Positions 1-64,000 of a stretch of 64,000 nucleotides of DNA are shown in pieces (positions within the stretch are counted from its first letter, which is position 1; every line of letters begins with the position of its first letter). The position numbers and the translations under genes were made by a program. The stretch comes from Lentzea albida (GTDB lineage Bacteria > Actinomycetota > Actinomycetes > Mycobacteriales > Pseudonocardiaceae): the NCBI RefSeq assembly GCF_900111005.1, contig NZ_FOFV01000002.1, forward strand, positions 496,001 through 560,000. The letters run 5' to 3'. The notes beneath the pieces are model-generated. The model saw nothing but the letters and a program-made list of their open reading frames with translations. It had not been told where the DNA came from and made no database searches.

Positions 1-85
1 GCAGGCTGAGCGTCAGTTCGTTCAGGGGCGACACGGCGAACCGCACGTCCACCATGTCGGACTCGCCGAGCACGAACTCGATCAT
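1..85 (-). CDS. N-terminus of an ArsR-like winged-helix regulator (partial)
   Basis: The minus strand reads MIEFVLGESDMVDVRF, then continues about 12 more residues to the window edge. The motif [IL]-x-F-x-L-x-[ED]-x-D-[LM]-x-x-[VT]-R-F-A followed by P-x-x-E-L is shared with the regulator at 21952-22872, so I place it in the same DUF5937/ArsR-type family, whose DNA-binding winged helix lies at the C-terminus (outside the window here). The start is the ATG at 85. It directly abuts a perfect inverted repeat, which suggests a short or absent leader and autoregulation. It is divergent from the phosphatase-like gene at 144. Only 28 codons are visible, so the family call is moderate. Confidence 0.6.
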   Translation of the reverse strand, partial: MIEFVLGESDMVDVRFAVSPLNELTLSL

Positions 86-101
86 GTAGCACAACGCTAC
101 A
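85..101. promoter_or_regulatory. Inverted repeat, probable operator
   Basis: TGTAGC-ACAAC-GCTACA is a perfect 6-bp inverted repeat that begins at the first base of the minus-strand regulator start codon and lies 42 bases before the plus-strand gene. Its position between divergent genes fits an autoregulatory site for the ArsR-like protein. The binding partner is inferred. Confidence 0.5.
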
Positions 102-143
102 TCAGTTACACCCGAAGGACACCTGGCGCGAAGCTTCGCGACC

Positions 144-875
144 ATGTGGACCGACATGTGCCTCGCGCTGCGGATCGCCCGCCGGGCAGCTGAACTGGTG
201 CTCTCCGCAGGCACTCCCGACGTGTGGCTGAAGGAGGACGGCAGCCCGGTCACGTCGATCGATCTCGAGGTCGAGGACCTGGTGCGCCGCCTGCTCGCGG
301 AGGCGGTGCCCGACGACGGTGTCGTGGGTGAGGAACGCGCCGAACACCGGGGAACCTCCGGTCGCCGGTGGCTGGTCGACCCGATCAGCGGCACCGCCGA
401 CTTCGTCGCCGGACGGCCGACGTACTCGGTGGACCTGGCCTTGGAGAAGGCGCTGGCCGTCTCCGTCATGCCGTCGCTGGACATCACGATGGCGGCCGGA
501 CGGGGCATCGGCTGCCGCGTTTTCCGTGCCGGAGAGGAAGAAGTCGCTCGTGTGTCCTCAACGGACGTAGTCGAAGGTGCGCGCGTGTGCCTACACGGCA
601 AGAGGAAACCCATTCTGGAGCGCTGCGCCGTCGTGGACGGGGCGACGTCCGTGCTGGACCTGATCACCGGCCGGGTGGACGCGGTGATCGCGGCGGGCGC
701 GGGCCTCGACGAGTTCGACCTGGCGTGCCTGCCGGTGCTCGTGGAGGAGGCGGGCGGCCGCGTGACGGTGGTCGAGGACGACGTCGTGCTGGCCACCAAC
801 GGTGTCCTGCACGACGCCTTCCTCTCCCTGCTGGTCGCGCGTCCTGGTGTCGAACCAGGCACCCCGGGCTCATGA
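144..875 (+). CDS. Inositol monophosphatase-like protein with an altered metal site
   Basis: The 243-residue protein has the inositol-monophosphatase / CysQ / histidinol-phosphatase-like fold signature: GEE at residues 62-64, WLVDPISGTADF around 76-87 and EFDLACLPVLVEEAGG around 190-205. Family members hydrolyse small phosphate monoesters using Mg2+ held by the Glu of GEE, two Asp of DPxDGT and an Asp near the C-terminus. Here DPxDGT reads DPISGT: the second Asp is Ser82, so one metal ligand is missing and activity may be changed or lost. A 14-base palindrome CGCGAAGCTTCGCG (127-140) lies just before the ATG, and no good ribosome-binding site is visible; Met5 is an alternative start. The last 14 codons overlap the opposite-strand tRNA-Met gene, and the C-terminal residues GVEPGT are what a tRNA T-arm encodes when translated. 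Confidence 0.72.
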   Translation: MWTDMCLALRIARRAAELVLSAGTPDVWLKEDGSPVTSIDLEVEDLVRRLLAEAVPDDGVVGEERAEHRGTSGRRWLVDPISGTADFVAGRPTYSVDLALEKALAVSVMPSLDITMAAGRGIGCRVFRAGEEEVARVSSTDVVEGARVCLHGKRKPILERCAVVDGATSVLDLITGRVDAVIAAGAGLDEFDLACLPVLVEEAGGRVTVVEDDVVLATNGVLHDAFLSLLVARPGVEPGTPGS

Positions 876-903
876 GGCCTGGGTGATCGCCGGATCCCGC
901 GCG
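835..903 (-). tRNA. tRNA-Met(CAU), short D-arm, third gene of the attenuated tRNA operon
   Basis: Read on the minus strand, the acceptor arms CGCGCG(G) and (A)CGCGCG pair over six bases, with a G-A mismatch at the seventh. The anticodon loop is CTCATGA (anticodon CAU after U33) on a five-pair stem with one A-C mismatch. The T-arm is perfect (CCTGG/CCAGG, loop TTCGACA), and CCA is encoded at 834-832. At 69 bases it is short because the D-arm collapses to a GATC/GATC stem with a four-base loop. C1 pairs with G72, so it resembles an elongator rather than an initiator. It lies one base after the encoded CCA of the His gene and overlaps the 3' end of the convergent phosphatase-like gene. It may be divergent or decaying. 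Confidence 0.68.
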
Positions 904-907
904 CTGG

Positions 908-981
908 AGTGACCGACCGGACTCGCACCGGCTTCGACCAGGACCACAACCTGGTGCCTCGACTGCTTCGGCTTCGGTCAC
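908..981 (-). tRNA. tRNA-His(GUG)
   Basis: On the minus strand the acceptor stem GTGACCGA/TCGGTCAC pairs over eight bases, the G(-1):C73 arrangement typical of tRNA-His. The anticodon arm CCAGG-TTGTGGT-CCTGG is perfect and carries GUG. The T-arm is GCCGG-TGCGAGT-CCGGT, with T54-G55 instead of T54-T55. The D-stem has three good pairs. CCA is present at 907-905 after an extra T, so the exact 3' end is either C909 or T908. It follows the Gln gene with only two bases between. Confidence 0.8.
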
Positions 982-983
982 GG

Positions 984-1056
984 CTGCCCGTCGAGGGTTC
1001 GAACCTCGATCTCCGCGTTCAGAGCGCGGTGTCCGTGCCAGTTGGACCAACGGGCA
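984..1056 (-). tRNA. tRNA-Gln(CUG)
   Basis: A complete 73-base cloverleaf on the minus strand: acceptor TGCCCGT/ACGGGCA (seven pairs), D-arm GTCC/GGAC with a GG-containing loop, anticodon arm CCGCG-CTCTGAA-CGCGG giving anticodon CUG, T-arm CGAGG-TTCGAAC-CCTCG, discriminator G. CCA is not encoded (CCG follows). The 5' end lies three bases after the T tract of the upstream attenuator terminator, so the primary transcript must be trimmed by RNase P from a leader that has just escaped termination. Confidence 0.87.
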
Positions 1057-1058
1057 TC

Positions 1059-1096
1059 AAAAAAGCCGCCTCGTCGCTGTGTGCGACGGGACGGCT
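1059..1096 (-). terminator. Attenuator terminator ahead of the tRNA operon
   Basis: On the minus strand AGCCGTCCCGTCGC-ACACA-GCGACGAGGCGGCT forms a 14-position stem with one mismatch and one G-U pair, directly followed by a run of six T. This is a textbook intrinsic terminator, rare in so GC-rich a genome, and it stands between the leader peptide and the first tRNA. Confidence 0.85.
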
Positions 1097-1131
1097 CCCC
1101 GGGACATGAGGGTCAGCTCATGCCGAGGAGC
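1094..1131 (-). promoter_or_regulatory. Competing (antiterminator) hairpin
   Basis: GCTCCTCGGCATGAG (1131-1117) pairs with CTCATG-TC-CCGGGGAGC (1110-1094) around the loop CTGACC: 15 pairs including one G-U, with a two-base bulge. Its last three bases (AGC, 1096-1094) are the first three bases of the terminator stem next to the T tract, so the two hairpins cannot both be complete. Its 5' arm contains the leader stop codon, so a ribosome finishing the leader would melt it, and a ribosome stalled upstream would leave it free to form. Confidence 0.65.
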
Positions 1132-1162
1132 ACCAGACGTGCTGATGGCGCATGTGTTGCAT
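1118..1162 (-). CDS. Leader peptide MQHMRHQHVWCSSA of the tRNA operon
   Basis: This 14-codon reading frame is preceded by GGAGGAAGGGAG. The GGGAG core (1176-1172) lies nine bases before the ATG at 1162 and six before an in-frame GTG at 1165, either of which could start it. Codons 2-8 are CAA CAC ATG CGC CAT CAG CAC: two Gln, three His and one Met among seven. These are the same three amino acids carried by the tRNAs downstream. The stop codon lies in the 5' arm of the competing hairpin and the terminator follows, the layout of a classic ribosome-stalling attenuator such as his or trp leaders. The peptide itself probably has no function. Confidence 0.78.
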   Translation of the reverse strand: MQHMRHQHVWCSSA

Positions 1163-1198
1163 CACGGCTGGCTCCCTTCCTCCGGTTCGTCGAGAACC

Positions 1199-1228
1199 AC
1201 TCTGACGGACGGCGTGGCGGGCTTGCAA
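1199..1228 (-). promoter_or_regulatory. Possible promoter of the leader-tRNA operon
   Basis: TTGCAA (1228-1223), an 18-base spacer and CAGAGT (1204-1199) resemble a housekeeping actinobacterial promoter and would place the RNA start about 25-30 bases before the leader start codon. The -10 match is imperfect. Confidence 0.35.
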
Positions 1229-1313
1229 CGCATTTTCAGTGATCGCAAAAGTTTGCAGACTTGATTTGATTCCTCCAGGAATCCTCAAGCCGACTTGCGG
1301 AAAACTTTTGCAA
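1223..1313 (+). promoter_or_regulatory. Palindrome-rich control region of the GH13 gene
   Basis: Three symmetric elements stand between the divergent tRNA operon and the glucosidase: GCAAA-AG-TTTGC (1245-1256, with TTGCAA at 1223-1228 nearby), GATTCCT-CC-AGGAATC (1268-1283, perfect) and TTGC...GCAA around GGAAAACTTTT (1295-1313). Repeated TTGC/GCAA half-sites resemble LacI-family (MalR-type) sugar-repressor operators. The repressor is not in the window. Confidence 0.45.
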
Positions 1314-1358
1314 CGTCTTTCCTGGACCGCTGACACACCTCACCCGGAAGGCATGGAC

Positions 1359-2900
<1,542 letters not shown>

Positions 2901-2927
2901 CCAGCGAATTCACGTGATCGACTAAAA

Positions 2928-2950
2928 CTGTCAGACCCCCTGGGTACCGT
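2928..2950 (+). promoter_or_regulatory. DNA-damage-type promoter of WGR-DUF4132 paralogue 1
   Basis: CTGTCAGAC-N8-TACCGT matches the LexA-independent (PafBC-dependent) damage promoter consensus TTGTCRGTG-N8-TANNNT known from mycobacteria, including the exact 8-base spacing. It lies 38 bases before the GTG start. The surrounding 39 bases recur almost unchanged before paralogue 3. Confidence 0.6.
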
Positions 2951-2988
2951 CCGTGGACATCAGCTCCAGGTCGGACTCAGGGGGTTTC

Positions 2989-5900
2989 GTGACAGGCAGG
3001 TGGGAGCTCGTCTCCGGCAACTCGGCCAAGTTCTGGGAGATCACCCGGAGCAGCACCGCGGTGACCGTCCGCTTCGGACGGCTGGGCGCGGCCGGGCAGA
3101 CCCAGACGAAGGAGCTGCCGTCCGAGGCCGCCGCGCAGGCGCACGTCGCGAAGCTCGTGGCGGAGAAGGAGAAGAAGGGCTACCGCAGCGTGGCCGCTGC
3201 GGCAGCCGCACCTCCTGCCGGCACCGGTCAGATCACGCCTCCCGCCGACGCCCCACCGGCGCACCCTCTCGCTGGGACTTGCCCGACCGGCTCTCCCGCG
3301 GGAACCTCCGTCGACACGTCCGCTGCCACCACGTCCGCCGCCGCACCTCCCACCCCCGCGTCTCCCGCCGCCGCACCTACCACCCCCGCGTCTCCCGCCG
3401 CCGCATCTCCCTCCCCCGCGTCTCCCGCCGCCGCACCTACCACCCCTGCGTCTCCCGCCGTCGCATCCCCCACCCCCACCTTCGCCGAGGACACCTGGGT
3501 CATGCCCGCCGCGTGGCTCGCCCAGGCGATGCCCCGACGCGACGCGCGGCCCCTGCCCGCCTTCACACCCGACCAGGCGATGGCGCGGAAGGTCCGCGAC
3601 CACATCGCCGCTGGCGCCGCGAAGATCTCCGAGGCCCTCACCTCACCGGACCACGACCCCGAACTGCTGCGAGCGCTGCGCCACCACGTCGAGGGCCGCC
3701 CCGACCCGCTGGGCGCCGCGACGCTCGTGAAGCTCGTCGGCTTCGACCACGAGATCTCGCCCGTGCACTGGTGGCTCGAGGACTTCGGCCTCCCGTTCGC
3801 CGCCACGGCGGCCATCCACCACGCGACGATCTACGACAGCCGCGGCCGGCTGCTGATCAACCTGCCACGCCACAGCCCGGAACACAGCGCCGAGAGCCGC
3901 GTGCTGATCGACATCCGCACCGCGCTGGCGGTGGCCGACGAGGCGACCTACGACGCGACCGTCACCGAGTTGGAGAAGGTCGGCACGAACTGGTTCGGCC
4001 AGGTCGCGCGGGCGTTCCTCGTCCCGACGCGCCACGACTGGTTCGAGGAGGCGAACCAGTCGTCGAGCTCGTACTGGATGGTGCACAGCTCGGCGAGCAC
4101 CCCCGACCACCTGAGCCGGCTGCAGTACGGCCACCTGATCTGGTCGGAGACCGCCGTGTACACGGCGCTACACCTGCTCGGCCCCGCCCTCGCCCCCGTG
4201 CTCGAGGCCGAACTGCGCGCGAAGGCCGAGTGGGGCGGGGAGCACCGCAGGCTGGCGCTCGACGTGCTGGCGGCCCTGCCGACCGACGAGGCGTTCCTGA
4301 TGCTGCTCAACCGCCTGCAGGAGCGGTACGTCCGGCCCGCGCTGGCCGCCGCGATGGAGGCGTTCCCCGCTCGTGCGCTGCGCCTGATGACGCCTCGCGC
4401 GGCGAACGACGCGGACGTCCGCAACCTGCTGCGCGCCCACCTCGTCAAACACCCCGGCCTGCCCGTCGCGGACGAGCTCGCCGCGCTGGTCGAGGTGAGT
4501 CCCGAAGCGCCGGTCGAGGCTCTTCCGCCGATCCTGGCCGAACCACCGTGGACGCGCCGCCGCCCGCAGGCGAAGCCCGTTGTGCTGCACGGTCTTCCGG
4601 TTCCCGACGCCCATCTCACGTGGTCGCCGGGTGAGCGTGAGGAGTGGTCGGCGGTCACGGGCTGGTGGTCGCGGCAGACCGGCGACTGGGAGTCGATGGC
4701 GGAGGCGATCCGCACCGGCAAGGGCTCCCGCTACGACCACAGGCTGTTCGAGGCCGGTCCGGAGGAGATCGCCCGGCCGTTGCTCGCCGTCTGGACGCCG
4801 AACGACACCTGGAACAGCGAAAGCTGGGGCAAGCGGATCGCGGCGCGGTTCGGCATCGACGCGCTCCCGGTGATGCTGAGGCTGGCGGCGAGCAACCCGC
4901 ACGTGTCCGGCGTCGTGCTGCTCCCCTACGCCACGCCCGAGGTCGCCGCGCTGATGGCGGACTGGTTCGTGCGCCTCAAGACCGCGCGCGCGTTCGCGCT
5001 CTCCTGGCTCGCCCGTCACCGCGAGGCCGCCGCCCGCCTCCTGCTGCCGGTCGCGCTGGGTGCGGCGGGCACGGCGCGCCGCAACGCCGAGTTCGCCCTG
5101 CGCCACCTCCACCTGGAGATCGGTGTCGACGTCATCGCCCTCGCCTCCACTCCCGAGGCGGGAGCGGCGATCCGCACGCTGATCGAGGTCGACCCGCTCG
5201 ACGTCCTGCCCGCGAAGCTGCCGTCGATCGGCGGCTGGGCCGATCTCAGGCTGCTGCCCCAGGTGCTGCTCGCCAACGGCGCCGGCGCGTTGCCCGCGGA
5301 CGCCGCGAAGAGCCTCCTGACGACGGTCGCGCTGTCCAAACAGGACGCCGTCTACCCCGGCCTGCCGCTCGCCGTCGAGGCGTGCGACCGCGCGTCGCTG
5401 GCCGAGTTCGCCTGGGCCCTCTTCGGCCTCTGGCAGGACGCGGGCACCCCGTCCAAGGACGGCTGGGTCCTCACCGCGCTGGGCTGGTTCGGCGACGACG
5501 AGACGGCGCGCCGCCTCGCCCCGCTGATCCGCGCGTGGCCGGGCGAGAGCCAGCACGCCCGCGCGGTGGCGGGCCTCGACGTGCTCGCCCAGATCGGCAG
5601 CGAGGTCGCGCTGATGAACCTGAACAGCATCGCGGAGAGGGTGAAGTTCAAGGGCCTCAAGGCGAAGGCGCAGGAGAAGGTGACCGAAATCGCCGCCGCG
5701 CTGGGCCTGAGCCGCGACCAGCTGTCCGACCGCCTCGTCCCCCGCCTGGGCCTCGACGAGGCCGCCAGCCTCGTCATCGACTACGGCCCGCGCCAGTTCA
5801 CGGTCGGCTTCGACGAACAGCTCAAGCCCTACGTCCTCGACGCGGAAGGCAAGCGCCGCAAGGACCTCCCGAAACCAGGTGCCCGCGACGACCAGGAGCT

Positions 5901-6648
5901 CGCCCCGGCGGAGCACAAGCGGTTCGCGACGTTGAAGAAGGACGTCCGCGCCATCGCCTCCGACCAGATCCACCGCCTGGAACGCTCGATGGTCGACCAG
6001 CGCACCTGGACCACGGCGGAGTTCCACGCGGTCCTGGCCGCCCACCCCCTGCTGTGGCACCTGGTCCGCCGCCTGGTGTGGATCACCGACACCGGCCTGA
6101 CCTTCCGCCTGGCAGAAGACCGCACCCTCGCGGACGCCTCCGACGACGAGGTCAGCCTGCCCGAGAACGCGGTCGTCCGCGTGGCCCACCCGATCGACCT
6201 GGCGGACACCCTCCCGGCCTGGGGCGAGGTGTTCGCGGACTACGAGATCCTCCAGCCCTTCCCGCAACTGGGCCGCCCCACTCACGCCTTCGCGCCGGGC
6301 GACACCATTCCCCAGCTCGCGAAGTACCTCAACAGGAACGTGCCGGTCGGCAAGGTCCTCGGCCTCACGAAGCGGGGCTGGGCACGCTGCCAGCCCCAGG
6401 ACAACGGCGTGGAGCCGTGGATGACCCGCTCACTGCCCTCCGGCGGCGCCCTGGTCGCCTCGCTCGACCCGGGCATCATCGTCGGGATGGTCGACTTGGA
6501 GCCGGAGATGCAGTTCAGCGCGCTCTGGTTCGACCCGGACGGCGCAGGCGCCTGGAGCCCGCCCAGGAACGGCACGCCGACCACCTTCGAAGTGGACGCC
6601 ATCACCGCCTCGGAACTCCTCTCGGAACTCGAGTCACTCCACGCCTGA
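2989..6648 (+). CDS. WGR domain-DUF4132 protein, paralogue 1
   Basis: 1,219 residues: an N-terminal WGR domain (about 1-65, RWELVSGNSAKFWEI, VRFGRLGAAGQTQTKE, ending KEKKGY), an Ala/Pro/Thr-rich linker (about 70-170), then a long helical repeat-like region and a C-terminal DUF4132 domain containing LGLDEAASLVIDYGPRQFTV and FADYEILQPFPQLGRP. WGR domains in PARP enzymes bind DNA ends near the catalytic site. DUF4132 is of unknown function and occurs in E. coli MolR and YehI. The start is GTG 2989 after AGGGGG, aligned with the GTG starts of the two paralogues; an upstream in-frame GTG at 2953 lies in the conserved promoter block. First gene of a probable seven-gene unit. A DNA-damage role is inferred from WGR plus promoter. 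Confidence 0.88.
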   Translation: MTGRWELVSGNSAKFWEITRSSTAVTVRFGRLGAAGQTQTKELPSEAAAQAHVAKLVAEKEKKGYRSVAAAAAAPPAGTGQITPPADAPPAHPLAGTCPTGSPAGTSVDTSAATTSAAAPPTPASPAAAPTTPASPAAASPSPASPAAAPTTPASPAVASPTPTFAEDTWVMPAAWLAQAMPRRDARPLPAFTPDQAMARKVRDHIAAGAAKISEALTSPDHDPELLRALRHHVEGRPDPLGAATLVKLVGFDHEISPVHWWLEDFGLPFAATAAIHHATIYDSRGRLLINLPRHSPEHSAESRVLIDIRTALAVADEATYDATVTELEKVGTNWFGQVARAFLVPTRHDWFEEANQSSSSYWMVHSSASTPDHLSRLQYGHLIWSETAVYTALHLLGPALAPVLEAELRAKAEWGGEHRRLALDVLAALPTDEAFLMLLNRLQERYVRPALAAAMEAFPARALRLMTPRAANDADVRNLLRAHLVKHPGLPVADELAALVEVSPEAPVEALPPILAEPPWTRRRPQAKPVVLHGLPVPDAHLTWSPGEREEWSAVTGWWSRQTGDWESMAEAIRTGKGSRYDHRLFEAGPEEIARPLLAVWTPNDTWNSESWGKRIAARFGIDALPVMLRLAASNPHVSGVVLLPYATPEVAALMADWFVRLKTARAFALSWLARHREAAARLLLPVALGAAGTARRNAEFALRHLHLEIGVDVIALASTPEAGAAIRTLIEVDPLDVLPAKLPSIGGWADLRLLPQVLLANGAGALPADAAKSLLTTVALSKQDAVYPGLPLAVEACDRASLAEFAWALFGLWQDAGTPSKDGWVLTALGWFGDDETARRLAPLIRAWPGESQHARAVAGLDVLAQIGSEVALMNLNSIAERVKFKGLKAKAQEKVTEIAAALGLSRDQLSDRLVPRLGLDEAASLVIDYGPRQFTVGFDEQLKPYVLDAEGKRRKDLPKPGARDDQELAPAEHKRFATLKKDVRAIASDQIHRLERSMVDQRTWTTAEFHAVLAAHPLLWHLVRRLVWITDTGLTFRLAEDRTLADASDDEVSLPENAVVRVAHPIDLADTLPAWGEVFADYEILQPFPQLGRPTHAFAPGDTIPQLAKYLNRNVPVGKVLGLTKRGWARCQPQDNGVEPWMTRSLPSGGALVASLDPGIIVGMVDLEPEMQFSALWFDPDGAGAWSPPRNGTPTTFEVDAITASELLSELESLHA
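3331..3480 (+). repeat. In-frame 30-bp tandem repeat in the linker
   Basis: Five imperfect copies of a 30-base unit (TCTCCCGCCGCCGCACCTAC plus ten bases ending CCCGCG) encode repeats of about ten residues like ASPAAAPTTP. It extends the disordered linker between WGR and the rest of the protein. Copy number can be expected to vary. Confidence 0.85.
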
Positions 6649-6674
6649 CATCGGGAACGGCCGGCCCACGGCCG

Positions 6675-6697
6675 GCGTCAGACCGGCTCGGCAACAC
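6675..6697 (+). promoter_or_regulatory. Degenerate copy of the damage-type promoter (paralogue 2)
   Basis: GCGTCAGAC-N8-CAACAC keeps the GTCAGAC core and the 8-base spacing of the other two sites but has lost the first T of both boxes and the last T of the -10. It lies 24 bases before the GTG of paralogue 2. A short hairpin CGGCCG-gccca-CGGCCG precedes it. Probably weak or non-functional, with read-through from paralogue 1. Confidence 0.35.
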
Positions 6698-6721
6698 CAA
6701 CGGATCAACAGGGAGCAGCAA

Positions 6722-9700
6722 GTGCGCAGGTGGGAGCTCGTCTCGGGCAGCGCGGCGAAGTTCTGGGAGATCGGCAGGGACGGCACCGCCGTCACCGTCC
6801 GCTTCGGACGCCTCGACACGAACGGCCAGACCCAGACCAAGGAGCTGGCCACCGCCGAGGCAGCCGCAGCACACGTCGCGAAGCTCGTGGCCGAGAAGGA
6901 GAAGAAGGGCTACCGCGCCGTGACGCCGACACCGGCAACGGAAACGGCGCAAGCCACCTCCCAGCAGCCTGCCACCAACGCAGGCTCGGCCACCGACCTC
7001 ACCACCGCGGGCAGCTCAGCCACCCAACTCGCCGCGACCACAGGCTCGGCCGCCCACCTCACCACCACCGCCAGCAACTCGGCCACCGGCCCCGCCTCCG
7101 CCAGCAGCTCAGCCACCCGCCCCGCCTCCAGCCACTCAGCTCCCCACACCGCCACCAACCCCGCTGCGACCTCCACCCCCAGCCCCGCCGCCGCCTCCAC
7201 CCCCTCCTCCCCCCAACAGCCCCTCCCCACCGACGAAGACACCTGGACCATGCCCAAGGCGTGGCTGCGCGACGTGGTCCGCCAACGCGGCTTCCACCCC
7301 GCCCCGGAGTTCGCCGTAGACCCCACCCTCGCCGAAGAAGCCCGCCGCCGAGCGGGCAAGCAACAAGCCACCACCGTCGAACGGGTCCTGTCCGAACCGG
7401 CCTCCGACCGCGACCTGGTCGAGGCGACGCGCGACCACCTCGCCGGCCGCCCGAACCCCACGGGCGCGGCGGCGGTGGCGGCCATCATCGGCTGCGGCGA
7501 GCAGTCGGTGCACGCCTGGATCGCCGACCACGGCGTGGCCTTCGCGACGGAGGCCGCGGTCGAGTTCACCATGCTGGCCTCCGCACCCGAGTGGCTCCCG
7601 CAGCAGCGCGAGTACGGCAACGAGCGCCTGACGACCCGCGGCGGCCACCTCCGCCTCACCTTCGACAACGTCGAGGGCAAGATGCTCAGGTCCGTCCGCT
7701 ACGCGCTCGCCACCGCGGACGACAGCGAGCGGGCCGAGGCCGCGGCGTTCCTCGAAAGGCTCGGCGAGCTGGACGACCCCAACGCGCAGATGGTGCGCAC
7801 CTTCCTGATGCCGGAGCGCGCCGACTGGTTCCAGGAGGCCTGCGCCGCACCGCATTCGAACAGCCGCTGGTGGGTCGTCCCGTGCAGCGCGAGCACGCTC
7901 GAGGAGTTCGAGCTGGCGCAGACCAGGGTGACCAACAGCAGCACCATCCTGCACACCGCGCTCTACGTGCTCGGCCCCGCGATCGCGCCGTTGCTCGCCG
8001 CGGCGCTCGACCACAAGCACCAGCTCGCCGATCGCCGCAAGACGGTGCTGAAAGTGCTCGCGGCGCTGCCCACCGACGAGGCGTTCACGATCGCGCTCGA
8101 CCGGATCGACGAGAAGTACGTGCGGCCGACGGTGCTGTCCATGATGGCGGCGTTCCCGGCGCGCGCGGCCCGGCTCCTCGGCGAACGCTCGAGTCGCAAC
8201 GCCGCTCTCCACCAGCTGCTCAGCGTGCACCTGAAGACGTACCCGCACCTCGAGGCACCCGAGGGGTTCGTCGACGTCGAGTCCGAAGCCGTGCCGGAGG
8301 CGCCGGCTGAGGCCCTGCCGGCGGTGCTGGCGTCGCCGCCGTGGACCAAGCGCAAGAAGCCCGTGAAGCCCGTGGTGGTGCCGGACCTGCCGGTACCCGG
8401 CCCGTCGCTCGTGTGGCTGCCGGGTGAACGGGAGGCGTGGTTGAAGGACGGTCACTGGGACACCCACGCCTACAAGACCTGGGAGCACTGGCTGGCGGAG
8501 TTCAAGGCCGGCCGGATCGGCTACCGGATGGCGGACCTGCTCATCGGCGCGCCCGAGGAGAAGGTGCGGCACCTGCTGGCCGACTGGGAGCCGCGGCTCG
8601 GCTGGAGCGCCGAGTCGGCGGGCAAGCGGCTGGCCGCGAAGTTCGGCTTCGACGCGTTGCCCCCGCTGCTGCGCATCGTGGAGCGGACGTCGGCGGCCGC
8701 GGTGGTCGTCCTGCCGTTCGCGACGCCCGAGGTGGCCACGCTGATGGCCGACTGGCTCGTGCGGCTCAAGCAGGTCCGCAAGACGGCGATGGCCTGGCTG
8801 GCCCGGCACCGGGACACCGCCGCACGCCTGCTCGTCCCCGCCGCCCTGGGCAAGCCCGGTGCCGAGCGCCGCAACGCCGAGGCCGCGCTCCGCCACCTGC
8901 ACGCCCTGGGAGTGGACGTGGTGGCCGTCGCACCGACTCAGGCCGCGGCCGAAGCCCTGGCGTCGTTCCTGGCCGTCGACCCGGTCGACGTGCTGCCCGC
9001 CAAGCTGCCCGTGATCGGCGAGTGGGCGGACACCCGGCTGCTGCCCCAGGTCCTGCTGCGCGACCGCAGGCAGGCGCTGTCCCCGGAGGCCGCGCGGAAC
9101 CTGCTGATGACGGCCGCGCTGTCCAAGCCGGGCGATGTCTACGCCGGGCTTCCGATCGCCCGCGACGTGCTCGACAGGGACTCCCTGGCCGAGTTCGCGT
9201 GGGCCGTCTTCCAGCGCTGGCAGGAGATCGGCGCGCCGTCGAAGGAGGGCTGGGCGCTCACCGCCCTCGGCTGGCTCGGCGACGACTCGACGGTCCGCGC
9301 GCTGGCGCCGTTGATCCGGGTCTGGCCGGGAGAGAGCCAGCACGCGAGGGCGGTGACGGGCCTCGACGTGCTCGCCGACATCGGCACCGAGGTCGCCCTG
9401 TCCCACCTCAACAGCATCGCCGAGAAGGTGAAGTTCAAGGGCCTCAAGACGAAGGCCCAGGAGAAGGTCGCCCAGATCGCCGAGGAACTGGGCCTGTCCC
9501 GCGACCAGCTGGCCGACCGGCTGGTGCCGCGCCTCGGCCTCGACGACGCCGCGAGCCTCGTCATCGACTACGGCCCCCGGCAGTTCACCGTCGGCTTCGA
9601 CGAACAGCTCAAGCCCTACGTCCTCGACCCGGACGGCAAGCGCCGCAAGGACCTCCCCAAGGCCGGTGCGAAGGACGACCAGGACAAGGCACCGCTGGAG

Positions 9701-10435
9701 CACAAGCGTTTCGCGGCACTGAAGAAGGACGTTCGCGCCGTGGCGTCGGACCAGATCCACCGCCTGGAACGCGCCATGGTCGACCAGCGCACCTGGACCG
9801 CGGCCGAGTTCCACACGGTCCTGGCCGGCCACCCGCTGCTCTGGCACATCGTCCGCCGCCTGGTCTGGATCACGGACGAAGGCCTCTCCTTCCGCCTCGC
9901 GGAAGACCGCACGCTCGCCGACTCCGGCGACGACGAGTTCACGCTCCCCGAGGACGCCACCGTCCGCGTCGCGCACCCGGTCGACCTCCGCGACGAGCTC
10001 GAAGCCTGGGGCGAGGTCTTCGCCGACTACGAGATCCTCCAGCCCTTCCCGCAGCTCGGCCGCCCTCTGCACCTGGTGTCCCAGAACGAGGACCTGCTGC
10101 CCCACCTCAAGAAGTACTGCGACGTCGACCACCCCGTCGGCAAGATCCTCAGCCTCACCAAGAAGGGCTGGATCCGCGGCGAGCCCCAGGACGGCGGCGT
10201 GGAGTGCTGGATCACCCGCCCGCTGCCGTCCGGCGGTGCCCTCGTCGCCTCGCTCGACCCCGGCATCGCGGTGGGCGCCATCGACGTCTTCCCGGAGCTC
10301 AAGTTCACCGAGCTCTGGTTCTCCGCCGACGGCCACGGCTACTGGTCCTCCCAGCGCAACGCCTCCGGCACCCTCACCACCGACGCCATCACGGCCTCGG
10401 AGATCCTGTCCGAACTGGAGTCACTGCACCAGTAG
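6722..10435 (+). CDS. WGR domain-DUF4132 protein, paralogue 2
   Basis: 1,237 residues with the same layout as its neighbours: WGR domain at about 1-63 (RRWELVSGSAAKFWEI), a Thr/Ala/Ser-rich low-complexity linker (about 65-170, TGSAAHLTTTASNSATGPAS), then TWTMPKAWLRDVVRQRGF, the helical region and the DUF4132 C-terminus (LGLDDAASLVIDYGPRQFTV; FADYEILQPFPQLGRP). Start GTG 6722, six bases after GGGAG. It is 73 bases downstream of paralogue 1, so co-transcription is likely. Core regions align almost without gaps to paralogues 1 and 3, while the linkers share no sequence. The function is not established for any member. Confidence 0.88.
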   Translation: MRRWELVSGSAAKFWEIGRDGTAVTVRFGRLDTNGQTQTKELATAEAAAAHVAKLVAEKEKKGYRAVTPTPATETAQATSQQPATNAGSATDLTTAGSSATQLAATTGSAAHLTTTASNSATGPASASSSATRPASSHSAPHTATNPAATSTPSPAAASTPSSPQQPLPTDEDTWTMPKAWLRDVVRQRGFHPAPEFAVDPTLAEEARRRAGKQQATTVERVLSEPASDRDLVEATRDHLAGRPNPTGAAAVAAIIGCGEQSVHAWIADHGVAFATEAAVEFTMLASAPEWLPQQREYGNERLTTRGGHLRLTFDNVEGKMLRSVRYALATADDSERAEAAAFLERLGELDDPNAQMVRTFLMPERADWFQEACAAPHSNSRWWVVPCSASTLEEFELAQTRVTNSSTILHTALYVLGPAIAPLLAAALDHKHQLADRRKTVLKVLAALPTDEAFTIALDRIDEKYVRPTVLSMMAAFPARAARLLGERSSRNAALHQLLSVHLKTYPHLEAPEGFVDVESEAVPEAPAEALPAVLASPPWTKRKKPVKPVVVPDLPVPGPSLVWLPGEREAWLKDGHWDTHAYKTWEHWLAEFKAGRIGYRMADLLIGAPEEKVRHLLADWEPRLGWSAESAGKRLAAKFGFDALPPLLRIVERTSAAAVVVLPFATPEVATLMADWLVRLKQVRKTAMAWLARHRDTAARLLVPAALGKPGAERRNAEAALRHLHALGVDVVAVAPTQAAAEALASFLAVDPVDVLPAKLPVIGEWADTRLLPQVLLRDRRQALSPEAARNLLMTAALSKPGDVYAGLPIARDVLDRDSLAEFAWAVFQRWQEIGAPSKEGWALTALGWLGDDSTVRALAPLIRVWPGESQHARAVTGLDVLADIGTEVALSHLNSIAEKVKFKGLKTKAQEKVAQIAEELGLSRDQLADRLVPRLGLDDAASLVIDYGPRQFTVGFDEQLKPYVLDPDGKRRKDLPKAGAKDDQDKAPLEHKRFAALKKDVRAVASDQIHRLERAMVDQRTWTAAEFHTVLAGHPLLWHIVRRLVWITDEGLSFRLAEDRTLADSGDDEFTLPEDATVRVAHPVDLRDELEAWGEVFADYEILQPFPQLGRPLHLVSQNEDLLPHLKKYCDVDHPVGKILSLTKKGWIRGEPQDGGVECWITRPLPSGGALVASLDPGIAVGAIDVFPELKFTELWFSADGHGYWSSQRNASGTLTTDAITASEILSELESLHQ

Positions 10436-10451
10436 CGGCACCTCTCAGAAA

Positions 10452-10474
10452 TTGTCAGACCCCCTGAGTAACGT
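10452..10474 (+). promoter_or_regulatory. DNA-damage-type promoter of WGR-DUF4132 paralogue 3
   Basis: TTGTCAGAC-N8-TAACGT is the best match in the window to the PafBC-type consensus TTGTCRGTG-N8-TANNNT. It begins 17 bases after the stop of paralogue 2 and ends 43 bases before the GTG of paralogue 3, so it may drive paralogue 3 and the four downstream genes independently. Confidence 0.65.
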
Positions 10475-10517
10475 CCGTGGACATCAACTCCCTTGTGTGG
10501 CCCCAGGAGGTAAAGCA

Positions 10518-13500
10518 GTGCGCAGGTGGGAACTCGTCGCGGACGGCTCCGCGAAGTTCTGGGAGATCGGGCAGGACGGCGCCTCGGTGACCGTCCGGTT
10601 CGGACGGCTGGGCACCGCCGGCCAGACCCAGACCAAGGAGCTGGCCTCCGCCGAGGCAGCCGACGCGCACGTCGCGAAGCTCGTGGCGGAGAAGGAGAAG
10701 AAGGGCTACAGACCGGAGGGCGCGGCGCAGCCTTTAGCGGCGTCGGCCACCAGCGCGGCCCAGCCCTCAGCGACGTCAGCCACCAGCACCGCGCCACAGC
10801 ACACGGCGGCACCAGCCACCAACGAGCCTTCCACCATCGCGCAGCAGCCCTCGGCGGCACCACCCGTGGGCACCCGCCCCGCCACCGCCCCCGGCACGAC
10901 CGCCCCCGCAGCCACCACCCCCGCGACCCCGGCCCCCGTCCTCGACGAGGACACCTGGGTCATGCCCAAGGCGTGGCTGCGCGACGTCGTCCGCCAGCGC
11001 GGCTTCAGCCCGGCCCCCGAGTTCACCCTCGAACCCGCCAAGGCCGACCAGGCACGCCACCTCATCACCGACCAGGCCGAAACCATCGAACGCGCCCTCT
11101 CGGTCAAGGGCTCGCACGAGGACCTGGTCGACGCGGCCCGCGAGCACCTGGCCGGCAAGCCGAACACCCTGGGCGCGGCGGCGCTCGCGGCCATCACCAA
11201 GCCGGGTGTACCTGCCGTGCACGCCTGGATCGCGGACCACGGCCTCGCGTTCGCCACGACGGCCGTGGTCGAGCTCATGGGCGTCACGTTCTCCGAGCAG
11301 TGGAACGACAAGCGCGGCAGGTGGACCAACGTCTGCCTGCAGTACGAGCGCGGCGGCTTCCAGACGTCGCACACCGAACCGCTGGGCCAGATGCTCACGG
11401 CCGTCCGGTACGCGATCGCCACCGCGGCCGCCGAGGAGCGCGCCCAGGCCGAGGCCGCGCTGGAAGAGCTCGCAGGGTCGAAGACCGAGAAGGAGCTGCG
11501 CGCGTACCTGCTGCCGGAGCGGGCCGATTGGTTCGCCTCGCTCTGTCAGCAGCAGTACACGCCGAGCCGGTGGTGGATGCTGCCGAGCATTGCCCGCACG
11601 AAGGAGGACTTCGAGAAGGCGGATCTGTCGCTCACGAACTACGCGTTCCTGATGTACACGGCCGTGTACGTGCTGGGGCCGGGCGTCGCGCCGTTGCTCG
11701 CGGCGGAACTCGACGGCGACGCCTACTACCAGAGCGCGGAGGGGCGCAAGCGGGCGTTGAAGGTGCTCGCCGCGTTGCCGACCGACGAGGCGTTCACGAT
11801 CACGCTGGACCGCCTCGACGCGAAGTACGTGCGGCCGGCCGTGTTGTCGGCGATGGCGGCGTTCCCGAAGCGGGCCGCGCGGCTGCTGGCGCACCGGGCG
11901 GCGTCCAGTGCCGAGGCGCTCAAGCTGCTCCAGGCGCACCTGCTGTCGCACCCCGAGCTGGCGGTCCCGGACGACGTCGCCGAGCTCATCTCCGAGTCCG
12001 GTCCGGCCGTGCTGCCGGAGGCGGGCGCGGACCAGCTGCCCGCGTTGCTGGTCGCGCCGCCGTGGCTGCACCGCAAGAAGCCGGTGAAGCCCGTGGTGCT
12101 GGCGGACCTCCCGTCGCCGGAGCCGACGATGGCCTGGCATCCGGGTGAGCGCGAAGAGTGGCTCGGGTGTGGCGCGGAGTGGCGGCAAGACCACCACGAC
12201 TGGCGCAAGCTCCTCGGGGACTACCTCGCCGGCACGATCGGCTACTACGACAACGACCTGTTCCTGCTCGCGCCCGACGACGAGGTGCGGCACCTGCTGG
12301 CGGACTGGAAGCCCAACTACAGCTACGGCGTCGAGGAGTGGGGCAAGAACCTGGCGGCCCGCTTCGGCCTCGACGCCGCACCGGCGCTCGCGCGGCACGT
12401 CCAGTCGTCACCGGCGGGGACGGGGATGGTGCTGCTGCCGTTCGCCACGCCCGAGGTGGCCACGCAGATGGCCGACTGGTTCTCCCGCACCAAGCAGGCG
12501 CGGCGCTGGGCCCTCGACTGGATGGGCCGGCACCGCGAGCAGGCCGCGCGCCTGCTCGTCCCCGCGGCGTCGGGCAAGGCGGGCATCCCCCGGCGCAACG
12601 CCGAGACGGCGTTGCGGTATCTGCACAACAACCTCGGTGTCGACGTGGCGGCCGTCGCCGCGGAGTGCGGTGCCGGGGCCGCGATCGACGTGGTGCTGTC
12701 GGTCGACCCGGTCGACGTGCTGCCCGCGAAGCTGCCGGTGATCGGCGAGTGGGCCGACACGCGGCTGTTGCCGCAGGTGTCGCTGGCCGACCGCAGGCAC
12801 GCGCTGCCGGCCGAGGCCGCGGGCAACCTGCTGATGACGGCGGCGCTGTCCAAGCCCGGTGAGCTCTACGCGGGCCTGCCGATCGTGCGCGAGGCCCTCG
12901 ACCGCGATTCGCTGGCGGCGTTCGCCTGGGCGGTGTTCCAGGCGTGGGAGCAGGCGGGCTCGCCGTCGAAGGAGAGCTGGGCGCTGAGCGCGCTCGGCTG
13001 GTTCGGCGACGACTCGACGGTGCGCGCGCTGTCCCCGCTGATCCGCAGGTGGCCGGGCGAGAGCCAGCACGCGCGGGCGGTCAGCGGGCTCGACGTCCTC
13101 GCCGAGATCGGCAGCGAGGTCGCGCTGTCCCACCTCAACAGCATCGCGGAGAAGGTGCCGTTCAAGGGGCTCAAGACCAGGGCCCAGGAGAAGGTCGCCC
13201 AGATCGCGGCGGAACTCGGCCTCTCCCGCGACCAGCTGTCGGACCGGCTGGTCCCGCGCCTCGGACTGGACGACGCCGCGACGCTGGTCATCGACTACGG
13301 CCAGCGGCAGTTCACCGTGGGCTTCGACGAGCAGCTCAAGCCGTTCGTGCTCGACCCGGACGGCAAGCGCCGCAAGGACCTCCCGAAGCCCGGCGCGAAG
13401 GACGACCAGGACAAGGCACCGTTGGAGCACAAGCGGTTCACCGCGCTGAAGAAAGACGTCCGCACCATCGCGGCCGACCAGATCCAGCGGCTCGAACGCG

Positions 13501-14162
13501 CCATGGTCGACCAGCGCACGTGGAGCGCCGAGGAGTTCCTGACGGTGCTCGTCGACCACCCGCTGCTGTGGCACCTGGTCCGCCGGCTGGTGTGGATCAC
13601 CGACGAGGGCACGTCCTTCCGCCTGGCCGAGGACCGCACGCTGGCGAACGTGGACGACGACGAGTTCACGCTGCCGGAGAACGCGGTCGTGCGCGTGGCG
13701 CACGCGGTCGACCTGAAGGCCGAGGCGTCGGCGTGGGGCGAGATCTTCGCCGACTACGAGATCCTCCAGCCGTTCCCGCAGACCGGCCGCCCGTACCACC
13801 TGCTGGAGTCCGGCGAGGACCTGCTGCCCCAGCTCAAGAAGTTCTGCGCCACCCCGTACCCCATCGGCAAGATCCTCGGCCTGACCAAGAAGGGCTGGGT
13901 GCGCGGCGCCCCGCAGGACGCGGGCGTCGAGTGCTGGATCACCCGGCCGTTCCCCGGTGGCGGCGCGCTCGTCGCCTCGCTCGAACCCGGCATCGCGGTG
14001 GGTGCGATAGACGTCTTCCCCGAAGTCGGTTTCAGCGACATGTGGTTCTCCCCCAACGGTCACGGCACGTGGTCCGCTCCGAAGGACGCGCCCGACAGTC
14101 ACCCCATCGACCCGATCACGCTCTCCGAGCTCTTCACCGAACTGGAGTCCCTCCGGTCATGA
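10518..14162 (+). CDS. WGR domain-DUF4132 protein, paralogue 3
   Basis: 1,214 residues: WGR domain (about 1-63, RRWELVADGSAKFWEI), Ala/Thr/Pro linker (about 65-150), TWVMPKAWLRDVVRQRGF, the helical region and the C-terminal DUF4132 domain (LGLDDAATLVIDYGQRQFTV). The start is GTG 10518, seven bases after AGGAGG; the open frame continues upstream but that part overlaps paralogue 2 and the promoter. It is closer to paralogue 2 than to 1 (for example KDDQDKAPLEHKRF in both). The stop overlaps the ATG of the AAA+ gene (ATGA), showing translational coupling between DUF4132 and the ATPase module. Confidence 0.9.
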   Translation: MRRWELVADGSAKFWEIGQDGASVTVRFGRLGTAGQTQTKELASAEAADAHVAKLVAEKEKKGYRPEGAAQPLAASATSAAQPSATSATSTAPQHTAAPATNEPSTIAQQPSAAPPVGTRPATAPGTTAPAATTPATPAPVLDEDTWVMPKAWLRDVVRQRGFSPAPEFTLEPAKADQARHLITDQAETIERALSVKGSHEDLVDAAREHLAGKPNTLGAAALAAITKPGVPAVHAWIADHGLAFATTAVVELMGVTFSEQWNDKRGRWTNVCLQYERGGFQTSHTEPLGQMLTAVRYAIATAAAEERAQAEAALEELAGSKTEKELRAYLLPERADWFASLCQQQYTPSRWWMLPSIARTKEDFEKADLSLTNYAFLMYTAVYVLGPGVAPLLAAELDGDAYYQSAEGRKRALKVLAALPTDEAFTITLDRLDAKYVRPAVLSAMAAFPKRAARLLAHRAASSAEALKLLQAHLLSHPELAVPDDVAELISESGPAVLPEAGADQLPALLVAPPWLHRKKPVKPVVLADLPSPEPTMAWHPGEREEWLGCGAEWRQDHHDWRKLLGDYLAGTIGYYDNDLFLLAPDDEVRHLLADWKPNYSYGVEEWGKNLAARFGLDAAPALARHVQSSPAGTGMVLLPFATPEVATQMADWFSRTKQARRWALDWMGRHREQAARLLVPAASGKAGIPRRNAETALRYLHNNLGVDVAAVAAECGAGAAIDVVLSVDPVDVLPAKLPVIGEWADTRLLPQVSLADRRHALPAEAAGNLLMTAALSKPGELYAGLPIVREALDRDSLAAFAWAVFQAWEQAGSPSKESWALSALGWFGDDSTVRALSPLIRRWPGESQHARAVSGLDVLAEIGSEVALSHLNSIAEKVPFKGLKTRAQEKVAQIAAELGLSRDQLSDRLVPRLGLDDAATLVIDYGQRQFTVGFDEQLKPFVLDPDGKRRKDLPKPGAKDDQDKAPLEHKRFTALKKDVRTIAADQIQRLERAMVDQRTWSAEEFLTVLVDHPLLWHLVRRLVWITDEGTSFRLAEDRTLANVDDDEFTLPENAVVRVAHAVDLKAEASAWGEIFADYEILQPFPQTGRPYHLLESGEDLLPQLKKFCATPYPIGKILGLTKKGWVRGAPQDAGVECWITRPFPGGGALVASLEPGIAVGAIDVFPEVGFSDMWFSPNGHGTWSAPKDAPDSHPIDPITLSELFTELESLRS

Positions 14163-15229
14163 CCAGCACCCAGACGATGCAGCGCCCTCCCGCCGAGGTC
14201 CGCTTCGCCGACGAGCTCGCCCGCCTGCGCGACACCGACACGGCGCCCAAACCGCCGGGCTGGGCGCTGAGCCTCGCCGCCGCGCGGAAGTTCGTGGTGG
14301 GCGACGAAAAGACGGGCATCACCAAGAAGTTCGTGGGCGACCCGTCCCTCGTCGACAGGGCGCTGGTGACGCTCGCGACGAGCCGAGGCCTGATGCTCGT
14401 CGGGGAGCCCGGCACGGCGAAGTCGCTGCTGTCCGAGCTGATCGCGGCGGCGGTGTGCGGCGAGTCGACGCTGACGATCCAGGGCGGCGCGGCCACGACC
14501 GAGGACCAGATCAAGTACTCGTGGAACTACGCGCTGCTGGTCGCGGAGGGTCCGTCGCCGCGCTCGCTCGTGCCCGCGCCGATGCTGCGCGGCATGGCCG
14601 AGGGCAAGGTCGTGCGGTTCGAGGAGATCACCCGCTGCCCGCTGGAGGTCCAGGACTGCATGCTGTCGATGCTGTCGGACCGCGTGATGGCGATCGGTGA
14701 GCTGCACGGCCCGGACGGCATGGTGTTCGCGCAGGACGGCTTCAACGTGATCGCCACGGCGAACACGCGGGACAGGGGCGTCAACGAGATGAGCGCCGCG
14801 CTCAAGCGCCGCTTCAACTTCGAGACGGTCTTCCCCATCGCGGACTTCGACACCGAGCTCGCGCTGGTCGAGCAGGAGGCCGCGAAGCTGCTGGAGAAGT
14901 CGGGTGTCGAGCTCGCGCCGCGGCGGGACGTGCTGGAGGTGCTCGTGCGCACGTTCCGCGACCTGCGCGAGGGCACCGACAGGCTCACCACGGTGATGAG
15001 CACGGCGGAGGCGGTGTCGGTCGCGCACGCCGTCGGGCTGCGGGGCTGGTTCCTGCGCGGTGAGGTCGGTTCGGCCGCGGACGTCGTGGAGTGCCTGGCG
15101 GGCACGGCGGCGAAGGACAACGCGGAGGACCTGGCACGGCTGCGGCGGTACCTGGAGCAGCACGCGTCGCGGCGCAAGGGCAAGCAGTGGCAGGAGCTGC
15201 ACCGCGCCCGTCACCTGCTTCCCGGCTGA
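14159..15229 (+). CDS. MoxR-type AAA+ ATPase (YehL-like)
   Basis: 356 residues. Walker A GEPGTAKS at 82-89, Walker B VRFEE at 152-156, sensor 1 Asn in ATANTRD (around 202) and arginine-finger region LKRRF (215-219). MoxR ATPases work as chaperone-like remodelling machines together with VWA-domain partners, and such a partner lies two genes downstream. The Walker B reads FEE rather than the commoner DE(I/A)N. The start ATG overlaps the stop of paralogue 3 and the stop overlaps the next ATG (TGATG). E. coli YehL next to YehI is the obvious counterpart. Cytoplasmic. Confidence 0.9.
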   Translation: MTSTQTMQRPPAEVRFADELARLRDTDTAPKPPGWALSLAAARKFVVGDEKTGITKKFVGDPSLVDRALVTLATSRGLMLVGEPGTAKSLLSELIAAAVCGESTLTIQGGAATTEDQIKYSWNYALLVAEGPSPRSLVPAPMLRGMAEGKVVRFEEITRCPLEVQDCMLSMLSDRVMAIGELHGPDGMVFAQDGFNVIATANTRDRGVNEMSAALKRRFNFETVFPIADFDTELALVEQEAAKLLEKSGVELAPRRDVLEVLVRTFRDLREGTDRLTTVMSTAEAVSVAHAVGLRGWFLRGEVGSAADVVECLAGTAAKDNAEDLARLRRYLEQHASRRKGKQWQELHRARHLLPG

Positions 15230-17433
15230 TGGGGGCGGTGTTCGTCGGCGTCCGCCACCACAGCCCCGCCTGTGCCCGGCTGGTCGCCGCCACGATCGAG
15301 GAGCAGCAGCCCGCGTACGTGCTCGTCGAGGGTCCCGCCGACTTCAACGAGCGCATCGACGAGCTGCTGCTCGGGCACGAGCTGCCCATCGCGCTGTTCA
15401 GCTACTCCGACCAGCACGCGTCGTGGTCGCCGTTCTGCGACTACTCGCCGGAGTGGGTGGCGATCACCGAGGCGCGGCGCGTCGGTGCCGAGGTCAGGTT
15501 CATCGACCTGCCCGCGTGGCACGAGGCGTTCCGGGACGTGAGCAACCGGTACGCGGACGCGGAGCTGCGCTACACCGAGGTGGTCGACCGGCTGTGCAAG
15601 GAGTTCTCGGTCGACAACGTCGACGTGCTGTGGGACCACCTCTTCGAGTGCGAGACCGACCCGGTGGGCATGGCCGAGTACTTCGACCTGCTGCGCGGCA
15701 CGGCGACCGCGGACGAGGGCGACTCGGCGCGCGAGGAGTACATGGCGCGCTGGGTGCGGGCCGCGGTGGCCGACGCGGGTGAGAGGCCCGTCGTGGTGAT
15801 CACCGGTGGCTTCCACACCGCCGCGCTCAAGGGGAAGCTCGACGGCGGCACGGAGTGGCCGGAGGTGCCGGAACGCGAACGAGGCGCGAGCTACCTCGTG
15901 CCGTACTCGCACGCGCGGCTGGACGCGTTCACCGGCTACCAGTCGGGCATGCCGTCACCCGGCTACTACCAGCAGGTCTGGGAGAACGGCCCGCAGCGCG
16001 CGGCCGACTGGCTGGTCGAGTCGGTGGCCACGCGGCTGCGCAGGCGGCAGCAGCCGGTGTCGACGGCCGACCTCATCGCCGCGCACACCCAGGCCGGGGC
16101 GCTGGCCCGGTTGCGCGGTCACGAGAACCCGGCGCGCACGGACGTGCTCGACGGGCTGACCAGCGCGTTGATCTCCGAGGACCTGACGCAGCCGCCGCCG
16201 TGGACGCGGCGTGGCACGCTGCAGCCCGGCGCGCACCCGGCCCTGGTCGAGATGCTCGGGGCGTTGCGGGGCGGCAAGGTCGGCAGGCTGCACCCCGGCA
16301 CTCCGGCACCGCCGCTGGTCAACGCCGTGCTGGAGCTGTTGCGGACGCACGGCCTCGACCAGGAGGGCAAGGTCTCGCTCGACCTCACCGACCCGCGGGC
16401 GTTGGAGCGCAGCAGGGTCCTGCACCGCCTGCGGGTGCTGCGGATCCCCGGCTTCGAGCGCACGAGCGGCCCGTCCGAGGGGGCCCAGCCGCGCCTGGAC
16501 GAGCAGTGGACGCTGCGGCCGGTCGAGGAGCGGCTCGCGGCGTTGATCGAGGCCGCCGAGAACGGCGCCACGCTGGAGGAAGCGGCCGGGGTGGCCCTGG
16601 AACGCCGGTCCCGGCACGCCCAGCTCGACGAACTGGGCGGGATCCTGTTCGACGCGGTCCTGTGCGGGATCTCGGCGTTGTCCGGCAGGGTCAAGAAGTC
16701 GCTCAACGAGGGCGTGCAGGCGACGGGCGACCTGGCGGCGCTGGGCACCGTCCTGAGCGGCGTGCTCGGCCTGTGGCGGCACGACAGGGTGTTCGGCACC
16801 AGGAAGGACCCGCTGCTCGGCTCGGTGATCGACGCGGGCACGGCGCGGGTGCTGTGGCTCGTCGAGGGCCTGCACGGCGGCCCGGCTCCGGCCGATCCGA
16901 ACCGGCTCAAGGCGATGGCGGCGACCAGGGACGCCGTGCTGCACGCGAAGTCCGCGCTGTCATTGGACGTCGTGGACGTCACGGGCGTGGCGACACGGGT
17001 GAGCAACGACGTGCAGGCGCCACCGGACCTGCGCGGCGCGGCGCTCGGTCTCGCCTGGGCACTGGGTTCTCAGCCGGACGTGCGCAAGGTCCGCACCATC
17101 GAGGCGCTCGGCGACTGGCTCGCCGGGTTGTTCGCGGTGGCGCGGGAGGAGGTGCTGGCGAGCCCGGACCTCGTGGGCGTGCTGGACGAGCTGGTCAGCG
17201 CGATGGACTCCGACGAGTTCCTGGTGGCGCTGCCCGCGTTGCGGCTCGCGTTCAGCTACTTCCCGCCCAGGGAGAGGGAGACGATCGCGGCCACCGTGCT
17301 CGCCCACCGCGGTGTCGAGGGCGGCGCGGCGAAGAACATCACCCGGCTCACCGCCGACCCGGTGTCCGTGGCGGAGGCGATGGCGATCGAGAAGCGCGTG
17401 GACGCGTTGCTGGTGAAGGGCGGCCTGGCATGA
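15229..17433 (+). CDS. DUF5682 family protein (YehM-like)
   Basis: 734 residues. The N-terminus GVRHHSPACARLVAATIEE followed by VLVEGPADF and, near 185, ITGGFHTAALKG resembles DUF5682, the family of E. coli YehM, always found next to the MoxR and VWA genes. The HH...EGP...GGFH pattern recalls the TraB/Tiki/EreA-like metal-dependent hydrolase fold; that link is my inference. The long C-terminal half is helical (Leu/Ala/Glu/Arg-rich) without recognisable motifs. It overlaps both neighbours by one to four bases, so stoichiometric synthesis with the ATPase and VWA protein is likely. Confidence 0.85.
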   Translation: MGAVFVGVRHHSPACARLVAATIEEQQPAYVLVEGPADFNERIDELLLGHELPIALFSYSDQHASWSPFCDYSPEWVAITEARRVGAEVRFIDLPAWHEAFRDVSNRYADAELRYTEVVDRLCKEFSVDNVDVLWDHLFECETDPVGMAEYFDLLRGTATADEGDSAREEYMARWVRAAVADAGERPVVVITGGFHTAALKGKLDGGTEWPEVPERERGASYLVPYSHARLDAFTGYQSGMPSPGYYQQVWENGPQRAADWLVESVATRLRRRQQPVSTADLIAAHTQAGALARLRGHENPARTDVLDGLTSALISEDLTQPPPWTRRGTLQPGAHPALVEMLGALRGGKVGRLHPGTPAPPLVNAVLELLRTHGLDQEGKVSLDLTDPRALERSRVLHRLRVLRIPGFERTSGPSEGAQPRLDEQWTLRPVEERLAALIEAAENGATLEEAAGVALERRSRHAQLDELGGILFDAVLCGISALSGRVKKSLNEGVQATGDLAALGTVLSGVLGLWRHDRVFGTRKDPLLGSVIDAGTARVLWLVEGLHGGPAPADPNRLKAMAATRDAVLHAKSALSLDVVDVTGVATRVSNDVQAPPDLRGAALGLAWALGSQPDVRKVRTIEALGDWLAGLFAVAREEVLASPDLVGVLDELVSAMDSDEFLVALPALRLAFSYFPPRERETIAATVLAHRGVEGGAAKNITRLTADPVSVAEAMAIEKRVDALLVKGGLA

Positions 17434-18536
17434 CGGACCTGGAACGCTGGCGGCTCATCCTCGGTGAACCGGCGTCGCGCTGCACCGGAGGCCTGCAGAG
17501 CGACGCGGCTCGCAGGGACGCGGCGCTGGAGTGGCTCTACGGACGTGATCCGGAGCTGGCCGAACGCGGCGTGCGCAAGAGCGGCGGCAACGAGGACTCG
17601 GTGCTGCAGACCGTCGACTGGCTGGACGAGGTCCACACCCTCTTCCCGAGGGAGACGATCGAACGGCTGGAACGCGACGCCGTCGAGCGCTACGAGATCA
17701 CCGACATCGTCACCGATCCGGATGTGCTGCAACGGATCGAGCCGAATCCGGCACTGCTGCGCGCGGTGCTGCGAACCAAGCACCTGATGAACCCGGCCGT
17801 GCTCGCGATGGCGCGCAAGATCGTCGAGGCGGTCGTGAGGCAGTTGATGGAGAAGCTGAAGACGGAGGTGCGCACGGCGTTCAGCGGCACGAAGTCGCGG
17901 CGGCCGAGCATCCACAAGAACTCCCGCAACTTCGACTTCCGCTCCACGATCAGGGCGAACCTCCAGCGCTACCAACCCGAGGAGCGCAAGCTCGCGATCG
18001 AGCACCCGAAGTTCGTCTCCCGCTCCAAGCGGCATCTGGAGCAGTGGCAGGTCGTCCTGCTCGTGGACCAGTCGGGGTCGATGACCAGCTCGGTGATCCA
18101 CTCGGCCGTCACGGCGGCCTGCCTGTGGGGCCTGCCGGGGTTGCGGACGCACCTCGTCGCGTTCGACACCAACGTGGTCGACCTGACCTCGGACGTGACG
18201 GACCCTGTCGAGCTGCTGATGAAGGTGCAGCTCGGCGGCGGCACGGACATCGCCAGGGCCGTGGCGTACGGCGCGGAGCTCGTGGACAGCCCGCGCCGGT
18301 CGATCGTGGCGATCATCAGCGACTTCTACGAGGGCGGCAGCGAGGAGCGCCTGGTCCGCACGGTCAAGGGCCTGTGCGAGCAGGGCACCCACGTGCTGTG
18401 CCTCGCGGCGCTCGACGACGAGGCGAACCCGGACTACGACAGGGCTCTGGGCCAGCGCCTCGCGAACGTCGGCGCCCACGTCGGCGCCATGACCCCGGGC
18501 CAGCTCGCGGAATTCGTTGCGGAGAAACTCAGGTGA
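17430..18536 (+). CDS. VWA-domain protein, MoxR partner (YehP-like)
   Basis: 368 residues. The C-terminal von Willebrand A domain carries a full MIDAS: DQSGSM at 213-218, the Thr of GGGTD near 272 and the Asp of ISDFYEGG near 298. The N-terminal 200 residues are helical and basic (for example KSRRPSIHKNSRNFDFRS). VWA proteins bind target proteins through Mg2+ and are remodelled or used as adaptors by MoxR ATPases. ATG 17430 overlaps the previous stop (ATGA), and GTG 18533 of the next gene overlaps its own stop. Confidence 0.9.
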   Translation: MTDLERWRLILGEPASRCTGGLQSDAARRDAALEWLYGRDPELAERGVRKSGGNEDSVLQTVDWLDEVHTLFPRETIERLERDAVERYEITDIVTDPDVLQRIEPNPALLRAVLRTKHLMNPAVLAMARKIVEAVVRQLMEKLKTEVRTAFSGTKSRRPSIHKNSRNFDFRSTIRANLQRYQPEERKLAIEHPKFVSRSKRHLEQWQVVLLVDQSGSMTSSVIHSAVTAACLWGLPGLRTHLVAFDTNVVDLTSDVTDPVELLMKVQLGGGTDIARAVAYGAELVDSPRRSIVAIISDFYEGGSEERLVRTVKGLCEQGTHVLCLAALDDEANPDYDRALGQRLANVGAHVGAMTPGQLAEFVAEKLR

Positions 18537-20338
18537 CCAGACCCGACCTGCTGGCACTCACCCCGGACGCGCTCGCGGCGCTCGCCAACCGCGGTCTGGT
18601 GAAACGTGCCGTCAAGGAGCTCGACGCGGGCGTCGTCCCGGCGCTCGACACCGATCCGGCCGGTGCCGTCCAGGGCAAGTTCCCGGACGGCACCACGACG
18701 ACGCTGCCACCGGGCACGGCGCTCGAGGCGGCGCGGTGCAGCTGTGGCGCGACGGGCGTGTGCCGGCACCGCATCGCCGTGGTGCTGGCCTACCAGCGCA
18801 CCCAGGAGACGAGCGCCCCCGCCGAGCTGTGGTCGCCGGGCACCGTCACGGACGACGACCTGGTGGCGTTGATGGGGGAACGCACGCTGCGCCGCGCCCG
18901 CAGGGCGTTCCAGGCCGGCTACCGCGCGAAGCTCCGCCGCCCGACCGCGCAGGACCAGACGGCGCAGGCGGAACTGCCGACCTGCACGGTCACGTTCCTC
19001 GTGCCCGGCGACCTGTCCTACGTCCACACCGACGCGGTCAACAAGGACGAGGCGACGGCGCTCGCCGTGTGGGCGTTCCGCGAGGCCGACGCCCAGGGCA
19101 CCGACACGGTCGACGTCGGCGGTTCTCCCACCACGGCAACGGATCTGACCGCCGTCACCGACCTGCTCGACCAGCTCCTGCTCGACGGCGCCACGAACGC
19201 GAGCGAGGTGCTCGACGTCGCCTGGCAGCGCCTGCACCGCGACCTGACCGCGCAACGCCTGCACTGGCCCGCCGCCGTGATCACCGACCTGCTCGCGCAA
19301 CTCTCCGCGTACCGCGGCCGCAGCGCGGACTACGAGGCGGAGCGGTTCGCAGCCCTCCTCACCGAACTGCACGCCCGCACCACGGCCACGGGCCCGCGTG
19401 CGGAGGTCCTCGGCCCAGACGAGCCCGCCGAGACACCCCTGAAGCGGGTCAGGCTCACCGCCCTGGGCGCCCGCCTGCGCGCGGAGAACGCGGTGGACGT
19501 CTACTTCGCCTCGGGCGACGTGGTCCTGGTGCAGCGAGACACCCCCGTGCGCACCGGCCACCGCTTGGCGGCGTCGAACGTCGTCTCCGAATCGGCGACC
19601 CGCAGCGCGAGCCGGGCCGTCACCCTGAAGACGAGCAGGGTCGCCAAGACCTCGCTCACCCCGGTGGGCACGGCCTGGGACCACCTGCCACAGGCCCTGG
19701 TCGTCACCGACTACGACGCGGCCGCCGCCCACCTGGCCGGCCTGCCCCCACGCCAGGTCCGCGCGAGGGTGGAGGCAGAACTGGTCCGCGCACTCCGGGT
19801 GGCCGAGGTGACCGACCTCGCCTACGACCCGGCCGCACAACGCCTCACCGCCACCCTCCACGCCCCCAACGGCACAACGTGCCTGCTGGAGGCCACTCAC
19901 AGAGCCGTCGCCCCGCAGTCCCTGGACGCGCTGACAGTGGCACTGCGGGCGAATACGACGACGATCACCGGCAGCATCCGCCGCCACCGGGGCACGTTGG
20001 TCGTCGACCCGCTGGCGGTCCACACCGCGGCGGGCGTCGTCGTGCCGGACATGGCGACGGACACGACACCCCAACCGCTGATGCCGGGCACGACGCAGTC
20101 CGACCCGCTGAGCGCGACGGTGGACAGCGCGCTCACGGTGCTGGCCGAGGCCGCCCACCGGGGGCTGGACCACCTGACGGACAGCCTGCTGGCCCGTGTG
20201 CGGGAGGTCGGCACGCACCTGCACACCGCGGGCCTGCGCACGGCGGCGGCTCAGGTGACGGCGTTCGCCGACGGCCCGGGGGCGGCGACGTGGCTGGCCG
20301 CGCACCTGAGGCTGCTGGTGACGGCCGACGCGCGCTGA
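18533..20338 (+). CDS. SWIM zinc-finger protein (YehQ-like)
   Basis: 601 residues. A SWIM motif C-x-C-x5-C-x-H is seen at 69-79 (CSCGATGVCRH), a zinc-binding module for DNA or protein contacts. The N-terminus LALTPDALAALANRGLVKRAVKEL is typical of the SWIM proteins that accompany MoxR/VWA operons. The rest is a long Thr/Arg/Ala-rich region without known domains. It closes the unit WGR-DUF4132 x3, MoxR, DUF5682, VWA, SWIM. The next gene converges on it from the opposite strand. Confidence 0.88.
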   Translation: MTRPDLLALTPDALAALANRGLVKRAVKELDAGVVPALDTDPAGAVQGKFPDGTTTTLPPGTALEAARCSCGATGVCRHRIAVVLAYQRTQETSAPAELWSPGTVTDDDLVALMGERTLRRARRAFQAGYRAKLRRPTAQDQTAQAELPTCTVTFLVPGDLSYVHTDAVNKDEATALAVWAFREADAQGTDTVDVGGSPTTATDLTAVTDLLDQLLLDGATNASEVLDVAWQRLHRDLTAQRLHWPAAVITDLLAQLSAYRGRSADYEAERFAALLTELHARTTATGPRAEVLGPDEPAETPLKRVRLTALGARLRAENAVDVYFASGDVVLVQRDTPVRTGHRLAASNVVSESATRSASRAVTLKTSRVAKTSLTPVGTAWDHLPQALVVTDYDAAAAHLAGLPPRQVRARVEAELVRALRVAEVTDLAYDPAAQRLTATLHAPNGTTCLLEATHRAVAPQSLDALTVALRANTTTITGSIRRHRGTLVVDPLAVHTAAGVVVPDMATDTTPQPLMPGTTQSDPLSATVDSALTVLAEAAHRGLDHLTDSLLARVREVGTHLHTAGLRTAAAQVTAFADGPGAATWLAAHLRLLVTADAR

Positions 20339-20423
20339 GGACGTGCTGGGGGCGGGTGCGTGCGCGTGCAGGGCGTGGGAGTGTGCTGAGGTGCGGGGGG
20401 AAGCACGGCCGACGCGCCGCAGG

Positions 20424-20593
20424 GCTGCCTGGTGCGGGAGGCCCGGCGCGGGCAGCCTGGCGCGGAAGGCCTGGTGCGGGAGGCCTGGTTTGGGCATCCC
20501 GGCGCGGGAGGCCCGGCGCGGGAGGCCCGGTGCGAGCAGCCTGGCGCGGACAGCCTGGCGCGGACAGGCTGGCGCGGACAGGCTGGCGCAGGC
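20424..20593. repeat. 15-bp GC-rich tandem repeat between convergent genes
   Basis: About eleven degenerate copies of a 15-base unit, best seen as GCCTGGCGCGGACAG near the 3' end and CCCGGCGCGGGAGGC in the middle. The period is a multiple of three so open frames cross it, but it lies after the stop codons of both flanking genes. It has no spacers and is not CRISPR-like. It fills most of the 265-base gap between the SWIM and TPR-like genes. Confidence 0.8.
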
Positions 20594-20603
20594 CGCAGGA
20601 GCG

Positions 20604-21941
20604 TCAGCGTGCCAGAGGCTGCGGCGCCCGCCCCCGCGCCGCCAGCCTCGGCTGCCCCGTCCTCGGCTGCCCTGGCCCCGGCTGCACCGGGCTCGGCTGC
20701 CCCGCGGGCGACTGCACCGCCATCGGCTGCACCTGCCCCTGCACCACCGGAGCGGGATCGCCCCTCCCCGCCACCACCGACGAGGTCGGGTCGATCCGCT
20801 GCGACAGCACGTAGTCCTCCGCGGCCTCCCCCACCCGCCCGAGCCGCTCCAACACGAACCCCCGCAAATAGGCCGCCCGCGCCGCACCCCACCCACCGAG
20901 CGCGACACCCCGCCCGTAAGCCTCCACCGCCTCCTCCAACGACCCGCACGAGGCCAGCACGTCACCCTGCAACGCCCACGTCCTGTCATCGCCAGGACTG
21001 AGCTCGACCAACTCGGCGACGTACCCCAAAGCGCGCTGCCCGAGTCCCACGGCCAGGTGCGTCCGCACGAGGAAGCAGTGCAGCGCATAGGCTTCGTCGG
21101 CCCAGGCGAGCCGGTCCATCTCCGTGGCAGGCGTGATCGCGTTCAGCGATTCCAGCGCACGTCCCAAAAGGCGGTGCGTCTCGGTGATGTCGCGGCGCAC
21201 GAACGGAACCGCCGCGATCGCCCGGTGCAGGCGCGCCCGGTGCAACAACCCGGCGAAGCCGTTCTGCGGCAACTCCGAAGAGGCCTTCACGGCCAGTGCG
21301 GCGGCGGCCTGCAGGGAGGTCGAGTCGACACCGCGCGCAGCGGAGCGGAAGACCACGAACAGCGCCAGGTCGCGGCGTGTGGAAGCCGGCAACCCGGACC
21401 TCGCGCCGCGCAACGCCATCGCCTCCACGGCGGAGGACGGGAGGTGGCAGCGGAGGACGGCGAGTTGTTCGAGGGCGAGGTCCGGGGAGAGCACGTGCTT
21501 GCGCGGGTCGATCACGGTCAGGCCGATCGCGGCGGCCGCGCGGTGGGGATATCCCAGGCGCAGCAACAGGTCGCAGGCGGCTCGGCGGTCGGCGGCGCCC
21601 AGGGCGCGTTCGTGGACCCGCCACCAGAGTTCGGAGGCGAGGTCGACGGGGAACGTCGTCATGTCGGGGCCGCCGACGTCGAGGCGGCCCCGGCTCGCGG
21701 CGGTGAGCAGGCGCAGGTGGGCGGAGGGTGGTGGCTCGAAGCGCGGGACGTCGGCACCTGTCACGAACGCCGCCGCCATCGCGTGGGTGATGCGGGCGTG
21801 CAACGCCGACGAGGCGGAAGGGGCGGACAGTCCGGCGTAGACGTGGCAGGCGACGGGGACGCCGGCGGTGTGCAGGGCGCGCAGGCGGGCGGCCAGCGCG
21901 GAGGGGCTCGGGTCGGTGCGGTACCGCGGCAGTGCGGTCAT
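20604..21941 (-). CDS. TPR-like helical protein with Pro/Gln-rich tail
   Basis: 445 residues of unknown function. The middle and C-terminal thirds look like helical TPR-type repeats (AYALHCFLVRTHLAVGLGQRALGYVAEL, then TWALQGDVLASCGSLEEAVEAYGRG). The last 45 residues are a low-complexity tail (VQPMAVQSPAGQPSPVQPGP). The segment around residues 85-125 (TFPVDLASELWWRVHERAL) has no match I recognise. The start at 21941 is ten bases after the stop of the upstream winged-helix regulator gene, so the two form an operon. A role as a partner or effector of that regulator is inference only. Confidence 0.65.
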   Translation of the reverse strand: MTALPRYRTDPSPSALAARLRALHTAGVPVACHVYAGLSAPSASSALHARITHAMAAAFVTGADVPRFEPPPSAHLRLLTAASRGRLDVGGPDMTTFPVDLASELWWRVHERALGAADRRAACDLLLRLGYPHRAAAAIGLTVIDPRKHVLSPDLALEQLAVLRCHLPSSAVEAMALRGARSGLPASTRRDLALFVVFRSAARGVDSTSLQAAAALAVKASSELPQNGFAGLLHRARLHRAIAAVPFVRRDITETHRLLGRALESLNAITPATEMDRLAWADEAYALHCFLVRTHLAVGLGQRALGYVAELVELSPGDDRTWALQGDVLASCGSLEEAVEAYGRGVALGGWGAARAAYLRGFVLERLGRVGEAAEDYVLSQRIDPTSSVVAGRGDPAPVVQGQVQPMAVQSPAGQPSPVQPGPGQPRTGQPRLAARGRAPQPLAR

Positions 21942-21951
21942 GCGGGCCTCC

Positions 21952-22872
21952 CTAGTTGAGCAGTTCCCAGCCGCGCCGGGTCAGGCGGTGGCGGACCGAC
22001 CTGCCGTTGCGGTGGGTCGAGACGAAGCCCGCTGTGCGCAGGGCGGTCGCGTGTTGTGACGCAGTGGGCAGGCTGATGCCCACGTGCTTGGCGAGTTCGG
22101 TGGTGGTGCGTTCGGACGTGAGGGCGCGCAGCACCAGCGTCCTGGTGCGGCCGAGGGCCAGTTCGAGGCTGGCGCCGCCGGGCTGGGGCGTGGTGACCGG
22201 GTAGAAGAGCAGCGGCTGCGGTTCGGCGAACATCGACACGGCGGGACGGGTCAGGCCGTTGAGCACCGGCACGAGGAGCATTCCGGTGCCGCGCAACGAG
22301 ACCTCGGTGTCCCAGCCCAGTTCGACGTGCAGGGCTGGTGAGGTCCACGAGATCGACGGGTGCAGCCTGCCGAGCAGGTCGCCCAGGCCGCGCGTCGCCG
22401 CCTGGGACGACCGCAGCCGCACCTCCGCGTCGAACGCCTGGCGCGTCGGCGACCAGTTCGGGCCGAGCAGGTCGCGGAAGCCGTCGTGCAACGCCGCGCG
22501 CAGATCAGCTCGGGAGGACGGGGTGCCGGCCGCGAACGACCGCAGCCACGGCGACGTCGTGCCGAGCATGCTCGCGATCTGGTCGCGCACCCGCGCGGAC
22601 GGCACCTCGAGCACCTGGCGGACGGCGTCCTCGAAGTCGGGCCGCGCGGAATTGAAGAAGTCGGGGATGAAGCGGCCGGGCCTGACCAGTTCGGCGAGCG
22701 GGCGGATCCGCGGCAGCAGCAGCCGGTCCCACTTGCCGCCGTGCACGGTGAAGACCAGCTCGTACATCGGCAGCGGAGCCGCCGCGAATCGCGTGCGCGC
22801 CAGGTCTTCCAGCTCGAAGAGAATCGTCAGGCCGCGTCCTTCGGGCGCGGGTTCGGACATCACGATCGGCAT
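21952..22872 (-). CDS. ArsR-type winged-helix transcriptional regulator (DUF5937-like)
   Basis: 306 residues. The C-terminal 85 residues form a winged helix-turn-helix (LALGRTRTLVLRALTS, TTTELAKHVGISLPTASQHATALRTAGFVSTHRNGRSVRHRLT). The N-terminal 200 residues follow the pattern of the partial regulator at 1-85 (ILFELEDLARTRFA...PMYEL). ATG 22872 follows GGGGGGAAGCAC closely; an in-frame ATG at 22860 is an alternative. It lies directly upstream of the TPR-like gene and probably controls this operon. No clear palindrome is seen in the 107 bases before it. Confidence 0.8.
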   Translation of the reverse strand: MPIVMSEPAPEGRGLTILFELEDLARTRFAAAPLPMYELVFTVHGGKWDRLLLPRIRPLAELVRPGRFIPDFFNSARPDFEDAVRQVLEVPSARVRDQIASMLGTTSPWLRSFAAGTPSSRADLRAALHDGFRDLLGPNWSPTRQAFDAEVRLRSSQAATRGLGDLLGRLHPSISWTSPALHVELGWDTEVSLRGTGMLLVPVLNGLTRPAVSMFAEPQPLLFYPVTTPQPGGASLELALGRTRTLVLRALTSERTTTELAKHVGISLPTASQHATALRTAGFVSTHRNGRSVRHRLTRRGWELLN

Positions 22873-22979
22873 GTGCTTCCCCCCGGAGTGCCATCGCTTC
22901 CGAAGGTACGCAGACTTCGTTGTCCGGTGTCGGGGTCGCACGGATTGACAACGATCGGTGGACAACCCCGGACGAGCGG

Positions 22980-23564
22980 CTACCGCGGGGCGAGGTGGTC
23001 CCAGGCGGGGCCGGGGGCGGTGAGGCCGACCAGGAGGGCTTCCAGGTCGGTGAGCGGCTGCCGGTCCGGGTGGTGGTGCCAGGTGGGCACGGCGCTGATG
23101 CCGTCGGCCGCGGCCGTGATCAGCGCGGTGACGTGGGGCGGGAGGCCGTCGGCGGCGAGGTCGTCGTGCCAGCGCAGGGTGTCCTCGCGGGCGAGGTCGA
23201 TGATCTCCGGGATGGTCACCAGGTGGCTGAGCAGGGGGACGAGGTCGCGGAACATGCCGGGGTCGCGGGAGAACGCGGCGCTCACCCGGATGTAGGCGCG
23301 GGTGAGACGCCCCGGCGCGGTGTCGTCGGGGTCCACGGCGGCGATGACGTCGGCGCGGAACCGGTCGAACAGGTCCTGGGCGAGGGCCCGCACCAGGTCG
23401 TCCTTGGTGGCGAAGTGGTGCAGGAGGCCGCCCTTGGACACGCCCGCGTCCCTGGCGATGTGGTCGAGCGTGGCGGAGGTGCCGCGGGCGCGGATGCACG
23501 CGCCCGCGGCGTCCAGCAGCGCGCGGCGGGTGTCCTCGGGGGTGCGCCCGGCTACACGCGGCAT
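22980..23564 (-). CDS. TetR-family repressor of the adjacent efflux gene
   Basis: 194 residues with an N-terminal TetR helix-turn-helix (TRRALLDAAGACIRARG, TLDHIARDAGVSKGGLLHHFATKDDLVRAL) and a C-terminal ligand-binding half with TetR_C-type spacing. It starts three bases after the stop of the MFS exporter gene and is therefore co-transcribed with it. By analogy with QacR/TetR systems it should bind the palindrome at 25109-25134 and be released by a drug substrate. Confidence 0.88.
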   Translation of the reverse strand: MPRVAGRTPEDTRRALLDAAGACIRARGTSATLDHIARDAGVSKGGLLHHFATKDDLVRALAQDLFDRFRADVIAAVDPDDTAPGRLTRAYIRVSAAFSRDPGMFRDLVPLLSHLVTIPEIIDLAREDTLRWHDDLAADGLPPHVTALITAAADGISAVPTWHHHPDRQPLTDLEALLVGLTAPGPAWDHLAPR

Positions 23565-23567
23565 GGA

Positions 23568-25103
23568 CTACTCCTCGGTCGGGGTCGTGGTGGTGCCGTT
23601 CTTCCTACCGGAGGGGATGGTGTACCAGGCGATGAGGGCGGCGATCACGGTGATCGCGGCGGCGGCGACGGACGTGACCTGCATGGCGGTCGTGAACGCC
23701 TCCCGCGCCGCCTCGACGACACCGGGGCCGGCGGTGTTGACCGCGGTCGCCAGCGAGTCCTGCACGGCGGCGCGAGCGGGACCGGGCAGGTCGGCGGGCA
23801 GGTCCAGCGACGCCCGGTAGACCAGGGTCACCGTCGAGCCGAGCAGCGCGATGCCGAGCGCCCCGCCGAACTCGAAGGCCGTCTCCGAGATGGCCGAGGC
23901 GGCACCGGCGCGTTCGGACGGCACCGCGGAGACCACGGCGTCGGTGGTGAGCGTCATCGCCACGCCGATGCCCAGCCCCAGCGGAAGCAGGGCCGCCGCC
24001 AGCCACAGGACGTGATCGGCGTTCTCGGCGACGGCGACGAGCACCAGGCCCAGCGCGCCGAGCAACAACCCCACCGCCACGGCGCGACCGGTGCCCAGGC
24101 GTGCCACGAGCAGCCCGATCACGGCGACGGCCAGGACGGACGCGACGGTCGTGGGCAGCTCGACCAGTCCGGCGGCCAGCGGGCGCAGGCCGCGCACGAG
24201 CTGCAGGTACTGCGAGAAGAAGAACAACACGCCCATCAACGCGAAGATCGCGACGAAGTTGGCCAGCACCGCCCCGCTGAACGCCTTGTTGGTGAACAGC
24301 TCCACGTCGATCAGCGGCGTCTCCAGCCGGCGCTGACGGCGGACGAACAGCACACCCGCCGTCACCCCCACCACCGCGGCGAGCACCGACTGGAGGTCCA
24401 CGCCGACACCGATGGCGTGCTTGACCGCGTAGACCAGCGGCACGACGGCCGCCATCGACATCGCGGCGGACAGCAGGTCGAACCGGCCGGGTCGCGGGTT
24501 GCGCGACTCCGGCAGCAGGACCGCGCCCGCCACCAGGAACACCAGCACCACCGGCACGTTGATCAGGAACACCGAGCCCCACCAGAAGTGCTCCAGCAGC
24601 AGCCCGCCGACCAGCGGCCCCAGCGCCATCCCCCCGGCCGAGGCCGCCGACCAGATCGCGATCGCCCTGGTGCGTTCACGCTGGTCGGGGAACATGGTGC
24701 GGATGATCGACAGCGTGGACGGCATGATCGTCGCCCCGGCCACACCGAGCAGCAGCCGTGCCGCGATCAGCATCTCCGCGTTCGGTGCGAACGCCGCCAG
24801 CGCCGACGCCGCGCCGAACGCCGCGGTGCCCGCCAGCAGCACGCGCTTGCGCCCGAGCCGGTCGGCGAGCGTGCCCGTGGTCACCAGCAGGCCCGCCAGC
24901 GCCAGCGCGTAGACGTCGCCGATCCACAGGACCTGCGTCGAGCTCGGGGCCAGGTCCGCGGTCAGCGACGGCACGGCCAGGTAGAGCACCGTGCCGTCGA
25001 CGGCCAGCAGCAGCATCGAGCCGACCAGCACCACCAACGCCGCCCACCTGCGCCGATACGGCGTGGACGTCTTCGTCGCCGCGAGGGCCTCACCAGGGGT
25101 CAC
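23568..25103 (-). CDS. MFS drug exporter, DHA2 (14-TM) type
   Basis: 511 residues with many hydrophobic segments, from WAALVVLVGSMLLLAVDGTVLY at the N-terminus to VAAAAITVIAALIAWYTIP at the C-terminus. Motif A-like LADRLGRKRVLLAG and motif C-like LGVAGATIMPSTLSIIRTMFPDQRER are characteristic of QacA/EmrB-type proton-drug antiporters. It starts with GTG at 25103 with no ribosome-binding site, but TACAAT ends seven bases before, so it is probably leaderless. The operator upstream overlaps this -10. The TetR gene follows in the same operon. Confidence 0.9.
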   Translation of the reverse strand: MTPGEALAATKTSTPYRRRWAALVVLVGSMLLLAVDGTVLYLAVPSLTADLAPSSTQVLWIGDVYALALAGLLVTTGTLADRLGRKRVLLAGTAAFGAASALAAFAPNAEMLIAARLLLGVAGATIMPSTLSIIRTMFPDQRERTRAIAIWSAASAGGMALGPLVGGLLLEHFWWGSVFLINVPVVLVFLVAGAVLLPESRNPRPGRFDLLSAAMSMAAVVPLVYAVKHAIGVGVDLQSVLAAVVGVTAGVLFVRRQRRLETPLIDVELFTNKAFSGAVLANFVAIFALMGVLFFFSQYLQLVRGLRPLAAGLVELPTTVASVLAVAVIGLLVARLGTGRAVAVGLLLGALGLVLVAVAENADHVLWLAAALLPLGLGIGVAMTLTTDAVVSAVPSERAGAASAISETAFEFGGALGIALLGSTVTLVYRASLDLPADLPGPARAAVQDSLATAVNTAGPGVVEAAREAFTTAMQVTSVAAAAITVIAALIAWYTIPSGRKNGTTTTPTEE

Positions 25104-25108
25104 GCATT

Positions 25109-25134
25109 TATTGTACCGGCTGGACGGTGTAATA
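25109..25134 (-). promoter_or_regulatory. TetR operator overlapping the -10 of the MFS gene
   Basis: TATTGTACCG-gctgga-CGGTGTAATA is an inverted repeat with 8 of 10 arm positions symmetric. On the minus strand it contains TACAAT, seven bases before the GTG. Repressor binding would block the promoter directly. Confidence 0.6.
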
Positions 25135-25143
25135 CGAGTCGAA

Positions 25144-25791
25144 CTACCCAGCCCCGCCGTCGAGCAGCCAGTTGAAGCGCAGCCTCCACGCCCGTTCCGT
25201 GCTCGCCAGCGCGGCCGCCACGCCCAAGGCGATGTTGAGCCACACCGGCAGGTCGACCGGTGACACGAAGGTGCCGATCTGCGCCGCGATCGGTGCGGGC
25301 TGGGTCAGCTTCTCGAGCAGTTGCATGACCAGGAACGCCAGTGACACGAGGAGCACGGTCGTCGAGACGACGCTGATCCCGCGGCTGAGCGCCGGGTGGA
25401 CGCGGTCCAGGTGCTCCCTGCGGCCCTCTGCCGAGAACCGGTCCGGCCGGAGCCGCCGCTCGGTCCCTCCGGCGGTGACGTAGTGGCACCGCTTGAGCCC
25501 GAAAGCGCTCACCTTCACCTCGATCTTGCCGCCCGGGACGGGGAACGCGGCCGGGAGCCGGGACCGGGCGTGGTGCCTGCCGTCGACGTACAGGTCGGCG
25601 TTGGTGTACCCCTCGGCGTCGATGCGGTTGTGCCGGACGTCGACCGCGTAGACGGCGTCGGTCAGGTCGAGGTAGAACAGCGAGCGGCCGAACAGCTGCC
25701 ACCAGCGGAACCGCGGCAGCGGGTGCCCGTCGCCGGGTTTGACGCGCCGGGCGGCCCGGCGTTTGCGCATCTCCTCGAACACGACGGTCAC
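25144..25791 (-). CDS. Small membrane protein of unknown function
   Basis: 215 residues, not recognised. The N-terminal 140 residues are soluble and basic (MRKRRAARRVK, then FYLDLTDAVYAVDVRH and ADLYVDGRHHARSRLP, with beta-rich character). Two transmembrane segments follow: about 150-172 (ISVVSTTVLLVSLAFLVMQLL) and 190-207 (LPVWLNIALGVAAALAS). The C-terminus RFNWLLDGGAG is short. Its GTG start overlaps the TGA of the secreted peptidase gene, so the two are translationally coupled. Confidence 0.72.
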   Translation of the reverse strand: MTVVFEEMRKRRAARRVKPGDGHPLPRFRWWQLFGRSLFYLDLTDAVYAVDVRHNRIDAEGYTNADLYVDGRHHARSRLPAAFPVPGGKIEVKVSAFGLKRCHYVTAGGTERRLRPDRFSAEGRREHLDRVHPALSRGISVVSTTVLLVSLAFLVMQLLEKLTQPAPIAAQIGTFVSPVDLPVWLNIALGVAAALASTERAWRLRFNWLLDGGAG

Positions 25792-27230
25792 CGGCCCGGT
25801 TCCGCGGCGCAGGCGAGGTCCTGGGCCGGGCGTTGCCCGGTGGTCAGGAACTTCGTCGCCGCGTCCTCGGCGCACTGGTTGCCGCCCCACGGGTAGAGGC
25901 CGTGGCCGCCCGCGTCGGCGGTCACCAGGGTGGCCCGCTTCCCGAGCGCCCGCCGCAGGTCCTGGGCACCGGACAACGGCGTGCCCGGGTCGCGTTCGTT
26001 CTGCAGCAGCAGCACGTTCGACGGACCGCGGTCCCCGATGCGCACCGGCGGCTCGGTGCGCCGGTCCGGCCAGAACGCGCACGGGCCGATGTTGGCCGTG
26101 ACCGCGCCGAGCATCGGGTACTTCACCCGGTCGGCGGCGACCGCGCGCTGGTAGTCGCGGACCGAGTCCGGCCACCGCGAGTCACCGCAGATCACGTGCA
26201 GGCGGGCCGACATGGAGTTGTCGCGGTCAATCGCCGGAAGCAGGGGCACGGGCTGGTTCGTGTCGATCGCCCGCCAGGTCTTGGCCAGCGCGGGCAGGGC
26301 GGCGTCGCTGTAGAGGTACTCGAAGGTGATCCCGCGGAAGGTCAGACCGTCCACGCCCTGGACCGGCTGGGCGTCGAGCCGCTTCGCCAGGTCGAAGTAC
26401 TTGGCGGTCACCTGGTCCGGGGTCGTGCCCAGGCCGTGCTCGGGGTGCGCCGCGGCGTAGGCGGCGAAGTCCGGGAACCGGTCCTCGAGCCCCTGGGCGA
26501 ACCTGCGCATGGCCGTGACGTCGTACCCGCCAGGCCCCAGGTTGCTGTCGAGCACGATCCGATCGCCGCGGTCGGGGAACATCGTCGCGTACACGGCGCC
26601 GAGGTAGGTGCCGTAGGAGGCGCCCAGGAAGGAGATCTTTCTCTCCCCCAGGGCCTTCCGGATCAGGTCCATGTCGCGGGCGGTGTTCGCGGTGGTGGTG
26701 TGCGGCAGCATCTTCGCCGTCGGCGAGGTGGCGCACTGCTCGGCGATGGAACGCGCGTAGCCGGCTTCGCGGACGACGTCGGCCGAGGTGTGCGCGTAGG
26801 ACGCGAAAGCACCTCGTGCCTGCTGCTGCGGGGTCAGTTCGCAGGTCACCGGTGTGCTGCGTCCGACGCCGCGCGGGTCGAACCCGATGACGTCGTAGGA
26901 GTCCAGCACCTCTCGGGGCAGGCCGGAACCGGCGAGCAGAGCGGGATACCCGAGTCCTCCACCGCCGGGGCCGCCGGGGTTCGTCAGCAGCACACCGCGT
27001 CGCTGGGCCGGGTTCTCGGCGGCCAGCCGGGAGATCGCGATCTCGATCCGCTCGCCGCCGGGATCGCGGTGGTCGAGCGGCACTTCGAGGGTCGAGCACT
27101 CGAGCCGCGGTGCGGCGACCCCCTCGGGGCAGGGTCCCCACGCCAGGGTCCGCGCCGCCGCGGAGCCGGCGGGAACGGCGGTGGTCAGCAGGGCGGTCAC
27201 GACGAGGGCGACCGGCAAGGTCCTGCGCAT
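25788..27230 (-). CDS. Secreted alpha/beta-hydrolase peptidase (tripeptidyl aminopeptidase family)
   Basis: 480 residues. The signal peptide is MRRTLPVALVVTALLTTAVPAGSAAA. The alpha/beta-hydrolase core has an oxyanion loop LLTNPGGPGGGG, FDPRGVGRS, nucleophile elbow GASYG (S205), Asp in NERDPGTP and His in GGHGLYPWGG, exactly the layout of Streptomyces Tap/SlpD-type exported aminopeptidases with the C-terminal TAP-like domain. It probably trims tripeptides or peptides outside the cell. ATG 27230 lies eight bases after GGAGG. It overlaps the downstream membrane-protein gene by four bases and is divergent from the histidine kinase. Confidence 0.88.
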   Translation of the reverse strand: MRRTLPVALVVTALLTTAVPAGSAAARTLAWGPCPEGVAAPRLECSTLEVPLDHRDPGGERIEIAISRLAAENPAQRRGVLLTNPGGPGGGGLGYPALLAGSGLPREVLDSYDVIGFDPRGVGRSTPVTCELTPQQQARGAFASYAHTSADVVREAGYARSIAEQCATSPTAKMLPHTTTANTARDMDLIRKALGERKISFLGASYGTYLGAVYATMFPDRGDRIVLDSNLGPGGYDVTAMRRFAQGLEDRFPDFAAYAAAHPEHGLGTTPDQVTAKYFDLAKRLDAQPVQGVDGLTFRGITFEYLYSDAALPALAKTWRAIDTNQPVPLLPAIDRDNSMSARLHVICGDSRWPDSVRDYQRAVAADRVKYPMLGAVTANIGPCAFWPDRRTEPPVRIGDRGPSNVLLLQNERDPGTPLSGAQDLRRALGKRATLVTADAGGHGLYPWGGNQCAEDAATKFLTTGQRPAQDLACAAEPGR

Positions 27231-27333
27231 CGTGTTGTCCTCCAGTCGAAGCGTGCGGGTACGTGCCCGGCTGGAACCCACTCTGTCCACTCCGCACCGC
27301 GACCACATCGGTCCCGCGGCTCGACCGCAGTGG

Positions 27334-27388
27334 CCCCAGGTCGAGTGCGCCGGTACGACCCAGGTCGGGGAGTGGACTGGACCTGGGG
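27334..27388. promoter_or_regulatory. Three CCCAGGTC elements upstream of the two-component system
   Basis: CCCCAGGTC (27334-27342), CCCAGGTC (27359-27366) and its inverse GACCTGGGG (27380-27388) cluster in the 196-base gap between divergent genes. They could be binding sites of the response regulator encoded downstream. This is inferred from repetition and position only. Confidence 0.4.
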
Positions 27389-27426
27389 CTCCTGCGACGC
27401 CCCCGGCCCTTCGCGACAATGACCGG

Positions 27427-28596
27427 GTGAGAACGGATCCTGCGAGGTGGTGGGGGCACGCGTGGCGGCTGGTGGTGGCCGCGCTGCTGGGAGTCCCCTT
27501 CTGGTTCGCCACCGCGGTGCTCGTACCGCCGGGGTGCGCCGCGGACACGTGTTCCTGGCTGGTCACCGGTGATCCGCTGGTCGCGCTCGCCTGTCTGGTC
27601 CTGCTGCTGTGGCGGCAACGCTTCCCGCTCGCGGTGGCCCTGGTGGTCACGGTCGCTTCCAGCGCGTCGACGCTGGCCGCCGGCGCGGCGCTGCTCGCCC
27701 TGTGCTCGCTCTCGACCCGGCGCCGCCCGGTCGAGATCGGTGTGGTCGTACTCGCCTTCATGACCGCCTCGCAGGTGCTCGGGCGCATCTACCCGATCGA
27801 CGTCGCACCGGTCTCGATGTGGCTCGAGCTCACCTTTCCCCTGCTGTGCGCGGGGACCGCGGTGGCCATCGGCGTGGCCGTCGGGGCCGGGCGGGCCGAA
27901 GCGCGTTCCCTGCTGGAACGAGCCGAAAGCGCGGAACGGGAACAGCACGCGCGAGCCGCGCAGGCCCGCGCCCAGGAGCGGAACCGGATCGCCCGGGAGA
28001 TGCACGACGTGCTGGCACACCGGATCTCCCTGGTGGCCATGCAGGCCGGCGTGCTGGACCACCGCGCCGACCTGACGGCCGAGGACACCCGCCTGCTGGT
28101 CCGCGGGATCGCCGACGGCTCCCAGCTCGCACTGCAGGAACTGCGCGACGTGCTCGGTGTGCTCCACGGCGATCCGGAGCGCCCGGAACCACCCCAGCCC
28201 TCGCTCGACCGCCTGCCCGGCCTGATCGCCGACTCCCGCGCCTCCGGGCTCGAGGTCACGCTGGTGAACGACGTGACCGGCGAACCACCCGAGCTCATCG
28301 GGCGAACCGGCTACCGCGTCGTCCAAGAAGGACTGACCAACGCCGCCAAACACTCCCCCGGCGCCGAGGTGCGGGTCACCCTGGAGGGAACGGCCGGCGA
28401 CGAACTGCGCGTGAGCGTCCGCAACTCACCCGCCACCGAGACCGGGCCCCGGCCGCCGTCCTCCGGATTCGGGCTGCCGGGACTCACCGAACGCGTCACC
28501 CTCGCCGGAGGAACGCTGGACCACCACCCGGCGCCCGGCGGCGGCTACCTGCTCGCCGCGCGGCTACCCTGGCCGCACCGGACGGGAAGAGGTTGA
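27427..28596 (+). CDS. Membrane sensor histidine kinase (HisKA_3 / NarL-type partner)
   Basis: 389 residues. The N-terminus has about five transmembrane segments between residues 14 and 153 and no large extracellular domain. A coiled-coil-like stretch (ERAESAEREQHARAAQARAQ) leads into the phosphoacceptor helix ERNRIAREMHDVLAHR (His193). The ATPase domain follows, with a recognisable GYRVVQEGLTNAAKHS N-box and FGLPGLTERV G-box. Such kinases phosphorylate LuxR-type regulators, and the partner starts at the next base after this stop. The start is GTG 27427. Likely a cell-envelope or drug stress sensor; the signal is unknown. Confidence 0.9.
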   Translation: MRTDPARWWGHAWRLVVAALLGVPFWFATAVLVPPGCAADTCSWLVTGDPLVALACLVLLLWRQRFPLAVALVVTVASSASTLAAGAALLALCSLSTRRRPVEIGVVVLAFMTASQVLGRIYPIDVAPVSMWLELTFPLLCAGTAVAIGVAVGAGRAEARSLLERAESAEREQHARAAQARAQERNRIAREMHDVLAHRISLVAMQAGVLDHRADLTAEDTRLLVRGIADGSQLALQELRDVLGVLHGDPERPEPPQPSLDRLPGLIADSRASGLEVTLVNDVTGEPPELIGRTGYRVVQEGLTNAAKHSPGAEVRVTLEGTAGDELRVSVRNSPATETGPRPPSSGFGLPGLTERVTLAGGTLDHHPAPGGGYLLAARLPWPHRTGRG

Positions 28597-29271
28597 GTGG
28601 ACGAGCGCGAACCGACGCGGGTGGTCGTCGTCGACGACGACCAGCTGGTGCGGATGGCACTGCGGCTGCTCCTCGACGGTGAGCCGGACCTGACCGTGGT
28701 CGCGGAGGCCGCCGACGGCGAGTCCGCGCTCGCCGCGGTCGACCAGCAACGCCCGGACGTGGTGCTGATGGACGTGCGCATGCCCGGCCGCGACGGCATC
28801 AGCGCCACCAGGGAACTGCTCGCGCGCCCGTCACCGCCCAAGGTGCTGATGCTGACCACCTTCGACTCCGACGACCTGGTGCTCGGCGCCCTGGAAGCCG
28901 GAGCACTCGGCTTCGTCTTCAAGGACACCCCACCCGCGCGCATCGTGGACGCGGTGCGCACGGTCGCCGAGGGCGACCCGGTGCTGTCCCCTGCCGCCAC
29001 GGCACGGGTGATCGCCGCCGCCACCGGGCCGCGGTCCTCCGCCTCGCGCCGCGGGAGCCGTGACGCCGCGCGGGCGAAACTGTCCACATTGACCGAACGC
29101 GAGCTCGACACCGCGCGTGCCATCGCGGACGGGCTGAGCAACCCGGAGATCGCCGAACGGCTGCACATCAGCGTCGCGACGGTGAAGGCGCACACCGGCA
29201 GCCTGTTCGCCAAGCTGGCGGTGGAGAACCGGGTGCAGATCGCGCTCGTGGTCCGCGACGCGGAGGACTGA
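28597..29271 (+). CDS. LuxR/NarL-type response regulator
   Basis: 224 residues. Receiver domain with DDD at 13-15, phosphoacceptor Asp59 in VVLMDVRMPG, a conserved Thr in MLTTFDSDD and Lys in FKDTPP. The C-terminal LuxR helix-turn-helix is LTERELDTARAIADGLSNPE followed by IAERLHISVATVKAH. GTG 28597 follows the kinase stop without a gap, after GGGAAGAGG. Its last 22 bases begin a 39-bp sequence repeated at 29592, beyond a decayed HIT gene. Confidence 0.93.
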   Translation: MDEREPTRVVVVDDDQLVRMALRLLLDGEPDLTVVAEAADGESALAAVDQQRPDVVLMDVRMPGRDGISATRELLARPSPPKVLMLTTFDSDDLVLGALEAGALGFVFKDTPPARIVDAVRTVAEGDPVLSPAATARVIAAATGPRSSASRRGSRDAARAKLSTLTERELDTARAIADGLSNPEIAERLHISVATVKAHTGSLFAKLAVENRVQIALVVRDAED

Positions 29272-29288
29272 GGCCTCGGCGGTCCCGC
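29250..29288. repeat. 39-bp direct repeat, copy 1 (3' end of the response-regulator gene)
   Basis: A 39-base sequence beginning GGTCCGCGACGCGGAGGACT, running through the gene's TGA stop and ending GGCGGTCCCGC, occurs identically at 29592-29630. This copy supplies the true 3' end of the regulator gene. Confidence 0.9.
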
Positions 29289-29362
29289 GTGCCGGGCGCG
29301 GGGGATGTCGAGGTGGCCTCGTGCCGGATCGAAGACGGCGGTCTGCAGCTGGTCGTCCGGCA

Positions 29363-29566
29363 CACCAGGCGGTAGGGCGCGAGGTGCCAGTGGACGTGCC
29401 GGTTGGCTTGCCGGCTGCCGAGGGACAGGACGTAGAGGCGTTCAGCGGGAACCAGGTCGGTGAGTGCACGGCCGGCGCGGTGCACCACCGCTGGTTCGCA
29501 GACGAAGCAGGCACGACGAGCGAGGGCGAGGTAGGCGTCGGGCTGCCAGGGCGTGCGTGTGGTCAC
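29363..29566 (-). pseudogene. HIT-family protein remnant
   Basis: About 68 codons on the minus strand. ARRACFVCEPAVVHRAGR resembles the CxxC segment, and LYVLSLGSRQANRHVHWHLAP carries the histidine-triad motif HVHWH. An intact HIT protein has 120-150 residues. The segment between the Cys region and the triad is missing, and after the triad the frame loses similarity. With the flanking direct repeats this looks like a decayed or imported fragment. Nothing else coding is apparent in the 392-base gap 29272-29663. Confidence 0.5.
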
Positions 29567-29591
29567 CGGTCTCGCCTACCAGATCTGCAGC

Positions 29592-29630
29592 GGTCCGCGA
29601 CGCGGAGGACTGAGGCCTCGGCGGTCCCGC
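29592..29630. repeat. 39-bp direct repeat, copy 2
   Basis: Exact duplicate of 29250-29288, lying 303 bases beyond it. The duplicated piece includes the last codons and stop of the response regulator. The pair brackets the HIT remnant, as expected if the intervening DNA was inserted by duplication of the target or by homologous recombination. Confidence 0.9.
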
Positions 29631-29663
29631 TCCTCAGGCCGTAGCCACGCGCGGCCTACCTGC

Positions 29664-29822
29664 TCATTCCGGGCGCGAGGCCTCGGCCAGCCGTGCGTGC
29701 AACCGCTCCCTGATCTCGTCCGGCGTGTAGGCCGCGCGGCGGCGCTGGTTGCGGGCGGCGACCACGCCGCTCGCCGCGACACCCGCGAAAGCGGCGATGC
29801 CGAGCAGCTTCCAGAGCTTCAT
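29664..29822 (-). CDS. Small single-pass membrane protein
   Basis: 52 residues: MKLWKLLGIAAFAGVAASGV, a short membrane helix at about 4-24, then a basic cytoplasmic tail with RNQRRRAAYTPDEIRERLHARL. Short proteins of this shape are common in actinomycetes and of unknown role. Longer in-frame starts (29827, 29843) would add up to seven residues; the one at 29843 overlaps the start codon of the divergent NlpC/P60-like gene. Confidence 0.6.
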   Translation of the reverse strand: MKLWKLLGIAAFAGVAASGVVAARNQRRRAAYTPDEIRERLHARLAEASRPE

Positions 29823-29841
29823 GCGCATAGGGTACGGGGCC

Positions 29842-30456
29842 ATGCCGACCTCCCTGGACCAAGCCGTCGAGATGACCCGCACCGGTGACGTGTGGGTGTT
29901 CCGCGGGCGCAGCCCCGCCGACCGGGCGATCCAGGCCATGACGAACAGTCCCGTCAACCACGTCGGCATGGCGATCGTCATCGACGACCTGCCGCCGCTG
30001 ATGTGGCACGCCGAGCTCGGCAAGTCCCTCAAGGACATGTGGAGCGGCACGCACCAGCGCGGTGCGCAGTTGCACGACCTGCGCGACGCCGTGGTGACGT
30101 GGCACGACAAGTACGGGCAGCGGGCGTGGTTGCGGCAGCTCGACTTCGAGGTGACGCGCGAGATGGAGGACGCGGCGCTGCGCACGGTGGCGCGGCTCGA
30201 CGGCACTCCGTTCCCCTCGACGGCCAAGCTCGCCTCGCGGTGGATCCGCGGCCGGGTTCCGGTGGGCGGCAGGTCCGACGCGACGATCGAGAGCGCGTTC
30301 TGCGCGGAGATCGTGGCCGTCACGTACGAGGAGATGGGGCTGCTGCCGAAGCGCCGGCCCAACTGGTACGACCCGGGCCGCTTCTGGAGCGGTGACGACC
30401 TGGACCTGCTCGGTGGCGCGAAGCTCGGCAAGGAGATCGAGATCGTCGTCATGTGA
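29842..30456 (+). CDS. Permuted NlpC/P60-like (YiiX-type) papain-fold protein
   Basis: 204 residues. NSPVNHVGMAIVID near 35-47 holds a conserved His, and SAFCAEIVAVTYEEMGLL near 153-170 holds the Cys. The His-before-Cys order defines circularly permuted NlpC/P60 hydrolases such as YiiX and YaeF, which act on peptide, lipid or acyl amide bonds. There is no signal peptide. ATG 29842 is chosen because the His domain begins soon after it. It is divergent from the 52-residue membrane protein with almost no spacer. The substrate cannot be told. Confidence 0.72.
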   Translation: MPTSLDQAVEMTRTGDVWVFRGRSPADRAIQAMTNSPVNHVGMAIVIDDLPPLMWHAELGKSLKDMWSGTHQRGAQLHDLRDAVVTWHDKYGQRAWLRQLDFEVTREMEDAALRTVARLDGTPFPSTAKLASRWIRGRVPVGGRSDATIESAFCAEIVAVTYEEMGLLPKRRPNWYDPGRFWSGDDLDLLGGAKLGKEIEIVVM

Positions 30457-30476
30457 AAAGCCTGTCCGCAAGAGGA

Positions 30477-30524
30477 CTGATAACTATCAGCCACTTGACC
30501 GGGTGTGGACCGCCTCCACACGAT
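30477..30524 (+). promoter_or_regulatory. Palindrome and promoter of the GH97 operon
   Basis: CTGATA-AC-TATCAG (30477-30490) is a perfect 6-bp inverted repeat placed four bases before TTGACC (30495-30500), which with an 18-base spacer and CACGAT forms a plausible promoter. An operator just upstream of -35 suggests an activator or repressor site. Confidence 0.45.
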
Positions 30525-30555
30525 GGGAGCGGTCTCACCCCGGGAGCTGACAACG

Positions 30556-33105
30556 ATGTCACGACTGCTCGTCCTCGTGCTCGCCCTGCTGTTGCCCGCC
30601 GCGCCCGCCGTCGCCGCACCGGCCGGCTGGACCGTCCGAGGTCCAGGCCAGGTCACCGCGGAACTGGCTTTGAGCAGCGGAAACCTCACACTCGCCGTCC
30701 ACCGCCAAGGCAGAACGGTGCTCCACCCCGCCGCGCTCGGCCTCACGACGAGCACCGCGGACCTCACCAAGGACCTGCAGTTCACCGGGCGCGCTGACCG
30801 CGTTGTCCACGAGCGCTACACGATGACGACGGGCAAGCGGCTGCAGCGCTCGGCCCGGATGACGGAGACCAGGTTCGGGTTCCGCACCGCCTCGGGCGGC
30901 TTCGACCTGGTCGTGCGCGTCTCGGCGGACGGCGTCGCCTACCGGTACGTGTTGCCCGGACCCGCGACCGTCACCGGCGAGGCGTCCACCTTCCGCGTCC
31001 CCGCCGACGCGAAGGCGTGGCTGCTGCCCTACAACGCCTGGTACGAGGCCAACCGCGTGCGCACGACCGCCGGGGAGGCCACCGGCGACTTCGGCTACCC
31101 GTCGCTCTTCCAGACCGGCCAGGACTTCGCGTTGCTCACCGAGTCCGATGTGGACGGCCGGTACGCGGGCAGCCGGTTGCGCCGGGAAGGCGACGGTTTC
31201 CGCGTCGTCCTCGCCGACCCGCAGGTGGCGTCGACCGGTACGACGCCGTGGCGCACCGCGATCGTCGGTGACCTCGCCACCGTCAGCACCTCCACGCTCG
31301 TGGACGACCTGGCGAGCCCGGCGAAGTTCACCGACACGAGCTGGATCAGGCCCGGCAAGGTCGCGTGGTCGTGGCTGAGCGAGCACTCCAGCCCGAGCGA
31401 CTTCGCGCGGCAGAAGCAGTACGTCGACTTCGCGGCCCGCAACGGCTGGCAGTACTCGCTGGTCGACGAGGGCTGGAGCGCCGCCTGGGTGCCCGAGCTC
31501 ATCCGGTACGCCCGCGCGCAGGGCGTGGAGATCCTGCTGTGGATGCACTGGACCGACCTCGACACGCAGCAAGAGCGCGACACCGTGCTGCCCAGGGTGA
31601 AGCAGTGGGGCGCCAAGGGCGTGAAGCTCGACTTCATGGAGTCCGACTCGCAGGACCGCTACCGCTGGTACGACGCGGTGTTGCAGAAGACGGCCGACCT
31701 GAAGCTGATGGTCAACTTCCACGGTTCCACGATCCCGCACGGCCTCGCACGCACCTGGCCGCACGTGCTCACGATGGAGGCGGTGCGCGGCGCCGAGAAC
31801 TACCCGCCCGCCGCCAACAACCCCGTGCAGTTCTTCACCCGCAACGTCGCCGGCTCCATGGACTACACGCCCGTGTCGCTCGAGGTCGGCACGAAGGAGG
31901 CGTCGATCGCGCACGAGGTGGCGCTGCCGGTCGTGTACGAGTCGGGCTGGACGCACTTCGCCGACAAACCCGAGGCCTACGAACGGCACCCGCAGGCGTT
32001 GCGCTACCTGAACCAGCTCCCGACGGTGTGGGACGAGACCCGCCTGCTCGACGGCGACCCCGACTCGCACGCCGTGGTCGCGCGCCGCAACGGCGACCGG
32101 TGGTTCGTCGGTGGCATCGCGACCCAGGAGCGCACTCTCCAGGCACCGCTGGGCTTCCTCGGCGGCGGGCAGTGGCTGGTCGAGACCGTCCGCGACCCCG
32201 CCACCAGGGCCGACGTCGTCCGCGACCGGCAGGTGCTGCGCAACACCGACACCCTCGCGGTGCCGGCCGGGCGCAACGGCGGCTTCGCCACACTGATCTG
32301 CCGCTACCGGCCGGGTCTGCAGACGTGCGACCAGCCGGTCCGCCAGGTCCCGAAGACCACGCTGACCGTCACGCCGACCGGGACGACCGACACCCCGGCG
32401 GGTTCGAGCATCGAGGTCACCGGCACGTTCACCAACGGCGACAAGGAGATCCGCGACGTCCGGCTGACGGCGACCGCACCCGAGGGCTGGTCCGCCACGG
32501 GTCCGGCGATCACCCGCACCAGGCTCGCGCCGGGCGAGTCGATCAACGGCCGCTGGCGGCTCACCGCGGGCGGGAAGGTCGGCCCGGTGGACGTGCCGGT
32601 CGTCGCCACCTTCGGTGACGTGCACGTCGAGCAGGCGGTCAAGGCGTTCGTGCCCCCTCCCACGCCGTCGAACGGCGCACAGGTCAGCGACCTGCCGTTC
32701 ATGAGCGAGACCAACGGCTGGGGCCCGGTCGAGCGGGACAGGTCCAACGGCGAGAACACCGGCGGTGACGGCCAGGCGCTGTCCATCGGCGGCACCACCT
32801 ACGCCAAGGGCCTCGGCACGCACGCGCCGTCCGAGATCTCGGTCTACCTCGGCAGGGGCTGCGAGCGGTTCAGCGCGAAGATCGGCCTCGACGACGAGAC
32901 CACCGAGACGGGCTCGGTCGTGTTCCAGGTGTTCGGTGACGAAAAACCGTTGTACGACAGCGGTGTCGTCCGGACCAAGGGCGCGGCGGTGCCGATCGAC
33001 GTCGACGTCGCGGACGTCCGGATGCTCAGCCTCCGCGTCACCGACGGCGGCGACGGCCGCAACTTCGACCACGCCGACTGGGCGGAGGCCGCGCTGACAT
33101 GCTGA
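30556..33105 (+). CDS. Secreted GH97 glycosidase with NEW3 and NPCBM domains
   Basis: 849 residues. The signal peptide is MSRLLVLVLALLLPAAPAVA. A GH97 N-terminal beta-sandwich is followed by the TIM barrel (WSWLSEHSSPSDFARQKQYV; WQYSLVDEGW; LLWMHWTDLD; GVKLDFMESDSQDRYRWY; MVNFHGSTIPHGLARTWPHV; MEAVRGAENY). GH97 enzymes split alpha-glucosides (inverting) or alpha-galactosides (retaining). The Asp in KLDFME suggests a nucleophile-bearing, retaining type, but this needs alignment. A NEW3-like domain (about 620-715) and a C-terminal NPCBM (YAKGLGTHAPSEISVYL) bind galactose-containing polysaccharide. ATG 30556 follows GGGAG. The last 7 bases overlap the next gene. Confidence 0.88.
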   Translation: MSRLLVLVLALLLPAAPAVAAPAGWTVRGPGQVTAELALSSGNLTLAVHRQGRTVLHPAALGLTTSTADLTKDLQFTGRADRVVHERYTMTTGKRLQRSARMTETRFGFRTASGGFDLVVRVSADGVAYRYVLPGPATVTGEASTFRVPADAKAWLLPYNAWYEANRVRTTAGEATGDFGYPSLFQTGQDFALLTESDVDGRYAGSRLRREGDGFRVVLADPQVASTGTTPWRTAIVGDLATVSTSTLVDDLASPAKFTDTSWIRPGKVAWSWLSEHSSPSDFARQKQYVDFAARNGWQYSLVDEGWSAAWVPELIRYARAQGVEILLWMHWTDLDTQQERDTVLPRVKQWGAKGVKLDFMESDSQDRYRWYDAVLQKTADLKLMVNFHGSTIPHGLARTWPHVLTMEAVRGAENYPPAANNPVQFFTRNVAGSMDYTPVSLEVGTKEASIAHEVALPVVYESGWTHFADKPEAYERHPQALRYLNQLPTVWDETRLLDGDPDSHAVVARRNGDRWFVGGIATQERTLQAPLGFLGGGQWLVETVRDPATRADVVRDRQVLRNTDTLAVPAGRNGGFATLICRYRPGLQTCDQPVRQVPKTTLTVTPTGTTDTPAGSSIEVTGTFTNGDKEIRDVRLTATAPEGWSATGPAITRTRLAPGESINGRWRLTAGGKVGPVDVPVVATFGDVHVEQAVKAFVPPPTPSNGAQVSDLPFMSETNGWGPVERDRSNGENTGGDGQALSIGGTTYAKGLGTHAPSEISVYLGRGCERFSAKIGLDDETTETGSVVFQVFGDEKPLYDSGVVRTKGAAVPIDVDVADVRMLSLRVTDGGDGRNFDHADWAEAALTC

Positions 33106-35969
33106 TCAACCGCAGGACGTTCCTGGCCGCCACCGGTGTGCTCGCCCTCGCGCCGAAAGTGTCGGTGGCACAACTGAAGGACACCTACTACGAGGTGTTG
33201 CTCAGGCACACGAGGTGGGCCGAGACGCAGTACGACGCGACAGCCGGACGGTACCGGCGCACGGACTTCGGCTTCGCGGTCGTGCTCGGCAACGCCGTCC
33301 TTCTCACGAGAGGCGGCTACGACGCCTCCCTCGCAGGAGTCGAGAAGGACGCGCTGAAGGAGCACACCCTCGCCACGATCAAGCACTTCGCGGCGAGCAA
33401 CGTGCTGGCGGGCGGCACGGAGTGGGGCAAGACGTTGTTCTGGGACACCACGTTCCAGTCCTACTTCGTGCTGGCCGCCCGCCTGCTCTGGCCCGACCTG
33501 GACGCGCGGACCCGCGCGAACGTCGAGGCGATCGCGCGCGGCCAGGCCGAGTACACGACGTCCCTCGGCACGGCGAACGACCCGCGCTCGGGCAGCTGGA
33601 CCCCGAACGGTCTCACCGGCGGCCACCGCGGTGACACCAAGCTGGAGGAGATGGGCGTCTACGCGCAGGCGCTCGCGCCCGGACTGGCCTGGCACGGCGA
33701 CGGACCGGGCTGGCGCGAGGCGTTCGGCCGCTGGAGCCGCAACGAGGCGGGCCTGCCCGCCGCCGACCTCGCCAATCCCTCCACTGTGGACGGCGTGCCG
33801 ATCTCGGCCAACACGGCCACGAACCTGCACGACACGTTCATCGTCGAGAACCACGGCTCGTTCGGCCCGCACTACCAGGAGGAACTCTGGCGCACCTCCG
33901 GTCGCAACGCCGTGCACTTCCTGCTCGCCGGACGGCCGCTGCCCGAGGTGCTCACCCAGCAGCCCAACGGGGAGCTGTTGTGGCGCACCATCCTCGCCAC
34001 GATGAGCGACGCCGGCGAGCCGTTGATGCCGATGGTGAACGACCGCGAGCACCTCTACGGCCGTGACGTCATCCCGCTCGCCTTCCGCTCCACCGTCCTG
34101 CAGGACCCGATGGCCGCCCGCGCCGAGGCCGCGCTCGCGTCCCGGCTGCTCGCCTACCAGGCGCACCCGCCGGTCCACCGGCTCGCGAAGTTCTCCGGTG
34201 AGGCCAAGTACGAGCCGGAGGCCCGCGCGGAACTGGCGATCAGCTACCTGCTGCACGAGCTGCGCCCGCCCGCGACACCCGTGCCGGAGCAGGAGTTCTT
34301 CAGCCGTGCCGCGATCACGATCGACCACGGCGCCGATCCGGGCCTGCTGACCCACCAGTCCGCGGCCGCCTGGGCGGGCACGGTGACGAAGCCGGGCTTC
34401 ACGAAGCTCGCGTGGCAGCCCGCGCACGACGACTGGCTGTTCAAGATCAGCGGATCGACCCCGATGCTGTTGCCGCCGCTCCCCGTGCTCGGCCGCAACA
34501 CCGTGGCCTACCAGCAGGTCCGGGACGGTTTCGACGCCACGGCGAGCCTGCTGCGGTTCGCGGACGGGTTCGCCGGCACCGCCACCCTGCCCACCGGCAC
34601 GGTCGTGTGCGCGCTCCCCCGTCCCGGCCGGGTCGACGTGCACAACCTCGCGATGGCCGGGATGCCCGGACTCACGGGATCCCGCACGTACACGGGATCG
34701 GCCGGCCGCGTCACGGTCCAGGCGCGTGAAGGCTTCCGGGTCGACGAGATCACGTTCCCCGCGACGACGGCCCGGCACGTCCGCATGGTCGGTGTCACGC
34801 CGCACGCGACGTACGGGTACTCGCTGTTCGACTTCGAGACCGGGACGAAGCCCGTGGCGACCACGGCGTCGTCGTTCGACCCCGGTTACGAACCCGGCAA
34901 GGCCACGGACGGTGATCCGGCCACGCGCTGGGCGGTCGCCCGTGCCGAACGCGGCCGCGCGGACAGCTGGATCGCCGTCGACCTCGGCACCGCCACGACC
35001 GTGCAGCGCGTGCGTCTGCGCTGGGAGACAGCGGCCGCGGGCGCCTACCGGATCGAGACCTCGGCGGACGGCACGACGTGGACGACGGCGGCCGCCTACC
35101 CGCGTCCGGACCTCAGCACACCGGGCTGGCTCGACGTCGACGGCCGCGCGGGGTTCGTCTCGCGGTCCGCCGAGCCGTTCACCGTGCAGGGCGACACGAT
35201 CACCGTGCCGGCCGGGCTCGTCGAGGGGTACGTGCGGGCCGACCTGCGCAGGATCGCGGCGGAACCGGCACCGGACTGCCCTCCCCACGTCCGAGCGAGC
35301 ACCGCGGACGGGTTCCTGAGCCTGTTCAACCTGTCCGCCGACGACGTCACCGGACCCGTCCGCCTGCGCGGGAGCCGTCTCTACCGCGGCACGCAGGTCA
35401 CCACCCGTGACGGCACCGAGTACGCGCTGTCCCTGCCCGCCGCGACCGCCCGCGTCGAAGCACCGTGGTTCACCGCGAAGGGCATCCCGCCGGGCATCAC
35501 CGCCGTCGTCCACGACGCGCAGCGCGTCACCTTCCGCGGTGGTCCGGCCGCGTTCGTGCTGACCCACCGCGACGGCCGGTCGCTCCCGGTCGTGCTGGCC
35601 AGGGCCGAACGCACCGTGACCATGCCGCCGGCCACGCCGTTCCCGATCAACGACCTCGCGCTGGGCCGCGTCACGTTCCCGAACTCCGTCCTGCCACCCG
35701 GGATGAGCGACCCGGCGGCCGCGGTGGACGGCTCCCCGCGCACCGCGTGGACACCGGGTCACGACGGCCGCATGGTCGTCGACCTCGGTGCCGCGCACGA
35801 CATCGCCGATGTGAGTCTCAAGTGGACGCACGGCCGGCCACCGCCGCACACCGTCACCTACAGCCCGGACGGCAGCACCTACGGTTCCACGCCGACCGGC
35901 CGGTACGTGGCGGTGTCGACCGGGTGGCGGCCGGGGCACGCGTCGCTCCAGAGCGTGGTGGTGACCTGA
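33099..35969 (+). CDS. Exported protein with alpha-toroid-like body and two discoidin (F5/8C) domains
   Basis: 956 residues. The N-terminus MLINRRTFLAATGVLALAP has the twin-Arg-like RRTF pattern of exported proteins. Residues 30-430 are rich in Trp and His and resemble an (alpha/alpha) toroid (TLATIKHFAASNVLAGGTEW, WTPNGLTGGHRGDTKLEEMG, HDTFIVENHGSFGPHY) of the kind seen in polysaccharide lyases and GH toroids. Two discoidin-like repeats follow: around 605-660 (SSFDPGYEPGKATDGDPATR then WIAVDLG) and 880-930 (AAAVDGSPRTAWTP then MVVDLG). The catalytic family is not identified. The seven-base overlap with the GH97 gene indicates joint action on one extracellular glycan. Confidence 0.72.
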   Translation: MLINRRTFLAATGVLALAPKVSVAQLKDTYYEVLLRHTRWAETQYDATAGRYRRTDFGFAVVLGNAVLLTRGGYDASLAGVEKDALKEHTLATIKHFAASNVLAGGTEWGKTLFWDTTFQSYFVLAARLLWPDLDARTRANVEAIARGQAEYTTSLGTANDPRSGSWTPNGLTGGHRGDTKLEEMGVYAQALAPGLAWHGDGPGWREAFGRWSRNEAGLPAADLANPSTVDGVPISANTATNLHDTFIVENHGSFGPHYQEELWRTSGRNAVHFLLAGRPLPEVLTQQPNGELLWRTILATMSDAGEPLMPMVNDREHLYGRDVIPLAFRSTVLQDPMAARAEAALASRLLAYQAHPPVHRLAKFSGEAKYEPEARAELAISYLLHELRPPATPVPEQEFFSRAAITIDHGADPGLLTHQSAAAWAGTVTKPGFTKLAWQPAHDDWLFKISGSTPMLLPPLPVLGRNTVAYQQVRDGFDATASLLRFADGFAGTATLPTGTVVCALPRPGRVDVHNLAMAGMPGLTGSRTYTGSAGRVTVQAREGFRVDEITFPATTARHVRMVGVTPHATYGYSLFDFETGTKPVATTASSFDPGYEPGKATDGDPATRWAVARAERGRADSWIAVDLGTATTVQRVRLRWETAAAGAYRIETSADGTTWTTAAAYPRPDLSTPGWLDVDGRAGFVSRSAEPFTVQGDTITVPAGLVEGYVRADLRRIAAEPAPDCPPHVRASTADGFLSLFNLSADDVTGPVRLRGSRLYRGTQVTTRDGTEYALSLPAATARVEAPWFTAKGIPPGITAVVHDAQRVTFRGGPAAFVLTHRDGRSLPVVLARAERTVTMPPATPFPINDLALGRVTFPNSVLPPGMSDPAAAVDGSPRTAWTPGHDGRMVVDLGAAHDIADVSLKWTHGRPPPHTVTYSPDGSTYGSTPTGRYVAVSTGWRPGHASLQSVVVT

Positions 35970-36007
35970 CGCGGGTTTAACCGGAGGACACCCGGCAACC
36001 CGATGGC

Positions 36008-36808
36008 ATGTTCGACGGATTGCGTTCGGCCGCACGGGAAAGCAGCGTGAGTGCGCTGTGGACCGTGCCGCGGTTGCTGCGGCACCCCGTGTGGCGGAAC
36101 GCCGATCCCGGCATGGGCAGGGGCCTCGGTGTGGTCCTCGCGCCCGGCTTCGGAGCGGGCGACGTGAGCCTGCTGCCGGCCGCCCGGTGGCTGCGCGCAC
36201 GCGGCTTCGTGACGGCCAGCGCCGGAGTCGGGTTCACCGTGGGCTGCACGGGTGACCTGCTGGTGAAGCTCCTGCGCAACACCGGAGAACTCGCCGAGCG
36301 CACCGGTCGTCCGGTGGTGCTGCTCGGCCAGAGCCGTGGCGGCGGCGTTGCCCGTCTCGCCGCCGCCCGGCGCCCCGACCTGGTGTGCGGCCTGGTGATG
36401 ATGGGCAGTCCCGTGCTCGACCCGATGGGCGCGCACCCGAACGTCATGCGCATAGCCCACTTCCTCACCCGTCTCGCCGCCGCGGGCGTGCCGGGCCTGC
36501 TCGACGTCGACTGCCTGCGCGGCCCCTGCTACGACGAGCACGTCAAGGACCTCACCGAACCGCTGCGGATGCCCGCGATCTCGATCTTCTCGCGCTCGGA
36601 CGGCGTCGTGCCGTGGCAGCTGTGCCAGGACCCGAGCGCCGAGTGCGTCGAGGTGCACAGCACGCACACGGGCATGGGCTTCGACCCGCGGGTCTACGAG
36701 CTGCTGGGCCCCAGGCTCGCGGAATGGGCTCAGGTGACGGGCACGATGCGCGCGTCGAGCACCTCGCCGTCGGCCACGTCGAGCAACCCGAGCGTGCCCT
36801 GCGGCTGA
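36008..36808 (+). CDS. Alpha/beta hydrolase, lipase-like
   Basis: 266 residues. Alpha/beta-hydrolase core with LAPGFGAGDVSLLPAARWLR, nucleophile elbow GQSRG (S109), an Asp in SRSDGVVPW and a His in HSTHTGMGF near 220-228. It resembles actinobacterial cytoplasmic triacylglycerol-lipase/esterase-like proteins. There is no signal peptide. The last 26 codons (Ser/Thr-rich) run antisense into the metallophosphoesterase gene. GGAGGA lies about 20 bases before the ATG, further than ideal. Confidence 0.78.
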   Translation: MFDGLRSAARESSVSALWTVPRLLRHPVWRNADPGMGRGLGVVLAPGFGAGDVSLLPAARWLRARGFVTASAGVGFTVGCTGDLLVKLLRNTGELAERTGRPVVLLGQSRGGGVARLAAARRPDLVCGLVMMGSPVLDPMGAHPNVMRIAHFLTRLAAAGVPGLLDVDCLRGPCYDEHVKDLTEPLRMPAISIFSRSDGVVPWQLCQDPSAECVEVHSTHTGMGFDPRVYELLGPRLAEWAQVTGTMRASSTSPSATSSNPSVPCG

Positions 36809-37221
36809 CGGCGCTTGTCGGTGGGCGAGCCGGGGTTGAACACCCGCACCCCGTCCTCCTGCTCGTCCCACGGGATGTGCGAGTGGCCGAACACGATCAG
36901 CCGCGCGTCCGGGAACCGGCGGCGCATCCTCGTCATGCGACCGGTCTTCTGGCCGCTGTCGTGGATCATCGCGAACGGCAGCCCCTCGATCTCGGACTCG
37001 ACGACCTCCGGTGCGCCCCACGCGACCACGTCGGGCCCGTCGTTGTTGCCGCACACGGCGATGACGGGCGCGTACTGCGCCAGCTCGTCCAGCACGGGGG
37101 CCACGCAGACGTCTCCGCCGTGCAGGATCAGGTCCGCCGACCGCAGGTGCTCGGCCACGGCCGGTGGGCACCGCTTCCAGAAGCGCGGCGCGTGGGTGTC
37201 GGACAGCACGACGACTCTCAC
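36730..37221 (-). CDS. YfcE/MJ0936-type metallophosphoesterase
   Basis: 163 residues, complete calcineurin-like signature: SDTH at 7-10, LHGGD near 33-37, GNND near 58-61, HDSGQ and GHSH in VFGHSHIP, ending with NPGSPT. Such proteins hydrolyse phosphodiesters or monoesters with two metal ions (typically Mn2+) and are cytoplasmic. GTG start at 37221. The 3' end overlaps the convergent hydrolase gene by 79 bases. Confidence 0.92.
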   Translation of the reverse strand: MRVVVLSDTHAPRFWKRCPPAVAEHLRSADLILHGGDVCVAPVLDELAQYAPVIAVCGNNDGPDVVAWGAPEVVESEIEGLPFAMIHDSGQKTGRMTRMRRRFPDARLIVFGHSHIPWDEQEDGVRVFNPGSPTDKRRQPQGTLGLLDVADGEVLDARIVPVT

Positions 37222-37274
37222 GCCGCGACCGTACCCGCCGTTTGCGGTTGCGCCGAACGGGGTACGTGTCCTGC

Positions 37275-38084
37275 ATGGCGAGGGCGATCTGGAGCGGTTC
37301 GATCAGTTTCGGGCTGGTGACCATCCCGGTGGAGCTGTACAGCGCCACCGAGGACCACACCGTGCACTTCAACCAGTTCCAGCGCGGCACCTCCGACCGC
37401 ATCCGCTACAAGCGCGTCAACGAGCGCACCGGTCGCGAGGTCCCCTACGACAAGATCGTCAAGGGCCACGAGGTCGACAACGGCGAGTACGTGATCGTGG
37501 AGCCCGAGGAGCTGGACGAGATCGCGCCGGGCCGCAGCCGGACGCTCGACATCGAGGCGTTCGTCGACATCGGCGAGATCGACCCGGTGCACTTCCAGAA
37601 GACGTACTGGCTGGGGCCGAGGAAGCCCGAGTTCTCCCGCCCGTACCTCCTGCTGGCCCAGGCGATGAAGAAGACGAACCGGGCCGGCATCGCCCTGTTC
37701 GTCATGCGCGGCAAGCAGTACTTGACGGCGCTCACCGAGGACAAGGGCGTCCTCGCCGTGCACACGCTGTTCTTCGCCGACGAGATCCGCAAGCCCCAGG
37801 ACGTGCTGGACGTGACACCGGAGGGGCGGGCGCCGCGCGGCAAGGAGCTCGACATGGCGGTGTCGCTGGTCGAGTCGATGGCCGACGACTGGCGGCCGAA
37901 GGACTACCGCGACACCTACACCGAGCGCGTGAACGAGCTGATCAAGGCCAAGCAGAAGGGCAGCAAGGTCAAGGTCGAGGACGAGCCCGCGGAGGCGACC
38001 GGGGTCGTGGACCTCATGGAGGCCCTGCAGCGCAGCGTCGAGGCGAGCAAGAAGAAGCGCGGCAAGGGCAAGAAGGTCAGCTGA
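37275..38084 (+). CDS. ku: Ku, non-homologous end-joining DNA-end-binding protein
   Basis: 269 residues: MARAIWSGSISFGLVTIPVE is the characteristic bacterial Ku N-terminus, followed by the beta-barrel core with FNQFQRGTSDRIRYKRVNER, GEYVIVEPEELD and KTYWLGPRK. The Lys-rich C-terminus (KAKQKGSKVKVE, ASKKKRGKGKKVS) typifies actinobacterial Ku and aids DNA binding. Ku forms a homodimer ring on double-strand ends and recruits LigD, which is not in the window. No ribosome-binding site or damage-type promoter is seen before ATG 37275. The 3' end overlaps the PP2C gene by eight bases. Confidence 0.97.
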   Translation: MARAIWSGSISFGLVTIPVELYSATEDHTVHFNQFQRGTSDRIRYKRVNERTGREVPYDKIVKGHEVDNGEYVIVEPEELDEIAPGRSRTLDIEAFVDIGEIDPVHFQKTYWLGPRKPEFSRPYLLLAQAMKKTNRAGIALFVMRGKQYLTALTEDKGVLAVHTLFFADEIRKPQDVLDVTPEGRAPRGKELDMAVSLVESMADDWRPKDYRDTYTERVNELIKAKQKGSKVKVEDEPAEATGVVDLMEALQRSVEASKKKRGKGKKVS

Positions 38085-38721
38085 CCACGAGGGCTGTCGC
38101 GTTGTCGGTGCCGTGCGCGTACATGGCCGCACGCACCAAACGCTGTGCTGTGGCGTGGCCGGACATGATCGCCTCGATGCCGTCGTGTCCCAACGGGCCG
38201 TAGACGCCGTCTGACACGAGGGCAACGCAACCGGCACGCGTGGACGCACGGCCGATGGTCTCGACAGTCGCGAGGCGCACCGTGTTCGTGACGACGTGCT
38301 CCATGCGCGGCTGGGCCACGATCCCGCGTGAGCGGAGGTACTCGGCGACCGTGTGGTCGGTCGTGAGTTGCACGAGGTCCGAGCCGTCGGACGCGTACGC
38401 GCGTGCGTCGCCCGCCCACGCGACGTCGAAGCCGCCGCCGGGGCGGGCCACCGCGACCGCGATCACGGCGTCGCCGGAGTGCACCTGCAGCGCGTCCCTG
38501 GCCGCCAGGACGGCGGCGACCGGGTCGACCAGCAGCGCGGCGGCGCGGGCGGCGGCCCAGGCGGCTTCAGCGGCGGCAGCGGTGTCGCCCACGCCGTCGG
38601 CTATCACGAAGGTGCGGCGGCCGACGGCATATGCGTCTGCATTGTGCGTGCGTGGTCCACGGTCCGACGCGTGGGTCACGGTGAGCGCGGTGCCCAGTGG
38701 CATGGTGTGCTCGATCAGCAT
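38077..38721 (-). CDS. PP2C-family protein phosphatase
   Basis: 214 residues. PP2C motifs RGPRTHNADAYAVGRR, TFVIADGVGDT, VAWAGDARAYA, LTTDHTVAEYL and LVSDGVYGPLGHDGIEAI hold the Asp ligands of a two-metal site; the GVGDT segment has D in place of the usual DGMGG second Gly. It dephosphorylates Ser/Thr residues, typically opposing PknA/B-like kinases. ATG 38721 follows GGAGGTC. It is convergent with Ku. Confidence 0.85.
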   Translation of the reverse strand: MLIEHTMPLGTALTVTHASDRGPRTHNADAYAVGRRTFVIADGVGDTAAAAEAAWAAARAAALLVDPVAAVLAARDALQVHSGDAVIAVAVARPGGGFDVAWAGDARAYASDGSDLVQLTTDHTVAEYLRSRGIVAQPRMEHVVTNTVRLATVETIGRASTRAGCVALVSDGVYGPLGHDGIEAIMSGHATAQRLVRAAMYAHGTDNATALVVS

Positions 38722-38782
38722 GGCGGACCTCCTGACCTCCAGTGAGCCTGCTGCGGCTAGGAGTCTGCTGTCAGGACCCTGA

Positions 38783-38800
38783 GAAGTTCTCTAGAACTTC
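38783..38800. terminator. Inverted repeat at the 3' end of the WYL gene
   Basis: GAAGTTC-TCTA-GAACTTC is a perfect 7-bp stem that includes the WYL stop codon. It could be a weak terminator or an operator for the PP2C gene 60 bases downstream. No T tract follows. Confidence 0.35.
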
Positions 38801-39729
38801 GCCGCCCGGCGAAACCGCTCCGCCGCCTGGAGCAGGGCCGCGGACAGCTCCGGCGGGGAGACGACCTCGAACTCGACCGTGATGCTCGCGAGCATGAACA
38901 CCACGTCGTCCATCGTCTCGCCGCCGACCCGCACGTGGCACGAGTTTTCGTCCACAGCCGAGACCTCGCCATAGCTCTGCCAGTCCAGGGCGTCGGAAGC
39001 GGGCACGCTCAGTCGCACGACACCCTGCACGGGCCACCGATCGGCCACCCGTGCCGCCACGAACGCCCCCGCGTCGCCGCCCGGGATCTCACGCGGTGTG
39101 AAGCGCGCACCGAACGGGGTCCGCACGCTCATCCGATCGAGTCGAAATGTCCGCCAGTCCTCCCGTCGCACGTCCCAGGCGACCAGGTACCACCGCCGGC
39201 CCCACGTCACGAGCCGGTGCGGCTCGACCTCGCGCAGCGACTCCTCCCCCGCGTGGCCGACGTAGCCGAACCGGAGCCGCTGCCGGTCGCGGCAGGCCGT
39301 GCCGACCGCCGTCAGCACCTCCGCGTCCAGGACGGGACCGGACGACGTGTGCGGCACCGTCGCGAACTCCACCGCGGCGACCCGGTGCCGGAGAGCGGAA
39401 GGCAGCACCTGCTCGACCTTCAGCAGCGCGCGCACGGCCGTCTCACCGATGTTCTCGATGCCACTGGCGGTGCGCAGCCCCACGGCCACGGCCACCGCCT
39501 CGTCGTCGTCCAGCAGCAACGGCGGAAGCTGCGCGCCCGACCCGAGCCGGTACCCACCACCAGACGTGCCCATCGACGCGTGCACCGGGTAATCGAGCGT
39601 GCGAAGCCGGTCGACGTCACGCCGGACCGTGCGTGTGGTGACTCCCAGCCGTTCCGCGAGTTCCGCGCCGGACCACTCACGGCGCGACTGCAACAGACCG
39701 AGCAACTTGAGCAAACGAGCCGAGGACAC
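38791..39729 (-). CDS. WYL-domain transcriptional regulator (DeoR-type HTH)
   Basis: 312 residues. N-terminal winged HTH (LLGLLQSRREWSGAELAERL then GVTTRTVRRDVDRLR), central WYL domain with GRRWYLVAWDVRREDWRTFRLDRM, and a C-terminal WCX-type extension (FEVVSPPELSAALLQAAERFRRA). It is the usual single-copy YafY-like form, not the PafB-PafC pair. GTG 39729 touches a perfect palindrome shared with the divergent epoxide hydrolase gene, which it probably controls. Confidence 0.9.
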   Translation of the reverse strand: MSSARLLKLLGLLQSRREWSGAELAERLGVTTRTVRRDVDRLRTLDYPVHASMGTSGGGYRLGSGAQLPPLLLDDDEAVAVAVGLRTASGIENIGETAVRALLKVEQVLPSALRHRVAAVEFATVPHTSSGPVLDAEVLTAVGTACRDRQRLRFGYVGHAGEESLREVEPHRLVTWGRRWYLVAWDVRREDWRTFRLDRMSVRTPFGARFTPREIPGGDAGAFVAARVADRWPVQGVVRLSVPASDALDWQSYGEVSAVDENSCHVRVGGETMDDVVFMLASITVEFEVVSPPELSAALLQAAERFRRAAKF

Positions 39730-39752
39730 TGTAGGACCATAACTGTCCTACA
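39730..39752. promoter_or_regulatory. Operator between WYL regulator and epoxide hydrolase
   Basis: TGTAGGAC-cataact-GTCCTACA is a perfect 8-bp inverted repeat that starts at the base next to the WYL start codon. It lies 20 bases before the epoxide hydrolase ATG and is the natural autoregulatory and target site. Confidence 0.65.
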
Positions 39753-39772
39753 GCCCGAATAGCGTCTCGAGC

Positions 39773-40849
39773 ATGAAGCCGTTCGAGATCAACATCCCGC
39801 AGGCCGACCTCGACGACCTGCACCGCCGCCTGGACCAGACCCGCTGGCCGAACGATCCCGAGGGCGCGGGCTGGGCCCAGGGCACACCCCAGCCGCGTCT
39901 CCAGGAGCTCGTGGGGCAGTGGCGCGACTTCGACTGGCGCGAGAAGGAACGACAGCTCAACAAGATCCCGCAGTTCACCACGGAGATCCACGGCCGGGAA
40001 CTGCACTTCCTGCACGTCACCAGCCCGAACAGGAACGCCGAGCCGCTGCTGCTCACCCACGGCTGGCCGACGACGTGCTTCGCGTTCGAGCAGATGATCG
40101 AGCCGCTCAGCCGCGACTTCCACCTCGTGATCCCGTCGGTGCCGGGCTTCGGCCTCCCCGGCCCCACGGAGGAGCTCGGCTGGACCATCCCGCGCGTCGC
40201 CGAGATGTTCGCCGAACTGATGACACGCCTCGGCTACGACCGCTATGTCGCGCACGGCTTCGACTACGGCGCCAAGCTCACCCGCGAGCTCGGCCTGCGC
40301 GACGAGGTCAGGGCCGTCCACCTCAACCAGATCTTCTCCGCGGGCGTCACCGAGGAGGCGGCCGACCTGGGCGTCGAAGCCGAGCGGCGGTCGGCGGAAA
40401 AGGCTTACCGGTACGAGTTCGAGCAGTTCGGTTACGTGGCGATGCAGAGCACGCGGCCGCAGTCGGTCGCCCACGCGCTCACGGACTCGCCGGTCGCGCA
40501 GCTGGAGTGGATCGAGTGGGCGTTCCACACGTGGAGCGACCCGGAGATCGGGGTACCCCTCGACGCGCTGCTGACGAACGCCTCGCTGTTCTGGTTCACC
40601 AGGACGGCGGGTTCGTCGGCGCGCTACTACCAGGAGGGCGACGAGACGTGGGGCGAGCTGGAACCGCACTCCGCCACACCGACGTCGGTGGCGGTGTTCC
40701 CGCACGACGTGGGCGTGCCGATCCGGCGGATGGCCGAGCGCAACCACACCATCGCGCGGTGGACGGAGATGCCGCGCGGAGGTCACTTCGCGGCGCTGGA
40801 GGTGCCGGAGCTGATGGTCCGGGAACTGCGAGACGCTTTTCTTTTGTGA
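39773..40849 (+). CDS. Epoxide hydrolase (EHN-type alpha/beta hydrolase)
   Basis: 358 residues. N-terminal EHN domain (FEINIPQADLDDLHRRLDQT then RWP), then LLLTHGWPTTCFAFEQMIEPL with the oxyanion HGWP, and nucleophile region AHGFDYGAKL, where the catalytic Asp is in GFDYG instead of the common GGDWG. The C-terminal catalytic His is in RGGHFAALEVPE. It opens epoxides to diols with water, often for detoxification. It is divergent from the WYL regulator, which suggests substrate-induced expression. Confidence 0.88.
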   Translation: MKPFEINIPQADLDDLHRRLDQTRWPNDPEGAGWAQGTPQPRLQELVGQWRDFDWREKERQLNKIPQFTTEIHGRELHFLHVTSPNRNAEPLLLTHGWPTTCFAFEQMIEPLSRDFHLVIPSVPGFGLPGPTEELGWTIPRVAEMFAELMTRLGYDRYVAHGFDYGAKLTRELGLRDEVRAVHLNQIFSAGVTEEAADLGVEAERRSAEKAYRYEFEQFGYVAMQSTRPQSVAHALTDSPVAQLEWIEWAFHTWSDPEIGVPLDALLTNASLFWFTRTAGSSARYYQEGDETWGELEPHSATPTSVAVFPHDVGVPIRRMAERNHTIARWTEMPRGGHFAALEVPELMVRELRDAFLL

Positions 40850-40871
40850 GGCCACCGCGGGAGCGACTACG

Positions 40872-43484
40872 GTGATCACCGTGCGCTTCACGGTCTTCGG
40901 CGGGGTCTCGGCGCGGGCGGGCGACCGCACGACCGACTTCGGTCCCACCCGGCCGGGCGCCCTGCTGGGTGTGCTGCTCGCCGACGCGGGCCAGGTGGTG
41001 AGCGCCGAGGAACTGGTCGAGCGGGTGCTCGGCGACGCGCCCCCGCCGCGGGCCCGCGCGATGATCCAGACGTGGCTGACGCGGTTGCGGCAGACGTTGC
41101 CGGGCCTGATCGAACGCGACGGCGGCGGATACGTGGTGCGGGTCGACCCGCTGGAGATCGACCTGCACCTCTTCCGGCACCTGGTGCGCACCGGGAGGAC
41201 GGCGGAAGCGCTGGAACTGGCGCACGACGAGCTCCTGTCCACTCTGGACACACCGTGGGCGCGGCAGAGGCGCGCGGACTTCGCGGGCGAACTGCTCGCC
41301 GCCCGGCTCGGCCACGTCGACGCGCGGCTGGCCGGGGGCGAGCACACGGCGCTGGTGCCCGAACTGCGTGCGCTGGCCGCCGAAAGGCCGCTGGACGAAC
41401 GGGTCGCCGCCCAGCTGATCGAGGCGTTGCACGGCAGCGGGCGCACGGCGGAAGCGTTGCGGCACTTCGAGGTCGTGCGCGCCCGGCTCGCCGAGGAGCT
41501 GGGCGCCGAACCGTCGCGGCACCTCACGGCCCTGCACCGGCGCCTGCAGGCCGCCTCGGCACCGCGCCAGTTGCCCGCGGCACCCAAGCCGTTCACCGGC
41601 AGGGCGCTGGAGCTCGCAGAGCTCGACCAGGCGCCGACCGGGGTCGTGGTGATCACCGGCACCGGGGGCGTCGGCAAGACCTCGCTCGCCGTGCACTGGG
41701 CGCACCGCGCGGCGGAACGGTTCCCCGACGGCCAGCTCTACGTGAACCTGCACGGGTTCGGCCCGAGCGGCGCGGCGGTGAGCCCCGGCGACGCGGTGCT
41801 GAGGTTCCTGGCCGCGCTCGACGTGCCGCGCGCCCAGGTGCCGCACGACCTCGCCGGGCAGTCGGCGTTGCTGCGCGACGCGTTGGCGGACAAGCGGGTC
41901 CTCATGCTGCTGGACAACGCCACGGACACCGACCAGATCGAACCGTTGCTGCCCCGCACGCCCAGCACCCACGTGGTGATCACGAGCCGCACGGCGCTGA
42001 AACCCGCACACGCCCACGCGCTGCCGTTGGGACTGCTGCCGCCCGACGACGCCCGCGAACTGCTGGCCGCCCGCATCGGGCACGACCGCGCGCGGGCCGA
42101 ACCGGACGCGGTCGACACCGTGGTGCGCCGCTGCGCCCGCCTCCCGCTGGCCCTCGCGGTGGCCGGGGCGAGGGCGGCGACGCAGCCGGAGTTCCCCCTG
42201 GCGGCGCTGGCGGACGAACTGGCCGACCTCGACGCGTTCGCCGACGACGATGACGTCACCGCCGACCTGCGTTCGGTGTTCTCCCACTCCTGCAAGGCGT
42301 TGAGCCCGGCGGCGCTGCGGCTCTTCCGGTTGCTCGGTCTGATGCCGGGCCCGGACATCGGCCTCGCCGGTGCCGCCTCCCTGGCCGGGCTCGACGTCGG
42401 CGAGGCCCGCGCGCTGCTCGGGGAACTGGCCAGGGCGAACCTGGTCGACGAACCCGAGCCGGGCCGCTTCACCTGCCACGACCTGCTGCGCGACTACGCG
42501 GCGGAACTGGCCCAGGACGGTGAACGGGACGAGGCGCTGCACCGGTTGCTCGACCACCTCGCGCTGACGGGCGTGGAGGCCGGTGTGGTCTACACGCCGA
42601 ACCGCCACCGCCCGACGACCCCGGACCCGGCGCCGGGTGTCGTGGTCGGGCGGTTCGGCACGCAGGAGGAAGCGCTGGCGTGGCTCATGACCGAGCACCC
42701 GACGCTGATGGCGGCCCTGCCCCGCGGCACGCCGGTGCAGACGTGGCTCATGGGCTGGTGCCTCGCCGACGCGCTCGACCGCCAGGCCCGCTACCGCGAT
42801 CTCCTGACGTCGCAACAACTCGCGGCCGCCGCGGTGGAACGGCTCGGCGACACCGACGCGTTCGGGCGCACGCTGATCAACCTCGGCCGCAGCCTGAGCC
42901 GCGCGGGCAGGCCGGACGAGTCCGCCACGGCGCTGCGCCGGGCGTTCGAACTGTACGGGGGCGACCCGGCGGGCCAGGCAGAGGTGCTGCTCAACATCGC
43001 GATGCTGTGCCCGGACGACCGGATCGGCGAGGCGCTGGAGCACACGCGGCGCGGGCTCGCGTTGTTCGAGGAGTGCGGCGACGAGCACGGGCAGGCCAAC
43101 GCGTTGACCGGACTCGCCTGGGGCCACGGGAAACTGGGCGAGTACGCGCAGGCCGTCGAGTACGCGGAACGCGCGATGCGGATGTGGCGGGCGATGGACC
43201 ACCTGGTCGGCCAGGCCGAGGCGTGGGACAACCTCGGCACCGGCCACCTCGGGCTGGGCGACCACGCGAAGGCGGCCGAGGCGTTCACCCGCTCCTCCGA
43301 GATGTTCCGGCGGGCGGGCGACCTGCCGCTCGAAGCCGGTGCGCACGAACAGCTCGGCGACGCCCACGCTGCCGCGGGTGCCGCCGAGCAGGCTCGTCAG
43401 GCCTGGCAGAAGGCCGTAGAACTGCGCACGCGGGCGGGACTTCCGGCCGACCGCGTGCGCGCGAAACTAGAGGCCGAACGCTAG
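40872..43484 (+). CDS. AfsR/SARP-type transcriptional regulator (BTAD-NB-ARC-TPR)
   Basis: 870 residues. OmpR-like winged helix at about 1-92 (VFGGVSARAGDRTTDFGPTR; GDAPPPRARAMIQTWLTRLR), bacterial transcriptional activation domain at about 97-230 ending GAEPSRHLTALHRRLQ, NB-ARC ATPase with GTGGVGKTS at 263-271 and LMLLDNA, and C-terminal TPRs (about 650-860). AfsR-like proteins bind direct repeats and recruit RNA polymerase to secondary-metabolism or stress genes after an ATP-dependent switch. The start is GTG 40872, 22 bases after the epoxide hydrolase stop. No biosynthetic cluster is attached within the window, so the target is unknown. Confidence 0.92.
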   Translation: MITVRFTVFGGVSARAGDRTTDFGPTRPGALLGVLLADAGQVVSAEELVERVLGDAPPPRARAMIQTWLTRLRQTLPGLIERDGGGYVVRVDPLEIDLHLFRHLVRTGRTAEALELAHDELLSTLDTPWARQRRADFAGELLAARLGHVDARLAGGEHTALVPELRALAAERPLDERVAAQLIEALHGSGRTAEALRHFEVVRARLAEELGAEPSRHLTALHRRLQAASAPRQLPAAPKPFTGRALELAELDQAPTGVVVITGTGGVGKTSLAVHWAHRAAERFPDGQLYVNLHGFGPSGAAVSPGDAVLRFLAALDVPRAQVPHDLAGQSALLRDALADKRVLMLLDNATDTDQIEPLLPRTPSTHVVITSRTALKPAHAHALPLGLLPPDDARELLAARIGHDRARAEPDAVDTVVRRCARLPLALAVAGARAATQPEFPLAALADELADLDAFADDDDVTADLRSVFSHSCKALSPAALRLFRLLGLMPGPDIGLAGAASLAGLDVGEARALLGELARANLVDEPEPGRFTCHDLLRDYAAELAQDGERDEALHRLLDHLALTGVEAGVVYTPNRHRPTTPDPAPGVVVGRFGTQEEALAWLMTEHPTLMAALPRGTPVQTWLMGWCLADALDRQARYRDLLTSQQLAAAAVERLGDTDAFGRTLINLGRSLSRAGRPDESATALRRAFELYGGDPAGQAEVLLNIAMLCPDDRIGEALEHTRRGLALFEECGDEHGQANALTGLAWGHGKLGEYAQAVEYAERAMRMWRAMDHLVGQAEAWDNLGTGHLGLGDHAKAAEAFTRSSEMFRRAGDLPLEAGAHEQLGDAHAAAGAAEQARQAWQKAVELRTRAGLPADRVRAKLEAER

Positions 43485-45014
43485 GAGCACGTGGCCGTGC
43501 GGGTTCTGGAACGCCGAGTTGTAGCCCGACTGCACGTACACCATGCCGTCCGAGATCACCGCTCCCGCACCGGGACCGGCCAGCACACCACCACGACCGG
43601 TGAGTCCGTTGACACCGCGCACGTCCTGGATGGTGTCGTAGGTCCAGATGATCCGGCCGGTCCTGGCGTCGTACGCCCGGAACTTGCCGTCGAGCGCGCC
43701 GAGCCACACCACACCGGGTGAGCTGGACACCGGCAGGCCGTGCGCCTGGTAACAACCGGGCTGGCCCGCCGCACCGCCCGTGGTGCAGCCGTCAGCGGGT
43801 GCCGGCGTCTCCCACAACACGGTGCCGGTGGCGGGATCCACCGCGAACAGCTTGCCGGGATCGGCGTAGTAGGTCGCGATGTAGAGCCGCTTGCCGTCGT
43901 AGCTCGACCCCCACTGGATGCCCGAGATGCCGCCGCTGGGCAGCGGCACACCGAGCTGGCGACGCCACACGACCTGCCCCGTCGAGGCGTCGAACACGTG
44001 GTACACACCGGACTTCTGCCCCACACCGACGAGCTGCCTGCCGTTCACGCTGAACAGGTTCGGCGTGGCACCGATGTCGTAGTCGAGGTTGGTGCCGTCC
44101 TTGAGACCCGGGCAGTAGCCCTCGGCGTCGGGCTGGTTGCACGCGTCGCGCCACGTGTCGGCGTCGGTGACCTGGTTGGTCCACCTCACCGCGCCGGTGC
44201 GGGCGTCCAGTGCGAGCAGCGAGTCGAACTCACCGCCCTTGCCCGTGTAGTTCTGGCCCGTGCCGACGTAGAGCGTGCCGGTCCTGCGGTCGATCACCGG
44301 CGAGCTCCACACGCCGACGCCGGACGGCTCGAACCGCTTGGCGCCGTTGGGCCACGTGCCCACCTGGACCGGTTCCGGCACCGTGTGGTGGCGCCACACC
44401 AACGCTCCGGTGTCGATGTCGAACGCGTCGATGTGGCCGCGGAACGTGCAGCAGTCGTGCGTGTTCGGCAGCACGTTCTCGGCGCTGGACGTGCCGACGT
44501 ACACCAGTCCGTTGTGGACGATCGGCGAGCTGGTGGTCATCGACGCGATGCCGGTGTCGAGCTGCACCTGCCACTTCTGGCGCCCGGTGCGCTGGTCGAG
44601 CGCGAAGAACCTGCTCGCGCTGTCACCGAAGAACACCTTGCCGTCGGCCACGACCGGGCCGTCGGAGTTGAACGCGTACCGGGTGGCCTGCGGGAGCGCG
44701 AACTCCCACCTGGCCCGGCCGGTGCGCGCGTCACGGGCGTAGAACTTCCCGTCGGGCCCCCCGAAGTAGACGGTGTCCCCCACGACGGCCGGCTGGCTGC
44801 GGACGCCGTTGTAGTCGCCCTTGGGGTAGGCGAACGCCCACTTCAGCTTCAGCTTCGAGGCGTTGCCCGCGTTGATCCGCCATTCCGCGGCCTGGTGCCG
44901 CGACCCGGCGAGGTCCTTCGCCCAGCCGGACCAGTCACCGTTCGCGTGCGCGGTGGCGGGTCCTGCGGTCAGCACTGTCAGCGCTGCCGTGAGCAGCGCG
45001 GTGGTCTTGAGCAT
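43467..45014 (-). CDS. Exported PQQ-type beta-propeller protein
   Basis: 515 residues. Signal peptide MLKTTALLTAALTVLTAGPATAHA, then about eight PQQ/quinoprotein-like blades with repeating [LF]-x-A-x-D-x-x-T-G-x-x-x-W (FYARDARTGRARWEF; FFALDQRTGRQKWQV; LFAVDPATGTVLWET). Overall it resembles secreted polyvinyl-alcohol or alcohol dehydrogenase-like quinoproteins. THDCCTF holds vicinal Cys as in the disulfide ring of quinoprotein dehydrogenases. Whether it binds PQQ is not certain. The Shine-Dalgarno AAGGGGGA sits in a 16-bp perfect hairpin. The 3' end overlaps the AfsR-like gene by 18 bases. Confidence 0.82.
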   Translation of the reverse strand: MLKTTALLTAALTVLTAGPATAHANGDWSGWAKDLAGSRHQAAEWRINAGNASKLKLKWAFAYPKGDYNGVRSQPAVVGDTVYFGGPDGKFYARDARTGRARWEFALPQATRYAFNSDGPVVADGKVFFGDSASRFFALDQRTGRQKWQVQLDTGIASMTTSSPIVHNGLVYVGTSSAENVLPNTHDCCTFRGHIDAFDIDTGALVWRHHTVPEPVQVGTWPNGAKRFEPSGVGVWSSPVIDRRTGTLYVGTGQNYTGKGGEFDSLLALDARTGAVRWTNQVTDADTWRDACNQPDAEGYCPGLKDGTNLDYDIGATPNLFSVNGRQLVGVGQKSGVYHVFDASTGQVVWRRQLGVPLPSGGISGIQWGSSYDGKRLYIATYYADPGKLFAVDPATGTVLWETPAPADGCTTGGAAGQPGCYQAHGLPVSSSPGVVWLGALDGKFRAYDARTGRIIWTYDTIQDVRGVNGLTGRGGVLAGPGAGAVISDGMVYVQSGYNSAFQNPHGHVLLAFGL

Positions 45015-45020
45015 GGAATC

Positions 45021-45063
45021 GTCCCCCTTCCGCCACCCAGCGTGGCAGTGGCGGAAGGGGGAC
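45021..45063 (-). promoter_or_regulatory. Perfect 16-bp hairpin enclosing the ribosome-binding site
   Basis: GTCCCCCTTCCGCCAC and its exact complement GTGGCGGAAGGGGGAC flank an 11-base loop. On the minus-strand mRNA the 3' arm contains AAGGGGGAC, six bases before the ATG of the propeller gene, so the site would be buried unless unfolded. It could equally act as a DNA operator or as a terminator for the upstream genes. Confidence 0.7.
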
Positions 45064-45399
45064 GCGTCCGCCCAAAGTCTCTTGTCGGCGTAACCGATCG
45101 GTTGATGCGGCACGACGAAGTGGTCGTGGCCGGCACGACCACCGAACCCTGCCGCGCCACTTCCCCGGCGAGGCGGTCGTCCCCGCTGTGCCGCGCTTGC
45201 ACGACCGAGGTGAGCTCGAGATCCGCGACGGGACCATCTGGTGCGACACGAGAGCAGGCGCCTGCGACGCCGGGTCACCGAGCGAGCGCTCGACATTCCT
45301 GACGCCGGAGCCGGTCGGCGCGGCCAGCACCATCGCGAGGACGACGGCGGCCGCGGCCCTTCCGACCGGCACGTGCCGGCCTCGTGAGGGACCTGTCAC
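45030..45399 (-). pseudogene. Possible frameshifted small exported protein
   Basis: A GTG at 45399 overlaps the TGA of the upstream small gene (GTGA), a strong sign of a real start. It opens with a signal-like segment (VGRAAAAVVLAMVLAAPTGSG). After about 52 residues the natural-looking sequence moves to another frame (ADLELTSVVQARHSGDDRLA) and then a third (GHDHFVVPHQPIGYADKRLW). The unshifted frame goes on as Arg-rich sequence into the propeller gene. It is either a decayed gene or contains sequencing indels. I see nothing else in 45064-45395. Confidence 0.35.
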
Positions 45400-45758
45400 G
45401 GTTGCACCACGGTGAAGTGGCCGGCGAACCCGGCGAACCGCTCCGCCAGCGGCCCGCTGCGCTCGTCCAGCGCACGCCACAGCTCACGGTGCCGGTCGAC
45501 CGACCACCGGTCGTGCACGACCACCACAATGGCGCCCTGCTGTGCCAGCAGTGGTGCGGTGAGGTCGTTGCCGAACACCAACGGCCCGACGTCGACGAGC
45601 GTGCGGGGCGCGTGCACGACGGCGGCGAGGTCCCCGACCTCGTAGGCCATCGTCATGGTCGCCCGGCCGGGGCGGTCCTGCGAGGGGGCGGCCGCCGTGC
45701 TCGGCGCCGTCAGCATCAGGGCGCACGCCACTGCCACGAGGACTCTGCCGATTGCCAT
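45396..45758 (-). CDS. Small exported protein of unknown function
   Basis: 120 residues: signal peptide MAIGRVLVAVACALMLTAPSTAAA, then a soluble domain with YEVGDLAAVVHAPRTLVDVG and AIVVVVHDRWSVDRHRELWRAL. No family is recognised. ATG 45758 is chosen for the signal peptide; an in-frame GTG/ATG further upstream would add a non-signal extension. It is followed by an overlapping GTGA start of a second small exported frame. Confidence 0.55.
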   Translation of the reverse strand: MAIGRVLVAVACALMLTAPSTAAAPSQDRPGRATMTMAYEVGDLAAVVHAPRTLVDVGPLVFGNDLTAPLLAQQGAIVVVVHDRWSVDRHRELWRALDERSGPLAERFAGFAGHFTVVQP

Positions 45759-45804
45759 GGGCACGATCCCACCGAGCCCATGTGCGGTGAACGTCCGGAC
45801 CATG

Positions 45805-46578
45805 TCACGGTTTTGCTACAGCGCCCTCGACACCGTCGAGGAGGACCTTCAACCCGCCGCGGAAGTTCTCCACGGCGTCGTTCTCCAGGTACGGCAGCTC
45901 CGGGTCGACCGGCTCCCGATCCTGCTCGAGGACGTGCAGCATGGGGAACTTCTTCTCGAGGTCCGGCTCGACCTCGATGAGCACAGCGGACCGCGCGTAC
46001 CACCACTCCTCGTCGGCCTGCCCGGTCGCGCCGCCCGCCGCGCGGGCCTCGGCGACGGTCTGGGCGGCACCGCGCACGAAGTAGTTGATGGCGCCGACGA
46101 TCCCGCGCAGCCTGCGGCCGGGCAGGCCGGTCGAGACGAGGATCGCGGCCAGCGCCTCGGTCACCGCGAACTCGTGCGGGCCGAGCACCGGACGCGCCTG
46201 CGACACCTGCAGCACCCACGGGTGGCGGCGGTAGCACTCCCACATGTCGTGCGCCCAGCGCGTGACCGCGGGCCGCCACCCCTCGCCCAGGTCGTAGGAC
46301 GTCGGCACCTCGGCCATCGCGCGGTCGTACATCAGGTCGACCAGCTCGTTCTTGCCCGGCACGTACGTGTAGAGCGCCATGGCCGTGCGCCCGAGCCGCT
46401 CCCCCACCGCGCGCATCGAGAACGCCATGCCCTGCTCGTCGGCGACCTCGATGGCGGCGTCGACGATCGCGTCCACGCTCAGCCCCGGCTTCGGGCCGGG
46501 CCGCTTCTCGGCGGCCGACGCGCGCCAGAGCAGTTCGATGGAGCGACGTGGATCGCCCTGACCTGCGTAGACGACCAC
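45805..46578 (-). CDS. TetR-family regulator (TetR_C type)
   Basis: 257 residues. HTH at about 34-80 (LSVDAIVDAAIEVADEQGMA then GERLGRTAMALYTYVPGKNELV), and a C-terminal TetR_C domain (INYFVRGAAQTVAEARAAG). This subfamily controls antibiotic-resistance genes such as tetracycline or anthracycline pumps. GTG 46578 is eight bases after GGAG. It is divergent from the DrrC/UvrA-like gene across a 42-base symmetric operator. Confidence 0.9.
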   Translation of the reverse strand: MVVYAGQGDPRRSIELLWRASAAEKRPGPKPGLSVDAIVDAAIEVADEQGMAFSMRAVGERLGRTAMALYTYVPGKNELVDLMYDRAMAEVPTSYDLGEGWRPAVTRWAHDMWECYRRHPWVLQVSQARPVLGPHEFAVTEALAAILVSTGLPGRRLRGIVGAINYFVRGAAQTVAEARAAGGATGQADEEWWYARSAVLIEVEPDLEKKFPMLHVLEQDREPVDPELPYLENDAVENFRGGLKVLLDGVEGAVAKP

Positions 46579-46591
46579 GGTTGCGACTCCT

Positions 46592-46633
46592 TACGCCGTA
46601 AAGTAACCTTGCGAACCCGTACTTTACGGCATA
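46592..46633. promoter_or_regulatory. TetR operator, long inverted repeat
   Basis: GCCGTAAAGTA and TACTTTACGGC are perfect 11-bp arms separated by 14 bases, extended outward by TA/TA after one mismatch. The centre-to-start distances suit repression of both divergent genes. Unusually AT-rich for the region. Confidence 0.75.
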
Positions 46634-46672
46634 AAGAATCAGTTCTGAAATCAACTCAGTGGGGGAAGCAGC

Positions 46673-48927
<2,255 letters not shown>

Positions 48928-48931
<4 letters not shown>

Positions 48932-49710
48932 GCCTGCTGACGGTGACCTCCGTCGAACCCCTCACCCCGCGCATGACCCGCGTGACGTTCACCGGTCCCG
49001 GCCTCGACGAGATCGGCACCTGGCCGGACCAGCAGCTCAAACTGCTGTTCCCCAGGCCCGGCGGGTCCGCGCACGTCTCGGACTCCCCCGACGTCGGCAC
49101 CTGGTACCAGGCGTACACGGCCATGCCCGAGGACGAACGGCCGTGGATGCGCAGCTTCACCGTCCGATCACTCGCCGACGGCGTGCTGACCGTCGACTTC
49201 GTGCTGCACGGCGACAACGGCCCCGCGTCGAGCTGGGCCGCACGTGCCATGGAAGGCGACGTCCTCGGGAGGTTCGGCCCCTCCCCCGACTACGCGCGCC
49301 CGCTCGGCACCGCGGACCTGCTGGTGTTCGCGGGCGACGAGACGGCGCTGCCCGCGATCGCCTCCCTGCTGGAACTGCTCCCCGAGGGCCGGCGACGACT
49401 GGTGTTCGTCGAGGTCGCGGACCCGGCCGAGGAACAGGACGTCCCCGGCGTGCGCTGGGTGCACCGCAGTGCCGGGGAGGACCTGGTGTCGGCGGTGACC
49501 GCGGCGGACGTCGAGCTGTCGACGTGGGTGTGGCTCGGCGGTGAGGCCTCCGCGGTTCGCGCCCTGCGCAGGCACTTCGTCGGCGCCGGAGTGTCCAAGA
49601 AGGACATCGAGTTCACCGGCTACTGGCGGCGGGCCCTCACCCAGGACGACGCTCCCACCGCCGACGACCTCGCCGAGGCCCAGGAACGGATCGCCGCGCT
49701 CAGCGGGTGA
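48928..49710 (+). CDS. Siderophore-interacting protein / ferric-siderophore reductase
   Basis: 260 residues. FAD-binding barrel (MTRVTFTGPGLDEIGTWPDQ; RSFTVRSLADGVLTVDFVLH, with RxFTVR contacting FAD; GPASSWA) and the C-terminal SIP domain (LLVFAGDETALPAIASLLEL; WVWLGGEASAVRALRRHF; YWRRA). Such enzymes reduce Fe(III)-siderophores with NAD(P)H. GTG 48928 overlaps the stop of the DrrC-like gene. This coupling of iron reduction to a drug-resistance ATPase hints that the inducer might be a redox-active or metal-binding compound. Confidence 0.9.
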
Positions 49711-50665
49711 ACTCCAGCAGGCTGCGCCCGCTCACCGGGGTCACCGACTCCAGCGTGAGCCCGTGCCGCGCGGCCATCCGCTCGAGGTCGTGGAGTCCCC
49801 GGTCCCGCCCGCCGAAGTGCGCGAGCATGACGAGGTCGAACTCCGTGCTCTCCCCGAGGGACTCCACGACCAGCACCTTCGCGGCCTGCGCGGCGCACCG
49901 CGCCAGGATCTCGTGCGCCTTCTCGTCGTCCCAGTTGTGCAGGACGTCGACCAGCAGGTACGCGTCCCCGGCGGGCAACGGGTCGAAGAAGCTCCCGCCG
50001 GTCACCTCGGCCTCCAGCCCCAGTTCGCGGAACATCTCCGCCGCTCCCGCGACCGTGTCCGGCAGGTCGACCAGGTGGCCGCGCGTCCCGGGACTGGCCT
50101 GGAGGATCGCGGCGAGCGCGCGGCCGTTCCCGCCGCCGACGTCGACGAGCGTGCCGAACCGGGACCAGTCGGTCGCCGCCACCAACCGCGGGATCCAGGC
50201 GGCCATGCGGTGGTTCATCTGCCGGTCGAACGCGGCCCGCAGGTGCGGGTGACCGGCCAGGTCGGCCCAGAAGCCCTGGCCGTAGCGGACCTCGTAAGCG
50301 GACTCGCCGGTGCGGACGCTGTGCAGCAGGTCCGCGAACGACAGGTCGGCGCGGCCGGCGGGTGAGTCCTGGTGGAGGAAGCCGTGCAGGCCGTTGCCGG
50401 CGTCGGCGCGGAGGAGGGCGCCGAAGGTCGTGGTGCGGTAGCCCGCGTCTGTTCTCTCGGTCACGCCGAGGGCCGTCAGGTGGGCCAGCAGCAGGTCGAG
50501 AGCGACCGGATCGGCCTTCACCTCCGGTGCGATCTCGTCCGCGGTGGCGGCGCCGTCCGCCAGGCGGTCCGGCAGCCCCAGCGTCACCGCGACGCGCAGC
50601 GCCATGGGCGTGACCAGCCCGGACATCTCCCGAAGCCGCTGCACATCGGTGTTCACCGGATCCAC
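49700..50665 (-). CDS. O-methyltransferase (acetylserotonin/hydroxyneurosporene family)
   Basis: 321 residues. An N-terminal dimerisation winged helix (PMALRVAVTLGLPDRLADGA; LDLLLAHLTALGVTER) precedes the SAM-binding fold with VDVGGGNGRALAAIL, HLVDLPDTV, GSFFDPLPAGDAYLLVDVLH and NWDDE. It transfers a methyl group to a hydroxyl of a small aromatic or polyketide-like substrate. It starts at GTG 50665. It is convergent with the siderophore-interacting gene (11-base overlap), so not in that operon. Confidence 0.9.
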   Translation of the reverse strand: MDPVNTDVQRLREMSGLVTPMALRVAVTLGLPDRLADGAATADEIAPEVKADPVALDLLLAHLTALGVTERTDAGYRTTTFGALLRADAGNGLHGFLHQDSPAGRADLSFADLLHSVRTGESAYEVRYGQGFWADLAGHPHLRAAFDRQMNHRMAAWIPRLVAATDWSRFGTLVDVGGGNGRALAAILQASPGTRGHLVDLPDTVAGAAEMFRELGLEAEVTGGSFFDPLPAGDAYLLVDVLHNWDDEKAHEILARCAAQAAKVLVVESLGESTEFDLVMLAHFGGRDRGLHDLERMAARHGLTLESVTPVSGRSLLEFTR

Positions 50666-50763
50666 CCTGCCACCTCGCGCAAGCCGATTTCGGTCAACAC
50701 TGAAGCAATAGTCAGGAGAACTACCACACGACGATCACTGGCGTCGGCGCTTACCGTGTCCGT

Positions 50764-51966
50764 ATGAGCACCAACTGGGCGGGCAACGTCACGTTCACCG
50801 CGGCCCAGGCCGTCACCCCGGCCTCCGCCGACGACCTGCGGGCGGTCGTGCGCGGTTCCTCGGCCGTGCACGTCGTCGGCTCGGGGCACTCGTTCAGCCC
50901 GATCGCCGACACGACCGGCACGCTGGTGTCGCTGGCGGCGATGCCCGAGGTCTTCGAGGTGTCCGGCCAGACGGTCCGGGTGAGCGCGGGCATGACCCTC
51001 GCGGACCTGTCCGTGCGCCTCGAAGCCGCCGGGCTCGCCCTGCACACGCTGCCGTCGCTGCCGCACATCACGGTGGCCGGCGCGGTCACCACGGCCACCC
51101 ACGGCTCCGGGAAGCGGTCGCTGGCGGGTGCCGTGCGGTCCGTCGAGGTGCTGCGCGGGGACGGCTCGGTCGTCGAGCTGACCTCGCCCGGCGCGGTCGT
51201 GTCGATGGGCGGGCTGGGCGTCGTCACGACCGTGACGCTGGACGTGGTGCCGTCGTTCCAGGTCGCGCAGACGGTCTACGAGGACGTCGCGTGGACGACG
51301 TTGCTCGTGAAGCTGGAGCAGATCTTCGACGGCGCGTACAGCGTGAGCGCGTTCGTCGACTGGCAGGGCGGCGCGACGATCTGGGCGAAGCACCGCGTGG
51401 GCGACGAGGAGTTCGCCTTCCCCGGCCGTCCCGCGTCCGAGCCCGCGCACCCCGTGCCCGGTCAGCCCGCCTCGCGCTGCACGCTGCAGGGCGGCGTGCC
51501 CGGACCGTGGCACGAGCGCCTGCCGCACTTCCGCGCCGAGTTCACCCCGTCCGTGGGCGAGGAGCTGCAGACCGAGTACTTCGTGCCCCGCACCCGCGCG
51601 GTGACGGCGTTGCGCGCGCTGGCCGAGATGTCGACGGTGATCTCACCGCTGGTGCAGGCCTGCGAGATCCGCACGATCAACGGCGAACCGCAGTGGCTCA
51701 GCCCCGCCTACGACCGCGACAGCCTCGCGATCCACTTCACCTGGGTGCCGAACACCCCGGCCGTGCTGGACCTGCTGCCGCGCCTGGAGGAGGCCATCGC
51801 GCCGCGGCCGCACTGGGGCAAGCTCTTCACCGTGCCGCCGGCGCTGCTCGCGGCCCGCTACCCGCAGTGGGACGCCTTCGGGGCCCTGCTGCGCGAGCAC
51901 GACCCGAAAGGCGTCTTCCGCAACGAGTTCCTGACCCGCTACTTCGGCTCGGCGGGCCCCTTCTGA
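50764..51966 (+). CDS. FAD-dependent alditol (xylitol) oxidase-like enzyme
   Basis: 400 residues. The FAD-binding PCMH domain includes VHVVGSGHSFSPIADTTGTL, where the His of GSGHSF is the residue that binds FAD covalently in Streptomyces AldO. The C-terminal ALO domain has the conserved PHWGKLF and DPKGVFRNEFL. It oxidises alditols to aldoses with O2, giving H2O2. TACCGT ends seven bases before the ATG at 50764, so a leaderless transcript is plausible. The 3' end overlaps the SRPBCC gene by 28 bases. Confidence 0.9.
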   Translation: MSTNWAGNVTFTAAQAVTPASADDLRAVVRGSSAVHVVGSGHSFSPIADTTGTLVSLAAMPEVFEVSGQTVRVSAGMTLADLSVRLEAAGLALHTLPSLPHITVAGAVTTATHGSGKRSLAGAVRSVEVLRGDGSVVELTSPGAVVSMGGLGVVTTVTLDVVPSFQVAQTVYEDVAWTTLLVKLEQIFDGAYSVSAFVDWQGGATIWAKHRVGDEEFAFPGRPASEPAHPVPGQPASRCTLQGGVPGPWHERLPHFRAEFTPSVGEELQTEYFVPRTRAVTALRALAEMSTVISPLVQACEIRTINGEPQWLSPAYDRDSLAIHFTWVPNTPAVLDLLPRLEEAIAPRPHWGKLFTVPPALLAARYPQWDAFGALLREHDPKGVFRNEFLTRYFGSAGPF

Positions 51967-52508
51967 CGCAACGCCTCCAGCTCGTCGTCGGAGAACCCGT
52001 AGGTCGTCACCACGGTCATCTTCTCGCTCGTGACCACGAGACCGGGGCCGAACTCGTCGACCACGACACCGCGCTGGTTCGCCGACTCGAAGAACGGCCT
52101 GCCGGGCCCGCCGATCTCGACCTTCGACGGCCAGAACAGCGTGCGGCGCTTTTCGCCGGGGTGGAACTCGTGGGCGAACTTGAGCTGGTGCAGGAAGGTG
52201 ATCCAGCCCTCGGTGATGTCGTCGTAGTAGTCGTCCCACTCGGGTGAGGTGCCCTTGGGAGCGCGGGTCAGCACGACCTTCGTCCCCTCGGGCACGGGCG
52301 TGAGCGCGAACGTGTCGTGGCCGTGGACGACCAGCGTGGTGCCGTCCTCCTCGGCGTTCTCGAAGTAGATCTGGTCGATCTCGGCGTCGAGCTCCGGGAT
52401 GTCCCAGCCGTGCCAGTGGCGCAGCTTCTCCTTGTCCCGGAACGACTGCCACACCTCGTCGACCGGCGCGGCCACGGTGATCTCGATCCGGACGCCTTCG
52501 TCACCCAT
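51939..52508 (-). CDS. SRPBCC (AHSA1-like) domain protein
   Basis: 189 residues: IEITVAAPVDEVWQSFRDKE, LRHWHGWDIPELDAEIDQIY, VPEGTKVVLTRA and ITEGWITFLHQLKFAHEFHP follow the START/SRPBCC helix-grip fold of Aha1/SMa0000-like proteins, which bind hydrophobic ligands. A typical partner of ArsR regulators: the regulator gene precedes it with an eight-base overlap, giving a regulator-SRPBCC operon. Confidence 0.85.
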   Translation of the reverse strand: MGDEGVRIEITVAAPVDEVWQSFRDKEKLRHWHGWDIPELDAEIDQIYFENAEEDGTTLVVHGHDTFALTPVPEGTKVVLTRAPKGTSPEWDDYYDDITEGWITFLHQLKFAHEFHPGEKRRTLFWPSKVEIGGPGRPFFESANQRGVVVDEFGPGLVVTSEKMTVVTTYGFSDDELEALRQKGPAEPK

Positions 52509-53028
52509 CTGCCACCCCGGGGTGTCCCATCGCGACCACCCGGTACGGGCGGCCTGACTCGGTGTCGTACTTCAACGCGATCTGCCGCACCGCTTCGGCC
52601 AGGTCGCTGGTGAACTCGTGGACGGCGCCGGGCGCGCCGAAGCGGACCGTCGCCTCCACCGTGAACGTGAGCAAGCGCTTTCCCGCCTCGGCCGCGGCAC
52701 CGGACATCCGCTCGACCTCGCGGGCCGTGTCCTCCGCGACCGACACGAGGTGCGTGGCCGCGAACTGGTCCTGGACGTCGGCGGCGATCTCCCGGCCGGG
52801 CTTCGCGCGCAGCACCCGTTCGACGCACCCGCGCCGCTGCCGCTCCTCGACCAGCTCGACGAGTCCTGCCTGCTCCAGGGCCCGGACGTGGTAGTTGACG
52901 CGCTGGCGGGGCAGGTCGAGAGCCGCCGCGAGCTGCGTCGCCGAGGCGGGCGACTTCAGCAGCTCCAGCAGCGACAGGCGCAACGGCGACAGCTCCACGC
53001 CCAGCACGCTCTCATTTGACAAATTCAT
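52501..53028 (-). CDS. ArsR-family winged-helix regulator
   Basis: 175 residues. LSPLRLSLLELLKSPASATQ and LAAALDLPRQRVNYHVRALE plus QAGLVELVEERQRRG is an ArsR/HTH_20 domain at about 12-65. The remainder is a helical and alpha/beta effector region with no metal-binding CxC. ATG 53028 lies inside a perfect palindrome, so it is probably leaderless and autoregulated. It heads the operon with the SRPBCC gene. Confidence 0.88.
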   Translation of the reverse strand: MNLSNESVLGVELSPLRLSLLELLKSPASATQLAAALDLPRQRVNYHVRALEQAGLVELVEERQRRGCVERVLRAKPGREIAADVQDQFAATHLVSVAEDTAREVERMSGAAAEAGKRLLTFTVEATVRFGAPGAVHEFTSDLAEAVRQIALKYDTESGRPYRVVAMGHPGVADG

Positions 53029-53035
53029 TTGTCAA
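53016..53035. promoter_or_regulatory. ArsR operator covering the start codon
   Basis: TTGACAAAT-TC-ATTTGTCAA is a perfect 9-bp inverted repeat in a strongly GC-rich neighbourhood. The minus-strand ATG (53028-53026) falls inside it, so regulator binding would cover the transcription start or first codons. Confidence 0.75.
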
Positions 53036-53096
53036 TACCGGAACGGGACCGGAAACAGTTAGGTTCGTTGACGGTTGCAACAAACCGCCCCACCCT

Positions 53097-55232
53097 GTGA
53101 CCGTGAGAACCCCCCTGCTGGTGGCAGCGTTGGCAGCAGCGGCGATCGTTCCTGTGTGGACGGTCGCGGCCCAGGCCGACGTGGTGCCCGGAACCGCTTA
53201 TCAAGTGACGAACGTCGGCAGCGGAAAGTGCGTGGAGTCGCTGGGAACGGCCAACGGCGCACAGCTCCGCCAACAAGGATGCTCGGGCCAGACCTGGAAG
53301 TTCACGCCCACGAGCGACGGCTACTTCACCGTCGGCGAGGGCCAGGTCTGGGACGTCTCGAACGTGTCCGCCGCGGACAACGCCGCGATCCACCTGTGGC
53401 AGAACTTCTCCGCGAACAACCAGCAGTGGCGACCCGAACAGGTGGGCACCGACACCTACCGGTTCGTGAGCCGCCACAGCGGCAAGTGCCTCGACGTGCC
53501 CGGCGCGTCCACGGGCGACGTGCAGCTGGTCCAGTACACCTGCAACGGGACCAACGCACAGCTCTTCCGCCTCACCGGCGGCACGCAGCAGCCGGGCCAG
53601 CCGGACTTCGGCCCGAACGTGCTCGTCTTCGACCCGTCGATGCCCGCCGCCACCATCCAGGCGCGGCTGAACGACGTCTTCCGCCAGCAGGAGACGGGCC
53701 AGTACGACGCCCGCCGGTACGCGATCATGTTCAAGCCCGGCAACTACAACGTCGACGTCAACATCGGCTTCTTCACCCAGGTCCTCGGCCTCGGCCTGCT
53801 GCCGGACGGCGTGACGATCAACGGCCAGGTGCACGTCGAGGCGGACTGGTTCCAGGGCAACGCGACGCACAACTTCTGGCGCGGCGCCGAGAACCTCGCG
53901 ATCCGTCCCCCGTCGGGCACGAACACGTGGGCCGTCTCGCAGGCGTCCGCGATGCGCCGCACCAAGACCTACGGCAACATGCAGCTCGACGACAACGGCT
54001 GGTCCAGCGGCGGCTTCCTCGCGGACTCCGTGGTCACGGGCCAGGTGCGCTCCGGCTCGCAGCAGCAGTGGCTGTCGCGCAACACCGAGTGGGGCTCCTG
54101 GACCGGTGAGAACTGGAACATGGTCTTCGTGGGCGCCCGCAACGCACCGCAGACGTCGTTCCCCGAACCCCCGTACACGAACGTCGCGCAGACCCCGGTC
54201 GTCCGCGAGAAGCCGTTCCTGAACGTGGACAACGCGGGCAACTACAACGTCTTCGTCCCGTCGCTGCGCTCCAACACCAGCGGCACCACCTGGGCCGCCG
54301 GCAACCAGCAGGGCACGAACATCCCGCTGTCGCAGTTCTACATCGCGAAGCCGGGCACCTCGGCGGCCACGATGAACGCGCAACTGGCCGCGGGCAAGCA
54401 CCTGCTCCTCACCCCGGGCATCCACCAGGTGACGGAACCGATCCGCGTGACGCGTCCCGACAGCGTCGTGATGGGCCTCGGCCTCGCCACGGTCATGCCC
54501 ACCAACGGGAACATGGCACTGGACGTGGCCGATGTGGACGGTGTGAAGATCGCGGGCCTGCTCATCGACGCGGCCCCGACCAACTCCCCGCTCCTCGCCC
54601 AGATCGGCGCGCCGGGCAGCAACGCCAACCACGCGGCCAACCCGACGTCGCTGCACGACGTGTACGTCCGCATCGGCGGCTCGGCCGTGGGCAGGGCCAC
54701 CACCTCGCTGGTCGTCAACAGCCACAACGTGATCGGCGACCACCTCTGGCTCTGGCGAGGAGACCACTCCTACGGCGTCGGCTGGGACGTCAACACAGCG
54801 GACACCGGCCTCATCGTCAACGGCAACAACGTGACGATGTACGGCCTCTTCGTGGAGCACTACCAGAAGTACCAGACCATCTGGAACGGCCAGGGCGGCC
54901 GGACGTACTTCTACCAGAACGAAATGCCGTACGAGGTGCCCAACCAGGCAGCCTGGATGAACGGCTCGACGCGCGGCTACGCGGCCTACAAGGTCTCGAA
55001 CAACGTCACGACCCACGAGGCCTGGGGCCTGGGCAGCTACGCGTTCATGAACGCGAACCCGTCCGTGGTGGCCGACCGGGCGTTCGAGGTGCCGAACACC
55101 CCCGGCGTGAAGTTCCACAGCATGGTGACCGTGTCGTTGGGCGGCAAGGGAACCATCCAGCGGATCATCAACAACTCGGGTGGCACGGCGACGGCCGGGT
55201 CGACCGAGGCGTACCTGGCGAACTACCCGTGA
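53097..55232 (+). CDS. Secreted protein with RICIN (CBM13) domain and right-handed beta-helix body
   Basis: 711 residues. The signal peptide after GTG 53097 (or GTG 53103) is VRTPLLVAALAAAAIVPVWT then VAAQA. A ricin-type lectin domain (about 25-165) shows QxW-like repeats (QGCSGQTWKFTP; NQQWRPEQ; HSGKCLDVPGAS). The rest (NVLVFDPSMPAATIQARLND; GRYAIMFKPG-type segment; VMGLGLATVMPTNGNMALDV; GVKIAGLLIDAAPTNSPLL) has the regular Asn/Gly pattern of a pectate-lyase/GH55-like beta-helix. Such proteins are often named adenylyl cyclase-like or F5/8C in databases without support. It probably acts on a plant or fungal glycan. A strong terminator follows. Confidence 0.78.
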   Translation: MTVRTPLLVAALAAAAIVPVWTVAAQADVVPGTAYQVTNVGSGKCVESLGTANGAQLRQQGCSGQTWKFTPTSDGYFTVGEGQVWDVSNVSAADNAAIHLWQNFSANNQQWRPEQVGTDTYRFVSRHSGKCLDVPGASTGDVQLVQYTCNGTNAQLFRLTGGTQQPGQPDFGPNVLVFDPSMPAATIQARLNDVFRQQETGQYDARRYAIMFKPGNYNVDVNIGFFTQVLGLGLLPDGVTINGQVHVEADWFQGNATHNFWRGAENLAIRPPSGTNTWAVSQASAMRRTKTYGNMQLDDNGWSSGGFLADSVVTGQVRSGSQQQWLSRNTEWGSWTGENWNMVFVGARNAPQTSFPEPPYTNVAQTPVVREKPFLNVDNAGNYNVFVPSLRSNTSGTTWAAGNQQGTNIPLSQFYIAKPGTSAATMNAQLAAGKHLLLTPGIHQVTEPIRVTRPDSVVMGLGLATVMPTNGNMALDVADVDGVKIAGLLIDAAPTNSPLLAQIGAPGSNANHAANPTSLHDVYVRIGGSAVGRATTSLVVNSHNVIGDHLWLWRGDHSYGVGWDVNTADTGLIVNGNNVTMYGLFVEHYQKYQTIWNGQGGRTYFYQNEMPYEVPNQAAWMNGSTRGYAAYKVSNNVTTHEAWGLGSYAFMNANPSVVADRAFEVPNTPGVKFHSMVTVSLGGKGTIQRIINNSGGTATAGSTEAYLANYP

Positions 55233-55259
55233 TGACGCGCTGACGCGTTGCGGGACAAC

Positions 55260-55299
55260 GTGCCCCCGCTCCGGCCTTGAGGCCGGAGCGGGGGCACGC
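55260..55299. terminator. Strong bidirectional hairpin terminator
   Basis: CGTGCCCCCGCTCCGGCC-TTGA-GGCCGGAGCGGGGGCACG is a perfect 18-bp stem with a four-base loop, placed between the convergent RICIN and DUF6204 genes. No T tract, as is usual in actinomycetes. The remaining 109 bases up to 55408 hold nothing I recognise. Confidence 0.85.
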
Positions 55300-55408
55300 T
55301 TCTCCGTCCGCCACCGCAAGGCGACCACGCACGCGGTACCAACCGCGCCCGCCGTCACAAAGCGATCAACTCCGCTGGAACCGGCGCCGGCCACCAAGCC
55401 GACCCGTG

Positions 55409-55735
55409 TCAGCCCAGCCGCTTCGGCCGGTTGACCTTCATCTCGTCCATGTCGGTGACCTTCGCCTTCAAGCCGCGAAAGTCCACGCCCAACTCGTCGA
55501 GGGCCGAAGCCGCACGCCGCAACCCGGCCTCATCAGCCTTCTCCTCCGCCGTCAGGATCACCCGGTAGCTGAAGAAGTCGAGCTTCTCGTCGTACGTCAA
55601 CGCCCCGTCCTCGCTGAACCCGGCGTCCCGCAGGAAGTCGAACCCCTCCAGCCGCTCCCTCAACGCCACGCGCTGCTCATCGGTCAACTCGGCGAAGCGC
55701 CCGCGGACGAGTACTCGATAGGTGTGTTCAGCCAC
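55409..55735 (-). CDS. DUF6204 family protein
   Basis: 108 residues, GTG start at 55735: AEHTYRVLVRGRFAELTDEQ, LRDAGFSEDGALTYDEKLDF and FFSYRVILTAEEKADEAG. It matches my memory of small actinobacterial DUF6204 proteins. No catalytic motif is visible and no signal peptide. The function is unknown. It is divergent from the TenA-like gene with 69 bases between. Confidence 0.65.
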   Translation of the reverse strand: MAEHTYRVLVRGRFAELTDEQRVALRERLEGFDFLRDAGFSEDGALTYDEKLDFFSYRVILTAEEKADEAGLRRAASALDELGVDFRGLKAKVTDMDEMKVNRPKRLG

Positions 55736-55804
55736 GAGCGAAGATGCTCCCCGATCCCCCGCAACTCTGGCGAACGATTTCCCGCATGCGAAACAATCTC
55801 GACC

Positions 55805-56446
55805 ATGAACGCAAAAGAGCTGGTCACGCGCATCCGGACGGAGCTGCACCCCGGTGACCACGACAACCTCGTGGTCAAGCTGATCGAAACCGGACAGGCC
55901 CCGCGCGCCGTGATCGCCACGTTCGCCGCGGAGGAGAACCACATCGTCTCGTCGGACTGGCGAACATTCCTGACACTCGCGGCGAAGGCGGAGGAGCCGA
56001 ACGCCCGCGCCTTCTTCACCCTGCTGGCCGGCGGCGAGGAGCTCGTCCACCCCATGCTCCGGCCGCTGGCCGAGGCGGCGGGCATGTCCGCCAAGGACTT
56101 CGAGAACTACGAACCGTTCGCGGGCGCGCAGGCCTACCCGGCGTACCAGGCGTGGATGGCGCTCAACGGCGAGCCGACGGACGTGATCCTCGCGATCCTG
56201 GCGAACTTCACCGCGTGGGGCGGTTACTGCGCGCGGATGGCCAAGGGTCTGCGCGAGCACTACGGCTTCAGCGACGAGGCGTGCGCGTTCGTCGACTTCT
56301 TCGCCACGCCCGCGCCGCAGCTGGAAGAGCAGGCACTGGCCGCCGTCCAGGCCGCGCTCGACAGGGGCTGGCAGCCGAAGCACGCGTGGCGCTACGGCCG
56401 CCTGCTGCAGGCGTACGAACTGCAGTTCTGGTCCACGCTGGCCTGA
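55805..56446 (+). CDS. TenA/PqqC-like (haem-oxygenase-fold) protein
   Basis: 213 residues, all-helical: IATFAAEENHIVSSDWRTFL, PMLRPLAEAAGMSAKDFENY, LANFTAWGGYCARMAKGLRE and HYGFSDEACAFVDFFATPAP follow the haem-oxygenase-like fold of the TENA/THI-4 group. Without the strict Cys/Glu pair of thiaminase II an actual thiaminase role is not supported; many actinobacterial members are uncharacterised. ATG 55805. A terminator hairpin directly follows. Confidence 0.65.
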   Translation: MNAKELVTRIRTELHPGDHDNLVVKLIETGQAPRAVIATFAAEENHIVSSDWRTFLTLAAKAEEPNARAFFTLLAGGEELVHPMLRPLAEAAGMSAKDFENYEPFAGAQAYPAYQAWMALNGEPTDVILAILANFTAWGGYCARMAKGLREHYGFSDEACAFVDFFATPAPQLEEQALAAVQAALDRGWQPKHAWRYGRLLQAYELQFWSTLA

Positions 56447-56452
56447 AAAGAC

Positions 56453-56480
56453 AGGGGCGGCACCGCGAAGTGCCGCCCCT
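56453..56480. terminator. Bidirectional terminator
   Basis: AGGGGCGGCAC-cgcgaa-GTGCCGCCCCT, a perfect 11-bp stem between the convergent TenA-like and chitinase genes, six bases after the first stop and five before the second. Confidence 0.85.
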
Positions 56481-56484
56481 CCGG

Positions 56485-57978
56485 CTACCGGGGCAGGTAG
56501 GCGCGGTGCGCCTTGGAGAACTCGTAGTTGTTGTACTTGTCCCAGTTGATCGACCACGTCATGAGCCCGCGCAGGTTCGGGTAGACGCCGCGAGGCTTGT
56601 AGCTGCCGCACCGCGTGCCCTTGGTGAGGCAGTCGAGCGCGATCTGCACGTCCGCGACCGAGGTGAACCCGTTGCCCGCGTACATCGCGGCCGGCAGGCC
56701 GAACGCGACCTGTTCCTGCTTCAGCGGTGCGAAGAACTTCGACGCGTCGCCGCGCACCGGGAACCCGGCGAGCAGCATGTCGGTCATGGCCACGTGGAAG
56801 TCCGCGCCGCCCATGTTGTGGTACTGGTTGTCCAGGCCCATCACGGGTCCGGAGTTGTAGTCCTGCACGTGCAGCAACGTCAGGTCGTTGCGCATGGCCT
56901 CGATCACCGGCAGGTACGCGCCGGTCCGCGAGTCGCCACCGCCCGCGCCGCCGTAGAACTGGTAGCCGACCTGCACGAAGAACGTCTCCGGCGCCATGGT
57001 GAGCACGAAGTTGGCCCCGTAGCGCGCCTTCAGCGAGCGCAGCGCCGAGATCAGGTTCACGACCACGGGCGTGGTCGGGTTCTTGAAGTCGGTGTCCCCG
57101 GCGTTGAGCGACAGCGAGTGGCCCTCGAAGTCGACGTCGAGGCCGTTCAGGCCGTACTTGTCGATGATCGCCGACGCCGAGCGCACGAACGCGTCGCGCG
57201 CGGCCGTCGTCTCCAGCCGGACCTGGCCGTTCTGGCCGCCGATGGAGATGTTGACCTTCTTGCCCTTCTGCTGCTGGGCGCGGATGCCGGCGATGAACTC
57301 GGCCTCGGACTCGACGTTCGGGCACTCCGCGACCGGGCACTGGGTGAACCGCAGCTCACCGCTCGTCGCACTGGTCGGCTCGGCGAACGACAGGTTGATG
57401 ACGTCCCACTCGTCCGGCACGTCCTTCATGCGGATGTAGCCGGAACCGTTGGCGAAGCTCGCGTGCAGGTAGCCGACGAGCACCTTGCGCGGCAACTGTC
57501 CCGTGGGCGGCTGACCGGTCGTGGTGGTGGTCGTCGTCGTAGTGGTGGTGGTCGTGGTCGTCGAAGTGGTGGAGCTGGTCGTCGGTCCGGTGCCACCGGT
57601 GCACGCGGCGCCGTTGATCGTGCAGTTGGCCGGGTCGGCGGTGCCGGCGGCGTTGAAGCCGAACGACACGCTGGCGCCGGGCGCGATCGAGCCGTTGTAC
57701 TCCCGGTTCACGAACGTGTTGTGGTTGCCGCTCTTGGTGAGCAGCGAGTCCCAGTAGGCACCGACGCTCGTCGAGGCCGGGTAGTCGAACTCGAGCTTCC
57801 AGGAGCTGATCGCCGCGCTGGTCTCGTTCTTGATCGTGACCGTCGCGGTGTAGCCGGTGCTCCAGGACTGCTTGGAGAACGTCGCCGTGACTCCGGCGGC
57901 GCTGGCAGGGGCGAGGCTCACGATCACGGTGCCGAGCACCAGTGCGGCCACCGCGGATATTCGAGCGAACAACAGCAT
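56485..57978 (-). CDS. Secreted GH18 chitinase with CBM2 and Thr linker
   Basis: 497 residues from ATG 57978 (GGAG six bases before; ATG 57990 is the alternative). Signal peptide MLLFARISAVAALVLGTVIV...APASA; CBM2-type cellulose/chitin-binding module at about 29-125 (VTATFSKQSWSTGYTATVTI; SSWKLEFDYP); Thr-run linker; GH18 barrel with KKVNISIGGQNG and catalytic NGLDVDFEG, where the Glu is the proton donor. The first Asp of the usual DxxDxDxE is Asn. MAPETFF, VQDYNSG and GLMTWSINWD complete the substrate pocket. It degrades chitin outside the cell. A DasR-like site lies in its promoter. Confidence 0.93.
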   Translation of the reverse strand: MLLFARISAVAALVLGTVIVSLAPASAAGVTATFSKQSWSTGYTATVTIKNETSAAISSWKLEFDYPASTSVGAYWDSLLTKSGNHNTFVNREYNGSIAPGASVSFGFNAAGTADPANCTINGAACTGGTGPTTSSTTSTTTTTTTTTTTTTTTGQPPTGQLPRKVLVGYLHASFANGSGYIRMKDVPDEWDVINLSFAEPTSATSGELRFTQCPVAECPNVESEAEFIAGIRAQQQKGKKVNISIGGQNGQVRLETTAARDAFVRSASAIIDKYGLNGLDVDFEGHSLSLNAGDTDFKNPTTPVVVNLISALRSLKARYGANFVLTMAPETFFVQVGYQFYGGAGGGDSRTGAYLPVIEAMRNDLTLLHVQDYNSGPVMGLDNQYHNMGGADFHVAMTDMLLAGFPVRGDASKFFAPLKQEQVAFGLPAAMYAGNGFTSVADVQIALDCLTKGTRCGSYKPRGVYPNLRGLMTWSINWDKYNNYEFSKAHRAYLPR

Positions 57979-58030
57979 GGGCTGCTCCATCCCTCACGCG
58001 TTGGCGGCCGGCAGGGGGGTCCTACCCCGA

Positions 58031-58060
58031 ATTGGACTAGACCATCTATCGCGAAGTCAA
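58031..58060 (-). promoter_or_regulatory. Chitinase promoter with DasR-like site
   Basis: On the minus strand TTGACT (58060-58055), 18-base spacer, TCCAAT (58036-58031). Within the spacer and -10 is TGGACTAGACCA (58034-58044 region), one base from the symmetric TGGTCTAGACCA core of DasR response elements, the GlcNAc-6-P-responsive GntR regulator of chitin genes. A second GGTTCTAGACTT lies at 58061-58072. Confidence 0.65.
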
Positions 58061-58078
58061 GGTTCTAGACTTCCCGCC

Positions 58079-58843
58079 GTGCCCCACGCTCGTGCCGCCG
58101 ACGGAACCAGGCTCTTCTACTCGGTCGAGGGCGCGGGTCCCCCGCTGCTGCTCATCGCGGGCCAGGCGAACTCGTCGCGCTGGTGGTCACAGGTCCGCCC
58201 GGACTTCTCCGCGCACTTCACGACGATCACCACCGACCACCGCGGCACCGGTTCCAGCGACAAGCCGGACGTCCCGTACAGCACCCGGATGTTCGCTGAG
58301 GACTGCGTCGCGGTCCTGGCCGACGCGGGCATCGACCGGGCCCACGTCTACGGCACGTCGATGGGCGGCCGCATCGCGCAGTGGATCGCCGCCTCACATC
58401 CCGGGCACGTCGACCGGCTGGTGCTGGGCTGCACCTCCCCCGGCGGGCCGCACGCGATCGAGCGCAGCGCCGAGGTGCGCAAGTCGCTGGCGCAGGTCGA
58501 CGCGATGAAGGCGCGCAGGGCGTTGGAAGCGCTCATGTACACGCCGGCCTACAAAGGCCCGTACAACACGCTCGGCGACCCGCAAATGCCGCCTTACGCG
58601 CGCAAGCGACACCTCTTCGCGAGCGGCGAACACGACGCGTGGGACGTGCTGCCGTCCATCACCGCTCCCACCCTCGTGGTGCACGGCACGGACGACATCT
58701 TCAACCCCACGGCCAACGCGCCGCTGATCACATCGCGCATCCCGGGCGCACAAATGCACCTCATCGAGGGCGCACGACACGGCTACTTCGAGGAGTTCCG
58801 CGCCGAGGCGTCCCCTCTGGTCGTGGACTTCCTCAGCCCGTGA
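58079..58843 (+). CDS. Alpha/beta hydrolase
   Basis: 254 residues. LLLIAGQANSSRWWSQVRPD, TTDHRGTGSSDKP, nucleophile elbow YGTSMGGRIAQW, Asp in VVHGTDDIFNP and His in EGARHGYFEE are a complete alpha/beta-hydrolase triad, with the typical 3-oxoadipate enol-lactonase-like look. The GTG at 58079 has no ribosome-binding site, but TAGACT ends eight bases before, so it is probably leaderless. It is divergent from the chitinase and shares the palindromic interval, but is unlikely to be part of chitin metabolism. Confidence 0.85.
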   Translation: MPHARAADGTRLFYSVEGAGPPLLLIAGQANSSRWWSQVRPDFSAHFTTITTDHRGTGSSDKPDVPYSTRMFAEDCVAVLADAGIDRAHVYGTSMGGRIAQWIAASHPGHVDRLVLGCTSPGGPHAIERSAEVRKSLAQVDAMKARRALEALMYTPAYKGPYNTLGDPQMPPYARKRHLFASGEHDAWDVLPSITAPTLVVHGTDDIFNPTANAPLITSRIPGAQMHLIEGARHGYFEEFRAEASPLVVDFLSP

Positions 58844-59666
58844 CCCACCGAAGGCCGCGCATCAACGCGTGGCCCGCGAACCGCACGCTGGTGGCCTCGG
58901 AGATCGGCAGGTAGGGCAGCCGCAACGGCATCCGCGCCCACATCGGCAACGTGCCGACCGCCGTGGCGCTCAACACCGCGTACGGACCGCGCGCCAGCAT
59001 CGGCAAGGGGGCCTTGACCAGCAGGAACCGCGCCGCCTCCCGCGCCTCGGACGTCCCCTTCAGCTCAGCCCGGTAGGACTGCAGCGTCGCGTCGAGCTCC
59101 GCTGTCGTGCGCGGCGGGTCCGGGATGCCCATGGCGTCCGCGATGACGGCCATGTCGGCGACGTACCCGTCGTAGTCGTCGAGCGGCTTCTCGCCGTAGC
59201 GCTGGTGGCACCGCAGGAAGCTGTCGACCTCGGCCACGTGCACCCACGCCAGCAGGTGCGGGTCGTCGGCCCGGTACGGCCGCCCGTCCGACGCGGTGCC
59301 GTGGATGTGCGTGTGGATGCGTGCGAGCCGTGCGATGGCCTCGTGCGCGTCGTCGGCCGTCCCGTACGTGGTGACGGCGAGGAACAGGCTCGTGCGCTGC
59401 AAACGGCCCCACGGATCACTCAGGTAGTCGGAGTGCTGCGCCACCGCCGCCATCGCCAACGGGTGCAACGACTGCAACAGCAACGCCCGCAGCCCGCCGA
59501 TGAACATGGCGTGATCAGCGTGGACGTGCCGGATCGGCCGGTCGTCGGCGAACAGGCGGGGGCCGGGCGAGTCGTGGATCCGCTGGGCGTGTCTCTCCCG
59601 CTCCGGGCCCGCGACCTTCTCGAAGAGCCCCTCGCTCAGCTGCCGCCTCAGTGCCTCCAGCATCAC
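58833..59666 (-). CDS. MpaB/Lcp-like oxygenase (DUF2236)
   Basis: 277 residues. HADHAMFIGGLRALLLQSLH, PLAMAAVAQHSDYLSDPWGR, LQRTSLFLAVTTYGTADDAH and HLLAWVHVAEVDSFLRCHQR are the DUF2236 hallmarks. His and Arg/Lys residues in these segments bind a b-type haem in latex-clearing protein Lcp. It probably is an oxygenase or peroxidase of unknown substrate. It overlaps the convergent hydrolase gene by 11 bases. GTG 59666 or ATG 59663 start. Confidence 0.85.
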   Translation of the reverse strand: MMLEALRRQLSEGLFEKVAGPERERHAQRIHDSPGPRLFADDRPIRHVHADHAMFIGGLRALLLQSLHPLAMAAVAQHSDYLSDPWGRLQRTSLFLAVTTYGTADDAHEAIARLARIHTHIHGTASDGRPYRADDPHLLAWVHVAEVDSFLRCHQRYGEKPLDDYDGYVADMAVIADAMGIPDPPRTTAELDATLQSYRAELKGTSEAREAARFLLVKAPLPMLARGPYAVLSATAVGTLPMWARMPLRLPYLPISEATSVRFAGHALMRGLRWVTG

Positions 59667-59720
59667 TCCATGATGCGGGGGGGTCGCTGAGAACGGCAGC
59701 CCGTCGGGGCAGGGCGGCCT

Positions 59721-60536
59721 TCAGGCGGTCAGGTGGCCGGGGAGACGCACCCACAGGTCGGGTGCGGTGAACGCGCGGGCGTCCGTCGGCCGCAGGCCCG
59801 CGAACGCGAGGCAGTACGCCACGGGTTCGCCCTGGTAGAGGTGTGCCAGCAGCACGTCCGCCGCCGTGTCCTCCAGGTCGGCACCGGCGCCGGTGGCCAG
59901 GTCCGACGCCTCGCACTCGCCGTCGCGGTGGATCTCGCCGTGGTTGCCGCCCTTGGGGTTCGCGAACATGCCGAACCCGACGGTGCCCACCGAGAGCCGT
60001 TCGAGCACATGTGTGGCCGCAAAGCCCTTGGGCTGCATCACCACGCAGCCGCCGGGAACGGTCGTCACGCCGACCACGGCCTGGTCCGCGTCCCACGTCC
60101 AGACCTGCTCGGTCACCTCGACGGGTTCCGCCTCCAGCCTGTGCACGGCCGTCTCCGCGTCGATCCCCGCGACACAGGCCAGGCTGTGGCCGTCGTCGCG
60201 GGGAACGCCGCCGAGAGCCGCCACGAGCCGGTCGCGTTCCGCGATGGCGGCGCGTTCCTCGGGCGTGAGGACCTCGTCGGTCGGCAACGGGTGTTCGGTG
60301 GCGAGGCTGAGCCGCGCCGGCGACCAGCCGTACATCATGGATCGCGCCGGGTCCGCGCCCGCGGCGAGGAGGACCTCGACGTTGCCGAACCGGCTCGCGT
60401 GCACCGCCCGCCACAAAGCCGTGCGCCCCTCGTCCAGCGCGTCGACGTCGTCGACCTCGGCGATCAGCGCCGCGACCTCTTCCGGCGACTTGAACTCCGC
60501 GGCCCAGTGCAGCTCTTCGAGCGTGTGTTCCCCCAT
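59721..60536 (-). CDS. Ankyrin-repeat protein with DUF6461-like C-terminus
   Basis: 271 residues. Two ankyrin-like repeats at the N-terminus (LHWAAEFKSPEEVAALIAEV; GRTALWRAVHASRFGNVEVL, LLAAGADP). The C-terminal half AVVGVTTVPGGCVVMQPKGF and GTVGFGMFANPKGGNHGEIH resembles the actinobacterial DUF6461 immunity/unknown proteins. A protein-binding role is likely. No partner toxin is seen nearby. It stands alone, 19 bases upstream of the TerB-like gene stop on the same strand. Confidence 0.65.
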   Translation of the reverse strand: MGEHTLEELHWAAEFKSPEEVAALIAEVDDVDALDEGRTALWRAVHASRFGNVEVLLAAGADPARSMMYGWSPARLSLATEHPLPTDEVLTPEERAAIAERDRLVAALGGVPRDDGHSLACVAGIDAETAVHRLEAEPVEVTEQVWTWDADQAVVGVTTVPGGCVVMQPKGFAATHVLERLSVGTVGFGMFANPKGGNHGEIHRDGECEASDLATGAGADLEDTAADVLLAHLYQGEPVAYCLAFAGLRPTDARAFTAPDLWVRLPGHLTA

Positions 60537-60555
60537 GCCTGGAGGCTAGCGGTGA

Positions 60556-60942
60556 TCAGCCGAGGGCCTCGACGACCTTGGTGACCATCGTGCGTTCCGC
60601 GGCGGCCACCTCGCCGTCCGCGCCCGCGACCGAGCGGCACATCTCCGTCACGGCGGCCCGGAAGATCGCGACGTCGCGCGGCTCGTGGGCGTTGATGATC
60701 GCCACCGAGTCGCGCAGCGCGGCGAGGACGCCGGACTCCACATCGGACGTCGAGCCCTTCGGCAGCGAGGGCGGGGCGGCGGAGACGACGGCGCGCAGGT
60801 CGTCCGAGAGCAGGGTGATGGCCCTGATGCCGGCGTGGCTCTCCTCGTCGACCGCGCCGGGGTCCGCAGTGGACACCAGCACCATGGCACCGAAAACGGC
60901 CGTGCGGAGGGTCTGCCCCTCCGCCTCCGTGTACGCAGTCAT
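60556..60942 (-). CDS. TerB-like helical protein
   Basis: 128 residues, all-helical. The C-terminus MCRSVAGADGEVAAAERTMV has the D-G-E-x-x-x-x-E pattern of TerB-type tellurite-resistance domains, thought to bind metal. It precedes the ankyrin-repeat gene by 19 bases in the same direction and may be co-transcribed with it. ATG 60942 is divergent from the XRE-cupin regulator at 60973, only 30 bases away. Confidence 0.6.
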   Translation of the reverse strand: MTAYTEAEGQTLRTAVFGAMVLVSTADPGAVDEESHAGIRAITLLSDDLRAVVSAAPPSLPKGSTSDVESGVLAALRDSVAIINAHEPRDVAIFRAAVTEMCRSVAGADGEVAAAERTMVTKVVEALG

Positions 60943-60972
60943 GGGCGCAAGCCTATGCAACGATCGGTGGCT

Positions 60973-61518
60973 ATGAGTGCGGGTCAGGTGCTTGGCGCCA
61001 ACATCAGGACGTTTCGCGAGCAACGCGGGCTGTCGCTGTCGGAGCTCGCGCGGCGGTCGTCCATCGCCAAGGGCACGCTGTCCCAGCTGGAGAGCGGCAC
61101 GGGCAACCCGACGATCGAGACGGTGTTCAGTTTGTCGAACGCTCTGGACGTGCCGGTGTCGGAACTGGTCACCGAGCGGACGCCGCCGGACGTGGTGCTG
61201 GTGCGGGCCCGCGACGTCGAGGTGCTCAGCAGCGCCGCCGTCGACCTGCGGCTGATGCGCCGGATGGACATCGGGGACACCGTGCTGGAGATCTACGACC
61301 AGCGGGTGCGGCCGGGAGCCGTCCAGACCAGCGAAGGTCACCCCGGCAGGGAGCACGTGCTGGTCACCAGCGGCTCGCTGCGCGTGGGACCGGTGGAGAA
61401 GCCCTACGAACTCGGACCGGGCGACTACGTGTGCTTCCCCGGCTCGACGCCGCACCTCTACGAGACGCTCGGCGATGAGGTCAGCTCGGTACTGGTGCTC
61501 GAGTACCCGAAGCACTAA
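60973..61518 (+). CDS. XRE-cupin transcriptional regulator
   Basis: 181 residues. HTH_3 at about 6-60 (LGANIRTFREQRGLSLSELA then RRSSIAKGTLSQLESGTGNP), and cupin_2 at about 100-178 (EHVLVTSGSLRVGPVEKPYE; LGPGDYVCFPGSTPHLYETL). Members of this class control amino-acid, polyamine or aromatic catabolic operons and sense a pathway metabolite in the cupin. An upstream in-frame ATG at 60955 is possible. The adjacent palindrome and oxidase genes are the obvious targets. Confidence 0.9.
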   Translation: MSAGQVLGANIRTFREQRGLSLSELARRSSIAKGTLSQLESGTGNPTIETVFSLSNALDVPVSELVTERTPPDVVLVRARDVEVLSSAAVDLRLMRRMDIGDTVLEIYDQRVRPGAVQTSEGHPGREHVLVTSGSLRVGPVEKPYELGPGDYVCFPGSTPHLYETLGDEVSSVLVLEYPKH

Positions 61519-61536
61519 CGTTCATTCTAATGAACG
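61519..61536. promoter_or_regulatory. Operator between regulator and oxidase operon
   Basis: CGTTCATT-CT-AATGAACG is a perfect 8-bp inverted repeat that begins immediately after the regulator's TAA stop. Its last base is the first G of the GGAGG ribosome-binding site of the oxidase operon, so bound regulator would block transcript elongation or a promoter inside the regulator gene. Confidence 0.7.
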
Positions 61537-61545
61537 GAGGTGGTG

Positions 61546-62625
61546 ATGAACCCGGACGTCGTGGTCCTGGGCGCGGGCATCATCGGGGCCGCGTGCGCCC
61601 AGGCGCTGAGGGCGCGAGGCCTCGAGGTCGTCGTCGTCGACCGCCACGGACCGGCGTCGGGCACCAGCGCGGCCGGTGAGGGCAACGTCCTCGTCAGCGA
61701 CAAGGAGCCCGGCCCGGAGCTCGGCCTCGCCCTCGCGAGCCGCGCACTCTGGCCGGAACTGGCGCACGACGCCGAATGGGAGGAGAAGGGCGGCCTCGTC
61801 GTCGCCACCACCCCCGAGGCCGCGGCACCGCTGCGGGCCTTCGCCGCCGCCCAGCGCACGGCGGGAGTCGACGCCTGCGAGATCGGCCCGTCGGACGCGC
61901 TCACCCACGAGCCGCACCTCAACCCGGAGATCACCGCCGCCGTCCACTACCTCCAGGACGCCCAGCTCAACCCGGTCAAGGCAACCCGAACCCTGTTGCG
62001 CGGCATCGAGGTCCGGCGCGCCGAGGTGTCCACAACGGACGGACGCAGCGTCACCACGTCCGGCGGCGTGATCAGCTGCGGCGCGGTCGTCAACGCCACC
62101 GGCCCGTGGGCGCGCCACTTCGGCGTCAACGTGCTCCCCCGCCGCGGCGTGGTGCTCGTGACCACCCCGATCCCCGGCAGGATCCGGCACAAGGTCTACG
62201 ACGCGGACTACGTCGGCGCGGTCGCGAGCGGCGACGCCGACCTCCAGACGTCGGGCGTGGTCGAGTCGACGCAGGCGGGCACCGTGCTGATCGGGTCGAG
62301 CCGTCAGCGCAAGGGCTTCGACGAGGCCATCGAGAGCCGTGTGCTGAAAGCGCTGGCGCAGCGGGCGATCGCGATGTTCCCGATGCTGGCGGACGTGCCG
62401 GTGATGCGCGCGTACGGCGGCTTCCGCCCGTACGCCCCGGACCACCTGCCGATCATCGGCGAGGACCCGCGCACCCCGGGCCTGTGGCACGCCACCGGCC
62501 ACGAGGGAGCGGGCGTCGGTCTGGCCCCGGCCACCGGACACCTGCTCGCCGACCTGCTCACGGGTGCGACCCCCCTGGTGGACCCGCACCCGTTCCGCGT
62601 CGACCGGCCGGAGGTGATGGTGTGA
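61546..62625 (+). CDS. FAD-dependent amino-acid dehydrogenase, DAO-type catalytic subunit
   Basis: 359 residues. The Rossmann N-terminus VVVLGAGIIGAACAQALRAR binds FAD; SGTSAAGEGNVLVS and the C-terminal GGFRPYAPDHLPIIGED and GHEGAGVGLAPATGHLLADL are typical of the catalytic subunit of D-hydroxyproline dehydrogenase, opine oxidases and related heterotrimers. ATG 61546 is five bases after GGAGG; upstream GTGs at 61540 and 61543 are too close to it. Its stop overlaps the GTG of the small 2Fe-2S subunit. It oxidises the C-N bond of an imino acid or opine and passes electrons to the partner subunits. Confidence 0.9.
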   Translation: MNPDVVVLGAGIIGAACAQALRARGLEVVVVDRHGPASGTSAAGEGNVLVSDKEPGPELGLALASRALWPELAHDAEWEEKGGLVVATTPEAAAPLRAFAAAQRTAGVDACEIGPSDALTHEPHLNPEITAAVHYLQDAQLNPVKATRTLLRGIEVRRAEVSTTDGRSVTTSGGVISCGAVVNATGPWARHFGVNVLPRRGVVLVTTPIPGRIRHKVYDADYVGAVASGDADLQTSGVVESTQAGTVLIGSSRQRKGFDEAIESRVLKALAQRAIAMFPMLADVPVMRAYGGFRPYAPDHLPIIGEDPRTPGLWHATGHEGAGVGLAPATGHLLADLLTGATPLVDPHPFRVDRPEVMV

Positions 62626-62804
62626 AGGTGACGTTCAACGGCCACCGGCGCGAGGTGGCGCACGTGGCGGAGTTGTTGCCCGGCAGGTACTTCTGCGGCA
62701 TCGGCGTGTGCTTCGGGTGCGTCGCGGAGATCAACGGCGTGCCCGAGGTCCGCGCGTGCCGCCACGCGCTGCGCGACGGCGACGTGATCAGGACGACGCC
62801 ATGA
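62622..62804 (+). CDS. Small 2Fe-2S ferredoxin subunit of the oxidase
   Basis: 60 residues. CGIGVCFGC at about 25-33 plus RACR (47-50, Cys49) gives the four Cys of a plant-type 2Fe-2S cluster, spaced C-x4-C-x2-C-x15-C. This is the Fer2_4 subunit of heterotrimeric hydroxyproline/opine dehydrogenases, normally 80-110 residues; the N-terminal strand is very short here. GTG 62622 and the stop overlap both neighbouring genes, so the three subunits are made together. Confidence 0.85.
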   Translation: MKVTFNGHRREVAHVAELLPGRYFCGIGVCFGCVAEINGVPEVRACRHALRDGDVIRTTP

Positions 62805-64000
62805 GGGTCGTGGTGGTGGGCGCGGGTCCCGCCGGGATGGCGGCCGCCCGGACCGCGGCGGACGCGGGGGCCGAGGTCGTGGTGGTGGACTCGGAGCCGG
62901 ACGCGGGTGGGCAGTACCTGCGGGGGCGGGCGAGGTTCGCGCACCCCGGGGTGGCGCACTGGAAGAACACCGAGGTGTGGATGGTGGAGGGCGGCACGCT
63001 GCACCTCCGGACGACCGGGGCGGGGCAGGGCGACAGCGGCACCTCCACCCCGCCGATCCCGCGCGTCCTCACCTTCGACTCGCTGGTCATCGCCACCGGC
63101 GCCTACGACCGTCCGCTGCCCTTCCCCGGCTGGGACGGCCCCGGCGTCATCACCGCGGGCGCCGCCCAGGCCCTCGCCAAGCAGGGCGTCACCCTCGCCG
63201 AACGGGTCGTCGTCACCGGCACCGGCCCGTTCCTGCTCCCGGTCGCCACCGCCCTGCAGGACCTCGGCGCCACCCTCGTCGGCGTCTACGAGGCCTCCTC
63301 CCCCACCCGCTGGCTGCGCGAGGCGAGAGCGATCACCGCCAACCGCCACAAGATCCGCGAGCTCGCGACCTACCGCAGGGTCCTCCCCCGCCTGGAGACC
63401 CGCACCGCCGTCGTCGCCAAGCACGGCGACCGCGTGACGGTCGCGAAGCTCGACAGCCAGTGGCGTCCGGTCAGCCACCGCACCGTGCACGCGGACCTGG
63501 TCTGCGTCGGCTACGGCTTCCTGCCCCGCACCGACCTCCTGCCGGACGCCGCGCGCACCGACGGCTTCTACGTCGTCGACGACCACCAGCGCACCTCGGT
63601 CGAGAACGTCTACGCCGCCGGCGAGGTCACCGGCATCGGTGGCGCGGACCTGGCCGAGGCCGAGGGAGTCGTCGCCGGAGCGGCCGCGGCGGGCCTACAA
63701 CCGCCCGCGACAGCGCTGGAGGCGGTCAGGAGGGGCCGGCTCTTCGGGCAGGCCTTGGCCAGGGCGCACGCCGTCGAGCCCGGCTGGCGGTCGTGGCTGC
63801 GGCCGGACACCACGGTGTGCCGGTGCGAGAAGGTCCGGCTCGAAGACCTGACGAGCGCGAGCACCATGCGCGAACTCAAGCTCACCAGCCGTGTCGCGAT
63901 GGGGCGGTGCCAGGGCCGGATCTGCGCCCGCAACGCCGCCGAGCTGACCGGTGTCCCGTTCGACGGCCAGCGCCGCGTGATCGCGGTCCCTATCCCCCTG
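62801..64000 (+). CDS. FAD/NAD(P)-binding subunit with C-terminal 2Fe-2S domain (partial)
   Basis: 400 codons visible, open at the window end. N-terminal FAD site MRVVVVGAGPAGMAAARTAA, then DAGGQYLRG, second dinucleotide fold RVVVTGTGPFLLPVATALQD, and FAD-closing motif TSVENVYAAGEVTGIGG. Near the end CRCEKVRLEDL and GRCQGRICAR show a BFD-like 2Fe-2S site, as in the alpha subunit of opine and D-hydroxyproline dehydrogenases (OoxA/HcnB-like). It overlaps the ferredoxin gene by four bases. Confidence 0.9.
   Translation, partial: MRVVVVGAGPAGMAAARTAADAGAEVVVVDSEPDAGGQYLRGRARFAHPGVAHWKNTEVWMVEGGTLHLRTTGAGQGDSGTSTPPIPRVLTFDSLVIATGAYDRPLPFPGWDGPGVITAGAAQALAKQGVTLAERVVVTGTGPFLLPVATALQDLGATLVGVYEASSPTRWLREARAITANRHKIRELATYRRVLPRLETRTAVVAKHGDRVTVAKLDSQWRPVSHRTVHADLVCVGYGFLPRTDLLPDAARTDGFYVVDDHQRTSVENVYAAGEVTGIGGADLAEAEGVVAGAAAAGLQPPATALEAVRRGRLFGQALARAHAVEPGWRSWLRPDTTVCRCEKVRLEDLTSASTMRELKLTSRVAMGRCQGRICARNAAELTGVPFDGQRRVIAVPIPL

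Follow-up and report, generated by a model that had tools for sequence, protein, structure and literature searches.

Why would an operon of three tRNA genes carry, just upstream, a short open reading frame (ORF) made up largely of codons that its own tRNAs read? The question arises in the window, a stretch of 64,000 nucleotides from the 9.4 Mb genome of Lentzea albida, for which a sequence-only reading had proposed that a leader peptide senses the availability of tRNA-Gln, tRNA-His and tRNA-Met and thereby controls their genes. Here, we analyzed this locus, its counterparts in the window's family and a related set of operons in a second family.

Organization of the locus

On the minus strand, from position 1228 to 832, a probable promoter, the leader ORF, a terminator and the genes for tRNA-Gln(CTG), tRNA-His(GTG) and tRNA-Met(CAT) followed one another. 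The features were as follows.

1199..1228, minus: probable promoter, assigned by eye (−35 TTGCAA 1228–1223, 18 nt spacer, −10-like CAGAGT 1204–1199)
1172..1176, minus: Shine-Dalgarno sequence GGGAG (1176–1172), 9 nt 5′ of the ATG
1118..1162, minus: leader ORF MQHMRHQHVWCSSA, 14 codons (ATG at 1162, stop TGA 1120–1118)
1139..1159, minus: control codons 2–8 (CAA CAC ATG CGC CAT CAG CAC)
1117..1131, minus: antiterminator 5′ arm GCTCCTCGGCATGAG, including the stop codon of the leader
1094..1110, minus: antiterminator 3′ arm CTCATGTCCCGGGGAGC, overlapping the terminator base
1059..1096, minus: intrinsic terminator AGCCGTCCCGTCGC / GCGACGAGGCGGC plus T6 (T run 1064–1059)
1058..1138, minus: full attenuator, extent of the match to covariance model R1 (G000:C27:497058-497138, E 7.6e-9; the sequence is one of the 28 behind R1)
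984..1056, minus: auxiliary tRNA-Gln(CTG), by ARAGORN and the Rfam gathering search
908..981, minus: auxiliary tRNA-His(GTG), by cloverleaf search; unusual D and T loops, discriminator T
832..903, minus: auxiliary tRNA-Met(CAT), by ARAGORN; miniature D arm (GATC CGGC GATC), CCA encoded

The 14-codon leader with its ribosome-binding site was present as the sequence-only reading had described it, and so was the run Gln His Met Arg His Gln His at codons 2–8; an in-frame GTG at 1165 is a possible alternative start. The order of terminator and tRNAs was likewise correct, but the span assigned to them (984–1165) contains only the leader, the terminator and tRNA-Gln, tRNA-His (981–908) and tRNA-Met (903–832) falling outside it. 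Gln, His and Met together account for 6.4% of the codons in three neighbouring genes, and the probability of finding at least six of these residues among the seven leader codons 2–8 was 4.5e-7 for this set, which had been named beforehand. Since only 2 nt separate the T run from tRNA-Gln, no promoter fits between the terminator and the first tRNA gene. A consensus scan for promoters and terminators detected neither at the locus, presumably because of the poor −10 element and a mismatch in the terminator stem. tRNA-His was missed by ARAGORN and Rfam, and tRNA-Met was also missed by the Rfam gathering search; the latter gene is antisense to the end of an inositol-monophosphatase ORF (144–875; Pfam). 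Close to the tRNA promoter, repeated GCAAAAGTTTTCC / GCAAACTTTTGC sites were observed at 1223–1325, before a divergent gene on the plus strand (~1359–2900) that is putatively alpha-glucosidase-like; these sites are perhaps for a sugar regulator.

Conservation in Lentzea

The cassette was present in 23 of the 24 Lentzea genomes. Although the leaders varied in order and length (MQHMRHQHVWCSSA, MHQHQHDPVLLGTS, VRQHQHMQQLPELPS, MQHQHMHQPPELPDLT), Gln and His codons lay within codons 2–9 in all 23, and an internal Met codon in 21 (it was absent in L040 and L050). Relatives that keep the tRNAs and lose the leader or its Gln/His/Met codons, the outcome that had been named as telling against the proposal, were thus not what the genus showed. 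Eight cassettes had an extra tRNA-Cys, and the leader of each of the eight had an early Cys codon, mostly at the position where others have Arg; such a codon occurred in one of the 15 cassettes without tRNA-Cys, the exception being L039. The antiterminator of L050 carried the compensatory change CACGAG/CTCGTG. The T arm of the auxiliary tRNA-His was found at 43 named places, 20 in Lentzea and the remainder mostly in Amycolatopsis, Saccharothrix, Kibdelosporangium, Streptoalloteichus and Pseudonocardia. Matches to the tRNA-His pattern in Rhodococcoides, Streptomyces and one Rhodococcus (L131, L141, L142) had no array and were rejected.

Attenuators across the window's family

Covariance model R1, built from 28 attenuators, matched 168 of the 390 genomes of the window's family at E ≤0.01 and 153 at ≤1e-4, the former spread over 20 of 46 genera; in the 15 genomes with no match better than 1e-4, the matches may be due to chance. 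At least 177 R1 places were listed, of which 33 lay in the earlier loci, 120 were fetched and 24 were left out. The script found tRNAs downstream in 115 of the 120 fetched places (L152 and L187, among them, read on the wrong strand) and HNH genes were found in five (L157, L177, L200, L254, L255), while no rtcB occurred within the fetched stretches of this family. The search of relatives for cognate-codon leaders before tRNA operons, which the sequence-only reading had suggested, uncovered other such operons across the family.

The pairs named here are chosen examples, whereas the statistics below used all rows passing the filters. Leu-only operons (tRNAs Leu GAG, Leu CAG) had leaders with LLLL (L226), LLLLLLLL (L241) or LLLLL (L244); operons of Arg alone (Arg ACG; L217, L218, L225) had RRRR, and Arg plus Cys operons (L170, L181) had TRRCCSRS. 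Longer combinations were seen in L154 (Arg, Ser, Ser, Arg; leader MTSMRRHSRRSSSSSTGSPP), L163 (Arg, Pro, Phe, Ser, Ser, Arg; MSSRFSSRRPSPRPFSQVSDTGSPP) and L199 (Asp, Pro, Glu, Val; MPNVIDTAVFPEPERACSPP), and also in L097 (Leu CAA, Asn, Met), whose leader MTLMSNLMPGRDSPP has rare TTG codons and was matched by eye, outside the statistics. In the window's own genome, R1 matched strongly at only three places and weakly at a fourth (E 0.047); this genome has two more operons (loci L261 and L262), namely Arg(ACG)-Pro(TGG) with the leader MTSTPQRRPSSRPFAQVSSL and Trp-Gly-Leu-Leu with the leader MLTKAQLAGWRILALIAGGLLAVAWGSTP. Weak fits were L254 and L255, where tRNA-Cys alone, then an HNH gene, follows a leader with just two Cys codons. 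Eight loci with auxiliary or array tRNAs (L055, L082, L083, L084, L088, L089, L090, L099) had no recognised leader and terminator.

Large arrays reached 20–28 tRNAs in some relatives. At L081:3913-5688, within a large attenuated array, a TROVE (Ro60/Rsr) gene (E 7.7e-14) is preceded by a YrlA-like Y RNA (E 1.5e-7, under the gathering score); a TROVE/Ro60 gene and a Y RNA are parts known from RNA-repair operons. Ro60/TROVE genes did not prove to be a general partner: among 40 chosen genomes, 22 carry one, and by coordinates it lies inside an attenuated array in G131 only.

Leader codons follow the tRNA content of the operon

Leaders were selected on two features only, start codon and Shine-Dalgarno score, and the 168 leader/array pairs (R1 loci plus earlier loci) were collapsed into 96 clusters at 55% identity. 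Eight of the 120 R1 loci were dropped where the script found no tRNA or no leader (L145, L152, L177, L187, L200, L204, L212, L245); the script misread the strand of L152 and L187, both of which fit by eye. Thirteen of 46 earlier loci were also dropped, among them L057, L064, L080, L094 and L097, whose leaders were missed by the regular expression, and L079 was kept with a wrong start picked by the script.

With the start codon and the last codons left out, 40.1% of leader codons were cognate to tRNAs of the same operon, compared with 23.1% when leaders were shuffled among arrays (96 clusters; sd 0.009, 0/5000, z = 18). Shuffling within array-size classes gave a mean of 0.240 (z = 14.8); in arrays covering four amino acids or fewer, the cognate fraction was 0.325 against 0.157 shuffled. 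In contrast to the coding frame, frame +1 (0.230 vs 0.225, z = 0.6) and frame +2 (0.223 vs 0.221, z = 0.3) showed no match, and chance or base composition was rejected for the window's family by this frame control. The central claim, that leader codons match the operon's own tRNAs, was thus borne out: the match is conserved in Lentzea and tracks tRNA content over 96 leader clusters, in the coding frame only.

Tabulated for arrays of at most 12 amino acids, with Phe not included, a cognate codon was present in the leader for 306 of 323 array/amino-acid pairs, compared with 781 of 1444 pairs in which the tRNA was missing from the array. All 19 tabulated amino acids but Thr were enriched (p < 0.05) when their tRNA was present; for example, a Tyr codon occurred in 14/14 leaders with tRNA-Tyr in the array and in 8/79 without. 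The match extended in part to isoacceptors. TTG was found in five of six arrays with Leu-CAA vs 2/22 with other Leu tRNAs, and CTG, CGG and CGC/CGT/CGA also matched their isoacceptors (p < 0.005 against other isoacceptors), as did AAA in a few rows (3/3 vs 1/7). For Gly, Ala, CAA and GAA, codon choice was not in line with the isoacceptor; for Leu-GAG, Ser, CAG, Pro, GAG and Val, the match fell short of significance. Along the leader, cognate enrichment was about twofold at 7–15 codons before the stop and 1.3- to 2.1-fold further upstream, and was absent at 1–6 codons before the stop (1.07, 0.92), where the antiterminator arm sits. Such an absence from the last six codons would be expected if a stall has to leave the antiterminator arm free.

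Upstream of the leaders, TTGAC occurred within 110 nt of the leader start in 75 of the 96 clusters (7.1 expected from shuffles), in 70 of those 75 at a distance of 53–71 nt; the window, which has TTGCAA, is not among the 75.

Two overlapping hairpins and a proposed switch

In attenuators of the window's family, the leader ORF ends in a segment (consensus GGCTCCCCGCC ATGAC) that pairs with GTCAT..GGGAGCC, and the GGGAGCC segment doubles as the 5′ base of the terminator, whose consensus is AGCCGCCC ATCGG GAAA CCGAT CCGGGCGGCT TTT. The two structures overlap by only 4–6 nt, at the stem base. Both hairpins showed compensatory changes. In the antiterminator, 92.0% of cells were paired, with 18 double-change cells against 4.7 in shuffles (0/500); in the terminator, 94.0% were paired, with 11 against 3.2 (0/500). 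Counted as pairs with double changes, the numbers were four for the antiterminator and three for the terminator, which 35 and 80 of 500 shuffles reached, respectively.

We propose the following order of events. Transcription would start upstream of the 14-codon leader. When Gln-, His- and Met-tRNA are available, the ribosome would reach the stop codon and cover the antiterminator 5′ arm, whereupon the terminator would form and transcription would end before tRNA-Gln. A ribosome halted on the Gln/His/Met codons would instead leave the end of the ORF free to pair with CTCATGTCCCGGGGAGC; the terminator base would then be occupied, and RNA polymerase would read through into the tRNAs.

Intermediate folds, with the polymerase just past GGGAGCC, were scorable for 87 of the 96 clusters. 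A stall near codon 6 left the segment paired in 86/87, against 18/87 when the ribosome stood at the stop; these intermediates are in favour of stall-induced readthrough, and the equilibrium folds mostly are not. For the complete RNA at equilibrium, the terminator usually won (basal pairs 0.70 behind a stalled ribosome vs 0.98), and the window's own stalled fold still had 12 terminator pairs ending at the T run. As the equilibrium fold favours the terminator even when the ribosome is stalled, the order of folding must matter. The locus has a leader ORF with ribosome-binding site and control codons, a terminator before the regulated gene, and an overlapping antiterminator with its 5′ arm in the ORF, as expected of an attenuator; the regulated genes, however, are tRNAs and not genes that make, import or charge the sensed amino acid.

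Auxiliary tRNAs

The window's genome has housekeeping genes for Gln-CTG, His, Met, Arg-ACG, Pro-TGG, Trp, Gly-TCC and Leu beside the attenuated copies, in a comparison that leaves out one tRNA place on C36. The auxiliary tRNAs were strongly diverged from the housekeeping ones, and those for Trp, Met and Cys had miniature D arms around CGG. Double changes were found at 13 (Trp), 10 (Met) and 13 (Cys) of 17 stem pairs, in a search that itself demands mostly paired stems, and at seven of 17 pairs among 28 distinct sequences of the auxiliary tRNA-His. By eye, the anticodon loop equalled the housekeeping loop in three of nine attenuated tRNAs of the own genome; therefore, resistance by loop mutation is not general.

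Several unusual tRNA genes were also observed. The window's tRNA-His has a T discriminator (908) and a C before position 1 (982), with C73 in some relatives; the usual tRNA-His identity pair is G-1:C73, which the window's gene therefore lacks. Leu-anticodon tRNAs with a short variable loop stand beside a long-armed tRNA-Leu in L262 (own genome, C21:19985-20132), L273, L276 and L277. Furthermore, tRNA-like genes in L204 (~500–640), L065 (minus strand) and L054:1409-1527 share a conserved insert of ~60 nt near the anticodon loop (GCGCCCGC..GCGGACATGGG.GCGCTTCC), for which there was no Rfam name. Unusual tRNA structures are known, according to excerpts of PMC7609411.

A second family and RNA repair

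Outside the window's family, 34 genomes had an R1 match, and 21 were opened (including G403, which is L288) together with L286 and L287. In family f15, which belongs to the same order as the window's family and is perhaps Micromonosporaceae, 10 of 11 places had a leader, a terminator and a tRNA, rtcB or HNH gene; L299 had none of these. Matches in f16 (8), f8 (2) and f31 (2) were rejected as ordinary terminators with no tRNA close behind. L286 had one weak Glu-like place 470 nt downstream by our own tRNA finder and none by ARAGORN.

Covariance model R2, made from ten f15 sequences, matched 105 of 200 f15 genomes at E ≤0.001, the weaker matches being mostly candidates, and the 30 best places were opened. 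By script, all 30 had a leader, 28 had tRNAs, 11 had rtcB downstream on the same strand, usually with a tRNA between, and seven had an HNH gene. RtcB of L302, after a leader and tRNA-Trp, matched Pfam with E 2e-100, and HNH of L316 with E 3e-13; L323 and L335 had a leader, a terminator and rtcB, and no tRNA. Good single fits were L310 (Leu, Leu, Ala; MSGQALLAAPLGLDCLYPALLAASGGRPH) and L305 (Gln, Ser, Arg, Pro, Ser; MMRQPSPAPQPRSSLRGGRCPAVTASSVPSRRCRWSG). Over 16 clusters, the codon match in f15 was weak and not frame-specific (0.404 vs 0.357, 35/5000; frame +2, 62/5000). Here, the end of the leader is able to pair along the entire terminator 5′ arm, for which L319 and L344 in their stalled folds are examples, and the terminator still won in 16 of 22 equilibrium folds.

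HNH endonuclease genes of one kind were observed behind attenuators in both families, with or without tRNAs, in the five R1 loci given above and in L316, L328, L333, L339, L343, L345 and others. Another observation concerns the tRNA 5′ of rtcB, which has a Trp anticodon in L319 (G581) and CCC (Gly) at the same place in L320 (G403); the L320 tRNA is perhaps decaying or recoded.

Relation to known systems

The his, trp, leu and ilv operons have leader-peptide attenuators, and RtcB RNA-repair operons express their RNA ligase on RNA damage, under RtcR control. Unlike the latter operons, rtcB in f15 lies behind a leader-peptide attenuator, usually also with a tRNA. T-box riboswitches also link uncharged tRNA to readthrough, whereas here the sensor is a translated ORF; a T-box was ruled out, as positions 1–10000 of the window gave no covariance match to it at the gathering threshold, only to tRNA. 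In Streptomyces lividans, leader peptides precede leuS, trpS, alaS and thrS (PMC8079986, in excerpt). Amino-acid and synthetase leader attenuators resemble the present one in having a short ORF with control codons, an overlapping antiterminator and terminator, and ribosome position as the sensor. They differ in what is regulated, which here is a set of tRNA genes and elsewhere rtcB or HNH, and in the control codons, which here are those that the tRNAs of the same operon read; these codons frequently stand for more than one amino acid at once and shift with tRNA content.

The Anabaena trn operon of 26 genes is, similarly, a silent auxiliary tRNA operon beside a housekeeping set; it is induced by translational stress and controlled by the DNA-binding repressor TrcR, in contrast to the cis-acting, codon-specific control proposed here, and the excerpts of the source make no mention of a leader, attenuation or terminator (PMC10272220). 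Arrays in Mycobacterium, its phages and plasmids (PMC5966550, PMC9569102, PMC12803027, all in excerpt) are likewise actinobacterial clusters in which extra tRNA genes are densely packed, frequently together with an HNH gene, and an antidefence role has been proposed for them. Leader and attenuation are not mentioned in the excerpts of the three, nor is a terminator in those of PMC5966550 and PMC9569102; unlike a mycobacterial array, with its very large set of tRNA genes and often a GOLLD RNA, the window operon has three tRNAs and no GOLLD RNA (Rfam). Phage tRNAs resist host anticodon nucleases, according to excerpts of PMC10264068, and the spare tRNAs could likewise replace cleaved host tRNAs; unlike phage tRNAs, they are kept in 23 of 24 genomes of a genus, under an attenuator. 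The sequence-only reading named no classical case, and in our search of open-licence PMC papers, several seen as excerpts, no tRNA genes under the control of a leader peptide came up either; the repressor-controlled Anabaena operon came closest.

What the attenuator may sense

The anatomy, the conservation, the in-frame codon-to-tRNA match, the compensatory changes in both hairpins and rtcB in the second family are read from the DNA itself. We consider it highly probable that the attenuator lets an operon of spare, diverged tRNAs switch on upon shortage of its own tRNAs. We infer that stalling leads to readthrough, and the signal is most likely too little usable cognate tRNA, arising from tRNA cleavage. 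tRNA damage is favoured because the products are tRNAs and, elsewhere, RtcB, and this trigger gains weight because a related attenuator precedes rtcB in f15. A stalled ribosome signals a lack of charged tRNA from any cause, so that starvation and antibiotic stress are also candidate signals.

The same attenuator might respond to amino-acid starvation through uncharged tRNA, the spares being better-charged isoacceptors or a source of uncharged tRNA for the stringent response. Indeed, a stalled ribosome cannot distinguish missing from uncharged tRNA, and the S. lividans synthetase leaders cited above are consistent with such a signal; however, extra tRNA supplies no amino acid, the recognised partners (rtcB, HNH and TROVE, with few neighbours annotated) include none that is biosynthetic, and large arrays such as L086, with 28 tRNAs, sense nearly all amino acids together, so we regard starvation as a rather unlikely signal. 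General translational stress appears no more probable. Here, the operons would be silent reserves induced by ribosome-targeting antibiotics, as the Anabaena operon is by translation-targeting ones, and the codon match would only tune which stalls count. Antibiotics also slow translation of the leader, but a generic stall sensor needs neither codons that track its own tRNAs nor an RNA ligase.

A homeostatic feedback, in which the operon would replenish tRNA whenever fast growth drives demand above supply, is quite improbable. The same logic would yield negative feedback by the product tRNA, but the auxiliary tRNAs are strongly diverged, with their miniature D arms in Trp, Met and Cys, and the few R1 attenuators of the own genome mean that housekeeping tRNAs are not under such control. 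Finally, we give almost no credence to chance or shared ancestry, that is, co-inheritance of related leaders and arrays without functional coupling, since, although the loci are related (as their collapse into clusters shows) and frame +2 in f15 scores almost like frame 0, the alternative frames of the same DNA show no match in the window's family, cognate enrichment ends at the antiterminator arm, and Cys codon and tRNA-Cys covary within one genus, L039 being the case of a Cys codon without the tRNA.

Returning to tRNA damage as the preferred trigger, we modestly favour a wider view of these operons as modular, self-addressed tRNA replacement and repair. Selection would rewrite the leader upon gain or loss of a tRNA, and where toxins, rival bacteria or defence nucleases of the cell itself destroy particular tRNAs, their structurally altered replacements would be induced and, in f15, also RtcB. 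On the sequence evidence, this would be ribosome-mediated attenuation of auxiliary tRNA (and RNA-repair) operons through the operon's own codons, a variant of the classical attenuators in which the regulated genes are tRNAs. As far as the open-licence PMC literature shows, no earlier case is on record in which tRNA genes are controlled in cis, and codon by codon, by how much of their own products is available; the spare tRNAs are probably made only when precisely these tRNAs become scarce in the cell. An operon's leader offers a reading key that predicts its tRNA content. The purpose of extra tRNA sets in actinobacteria becomes directly testable, since each leader spells out which tRNA losses count, and rtcB ties these sets to RNA repair. 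Such leaders could also act as reporters for tRNA-attacking toxins and synthetase inhibitors.
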